A program made the translations under genes and the position numbers. Below the pieces are notes generated by a model. It did not search any database, had not been told where the DNA came from, and saw nothing but the letters and a program-made list of their open reading frames with translations. A stretch of 19,239 nt of DNA from Hondaea fermentalgiana (taxonomy: Eukaryota > Sar > Bigyra > Thraustochytrida > Thraustochytriidae): the NCBI GenBank assembly GCA_014084085.1, contig NPFB01000008.1, positions 505,939-525,177 on the forward strand, read 5' to 3'. Below are positions 1-19,239 of this stretch, one piece after another; the first letter of the stretch is position 1; each line of letters starts with the position of its first letter.

Positions 1-136
1 GGTTGGAGGCTGGCTTCCGCGGCGGGGCAGCGCAGCGAGGCAGGCAGCAGCGCAGCAGAGCGGAGCAGAGCGGAGCAGAGCAGGGCGCCGGCGAGAGCGA
101 GAGGCGCGGCGCAAGGCGAGCGAGCGGGTCGGCGAG
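1..136 (+). promoter_or_regulatory. 5' leader / proximal promoter of the histidinol dehydrogenase gene
   Basis: This GC-rich leader precedes the ATG at 137. It contains a purine-rich degenerate tandem repeat at about 53-84 built on the 10-base unit CGGAGCAGAG (two exact copies at 61-80 plus partial copies). No TATA box is evident. The transcription start cannot be placed, so how much is promoter and how much is 5' UTR is unknown. Confidence 0.4.
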
Positions 137-1489
137 ATGGCGCAGCTTCGAGAGGTGGCGGCCAAGGACGTCAAGGGGCTGAAGCTGGACCCCGTGGACG
201 AGAAGACGCTCGCGGGCGCGCAGGCGATCCTGAGCGACGTGGAGAAGGATGGCGAGAAGGGGTTCCTCAAGCACGCCGAGCGGCTCGGCGACCTCAAGGC
301 GGGCCAGAACTTCATGATCGGCAAGGACGAGCTCAAGGCCGCCTTTGATGCCCTCCCCGAGAAGGACCGCGGCGTCCTCGAGCGCACAGCAGACCGCGTT
401 CGCAAATTCGCAGAGGCGCAGCGCGGGTCCATCAAGGACATCGAGGTCCCGGTCCCCGGCGGATCCGCGGGCCACCAGCTCGCGCCCGTCCGCGTGGCGG
501 GATGCTACGCGCCCGGGGGACGCTACCCCCTCCCCTCGTCTGTGATCATGACTGCCGTCACGGCGCGCGTCGCTGGTGTGGAGAGCGTCTGGGTCGCCTC
601 GCCCAACCCGCAGCCCGCGACGCTGGCTGCCGCCTTCATCGCTGGCGCGGACGGCCTTCTGGCTGCTGGCGGCGCCCACGCGATTGGCGCTTTTGCCTAT
701 GGCCTCGAGGACAAGATCCCGGCCTGCGATGTCATTGTTGGACCTGGCAACAGGTGGGTCACGGCCGCCAAGAAGCTCGTCTCGGGCCTCGTCTCCATTG
801 ACATGCTCGCCGGCCCTAGCGAGTGCCTCGTCATGGCAGACTCGACCGCGGACCCCGCCGTTATTGCCGCTGATCTCCTGGCTCAGGCCGAGCACGATAC
901 TGACGCCCTCCCCGTCCTCGTCACCTGGGACAAGGAGCTCCCTGCCAAGGTGAACGCCGAGCTCAAATCACAGCTCGAGACCCTTACCACGGCCGAAGTC
1001 GCCAGTGTTGCCGTCAGCAAGGGCTTCTACGTGATCGCCGCCGACAAGGAGGAGGCCATCACCGTGACGTCCACGGTTGGCCCCGAGCACCTCGAAGTCA
1101 TGACGACGGACGCCAAGGCTGACACCGCTCGCATCTCGAGCTACGGTGGCGCCTTTATCGGGCAAAAGTCTGCCGAGGTCATTGGCGACTACGGCGCCGG
1201 CCCGAACCACGTTTTGCCCACCAGCGGGTCTGCTCGCTACACGGGTGGTCTTTCTATTTTCACCTTTTTGCGCATTCGCACCTTTTTGCACATGGACGAC
1301 GAGGATTCGACCGAGCAGACTGAGCTTTTCAACGATGCCGTGCACCTTGCGCGCATGGAGGGTCTCGAAGGCCACGCTCGCGCCGCCGAGGCTCGCCTCA
1401 AGGGTATCAACAAGCGCGCGAATGGCGCCGCAGAAGAAAACGGCGATGCTCCGGAGCCAAAGAAGGCCAAGACTGACGATGCCGAATAA
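137..1489 (+). CDS. Histidinol dehydrogenase, stand-alone (EC 1.1.1.23)
   Basis: This enzyme performs the last two steps of histidine synthesis, the NAD-dependent oxidation of L-histidinol to histidine through the aldehyde. The 450-residue length matches single-domain HisD proteins. Visible family blocks are CYAPGGRYPLPSS (123-135), VGPGNRWVTAAK (201-212), DMLAGPSE (222-229), LLAQAEHD (247-254), GPEHLE (315-320), GDYGAGPNHVLPT (350-362) and EGLEGHA (408-414). By alignment with bacterial HisD, the zinc ligands would be Q250, H253, D351 and H413, and the catalytic pair E317/H318; all are present, so it should be active. Fungi carry this activity in trifunctional HIS4, whereas here it is separate. 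No transit peptide is seen, so a cytosolic enzyme is inferred. The last 25 residues are a charged tail with PKKAK. The ATG has G at -3 and G at +4. No introns are visible. Confidence 0.96.
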   Translation: MAQLREVAAKDVKGLKLDPVDEKTLAGAQAILSDVEKDGEKGFLKHAERLGDLKAGQNFMIGKDELKAAFDALPEKDRGVLERTADRVRKFAEAQRGSIKDIEVPVPGGSAGHQLAPVRVAGCYAPGGRYPLPSSVIMTAVTARVAGVESVWVASPNPQPATLAAAFIAGADGLLAAGGAHAIGAFAYGLEDKIPACDVIVGPGNRWVTAAKKLVSGLVSIDMLAGPSECLVMADSTADPAVIAADLLAQAEHDTDALPVLVTWDKELPAKVNAELKSQLETLTTAEVASVAVSKGFYVIAADKEEAITVTSTVGPEHLEVMTTDAKADTARISSYGGAFIGQKSAEVIGDYGAGPNHVLPTSGSARYTGGLSIFTFLRIRTFLHMDDEDSTEQTELFNDAVHLARMEGLEGHARAAEARLKGINKRANGAAEENGDAPEPKKAKTDDAE

Positions 1490-1490
1490 A
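1485..1490 (+). promoter_or_regulatory. AATAAA overlapping the histidinol dehydrogenase stop codon
   Basis: The TAA stop (1487-1489) lies inside an AATAAA hexamer. It is probably incidental, because a second AATAAA lies further downstream at a more usual 3' UTR distance. Confidence 0.25.
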
Positions 1491-1652
1491 TGACCAAGAA
1501 GCATCCAATGCATCCATGGCAAGGTCGGGGAAAAGAATAGTGATGCTATTGTCAAAGCAGCGCGCCACACCACCGCACCGTGTCGCGTCTTTCCCCTTCC
1601 TTCCCAGCGAAGAGCTCCTTCTTCATCATCCGTCCCGTCTCTGCTTTACGAG

Positions 1653-1658
1653 AATAAA
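1653..1658 (+). promoter_or_regulatory. Poly(A) signal AATAAA for the histidinol dehydrogenase gene
   Basis: A canonical AATAAA lies about 165 bases after the stop codon and is followed by a T-rich stretch from 1685, the expected arrangement of a cleavage and polyadenylation site. Confidence 0.55.
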
Positions 1659-1776
1659 TTAGGAATTGAAGATGCAGGTCCCCAATTTTTTTTTATATGT
1701 TTTTTCTTTCCTTTGGTCGATTCGATTCACGAGCTGGCTCTACATTCCCCGCGCATTACTTTCTCCTTTTCTTCTT

Positions 1777-1798
1777 CTCTCTCTCTCTCTCTCTCTCT
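1777..1798 (+). repeat. (CT)11 microsatellite upstream of the GXWXG gene
   Basis: Eleven perfect CT units lie in the presumed promoter/5' UTR, about 174 bases before the chosen start codon. Equally long CT runs occur at 12805-12826 and 16620-16641. Confidence 0.9.
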
Positions 1799-1971
1799 TC
1801 TCTTTAGCCCACTGCGGTTAATTTGGATAACTTTGTTTTGCCATGCCGTGTTCTTGGCCACCAAGGGTGGGACAAAACAACAACTTCTTGCAGACGAGGC
1901 GGCAGCGGCTGAGGGCGCTCGCAAATCCCAATTGCTTTCACATCATCGATACACACTTGTACACAAGCAGC

Positions 1972-2868
1972 ATGGGCGACGGAGACGTGCCGCGCGAAAG
2001 ACCGCTCCGTGCGGCGTTACATCTTGCTCGCCATCTTGCGAGCCCGTGGTGGATCTTGCAATTCGTGAAATCTCCCATCTCGTATCCACGGCGCCTTGTC
2101 GTGTTTATCCTCTTTCTCTGGGGTCTTGGGCGGCTACGCAGCCACGACCCTACGGTGCGCCTTACGGAAAGGAACAAGGTTGTCATTTATTTGCCAAGGC
2201 TACTTTGCGATGTTCTTGCGAGACTGGCATGGCCTCTGAATATGCTCCTCGATGTTGCACCTCTTGCAGCACAAATGTACTTTGCCCGTAAACCGGGCGT
2301 TTGGCCCATGCCTGTCAAGGATCTTGAAAGCATGCAAACGTCAGGTGATGCTAGTAAGGCGCGCGAATCAATTCTCAGCGAGAAGGTGTCCGTCGTGCCT
2401 GAGGAGACGCTCACTCAGCTTTTTGGTACGCTCGAACCAGCTCACGCCGAGGATTTGGTGGCGAAAACCTGGGAAGGCAAGTTGATTCGCACGGGAACAC
2501 GGGCGCTCGATCTCGTTGACCTTGTGCTCGCGCGTCCTCTTCTCGTTTTGGGCGTAGGCTGGGGCAAGCGTTTCCGCGCGCCTCACCGGGGCGATGCACT
2601 CATCCTGCATTGGATGGACAAGATTTACTTTCCCATGCCCATGTACGGAAACGCAAGCATTGTTGACATGGAGTATGCTGGCAAGACTCAAGCCACGGCG
2701 AGATACAACCATCAGCCTTGGAACGAGCATTTCAGAATTCTCAATGACGGCAAGGAATCGGGTAAAATGGTTCTTCTCGGCGCTTGGTGCACTCGCGACA
2801 CCATTGGCGGCTGGTTTACCTTGACGCACCAGACCGAGGTAGAAACGCTCTCTGCATCTAACGCTTGA
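1972..2868 (+). CDS. GXWXG/DUF4334-like protein with hydrophobic N-terminal region
   Basis: This is a 298-residue protein of unknown biochemical role. The C-terminal half has the layout of the GXWXG plus DUF4334 pair. A helix EETLTQLFGTLEP (144-156) leads to TWEG (166-169), followed by the GVGWGKRF block (194-201), which matches the usual W-x-G-K-x-F motif. A DUF4334-like part (about 226-285) includes VDMEYAG and YNHQPWNEHFRIL. The first glycine of the GXWXG signature is replaced by lysine (KTWEG). The N-terminal 105 residues are extra: residues 42-54 are strongly hydrophobic and 71-104 are rich in L, A and V, suggesting membrane association. I chose the ATG at 1972 (A at -3, G at +4) over the in-frame ATG at 1843. 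The family assignment is by pattern only. Confidence 0.7.
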   Translation: MGDGDVPRERPLRAALHLARHLASPWWILQFVKSPISYPRRLVVFILFLWGLGRLRSHDPTVRLTERNKVVIYLPRLLCDVLARLAWPLNMLLDVAPLAAQMYFARKPGVWPMPVKDLESMQTSGDASKARESILSEKVSVVPEETLTQLFGTLEPAHAEDLVAKTWEGKLIRTGTRALDLVDLVLARPLLVLGVGWGKRFRAPHRGDALILHWMDKIYFPMPMYGNASIVDMEYAGKTQATARYNHQPWNEHFRILNDGKESGKMVLLGAWCTRDTIGGWFTLTHQTEVETLSASNA

Positions 2869-3004
2869 AATTGAGGAACTGATCCAAAAAGTGGATGGCC
2901 ACTCGAAGACATATCGTAATTGTGATTGATTTTTGCCAAGTATGAGAAGAGCTTCGATAATTGATTGTGAGCGTAATGAGACAGGCTTCCATTTGTTTGT
3001 ACAA
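2869..3004. other. Short convergent 3' intergenic region
   Basis: Only 136 bases separate the stop codons of the two convergent genes, so their 3' UTRs must be short or overlap. The sequence is AT-richer than the flanking coding DNA. No AATAAA is seen on either strand. Confidence 0.6.
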
Positions 3005-3647
3005 TTAGCATTCTGCTTGCAATTTGTGGCTTGGACTAGGTGCTGTGCTAGGTACCACCGTGCGAGGGTCGAGCGCCTCTTGCTGCGCAGCAATGGCAGC
3101 TTGCTCAAGACGAAGTCTTTCCTCCTTGTCAAGGGAATCGATGATCCACTGGTAGGGCGAGCTATTGAGTCCGAAAAAATGGACGAGGACCTCGCCTGCA
3201 AAGTTCAGGTCTGTCATTTTACGTGGTCAGATCAAAGATGCTCTCTCTCTCTCTCTCTTTCTCTTTCTTGTCAGCGACCTTCAAAGCGTTAGAACTTACT
3301 TCGAACGGTTTTGAAGGATGCGAATTTGAGTAGATCCCATGCCTTTTCCTTGGAGGAGATCTCTTGTGGCGCTTGTGGTGAGCTGCGGCGCAGTGTGAGT
3401 AAAGGGCCCTACCTAGCATTGTTCCTTGGGGCTGGCTGTTCGAAAAAGCTTACCTCCAATAATACGGCCCCCATCTCTCTGGATCATCGGACGCATAGCC
3501 TTCGTCGTCTGAGTCGTCAAATTCGTCAATGTCGTCGTCGTCTTCGTCGAGGGGGTTGTTAAGCTCATAATCTCCCATCCCTCGGGCAGTGTCGTCATCG
3601 TTCGAGGCGAACAGTGCAGACATGTCGCGCGCCTGCGTGGCCATCAT
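3005..3647 (-). CDS. FAM177-like protein, three exons (3454-3647, 3300-3382, 3005-3210)
   Basis: Joining three minus-strand exons gives 160 residues. Exon 1 is acidic and disordered (DEDDDDIDEFDDSDDEG) and ends at RWGPYYW. Exon 2 encodes SSPQAPQEISSKEKAW... through KTVR. Exon 3 encodes NLNFAGEVLVHFFGLNSSPYQWIIDSL and a charged, probably coiled tail. The W-G-P-Y-x-W block, then F-x-G-E-x(5)-G-x(3)-P-x-Y-Q-x-x-I-D, is the FAM177 signature known from animal FAM177A1. The family's upstream R-R-V-I-x-F-like segment is not visible. Junctions are GT-AG and phases match (2/2 and 1/1). The start is the first ATG of an ATG-ATG pair at 3642-3647; the ATG at 3779 would give 204 residues. Family function is poorly known; Golgi/endosomal association is reported for animal members. 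Confidence 0.68.
3211..3299 (-). other. Intron 2 of the FAM177-like gene
   Basis: This 89-base intron on the minus strand starts GTAAGT and ends ATGACAG. It contains a purine-rich stretch with (GA)9 (plus strand (CT)9 at 3241-3258) and a CTGAC branch-point-like sequence before the acceptor. Removing it joins codon phases 1 and 2 without a stop. Confidence 0.7.
3241..3258 (+). repeat. (CT)9 microsatellite inside FAM177-like intron 2
   Basis: Nine CT units on the plus strand read as (GA)9 in the transcript of the minus-strand gene. Repeat length changes here would not alter the protein. Confidence 0.9.
3383..3453 (-). other. Intron 1 of the FAM177-like gene
   Basis: This 71-base intron on the minus strand starts GTAAGC right after the codons for W-G-P-Y-Y-W and ends CGCCGCAG. 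Without removal the frame hits TAA immediately after the conserved tryptophan and one arginine, which supports splicing. Confidence 0.7.
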
Positions 3648-4273
3648 GCTTTCTATCCCTTCCTCTGCAACGTGATTGGTCTCTGTCTGCACGGCCAGCA
3701 CCCCAAGTGAGGAAGAGGAGCCCCATCGATTTGGTCTGTGAAGCCCGTCATCTCTCGCGAACGGTAAACTGTGCCGCATTGCCGCGGTGTGCGAAACCCA
3801 TTTTCTAAATTGGCAATGATCACGTTATTTCTGCCATGCATTGTGTTTGGCCTCGATTTGCAGTCTGAATAGCTTTTTCGCTTCTCCTCGTGAGCGCCGT
3901 AGTCTGTGACGCATGTAAACTTCTTGTGAGAAATTGCCACATGGATTTTACTGATGATGATGGTGATGGTGATGGCGACGATGACGATGATGTTGATGAT
4001 GACGCGCAGCGATGAGTTCTTTGTCGCATCCTACGTCTCATTTGTCTTTGCCGTGCGACCAGTCCAAGGCGTGCATCATGAGCCCGATACACGTAGGCGT
4101 GCATGCCACCGTAGCGCGGGACTTGAATGTGTGTGCAGTGACAATGTGCCAATCGTCATTGTTTTGTCAATCAAGCAGAAAATCAAAGCAAAAGAAGGCC
4201 GGCCAACAGAAGTCGATCCGGATCCGGAGGCAGCGGCGACGAGAGGACGTGCGCGCAAAAGCGCCAAGGAAGG
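3648..4273. promoter_or_regulatory. Divergent promoter region between FAM177-like and RUN-ELMO-TLDc genes
   Basis: These 626 bases lie between two divergently transcribed start codons, so they probably hold both promoters and 5' UTRs. They contain a GAT/GGT trinucleotide-like repeat at 3952-4003. The minus-strand frame stays open up to an ATG at 3779, so part of 3648-3779 could be extra N-terminal coding sequence of the FAM177-like gene. No other gene is supported. Confidence 0.55.
3952..4003 (+). repeat. Degenerate GAT/GAC trinucleotide repeat
   Basis: This is a run of TGA-TGA-TGG-type triplets with GAC interruptions in the divergent intergenic region. It reads as low-complexity Ser or Asp in translation and is treated as non-coding. 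Confidence 0.8.
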
Positions 4274-7200
4274 ATGAAGAAGTCGTGGTGGTCGAGCGCC
4301 GCTGAGTCCGCGGGGGCCGCGGGCGAGGCCCTCGGCAGCCTCTCGAGGTCGCTCGCGACGAGCGCCATGTCGAACATGGGCGGTGACTCGGCACGGCAGG
4401 CGGCCCTGGCCGAGCAGGAGCGACTCGGCCTCTTGCGCGAGCTCAAGGCTGCCGTACGCGCTACGATTGAAGAGGCGAGCACACGGTCCAAGGATCTCGA
4501 CAAGGTCGAACTCGATGAGCGCGACGAGGCGATCCGGGAACTCCTTGTTTGGCTGGAAAGGTGTCTCTGGCACGGCTTGCGGCTCGAGGCCAAGGTGCGG
4601 CGAAAGTCCCCAGATGGTTCACGCTTTGTACTCGTCAAAGAGCCCGAGGTGAGTGTTTGGAACTGTGCGCAATACCTCCAGGGCAGTTCCGTGGACCCGC
4701 GTCTCGAAGCGCTGCTCACTGATGTCCAGGATCTGCTGTTTGTGCGATCCAACACGGGCAAGGGCCGAGCGTGGATGCGACTTGCGCTCAATGAAAAGGT
4801 ACTCGATCTTGCCGTGTCCAAACTGGCAGCGCAGGCCGTTGTCATGCGCGTCTACTATGAATCGTACGCGCTCATGCGCAATGAGGAGTCGAGCATGATC
4901 TTGGCGTCGATGCTGTCGGGCCTGAACGGTCTGGACATTAAAATTCACGTCGATGTCGAGTCTCTCGACACCTTGTCTCCTCCACTTCGAGGCGTCTCTG
5001 TACACGCGGCCTCCTCTTCTGCCTCGTTGTCGCAGCAACAGCGTTCGCAGCAGCAACAGCAGCAACAACAACAACAACAACAGCCGCTGAATCAGCAACA
5101 GCAGCCAACACAACGAGCGAGCGCAAATGGGGCACGACGAGGCAATGTCAAATTAGACATGGCAGCGCGGTCGCTTCGGCGTCGGGCGATAACGAAACGC
5201 AAACAGCTTGAGCAAGAACGTCGCAAGCTAGGGAAGTCAGTGGCGTTTCTGGGTAGCCCGCTCTCGCTCCAGGTGCAGACCGTGACTGTTTCGGCATTGG
5301 CGTACCAAGAGCCAAGTATTGCCGTACCCAACATTTTGCTGCGCGCGATTGCACTTTTTTGGCAGTATGCTCCACGCGAGCACGAGCCTACGGGTTTGTT
5401 CAGCTCTCGCGAAGGCCTGCGGCCTCATGTGATTGACGCGAAGCGGCGGCTCGACAGACTGCGCAGCGATGGCCTAACAATCTTCAGCCGCGTTGACGTG
5501 GACGTCGATCTGAGCACGGCGATGTCCAGTATGGCGGCTACGACTCGCGCTGGTTTGAGCGAGCAACTTCAGCCGCAAGTTGTCGGTGGCATCATTACGA
5601 CATTTTTGCAGGCCCTTCCCACATCGCTCATTCCCCAGGATGCCTACGAGCCTTTGTTGCTTTGCTCCCAGATTGATGACGCGGAGGCCCGTCGCCGTAA
5701 CATCGCGTTGCTCATCGAGACATTTCCATTGGGCCATCGCGCCGTGCTAGACCTTTTGACGCGGACGCTCGATCACCTTTTCGGAGGGTCGGCGGAGGCC
5801 TTTGCAGCTGCGGCTTCGTCTTTGGCGCCCGCGGTTCTGCGTCCTGCGGGTGACGCGCCGCGACAAAACGTTGTGGAGCGTCAAGTTCTAGGTGAGGTGT
5901 TTACACACCACGTGGAGTGTCTGGGTAAGACGAGACAAGATTTGCGTGAGACGCGCGCGAGGCTCGCAGACAAGTGGGCTCGGCTCCGACGCTATCGCGA
6001 TGATATGGCCACACCCGTTCGCGAGGTGACGCATGGCCCTGAACTCGACACATTGTGGGCGCTTCTTGACCCAAGCGAGGATGGAAAGGAAAAGGGCGCC
6101 GATGGTACAGAGGATGACGAGCAAGACAAGCGTGTGGACGAGCAAGGTGGCAAGGATGCGGATGCAAGTTCGCGAGACTGGACTGCGCGTGGTGCACAGT
6201 CCAAGAACATCTATGAAGACTTTCGTGGAGGCGGCAAATTTGCGCTGGAGATGGTGACGTATTTTGTGCGAGCACACCGTGCCAAGGCGCGGCTGATCAT
6301 CAAGTCGCAAAAGTACCCGTTCATTCGTGCTGCCTCGCAAGTGGCACGCCTTTGCAGCGATGTTCTGCAGCTTTCGGCGCAGGACCATACCACGTTGCCG
6401 GAGACGCCGTGGTGGGGACTCCTGAGCGAGAGTGATGCGGTGCCTCGGGTCTTTTGCATGTCCCTCTTGCTGCTCGACATTAACTTTTGCGAATCTGGCG
6501 CGAGTATCACGGACTTTGGTCGCGTCGCGCAGGAGACACGCATTCACATGTCGGATCTCCTCTCGCTCGGACCGACGAGCGTGAACAAGTTGTGGCACAG
6601 CTGGATCCAGCTGCGCGCGGAGCGCATGTTGTGGGCCAAGTCCCAGCAGGGCAACGCTGGTGGTGGTGCTCCTGCATCAGCAGCACCGACGCCAGCACCA
6701 GCACTAGCACCAGCACCAGCACCGCCGCAAGCCTCAGTCGGCGCCTCGACGCCTTTGAACGGCGAAGCACATTCGAGTGCAACGTCAGACGGCCCGAGGG
6801 TCACGCAAGAAGAGAATCAAGTGAGCGAGAAGACGCACATGGAATCGACAAGTACAAGTGTATCCGCAACAACAACAGCAAAGGAGGAGGGTAAACAGCA
6901 GCAGCAGGAGCAGCAGGAGGACGAAGCCGTGTACGCAGGCGTGGACCTAGACCAATTGCTCCCCGTGGTGCTTGGCTCCACGGAAACGTTGACCAAGACG
7001 CACATTGCCAAGCTCGAGGCGGCGTTACCGAGCGTGTACCAGGGCTACGACTGGAAGGCTGTCTTTTCCTCGAACGGAAGCGACCACGATATTGGCGATT
7101 TTTACAACAACGCCGAGGGGCATGAGGCGACACTGCTGGTTGTCCGAGATAAGGGCGGCGCTATCTTTGGCGGATTCTGCCCGCGCCCGTGGGCTTTGGA

Positions 7201-7480
7201 CAACGCCTCATACTATGGATCGCCGGAGACATTTTTGTTCACGCTGGAGCCCTCGTTTGCCGTGTATCGTGCGACGCAGCGTAACGCGTACTTTATGCTT
7301 GCGAACGAGGATTCTTTGGCGCTTGGCGGCGGCGGCGAGTTTGGGTTGTTTTTGGACGAGGATTTCCTGGGCGGCACGAGTGGGCCTTGCGAGACCTTTG
7401 ACTCGCCGTGCTTGGCGTCCGAGGCAGACTTTTCATGTGTCTCGACGGAGCTCTTTGCGCTTCAGGTCCGCGCGCGCTGA
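4274..7480 (+). CDS. RUN - RhoGAP-like - ELMO - TLDc multidomain protein
   Basis: This single open frame encodes 1068 residues. The RUN domain (about 83-232) shows LERCLWHGL, the K-G-R-A-W-M-R-L-A-L-N-E-K block (163-175) and EESSMILASMLSGLNGL. A poly-Q linker follows (about 254-278). The RhoGAP-like domain (about 331-524) shows VPNILLRAI, TGLFSS (373-378), ITTFLQALPTSLIP (441-454) and SLAPAVLRP (516-524), but the catalytic Arg, Lys and Arg positions are Ser377, Thr442 and Gln446. A basic helical stretch spans 546-579. The ELMO domain (about 588-775) has PELDTLW, W636-x3-G-x-Q, EDFRGGG (648-654; R651 is the expected arginine finger), YPF and ASITDFGRV. A disordered linker (about 790-890) precedes the TLDc domain (about 897-1066), with GYDWKAVF, FGGF, YYGSPETFLF and GEFGLFLDEDFLGGTSGPCETFDSPCL. 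RUN domains bind small GTPases, ELMO domains act as ARF/ARL GAPs, and TLDc proteins bind V-ATPase. An endomembrane regulator is inferred. Confidence 0.9.
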   Translation: MKKSWWSSAAESAGAAGEALGSLSRSLATSAMSNMGGDSARQAALAEQERLGLLRELKAAVRATIEEASTRSKDLDKVELDERDEAIRELLVWLERCLWHGLRLEAKVRRKSPDGSRFVLVKEPEVSVWNCAQYLQGSSVDPRLEALLTDVQDLLFVRSNTGKGRAWMRLALNEKVLDLAVSKLAAQAVVMRVYYESYALMRNEESSMILASMLSGLNGLDIKIHVDVESLDTLSPPLRGVSVHAASSSASLSQQQRSQQQQQQQQQQQQPLNQQQQPTQRASANGARRGNVKLDMAARSLRRRAITKRKQLEQERRKLGKSVAFLGSPLSLQVQTVTVSALAYQEPSIAVPNILLRAIALFWQYAPREHEPTGLFSSREGLRPHVIDAKRRLDRLRSDGLTIFSRVDVDVDLSTAMSSMAATTRAGLSEQLQPQVVGGIITTFLQALPTSLIPQDAYEPLLLCSQIDDAEARRRNIALLIETFPLGHRAVLDLLTRTLDHLFGGSAEAFAAAASSLAPAVLRPAGDAPRQNVVERQVLGEVFTHHVECLGKTRQDLRETRARLADKWARLRRYRDDMATPVREVTHGPELDTLWALLDPSEDGKEKGADGTEDDEQDKRVDEQGGKDADASSRDWTARGAQSKNIYEDFRGGGKFALEMVTYFVRAHRAKARLIIKSQKYPFIRAASQVARLCSDVLQLSAQDHTTLPETPWWGLLSESDAVPRVFCMSLLLLDINFCESGASITDFGRVAQETRIHMSDLLSLGPTSVNKLWHSWIQLRAERMLWAKSQQGNAGGGAPASAAPTPAPALAPAPAPPQASVGASTPLNGEAHSSATSDGPRVTQEENQVSEKTHMESTSTSVSATTTAKEEGKQQQQEQQEDEAVYAGVDLDQLLPVVLGSTETLTKTHIAKLEAALPSVYQGYDWKAVFSSNGSDHDIGDFYNNAEGHEATLLVVRDKGGAIFGGFCPRPWALDNASYYGSPETFLFTLEPSFAVYRATQRNAYFMLANEDSLALGGGGEFGLFLDEDFLGGTSGPCETFDSPCLASEADFSCVSTELFALQVRAR
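5032..5106 (+). repeat. CAG/CAA repeat encoding the poly-Q linker
   Basis: Mixed CAG and CAA codons encode Gln-rich sequence with one uninterrupted run of 12 Gln, between the RUN and RhoGAP-like domains. CAA interruptions would be expected to limit repeat instability. Confidence 0.9.
6681..6724 (+). repeat. CAGCAC/GCACCA repeat encoding the Ala-Pro linker
   Basis: This is a degenerate six-base repeat within the coding sequence. It encodes alternating Ala-Pro in the disordered linker between the ELMO and TLDc domains. Confidence 0.85.
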
Positions 7481-7481
7481 G

Positions 7482-7535
7482 TGGTCAGGCCTGGCGTGGC
7501 CTGGGGCTTGGCCAAGCCTGGGGCTTGCCTGACCA
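7482..7535 (+). other. Nested inverted repeat just after the RUN-ELMO-TLDc stop codon
   Basis: A 9-base arm TGGTCAGGC (7482-7490) pairs perfectly with GCCTGACCA (7527-7535). The loop holds a perfect 14-base palindrome GGCTTGGCCAAGCC (7505-7518). The block also carries two direct repeats: CCTGGGGCTTG (7500-7510, 7518-7528) and CAGGCCTGGCG (7486-7496, 7534-7544). It would be the start of the 3' UTR and could fold into a stable hairpin. Function is unknown. Confidence 0.65.
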
Positions 7536-7835
7536 GGCCTGGCGAGGAGGGCAAATTGCCCAGCAGTACTAGGCCTCCTAAAGAACAGGAAAGAAACCAC
7601 GAGTGCAGGGCCTGCTCCACCTGTCCACCACCGAGTTTCCGTGGGAAGGCCAAGCAAGCGCGCAAGCGTGCAAGCGTGCAACTGCAGCTAACAGGTGTAT
7701 AGAACTTGAAGAAACCAGAAAGTAAAGCTCAGGCGCTCAGGCCATCCTTGATACAATCGGCGGCACGATGGGTGCGTTCGTCAGAGTTCATTGTTTGCTC
7801 AACCCGATGTCGTTTCATCAAAGGTTGGTTTGGCG

Positions 7836-7860
7836 GATCGATCGATCGATCGTTCGATCG
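7836..7860 (+). repeat. GATC tetranucleotide array
   Basis: Four perfect GATC units are followed by degenerate GTTC/GATC units. Similar palindromic GATC runs occur around 8513-8523, 12057-12068, 17694-17708 and 18651-18734. Confidence 0.85.
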
Positions 7861-8570
7861 ACCGATGATCCAGGCTTCTTCTTTTTCTCCTTTGCTTGCT
7901 CTTTCCCACCACGAGCTTGCCTTTCGAGGCCTTCCTTCTTCATTCCCGAGGGGTGGGTGTGTGGGTTGCTGAAGCTCCCGGCGGTCGTCTTCGCGAGAGT
8001 GGCCAGACGCCCGCCCTGCTGGCGCGGCTCGAGGTCGGCCCCTTCTTTTTCTCGCCATTCTTTGCTCCCTCGCACGAACGTACTGCCAGCCAGACTGCGA
8101 GCGCGAGCCGAGTGAGAACTAGCTGGCGTGCTGTCTGTCTATAGTGCCAACTTTGCGCGCTAGCTTCCTTCGCGTCTTCGTTCCTTCGTGGCTTCCTTGC
8201 TTCGTTCCTGCGGTCCTTTGTTATACTTGCTTCGCCCCTCCAGAATCGCGCTTTCGTCCGGGGCGGGCGGCGGGTGCATCGCGCGTCGCAGCGTCGCCTT
8301 CTCCGCGAGCGAGCGCCGCGTTTTGGCGCGGACCCGCGAAGCCGCTGCCGTCGCGCACTTGATTTCTTTTTCTGGTCTCCCGCGGGGCTCGTGCCAGAGG
8401 GCGGGAGGGAGGGCGGGAGGCAGAGAGAGACTGGTTGGGTGCCGGAGAGGGACGGAGCGAGGAGCATGGAGATCCATCCTCGCCTCGCGCGGCCCATTTC
8501 ATGGATTTGCAGCGATCGATCGAACGGTTTCCAGGGCCCAGAACGGCGTCTTCACAGTGCACGGCAGGAA

Positions 8571-8584
8571 GGCAGGCAGGCAGG
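8571..8584 (+). repeat. GGCA tetranucleotide array
   Basis: Three full GGCA units plus a partial one, preceded by a degenerate GGCAGGAA unit. Confidence 0.75.
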
Positions 8585-8990
8585 CTTCCTTCGATCGCAG
8601 TCGCGTCCGTGAATATTGCCAACTGGAAGCGCGGCTCTAGGCCTACCTGCTCCAGCACCCTCGCCGCTCGTCCGGGCCCTCGAGGCGCTCCGGAAGCGAG
8701 GCGAGGCGAGCGCGCAGTTGTTTGCTGAATTGTTTCTTCGTTTTCAAATCATTCATTCATGTTTGTCTGTGCGAGCGAGCAAGGCTTGCGAACTTACGGT
8801 CTCCTGGCCGCCAGGAAGCTGCTGCAGGAGCCTCTCATCTCCGTTATCTCATGTCCTCCGTCCCACACGCAGCACGTCCGAGGACTTCTTTAGCAGGGCC
8901 GGCCCGGCCGAGGCTTCTTTTCCCGCGCACGTTTCGAGCCGCCAGAGTCCGCCCGTTGGTTCGCGGGCCGTCGCGAGCTCGCGACAAGTC

Positions 8991-9030
8991 TGGTCTGGTC
9001 TGGTCTGGTCTGGTCTGGTCTGATCTGGTC
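8991..9030 (+). repeat. (TGGTC)8 pentanucleotide array
   Basis: Eight five-base units, the seventh being the variant TGATC. An array of AGACC units, related to the complementary strand, lies at 18056-18090. Confidence 0.9.
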
Positions 9031-10306
9031 AGGCCGGGCCTCGCTCGGCTCTATGCAAGACTTTGCACCCGACTCGTCTTGATCGTATTGCCCTCGTACC
9101 GCACGCCACTGCACGGCGCTCTACTTTCCTTCCAGCCCTGCCTATATCGTTGTAAAACTGCCCAGGGTTTGGGTTCGCAGCGTGTCCGATGCCGGCGCGG
9201 ATGTTGTTGTTGTTTTTCTTCTTGTCCTGCACTGCAGCTGGCTGGCTGGCTTCCTGTCGGAGATTGCTCGTCTATTTTCCGAGCGCAGCCAGGGTCGCCT
9301 GGCTGGTGCAACAGCGCGCGAGCTGCCAGGTAAGTATAAAGGTGTTGTAGCGCCAGCTTGGATTTGTTTTTTTTGTGTTGCTCGTCGTGACGGTTTTGAC
9401 GTTCCCGGCTTCGATTGTTTGTATACCCTCGGGAGACCCGTCGCAGTTTCGGGCTGCGATCTTTAGCCACTCGGCGGCCTTGCTACATTATCTTCGTTGC
9501 TTGCAGTTGCCAAAATCTTCTGATCGTGCCATGCTCGCGGTCTCTCGATCAATCGTCGATTGCATGTTCAGGTCTCCCTTCTTGCACAATTCGCTGCTGC
9601 GGAAACTGGGGGATGAATTTTGGTGCGTGCGGCACGCCAGTGCAGCTATTGCTTGCCCGCTTTCTTTCACTGCGGTGCGTGCCACAGACTCGGGGAAGAT
9701 CATGCGCCGTCGATGCGCCGCCTCGGCCCGAAAACCCCTGCAGCGAGCACAAGGTGCGCGGGAGAAGGCTAGGCTGAGCTGGACTGAGGCGCGGCATGCC
9801 CCCCGTTCCATCGCGCGTTCCATCGAAGCCCGCGTGAGCGAGAGGAGGACAAAGATGATGTGCAAATCGACCAAGCTTATTTTTTGCACCGCGACGATGA
9901 TGGACGTCTCCCTCGGCACGGCCAACGCGACGCAGCTCGACAAGCAATGGCAGCGAGGCGAGACCGAGCTCGTCGCGTTGTGCATGAAAAGATAACCAGC
10001 GTGGCGAGGCCAGTGATGCGTGGAGAGAAGTCCTCGCGGTGACGACCGCGACAACAAGCCCGCCAGTCACCGCACACGCCAGTCGAGTGACCGGCGACGC
10101 AGAGGTATCCTCGCTTTGTGCTCAAGGTAGGTAGCACGCTGGCAAGCAGCAAGTAGTAGCGAAGAGCGAGCAAGCGGTGCGTCATCCTGCTCCCCGCGTG
10201 CGTCTTGTTTCTTTCTCAAGGTCTGCTCGCTCTCGACGTGCAGCTCCAGCGGGGCGGGGAGATGAGTGCGGCCTGGCTAGTTGCCTGGCTGGCTGGCAAC
10301 CAAGGG
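9031..10306. other. Gene-free stretch; weak coding-like hints only
   Basis: No recognisable gene. A GCCAG|GTAAGTAT sequence at about 9325-9337 is a good donor-like site. The plus frame open over 9375-9995 begins with GTG. Its last 33 codons before the TAA (9896-9995) end mostly in G or C, but the product resembles no family and the opposite strand is also open. I do not call a gene. Confidence 0.4.
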
Positions 10307-10351
10307 GACGTGACGTGACGCGACGCGACGCGACGCGACGCGACGCGACGC
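10307..10351 (+). repeat. (GACGT)2(GACGC)7 pentanucleotide array
   Basis: Nine contiguous five-base units, two GACGT followed by seven GACGC. It is very CpG-rich. Confidence 0.9.
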
Positions 10352-10801
10352 GCATTGCGACGGAGCTGGAGCTGATGAGAGATGCTGATGGTTCAAATAA
10401 CTACAGGCATGCTGCGCTGTGCGTCGCGGTCGGCCATCGAGGGGAGGACGACAGAGCGCGTGCCCGGGCCGGCGCTCAAGCTGCGCGGCCGCTGCCGCGT
10501 CCGTCGCCCTGCCTGCCTGCCTAGCTTGCCCAACGCGCGGGCGTGGGAGCGGTGTCATGCGCTTTCAAAACCGAGCCATGCACCCATCCACGACTCATCG
10601 CCCATCCTCCCTCCCTCCGCCGTCGCCCTTCACACCGACCGACCGATGGACCAGTCGCCACGGCCGCCCGCCCGCCCAATCGACGGAGCGCTTCTTCTCT
10701 CTCGCGCGCGTCCCTGCCACGCCTCCGTCGCGTGCGGTGCGTGCAGGGACGGCGCTTTGTGCGCCGTCGCGCGGCCGGGTCGAAGCATTGGCAGCTGCAA
10801 C

Positions 10802-10990
10802 ACGAAAAGAAGTTGAGAGGAGCAATGTAAGAAAAGAAGGAAAAAAAGAAGAAAAGAAAGAACTCGAACTCGAACTCGAACTCGAACTCTAACTCGATGT
10901 TGGTCGAAGAAGAACTCAAACTCGAACTCGAACTCAAAGAAGAACCCGAACCCAAACAAGAAGAAAGAAGAAGAAGAAGAAGAAGAAAAG
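10802..10990 (+). repeat. A/G-rich tract with GAACTC hexamer arrays
   Basis: About 190 bases strongly depleted in T on the plus strand. They include two clusters of CGAACT-type hexamers (about 10860-10897 and 10914-10935), GAACCC variants (10941-10952) and a (GAA)n run (10960-10988). On the minus strand it is T/C-rich and could serve as an extended polypyrimidine tract. Translations are pure low complexity (RVRVRV, EFEFEF). Confidence 0.85.
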
Positions 10991-11690
10991 TATAGTTGTT
11001 CTTTGGAAAGAACCCGGTCGAGTGACCATGCGCGTCGAGGAAACCCGGTTGCAGGGGCAAAATGAACACCTCGACGCGCACTTGGGAGCTCGCGTCTCGT
11101 GCGAGGTGCGCGACGCAGACTCGCTCTCACTCTCGATCCGCCATCCCGACTGCGCCTGCGGCGTTGACCCGGACGCGCAGCGGGAGGGAGTGATGAGGGA
11201 GGGACGCGGCGAGGCGAGGCGAGGCAGAAAAAGAGGCAGCGAGGGAGGGACGGAGATGTCGATCGCTGACATGAGATGAGCTCTCAGGCACTCGCTCGCT
11301 CGATCGCTTGATCTTCCGCGACCGCCATGATCGCCACCGCGCCGCACACGTCCGCGTTCCGAGTTTCATTCTCTTGCGCTCGCTCCCTCAAAGCCCGCCA
11401 GCCCGGACAGGCTACATTTATTCGCCCACGAGGAAAACGTCCCAGGCGCTCAGTGGAGCTTGGCGACGAGGTCGATCGTCATAGAACGACCAACCTAACC
11501 CCCAAGTCCAAGTGGCCGTCCGGCCGCGCTGGCGCCGCATCTTCTGGACCGTGCCCGTCTGTCCGTCGCGCCCAATCCCTCGCCCGCTCGCGCGGGCGTC
11601 CCCGCGCCCGGCGTCCCGGCTGTCGCGGCGGGGAAGCGTCGCGCGCGTCCGGGTTTCCGGGGTTCGTGCTGGCGGAGAAGACAGACAGAC
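10991..11690. other. Gene-free stretch upstream of the candidate mini-gene
   Basis: No gene recognised. It contains G/A-rich degenerate GGGAG and GGCGA repeats (about 11180-11255) and a short GACA run (11680-11690) directly before the ATG at 11691. If the candidate exons at 11691 are real, this would be their promoter/5' UTR. Confidence 0.4.
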
Positions 11691-11734
11691 ATGTCCATGT
11701 CCAAGTCGAAGATCTACGACGTCACTAGCCCCTG
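11691..11734 (+). CDS. Candidate first coding exon (MSMSKSKIYDVTSP...)
   Basis: An ATG with G at -3 opens 14 complete codons, 13 of which end in G or C, the pattern of the HDH gene. They encode a Lys/Ser-rich start. The frame would stop at TAG, but that TAG lies inside a good donor CCTG|GTAGGT at 11735. The next GC3-rich segment starts 57 bases later. The product is unrecognised. The spliced frames disagree by one base (see findings), so this could be a real exon with a sequencing indel in the CCCC run, a different splice pattern, or chance. Confidence 0.3.
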
Positions 11735-11790
11735 GTAGGTCGGGAGGGAGCTGCCCCGTTCGTGATCTTTCTTTCCTTCATCATGCGCAA

Positions 11791-11874
11791 GGCAAGACGC
11801 CGTTGCACGGCCAGAAGAAGAGCAACGACAACTTGAAGGACTCGGAGGGGAAGAGCAAGTTTTGGAGCGTCGAG
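11791..11874 (+). CDS. Candidate second coding exon (GKTPLHGQKKSNDNLK...)
   Basis: Following a pyrimidine-rich stretch (11766-11782) and CAAG, 28 codons run to GAG|GTGGTT at 11875. All but one end in G or C. The encoded stretch ends with KSKFWSVE. Composition matches the segment at 11691-11734. Beyond 11875 the codon pattern decays. I do not recognise the protein and cannot define a downstream exon with confidence. Confidence 0.3.
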
Positions 11875-12804
11875 GTGGTTGGTCCAAAGGGGGCCAGAGG
11901 CCTCTCTGCCGCGCCTCGCCGACGCGTCTCGCGCGGCGAGGTTTGCAACGCCTCGCCTCTGACGCGAAGCCAGGAGCTCGACGTCGGTCGCCAACTTGAA
12001 GAAGCAGCCCGGACGAAGGAAGAGCGCAAAGAAACAGCCAGCGTTTGGTTGCAAGTGATCGATCGACCGAGCGACCGACGCACCGAGCGATCGATTCGAA
12101 CCAGCGAACCTGTGACGCGACGCAAGCGGCCTGCAGCGTGTGCACGCGTGTCTCTCGCCGTCGACCTCCGGGACTTGGTTGCGGCTCGCGGTTAAAGCGG
12201 GGCATTTGTATCAACCGAGTCGAGCGCGGCCTGAAGGATGATGCGCGTCGAGTGGAGTCGCTCTGAGTGGAGTCGCATTACGTCGAGTCTGCACCTGGGT
12301 CAGACAGAGATCCCGAGTCGCGTCGCGTCCGTCGTCACGCCCAGGATCATGCAAAGAAAGAACACAACCCATCGGCAATGATAATTGCTGTTGCTTGGGG
12401 ATGATGCTCAATCAACGATGACAGTGAGGCTGAAACGCAGCACGAGTACGACAAAGCATATTTTAGCGCTTCGCTCCTTTGCGCTGGGGCGTCGCAAGAG
12501 CTCGATTCCACTCCGACTCGGCCTGGCTTGGCTCTTCTTGGTTTGGAGATCCTCGGTCTGGGCTCCGTGGCATGGAGCTTTTTTGCTACCGTCCCGGGAC
12601 GAACTGTCCCTGCGAATTTGAGTCGTCGGCGGACTCTTGCGCGGCGCGATTCGAACCAGGCAGGCAGGGCACTGCAGGTCGTGCCCGCTCTTGAGCACCT
12701 TCTCGCGAGGACAAGCGTGCGCGTCCTTGGCTGCAGCCAGTCAGCCAGCCAGCCGACCCGAGGCTGTCTGTAAGCGCGCTTCTACGTTGTAGAAATCTGG
12801 CTTG
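11875..12804. other. Mostly gene-free stretch
   Basis: A possible third coding segment follows a CCAG at about 11973 (ELDVGRQLEEAARTKEERK...), but a competing frame is equally open. The rest holds a GATC/GACC-type repeat (12056-12096) and a tandem GAGTGGAGTCGC pair (about 12249-12276). An open frame of 66 codons from the ATG at 12418 to 12621 resembles nothing known. Confidence 0.35.
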
Positions 12805-12826
12805 CTCTCTCTCTCTCTCTCTCTCT
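12805..12826 (+). repeat. (CT)11 microsatellite
   Basis: Eleven CT units, the same length and orientation as the tracts at 1777-1798 and 16620-16641. Confidence 0.9.
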
Positions 12827-13017
12827 TTGGTTGGCTGGGTTCAGTCGCTCGCTGCAGCTGGTAGAGCAGAGCAGGCTGCATGCCACCAGCGTTGCAATCT
12901 TGATGTTGATCTTGATGTTGATCGCGGACGGCGGGTGGGGCTTCCTTCTCTGCGGCCGAGCCATGAGTCGCCTAAAATTTCTTTCTTGGCGGCCTCCAGA
13001 GCCACGAGTCCTTTTGC

Positions 13018-13052
13018 TTGCCTTGCCTTGCCTTGCCTTGCCTTGTCTTGCC
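13018..13052 (+). repeat. (TTGCC)7 pentanucleotide array
   Basis: Seven five-base units, the sixth being TTGTC. Flanked by partial units. Confidence 0.9.
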
Positions 13053-13460
13053 TTATTGCCTCAAGACACGAATGCAGCCTGGCTGCTGCGCAGCTCGAAG
13101 GATCGACACAGGCTCGAGGCGTTTTCCCGCGTCTACTTTCTTTTCTCTCCTTTTCTTTCGCTCGCGTCTCCCGCCCGAGCAAGATTTGCAACGCCAGCCG
13201 AGTCGTGATGACGCCGGCCCCTCGCACCCTGCCGCCTCGAAAGAGGGACTCGCTCGCTCGATGTGCGTGAATGAAAGCCTCCCCGCGCGGCGCTGTAACC
13301 ATCCCGACGCGGCATCACGACCAAAGATCCTCGCCATGCAAGAGCAACGAGCAGCAGCATGGCAGCAGCCGCCGCCTTCGGTAGCCGAGTGATCCGTCGA
13401 TCCCTCGACCGTTCTCCGCCGCCCCATCGTCGACGCAGCGCGCGGCTCGCTCACCTAAAC

Positions 13461-13483
13461 GCTCGGCTCGGCTCGGCTCGGCT
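13461..13483 (+). repeat. CTCGG pentanucleotide array
   Basis: Four tandem CTCGG units with a partial unit at each end, followed by CAG and CGG triplet runs to about 13528. Confidence 0.85.
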
Positions 13484-14196
13484 TCGATGTCGAGCAGCAG
13501 CAGCAGCGGCTGCGGCGGCGGCGGCACCTCGACGCGGCGGATCTTGTCGTCTCGCGGCGCGTCGCGGCCTCCGCCTCTGCCGCGTCATGGCATCGCAGCG
13601 CGCTGCATGCATGCTCGTCAGGCACGCGTGCGTACGTCCACCCCGCGCCGATTTCCGAGCGCCACGAACGACAGGAGCTTCGTGTCGTGTCGCGCCCGCC
13701 CGCCTGCCTGCCAGCCAGGACCTCCGCCGCGCTCGTGCTGCGCGTGAGCTGCTCTTGCGCGCGGTCGGCTCGCCTGATCTCGGTCTCGGACCGGGTGGGC
13801 GTGGGCGATCGAAGCAGTGACCTCCCCTCGGTGTACCAGGGTGCCGGAGCGAGATGTGGACTGTGCGCAAAGGCGACTTCGGGCCCGGCGGCTCCGGCCT
13901 CGCCATCAATCTCGAGCTCGCGCTGGCCGCCCTCGTGGTCCGCGTCGAGGTCCGCGTCGAGGGCGAGGGAGGCCCGGGTCGTCGAGGATTTTTGGGCGGC
14001 GAGGCGGGACCGGGCCGGCGGGCTGGCTAGGCGCCGGCCTAGGACGGCGCAGGGTCTGAGGCAGCGGGCGGGCCGCGAGCAGTAGGGCCCAGGGCACCAC
14101 CTGCCAGCTGGTGCTGGTGCTACAGCTGCTGCTGGCAGTGGCTCGAGCATCGCCTTCCAAAGTTTCGAATGCCGCGCGTGTGAAGGTATAGTAGTA

Positions 14197-14237
14197 ATTC
14201 ATTCATTGATTCATTCATTCACTGATCCATCCATTCG
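14197..14237 (+). repeat. ATTC/ATCC tetranucleotide repeat
   Basis: A degenerate ATTC array with GATT and ATCC interruptions, one of the few AT-rich islands in this part. Confidence 0.85.
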
Positions 14238-15245
14238 TGCGTTTGTTTGCAGAACTGCAATTTCATTCGTAGTCGCATCGCATCGCATCAAAACGCATCG
14301 CCCGCGGAGGTGCAGGTTTTCCGGGTTGTCGTCGTCGTCGCGCGAATCCTAAAAAGCCAAGCAGCCAACTGGCCCAGTATACATACAGAGAGCGAAGCAA
14401 ACCTCCAAAGGGCCAAGGTCCACTAGCAGCAGGAGCGGTGGCTTCCTGGCGCTGAGCGAGCGCAGTCCACGGCGCAGATCTGCCGTCCATCTTCTTCGCA
14501 CCGCAGGCGCCTGCGAATTGGTTTGCGTGCTCCACGCCCAGCGTGGTGCCGATCAGTTTCGCGCAGCCTCGCGGTCCGTGGTTGTCCGTCTTGCTGCTGC
14601 AAATTCAAATCGGCCATTCCTGGCGTCGTTGTCGTCATCGTCGTTGCCGCCGCCGCCGCGAAAAGTCCGCGTCCGGATTCGCAACGGTTTGCCGCAGACG
14701 CCCGCATTGCTTCATTTACGCGAGCAGTACGTACGCGCGCACGCAGGGGCGCACGCACATCCGCGCGCGCCATTCGCCACGCGATTGAAAGGAAGCAAGG
14801 AAGACTTGAGAATTGAATTGATTCGAGCAGAGAGCTCGAAGGGGACGTACGTGCCTGCGCGTACGTACTCGAGGCTGCTCGGCGTAAGAAAACTCTGGCT
14901 AGTGGCAACCGTGCGCCGCTGCCGGGTTATTGCAGTATCTTCTACATCTTTCGAAGGAAGCCCGCGCGGTCGCACAACCGCGCGCGCAGTGCAGGACTGC
15001 TTGCTCGGCCCCAATCTGGAAGCCTAAAACCTGAGGCTTGCTTGCATCATACGGTGTGGCAAACCCCTTCGCCCTCGCGCCACCTAGGCCTGGCTTGCCC
15101 TGGCTTACCCTGGCTTGGCTTATCAGCATTGCCTGAAGGAGGAAAAAACGAGCTCGTTAAGCCAACAAAGTGGTGGCAATCTGGTCTGCTCGAAAAAGAC
15201 CCACTTTGCAAAAGCACAAAGCGCACGGTACCACGGCACGGCGCG
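14238..15245. other. Gene-free stretch with small hairpins
   Basis: No recognised gene. It contains a GCATC repeat (14274-14290), a palindromic ACGTACG...CGTACGT pair (14845-14851/14860-14866), an 8-bp GC hairpin (14963-14984) and a CTGGCTTGCC-type repeat (15088-15120). The minus-strand frame over 14423-14908 is open, but the product resembles no family. Confidence 0.45.
14963..14984 (+). other. Perfect 8-bp GC-rich hairpin
   Basis: CGCGCGGT (14963-14970) and ACCGCGCG (14977-14984) pair around a 6-base loop CGCACA. There is no T-run after it and no context that suggests function. Confidence 0.5.
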
Positions 15246-15273
15246 GCACGCACGCACGCACGCACGCACGCAC
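15246..15273 (+). repeat. (GCAC)7 tetranucleotide array
   Basis: Seven perfect GCAC units. Confidence 0.9.
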
Positions 15274-16619
15274 GGTTTTCCTTTCCCCATCTCTCACTCC
15301 CGCCGGCTGCGCTGGGTGCACGCAGCTACTGCTGGCAGTGAGTGGCTGCTGCTTTTTCTTCCTTCCTGCTACAGACCTCCGCATCCGCGGCATCGAGGAG
15401 ATCATCCATCCGCATCCGCCGTATCCACACACGTCGCGCGGATTCGATCTGCGCTCGCGAACCGGGGCGGGCGCGCGCGCGAGGGAGAGAGAGAGAGATC
15501 TCCATCGTTCGAGCTTGTTTGCTTTCTTTTCTTTCGACATCGACACGCGCCATCTGGCTTGGCCCGCGCGCTGCAGCCAGCTGGTGCCGGCCGTGGCGGG
15601 CCGTGGCGAGCACGATACGTCCAAGCAGCAGCAGCAACAGCAGCAGCAGTAGCAGCAGATCTCGAACGAGGTTGTCGACTTGCCCTTGTTTGCCTGCGAA
15701 TTTGCTTGCTTGCCTGCGAATTTCGTCGTGTAGGCGCCGCCGGCGCGTGAACAGACGAGGTACTCTCTCCGTGCGACGGCGCGTTTTGACTGCCGTGGCT
15801 GGCGTCCGCACGAGGTCGTGATCAACGAGCGAGCGAGCGAGCGAGCGGGACCAGCCGTTCGGCCACGGGTGCCAGGGACCGGAGCGGAGCGGAGTCGGGC
15901 CTGGCCTCTCATCTCCGGGTCCGCTCGCAATTATCCCATCACTTCTCCGTTCATACTCTATTACCTGTGCCTGCGCCTGCGTCACTCGCTGTCAATCAAT
16001 CAATTAACCAGCGAAGCGCAATTTGCAAAGCCGCCTTCTTCGCATCGCGCCTCGCGTCTTGCGGCGACCAGGTCGTGGCGCGGAGCGACGTGGAGGCCTG
16101 GCGTGGCGAGAGGGATCTCGTAACTCACCCAACAGCCCGCCCGCCAGCTTCAGACAGGAAGGAACGGGCGCGGGCTTCGTATTTTTCTTAAACCCCACCT
16201 CCTCCGCCTCCGCCTCCGTCTCCGTGCACGTCGTGCAACTATCTTACCGCAACTCCCGGAACTCCAGCGGCCGGACGCGCAACGCACGGACGTGAACCGC
16301 CGCCAGCCAAAGACAAGGCAAGAGTTCAAGGCGAAGCGGCAAGGCGAAGCGAAGCGAGAAGGCTTTTGTTTTGCATTTTTTACTGTACCATTTCGTACCG
16401 ACCAAGCAAAAAGTGAAGCAGAAGACTGCGCGGATCGCGCACGGACCGAATCCGGAACCGCTAGAGCGGGCCGCCGGAGCAAAAGGTAAGGACCAGAGAA
16501 GAAGGGTAGCGAAGAGAACGGGAACGGAGAACAGGGAGAACAGGAACGGGAAGAGGGGGCATCGCGCGAGTTCTGGGACTGCGGGGCCTCCCGAGTTCGT
16601 GTTCCACATTTTGCTTTTG
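15274..16619. other. Gene-free stretch
   Basis: No recognised gene. A polypyrimidine stretch ending CTACAG (15354-15374) is followed by an open, GC3-rich segment (LRIRGIEEIIHPHPPYP... from 15377), but no donor is clear. It also holds GA-rich repeats (15482-15500), CAG repeats (15625-15658), the GAGC array and CCTCCG repeats (16198-16224). An AAAAG|GTAAGG donor-like site lies at about 16482-16493. Confidence 0.4.
15827..15846 (+). repeat. (GAGC)5 tetranucleotide array
   Basis: Five perfect GAGC units. Confidence 0.9.
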
Positions 16620-16641
16620 CTCTCTCTCTCTCTCTCTCTCT
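16620..16641 (+). repeat. (CT)11 microsatellite
   Basis: Eleven CT units followed by about 80 bases of pyrimidine-rich sequence. Confidence 0.9.
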
Positions 16642-16940
16642 GTGCTTTTCCTTTCTTTTTTCCTTTCGGATTTTTCCCTTTCGATTCGATCCCTTTTTCG
16701 TTCGGTCGATTCTTTCGCATTTATCTGGCTTGCAGCTCGTTTCGCATCCTGTGTGCGTGCGTGTGTGCGTGCGTTTAAAGTGGCCACCGCGAGTCGCTTC
16801 GGCTGGCGCTTAGCTCCGTGCTGGTTCTTTTCTTTTCACCGCCAGCTGTTCTAGTAGGGCCCGTCTCGTTCGTCCTCGTTCAAGGCGGTTCTATTCAGCC
16901 CAGTTCACCAGTCTTCAGCCGCCGTCGCTTCGCTTCGCAC

Positions 16941-16994
16941 TGCTTTGCTTTTGCTTTTGCTTTTGCTTTTGCTTTTGCTTTTCTTTTCTTTTCT
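16941..16994 (+). repeat. TTTTGC hexanucleotide array
   Basis: Five perfect TTTTGC units (16949-16978), flanked by a TTTGC unit and TTTTC units; pyrimidine-rich on the plus strand. Confidence 0.9.
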
Positions 16995-17098
16995 TCTTTC
17001 ACAACCCAACCCGCCGCAGACCGACGCGCTGCTGGCTGGTCGCTGTTCTCTCCCTCGTAGGGAGCAGTTCGCGGGTGCTGCTTGGTTGACCTGGCTGG

Positions 17099-17120
17099 CT
17101 GACTGACTGACTGCCTTGCT

Positions 17121-17154
<34 letters not shown>
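17099..17154 (+). repeat. CTGA and (GACA)8 tetranucleotide arrays
   Basis: A CTGA run (17099-17112) is followed after 8 bases by eight GACA units (17121-17152). Confidence 0.9.
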
Positions 17155-17155
<1 letters not shown>

Positions 17156-17326
17156 CGCAGCCGACGGAAAGTCCAAAGAAAGAGCTCGATCGCCGCCGCG
17201 CCCCGCACGATTCTACACCTAGCTCCGCTCCCGCTTCCGCCCCCGCTCCCGCGTTGCTACTCGAACTCCCCAAGCGAACCCGGCACCCAAGCAAGCCAGC
17301 ACGCAGAGCAGACGTTGCACGAAGCC

Positions 17327-17373
17327 CAAGCAAGCAAGCAAGCAAGCAAGCAAGTAAGGAAGGAAGCAAGCAA
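17327..17373 (+). repeat. (CAAG)7 tetranucleotide array
   Basis: Seven perfect CAAG units (17327-17354), then degenerate TAAG, GAAG and CAAG units. Confidence 0.9.
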
Positions 17374-17944
17374 ACGTTGAATCAACCAACCAAGCAATCA
17401 ATCAACAGGAGTCCTTGGCTTGGCCAGGCCAGAAGTGCGCCCGCGCTCCAGGACGAGGTCGAGCTCGAACTGCGACGTCGGACGCGAGGCCACGCGCCCG
17501 CTACCGGCAACGCAGCTGCGTCGAGACCGGCCAAAAAATAAAAAAAAGCAAAGCAAGGGACGAAAAAGAAACTGTCGCCTGTTTGAGCGGGTGTCCATCC
17601 CGTCCATCCGGCTGGCGAGGGAGCTTCCATCCGTCCATCGGCCGCTCTCGTCCGTTCATTCTTCGTTCATTCCATCGTCCGCAGCACTTCTTCGATCCAT
17701 CGATCGATCCGTCGATCTTCGTCTTCTGTCTCAATCCCGCCGTCTGCTGCTGCGCGCCTGATCACGTCCATTCATTCACCTGCGACTTCATCCACCAGTG
17801 CGCATCGTCAGGCGGTACGAAGAACCAACGAGGTCTAGTGCATCCCGGGTCGAGCAACCGCGCCATCGGGCGAGGGAGCGAGCCGCAGCTCGCTCGCTCG
17901 ACGCACCGGGCCTGCGCGGCCGACGCAGAACGGTAGACCTGCGG

Positions 17945-17971
17945 AGGCGAGGCGAGGCGAAGCGAAGCGAA
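17945..17971 (+). repeat. AGGCG/AAGCG pentanucleotide array
   Basis: Three AGGCG units followed by AAGCG units, a purine-rich array. Confidence 0.85.
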
Positions 17972-18055
17972 GCTTGGGTTGTCCTGCCCGTCGCGGCCGA
18001 GCACGCAGCCCGTGCGCCTGCGCAGACTCGACGGCGAAAATCAACCCGGCGAGGC

Positions 18056-18090
18056 AGACCAGACCAGACCAGACCAGACCAGATCAGACC
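18056..18090 (+). repeat. (AGACC)7 pentanucleotide array
   Basis: Seven five-base units with AGATC as the sixth. The unit is a circular permutation of the reverse complement of TGGTC, found at 8991-9030. Confidence 0.9.
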
Positions 18091-18115
18091 TGGAGCAAAA
18101 GAATCAGATTGGAGC

Positions 18116-18168
18116 GAAGAGGAGAGGAGAGGAAAGGAGAGGAGAGGAGAGGGGGGAGAAGAAAAGAG
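18116..18168 (+). repeat. Pure purine tract (GAGGA-type)
   Basis: About 50 bases of only A and G, with GGAGA units and a G6 run. Confidence 0.85.
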
Positions 18169-18265
18169 CAGCGCCAGCGCGTCCGTCCATCGGCAGGGCA
18201 GAAGTTGCGGCGGCACGAAGACGAAGAACTTTTGCAGCCAGGTCCGTCCGGCTGGGACCTGAGAG

Positions 18266-18338
18266 TTTTTGTTTTTCTTTCTTTCTTCTCCTTTTTCTTT
18301 TTCTTTTCCTTTTTCTTTTCTTTTTCTTTTTCTTTTCC
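18266..18338 (+). repeat. Long polypyrimidine tract before a splice-acceptor-like CAG
   Basis: About 73 bases of T and C with a single G, made of CTTTTT/CTTTT units and ending in CCAG at 18337-18340. This is what a strong 3' splice site looks like. Confidence 0.8.
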
Positions 18339-18340
18339 AG

Positions 18341-18527
18341 GACTGACGACCCGAAGTGGGTTGCGCTGCTGCGTGTTGTGCGCCCGCTGCAGCTGCCTGC
18401 ACCACAGACCAGCTCGGTCCTGCTGCGGCTGCTGCTGCTGCCCCTGGTCTCTAGGCTCGAGTCTGCCGCTGCTGCTGCTGCTGCTGCAGCACTGGAACTG
18501 GGCAAACAGACGCGTCGCGCGTCGCAG
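18341..18527 (+). CDS. Candidate internal coding exon
   Basis: The segment starts after the polypyrimidine-CCAG acceptor and ends at CGCAG|GTAGGA. The frame from 18342 is open for 62 codons (TDDPKWVALLRVVRPLQLP..., a Leu-rich part, poly-Ala, then LELGKQTRRASQ), mostly ending in G or C. Acceptor and donor define an exon of ordinary length. The Leu and Ala runs come from CTG/GCT repeats, so much of the signal is low complexity. No family is recognised, and flanking exons cannot be fixed. Confidence 0.25.
18468..18485 (+). repeat. (GCT)6 trinucleotide run
   Basis: Six GCT units; CTG/GCT-rich sequence extends over about 18420-18490. Confidence 0.9.
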
Positions 18528-18650
18528 GTAGGATCCGTTCACGACACAAGAGCAGCTGGGTGCCGGCTGCGGCACGCCAGCTTCTTGTCCCGCTTTTGCC
18601 GCGAGGTAAACTACTACTACGACGACAGTCATCCCTCTGTTGGTCTCGTC

Positions 18651-18734
18651 GATCGATCGATTGATTGATCGTATCGACCGATTGATTGTCTGATTGATTG
18701 AATCATTGTGATCAAGCGATCGATCGATTGATCA
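18651..18734 (+). repeat. GATC/GATT degenerate array
   Basis: Perfect GATC runs at both ends (18651-18660 and 18717-18727) flank degenerate GATT units. GATC is self-complementary, so the ends could pair. Confidence 0.85.
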
Positions 18735-19017
18735 GCCAGTCAACGCCGCATCGTTTCCATTTATCCCCCTTTCCCAACAGCAAGCAAGCAAGTAGGCGAG
18801 TAAGCAGGCAGACAAGCAGAAGAAGGTGGCAAGGAGCGAGGTCTGTCTTCCAGACCCCGAATCTCAAGGCGAGTCGTGTCGACCCTCACTTGGCCGAGCC
18901 CTCGTCCTGCTGGCCGAGACTCGCGCCCGAGAGGGACACCCTCGACATCCTTGTCTGGCTGACCCACACGCCGCGAGCGAGCGAGCGAGCGACGCAGGGC
19001 GACGGTCTCGACCTCAC

Positions 19018-19020
<3 letters not shown>

Positions 19021-19056
<36 letters not shown>
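19021..19056 (+). repeat. (GTGCTC)6 hexanucleotide array
   Basis: Six perfect GTGCTC units. They translate to RARARA or CSCSCS, typical repeat artefacts. Confidence 0.9.
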
Positions 19057-19058
<2 letters not shown>

Positions 19059-19239
19059 GCGAGAGCTCGTCGTCGCGGCGCGTCGCGTTGATTGCTCATC
19101 GCAGTCGCCGCTCCTGCCAAACAAAGCAAAGCAGAGGAAACCAAACCAAAGCAGGCCAGTCAGACCTTGTGGGTCCGCTCGCGTCGCTCGCGTCCACCCA
19201 CGCGGCGCCGTCTGTCTGTCTGTCAGCCTGCCCGCCCGC

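Follow-up and report, generated by a model that had tools for sequence, protein, structure and literature searches.

A conserved RUN, RhoGAP-like, ELMO and TLDc domain protein in Hondaea fermentalgiana, a candidate Arf/Arl-regulating scaffold

The window analysed here is a stretch of 19,239 nucleotides from the thraustochytrid Hondaea fermentalgiana (assembly GCA_014084085.1, contig NPFB01000008.1, positions 505,939 to 525,177 of the forward strand). It contains an uninterrupted frame of 1068 codons, as the original prediction had claimed, whose product is referred to below as P0001. The nearest in-frame stop upstream lies at 4139 and position 4274 is the first in-frame ATG downstream of it. 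An open frame of this length would be expected by chance with a probability of about 5e-17 (an independent-base estimate from the base composition). The claim that four domain signatures lie in one protein is borne out by Pfam, which recovers RUN, RhoGAP, ELMO_CED12 and TLD in that order from the N- to the C-terminus, all over curated cut-offs and with both RhoGAP and ELMO among them. The motifs quoted in support of the prediction were likewise located in the translation: KGRAWMRLALNEK at residues 163-175, W636 and DFRGGG (649-654) of the ELMO motif, FLQALPTSLIP, SLAPAVLRP, and GLFLDEDFLGG...CETFD. P0001 is the sole full-length copy found in the 36 Mb genome. A PfaA-type match in this genome (461.9 bits, family cut-off 1010.1) hints at a thraustochytrid but carries no weight for lineage, since 11 of 14 control genomes give sub-threshold matches to that family too. 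The features of P0001 are as follows.

4274..7480, + strand: open reading frame of P0001, 1068 aa, RUN-RhoGAP-ELMO-TLDc, no internal stop
4541..4954, + strand: RUN domain, residues 90-227 (Pfam 75.9 bits, cut-off 22), with basic block K163/R165/R169
4982..5149, + strand: linker with polyglutamine, residues 237-292 (34%, 25% and 14% identical to P0002, P0003 and P0005)
5309..5845, + strand: RhoGAP-like domain, residues ~346-524 (Pfam match 428-502, 36.5 bits, cut-off 24.5)
5402..5404, + strand: S377, aligned to the arginine finger (GIF-R) in three of four MAFFT runs and by hhalign
5489..5491, + strand: R406, part of RVDVDVD in an inserted segment and identical in 4/4 sequences; alternative finger in one of four MAFFT runs (E-INS-i)
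6026..6526, + strand: ELMO_CED12 domain, residues 585-751 (Pfam 66.5 bits, cut-off 23.3)
6179..6256, + strand: ELMO GAP-type motif WTARGAQSKNIYEDFRGGGKFALEMV with R651 (9/13 consensus positions; Arg invariant in 4/4)
6659..6931, + strand: second variable linker, residues 796-886 (20% and 27% identical to P0002 and P0003)
6977..7462, + strand: TLDc domain, residues 902-1063 (Pfam PF07534, 140.3 bits, cut-off 24.5)
7082..7090, + strand: D937-H938-D939, changed equivalent of the Ncoa7 G815-T-S817 loop (numbering from PMC8608904)

All four domains were also found by Pfam in P0002 (62% identical to P0001 over 98%) and P0003 (39% over 93%). P0005 carries RUN-RhoGAP-ELMO, and TLDc is absent from its predicted protein, so either TLDc may be dispensable for the module or this gene model is incomplete. 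The number of relatives is a lower bound, since one protein search missed P0003 and another missed P0005; scoring in the three protein searches was confined to the candidates with the most words in common (7988, 7991 and 7994 of them). The third match in the relatives search, P0004 from Drosophila hydei, is a LysM-TLD protein and served solely as an additional TLDc row in the residue comparison. Between P0001 and P0002 or P0003, respectively, identity is 71 and 52% in RUN, 74 and 41% in RhoGAP, 67 and 56% in the ELMO core, and 78 and 53% in TLDc. Of the four domains of P0003 and the three of P0005, RhoGAP is the one least like its counterpart in P0001 (41% and 28%). Since at least two further sequences preserve this order of domains, P0001 looks like a real, undescribed signalling protein and no accident of one genome. 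In keeping with the prediction, which knew of no protein with this order, no description of it was found in the literature searched.

Among solved structures, the RUN domain of P0001 matches RUFY3 (E 7.9e-14) and PLEKHM1 (E 5.5e-10), and it shares with PLEKHM1, SKIP and RUFY3 the basic G(R/K)xRAW block. K163, R165 and R169 of this block are invariant in all four family sequences (P0001, P0002, P0003 and P0005), and phmmer aligns them with GRCRAWLR of PLEKHM1. The available portion of PMC5379943 describes R117/R119 (as a double mutant) and R123 of PLEKHM1 as important for Arl8b binding; with a constant offset of 9 applied between chain and protein numbering, the equivalents of all three are basic in 4/4 sequences. 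The block is not specific to Arl8, however, as it also occurs in Rab6-interacting protein 1 (GKARAWVR). A further difference from PLEKHM1, SKIP and RUFY3 is that no Arl8 orthologue was detected in the Hondaea genome, where human ARL8B gave 30 matches, the best-scoring of them 33% identical and none above 41%, a value reached over 71 residues, in an exon-wise search that a heavily split gene might escape. Both observations weaken the case for RUN as an Arl8 reader, and the latter implies that its partner is another GTPase or that Arl8 was missed.

The Pfam match of the RhoGAP-like domain spans profile positions 47-121 of 148 and leaves the arginine-finger half unmatched. A profile of the region built from the four sequences finds solved RhoGAPs (best 1f7c, E 4.6e-10), and hhalign gives a RhoGAP probability of 98.6%, with the finger half aligned at low confidence per residue. 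The predicted structure of full-length P0001 is poor (mean pLDDT 43.7) and that of residues 325-800, with a mean pLDDT of 56.9, does not settle the position of the finger. When a low-confidence model was submitted to Foldseek, the best 50 of 201 rows were all RhoGAP-containing and included no ELMO entry; the best E was 1.4e-3, and no row of the 201 reached E <= 0.001. The canonical 'GIFR' finger most likely reads GLFS in P0001, the position of S377 being S, A, A and S in P0001, P0002, P0003 and P0005. In the same order, the K122-type residue is T, V, R and K and the R126-type residue Q, S, R and L (K319 and R323 in the numbering of PMC8305018), P0003 alone being basic at both. These positions are K and R in all five finger-bearing RhoGAPs of the same genome. 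The N194-type residue is A, V, A and V or, in one run of four (L-INS-i, all ten), E, E, D and V. The comparison set comprised 10 of the 13 genome matches, half of them (L016, L017, L018, L019 and L023) forming the canonical set with a GIFR-type finger; left out were L025, which is the query, and the pair L020 and L024, which look like fragments of a single gene. Judged by these residues the RhoGAP domain is degenerate. Pfam and the profile search uphold the predicted domain, whereas its role as a working input is unsupported because family members differ at the canonical active-site residues. OCRL and PI3K p85 offer a parallel: their RhoGAP-like domains, described as inactive in the part of PMC8305018 consulted, give weak hits with the family profile (E 0.0052 and 0.025). 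Canonical RhoGAPs such as 1f7c score better, however, and the P0001 family has an extra insertion of ~30 residues that includes RVDVDVD.

The ELMO domain was compared with the reference motif WX3G(F/W)QX3PXTD(F/L)RGXG, which has 13 scored positions. P0001, P0002, P0003 and P0005 score 9, 9, 9 and 10, and 300 shuffled versions of P0001 reached 7 at most. The motif deviates from the consensus at P, at T and, in three of the four sequences, at the aromatic residue after G; other ELMO loci of the genome score 12/13 (L009), 11/13 (L011) and 6/13 (a third locus). According to the available text of PMC8483735, the arginine of this motif is essential for the GAP activity of mammalian ELMODs and required for function in two plant ELMODs. 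All four sequences, down to 35% overall identity, keep both the arginine and the FRGGG core unchanged, which would be hard to explain if they were not in use. With the domain above its Pfam cut-off and R651 kept throughout, the ELMO-bearing P0001 is probably an Arf/Arl GAP. ELMOD1-3 and plant MCR/ELMOD_A share this ELMO domain with a catalytic-type Arg in (D/E)FRGxG but consist of ELMO only, whereas that of P0001 sits inside a four-domain protein. The DOCK partners ELMO1 and ELMO2, the only solved ELMO domains found by the family ELMO profile (best E 6.5e-7), are multi-domain like P0001, but human ELMO1 has Thr where P0001 has Arg (PDB alignment). ELMO1 is not known to have a RUN, RhoGAP or TLDc domain.

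What is encoded, then, is one chain of RUN, a degenerate RhoGAP fold, ELMO with a catalytic-type Arg and TLDc, with variable linkers connecting them. The function I propose, to which I give an even chance, is that of a conserved scaffold in endomembrane traffic, encoded by a single-copy gene. RUN and the RhoGAP-like domain would bind GTP-loaded small GTPases and so position the protein on a membrane, ELMO would act through R651 as an Arf/Arl GAP and switch off a local Arf-family GTPase, and the C-terminal TLDc would dock a further partner, for which V-ATPase is a candidate by family precedent. The net effect would be to convert membrane-GTPase identity into a local loss of Arf/Arl signal beside a TLDc-bound machine. 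Several observations argue for this scaffold: the domains are well conserved compared with the linkers, the ELMO Arg is kept in 4/4 with motif scores above those of shuffled sequence, the RUN basic block is invariant, and both the ARF family and subunit E of V-ATPase have matches in the genome. It is weakened by an ELMO motif that is off consensus while L009 and L011 are close to it, by the lack of a detected Arl8 orthologue, by the unconserved RhoGAP active-site residues, by the P0005 predicted protein without TLDc, and by the poor full-length structure model.

The unusual domain order is the sole hint that adjacent genes might have been joined by assembly error or intron read-through. I regard such an artefact as extremely improbable and rejected it, given 1068 codons without a stop or frame break, an identical order in P0002 and P0003, which come from other sources, and co-linear matches of P0002 to the P0001 locus in pieces 11-280 and 268-1037. 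A double GAP, in which RhoGAP works through R406 as a displaced finger alongside an active ELMO, seems very unlikely, although it has something to recommend it. R406, V407, V409, D410 and V411 are invariant in 4/4, E-INS-i places R406 on the canonical finger, and the 36 residues (by subtraction) from R406 to the K122-type T442 compare with 37, 38, 40 and 42 in L018, L019, L016 and L023 (L017, with its own insertion, has 61). In addition, the K122- and R126-type residues of P0003 are both Arg, P0005 keeps the K122-type Lys, and loss of the N194-type residue is not decisive, as finger-bearing L018 and L023 have Ala there. Nevertheless, L-INS-i (on two sets), G-INS-i and hhalign (with low confidence digits) all put S377 at the finger, and the K122- and R126-type residues vary; the invariant R406 may or may not be a stand-in finger. 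Conversely, P0001 could be a pure adaptor whose RUN, RhoGAP-like and ELMO domains bind partners without GAP activity. There is precedent in the RhoGAP-like domains of OCRL and p85 and in the Arg-less ELMO of ELMO1, and the degenerate RhoGAP residues and partly eroded ELMO motif would fit, but the invariant ELMO Arg and FRGGG core, at a position where ELMO1 carries Thr, make this reading unlikely.

Another possibility, close to the original prediction and in my view rather unlikely, is that P0001 regulates V-ATPase under GTPase control in the manner of OXR1, NCOA7 and mEAK7, with RUN, RhoGAP and ELMO signalling to the pump via TLDc. TLDc proteins have been tied to V-ATPase (in the portions consulted of PMC8608904 and PMC9174246), subunit E is encoded in the genome, and the TLDc of P0001 is closest, among solved structures, to that of NCOA7 (E 1.6e-29). 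Four other mutation-tested positions of Ncoa7, the buried G845, G896, L926 and E938, are G, G, L and E in P0001, P0002 and P0003. The surface loop has changed: the Ncoa7 G815/S817 positions read D/D, D/D and K/D in these three TLDc-bearing members, while the Gly is kept in 6/7 and the Ser in 5/7 other TLDc loci of the genome. In the Ncoa7 mutation tests given in the available part of PMC8608904, G815A alone abolished V-ATPase binding and S817A lowered it. Not every likely binder has the Ser, however: it is Ala in the OXR-type P0004 and Gly in the solved OXR5. In pull-downs reported in the same portion of PMC8608904, neither the Tbc1d24 nor the Tldc1 TLDc domain, in purified form, bound V-ATPase, so a bare TLDc domain does not imply this partner. 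The changed loop weakens the V-ATPase link, given that most other TLDc loci keep the Gly, and a divergent or different TLDc partner now appears about as likely as V-ATPase. Of the predicted scaffold coupling small-GTPase inputs to V-ATPase, then, the single chain and the key residues of RUN and ELMO find support, but RhoGAP as a working input and TLDc as the V-ATPase link are unsupported as stated; with the four buried positions kept, the TLDc may still bind V-ATPase.

Returning to the proposed scaffold, the conservation of such a natural fusion suggests that RUN, RhoGAP-like, ELMO and TLDc act on one membrane. It thereby predicts that Arf/Arl GAP activity is functionally tied to the partners of TLDc, a tie that other eukaryotes may also have in trans. 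A bolder version, which I hold to be doubtful, is a protist family in which an active Arf/Arl-GAP ELMO and two GTPase-reading modules are hard-wired to a TLDc re-tuned for a new target or V-ATPase state. If true, Arf/Arl identity would be directly coupled to organelle machinery, a coupling that no TLDc protein is known to have. The family also bears on the recruitment of TLDc proteins and the role of the modules at their N-termini, and its changed G815/S817 loop is a natural variant for probing the determinants of TLDc-V-ATPase binding. The well-known TLDc proteins have LysM, TBC or other N-termini.

P0001 differs from OXR1 and NCOA7, which combine LysM and TLDc, in its changed V-ATPase loop residues. 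A plain OXR1 orthologue was rejected, as Pfam reported no LysM in P0001, P0002 or P0003 and a LysM-TLDc protein is encoded by another frame of the genome (L003). TBC1D24 and Skywalker (TBC plus TLDc) resemble P0001 in that a regulator domain for small GTPases precedes the C-terminal TLDc, but theirs is a Rab-GAP-type TBC in place of RUN, RhoGAP-like and ELMO. The TLDc of Skywalker matches P0001 more weakly (E 9.6e-14) than does that of NCOA7, and the genome has its own TBC-TLDc frame (L007). As for existing annotation, P0003 bears the automatic name 'Oxidation resistance protein 1 (Protein C7), partial'.

The protein P0001 is encoded by a single open frame of 1068 codons at 4274-7480 (+) and joins a RUN, a RhoGAP, an ELMO and a TLDc domain in that order. 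Translation shows no interruption. An in-frame stop at 4139 precedes the frame, no in-frame ATG lies between 4139 and 4274, and the five remaining frames over the region contain 15 to 32 stops each. Translation and Pfam bear out the motifs and coordinates of the original prediction, and the profile searches it proposed recover all four domains in the claimed order, each over the curated cut-off. The four-module anatomy is near certain.

Features of P0001 and the DNA upstream of it
137-1489, + strand: histidinol dehydrogenase gene (PF00815, 411.4 bits)
1843-2868, + strand: 341-residue frame with Pfam matches to GXWXG/DUF4334 below threshold
4274-7480, + strand: open frame of P0001
P0001 residues 90-227: RUN (75.9 bits)
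P0001 residues 428-502: RhoGAP (36.5 bits)
P0001 residues 585-751: ELMO_CED12 (66.5 bits)
P0001 residues 902-1063: TLD (140.3 bits)

P0001 combines known modules in a conserved arrangement of which no description was found in the open-access literature searched (5.39 million papers); the original prediction likewise knew of no described protein with this order. There, the four domains are nowhere named together and "ELMO domain" is not co-mentioned with "TLDc"; "RUN domain" does co-occur with "ELMO domain" in one paper and with "TLDc" in three. Protein searches covered about 5.8 billion proteins, scoring the roughly 8000 candidates with most shared words in each. The first identified P0002 (jgi; 62% identity over 98% of P0001) and P0003 (ncbi; 39% over 93%), both with the identical Pfam domain set and order, as well as P0004, a Drosophila LysM-TLD protein. 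The database name of P0003 is "Oxidation resistance protein 1 (Protein C7), partial [Durusdinium trenchii]", in which the Durusdinium attribution may reflect a contaminant. Querying with the alignment of these first three sequences (P0001, P0002, P0003) then added P0005 (768 aa), which has RUN, RhoGAP and ELMO but no TLDc; a third search found no further relatives among its approximately 8000 scored candidates. Because of that limit, and because each later search missed a known relative, the family may well be larger than the sequences found.

Identity between P0001 and P0002/P0003 is high in the domains (RUN 71/52%, RhoGAP 74/41%, ELMO core 67/56%, TLDc 78/53%) and low in the polyQ linker (34/25%) and the ELMO-TLDc linker (20/27%), the pattern expected of functional domains joined by flexible linkers. 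P0005 is 40%, 28% and 48% identical to P0001 in RUN, RhoGAP and ELMO core. With P0002 as query, the gene is single in the 36.0 Mb Hondaea genome: two of seven matches are co-linear at the P0001 locus and five lie elsewhere (four in TLDc, one in RUN). Counting the P0001 gene, the genome gave 8 TLDc, 4 ELMO, 3 RUN and 13 RhoGAP matches, and at the other TLDc, ELMO and RUN loci, 12 in all, Pfam found no second pairing among these domains, although six of the 12 frames are cut by locus ends.

The assignment of a RhoGAP fold is good. A profile of the region matches solved structures (E 4.6e-10), and hhalign gives 98.6% probability against ten RhoGAP frames of the same genome. Foldseek with a low-confidence model of residues 325-800 (mean pLDDT 56.9) gave no match at E <= 0.001, and all 50 matches listed of 201 were RhoGAP-containing entries. 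In hhalign, as in three of four MAFFT runs, the arginine-finger position falls on S377, the residue being S, A, A and S in P0001, P0002, P0003 and P0005. The remaining run, tolerant of large insertions, instead places R406 there, an invariant Arg within the stretch GLTIFSRVDVDVD; R406 lies 36 residues ahead of the K122-type position, near the spacing of 37-42 in four Hondaea domains and unlike the 61 in a fifth (L017). The K122-type residue is T, V, R and K and the R126-type residue Q, S, R and L in the four family sequences, as against K and R in all five finger-bearing Hondaea domains. At the N194-type position, three of four MAFFT runs give A, V, A and V, a loss that alone says little since two of those five domains also lack the Asn. 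The predicted active site of P0001 is therefore non-canonical, and full RhoGAP activity is unlikely. P0003 has basic residues at both K122- and R126-type places, so an active member of the family is conceivable. Three other Hondaea RhoGAP-type domains (L022, L026, L027) carry V, V and M in place of the finger Arg, so the lack of a finger is no rarity among Hondaea RhoGAP folds.

For the ELMO domain, the GAP consensus, WX3G(F/W)QX3PXTD(F/L)RGXGX3LX2L, includes a catalytic-type Arg (PMC8483735, in excerpt). P0001, P0002 and P0003 each match 9 of 13 positions and P0005 matches 10; shuffled P0001 reached at most 7 (n=300), and the three other Hondaea ELMO loci match 12, 11 and 6. The motif P and T are missing from all four family sequences and the aromatic from three. 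Despite these losses, Arf/Arl GAP activity appears the likelier use of the domain, because the catalytic-type R651 is invariant in all four, the motif score exceeds the shuffles and human ELMO1 has Thr at this position in the PDB alignment.

The RUN domain is similar to those of RUFY3 (E 7.9e-14) and PLEKHM1 (E 5.5e-10), and K163, R165 and R169 align with the basic block of PLEKHM1, in which R117/R119 (as a double mutant) and R123 are important to Arl8b binding (PMC5379943, in excerpt). Rab6-interacting protein 1 also carries this block, which therefore cannot identify the partner of P0001. Human ARL8B gave 30 matches in Hondaea, none recognised as an Arl8 orthologue; the top-scoring was 33% identical and the maximum identity 41%, over a 71-residue piece.

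The proposed link to the V-ATPase would run through TLDc. The nearest solved relative of this domain is NCOA7 (E 1.6e-29), in which six positions were tested by mutation: G815, S817, G845, G896, L926 and E938 (PMC8608904, in excerpt). In favour of the link, the equivalents of the last four are retained in P0001, P0002 and P0003; against it, the G815/S817 surface-loop pair is changed in all three, to D/D, D/D and K/D. Printed alignments show HG-x-S retained in NCOA7, zebrafish OXR2 and mEAK7. Solved OXR5 keeps the Gly and lacks the Ser, and P0004 has Gly and Ala, which makes the Gly the telling position. Among the seven other Hondaea TLDc loci, six retain the Gly and five the Ser; L006 lacks both, and its profile match begins only at position 53. 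With the Gly gone from every TLDc-bearing member (P0001, P0002 and P0003), the proposed V-ATPase step is weakened, though binding is still conceivable. OXR5 (PDB 36qx_T) is also the top PDB match of the mEAK7-like L004.

The most likely role, which I would put at about an even chance, is that P0001 would serve as a membrane scaffold, would have Arf/Arl GAP activity and would carry a re-tuned TLDc.

Beyond the gene, Pfam shows no domain in any of the six ORFs it was run on from 8.7 to 18.7 kb, no tRNA was found in 7500-19239 (about 11.7 kb), and 29 of the window's 33 tandem-repeat rows fall there; this part is either gene-poor or intron-rich. Elsewhere in the genome, L005 (G000:C163:150506-154054) is a further unusual TLDc pairing, with a CBS domain, and L007 (G000:C158:82245-85616) is a TBC1D24-like TBC-TLDc frame whose TLDc is apparently interrupted by a long low-complexity insertion. 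L015 (G000:C168:25634-28819) is a sorting nexin (PXA-RUN-PX-Nexin_C) with a RUN match where its animal relatives have RGS.
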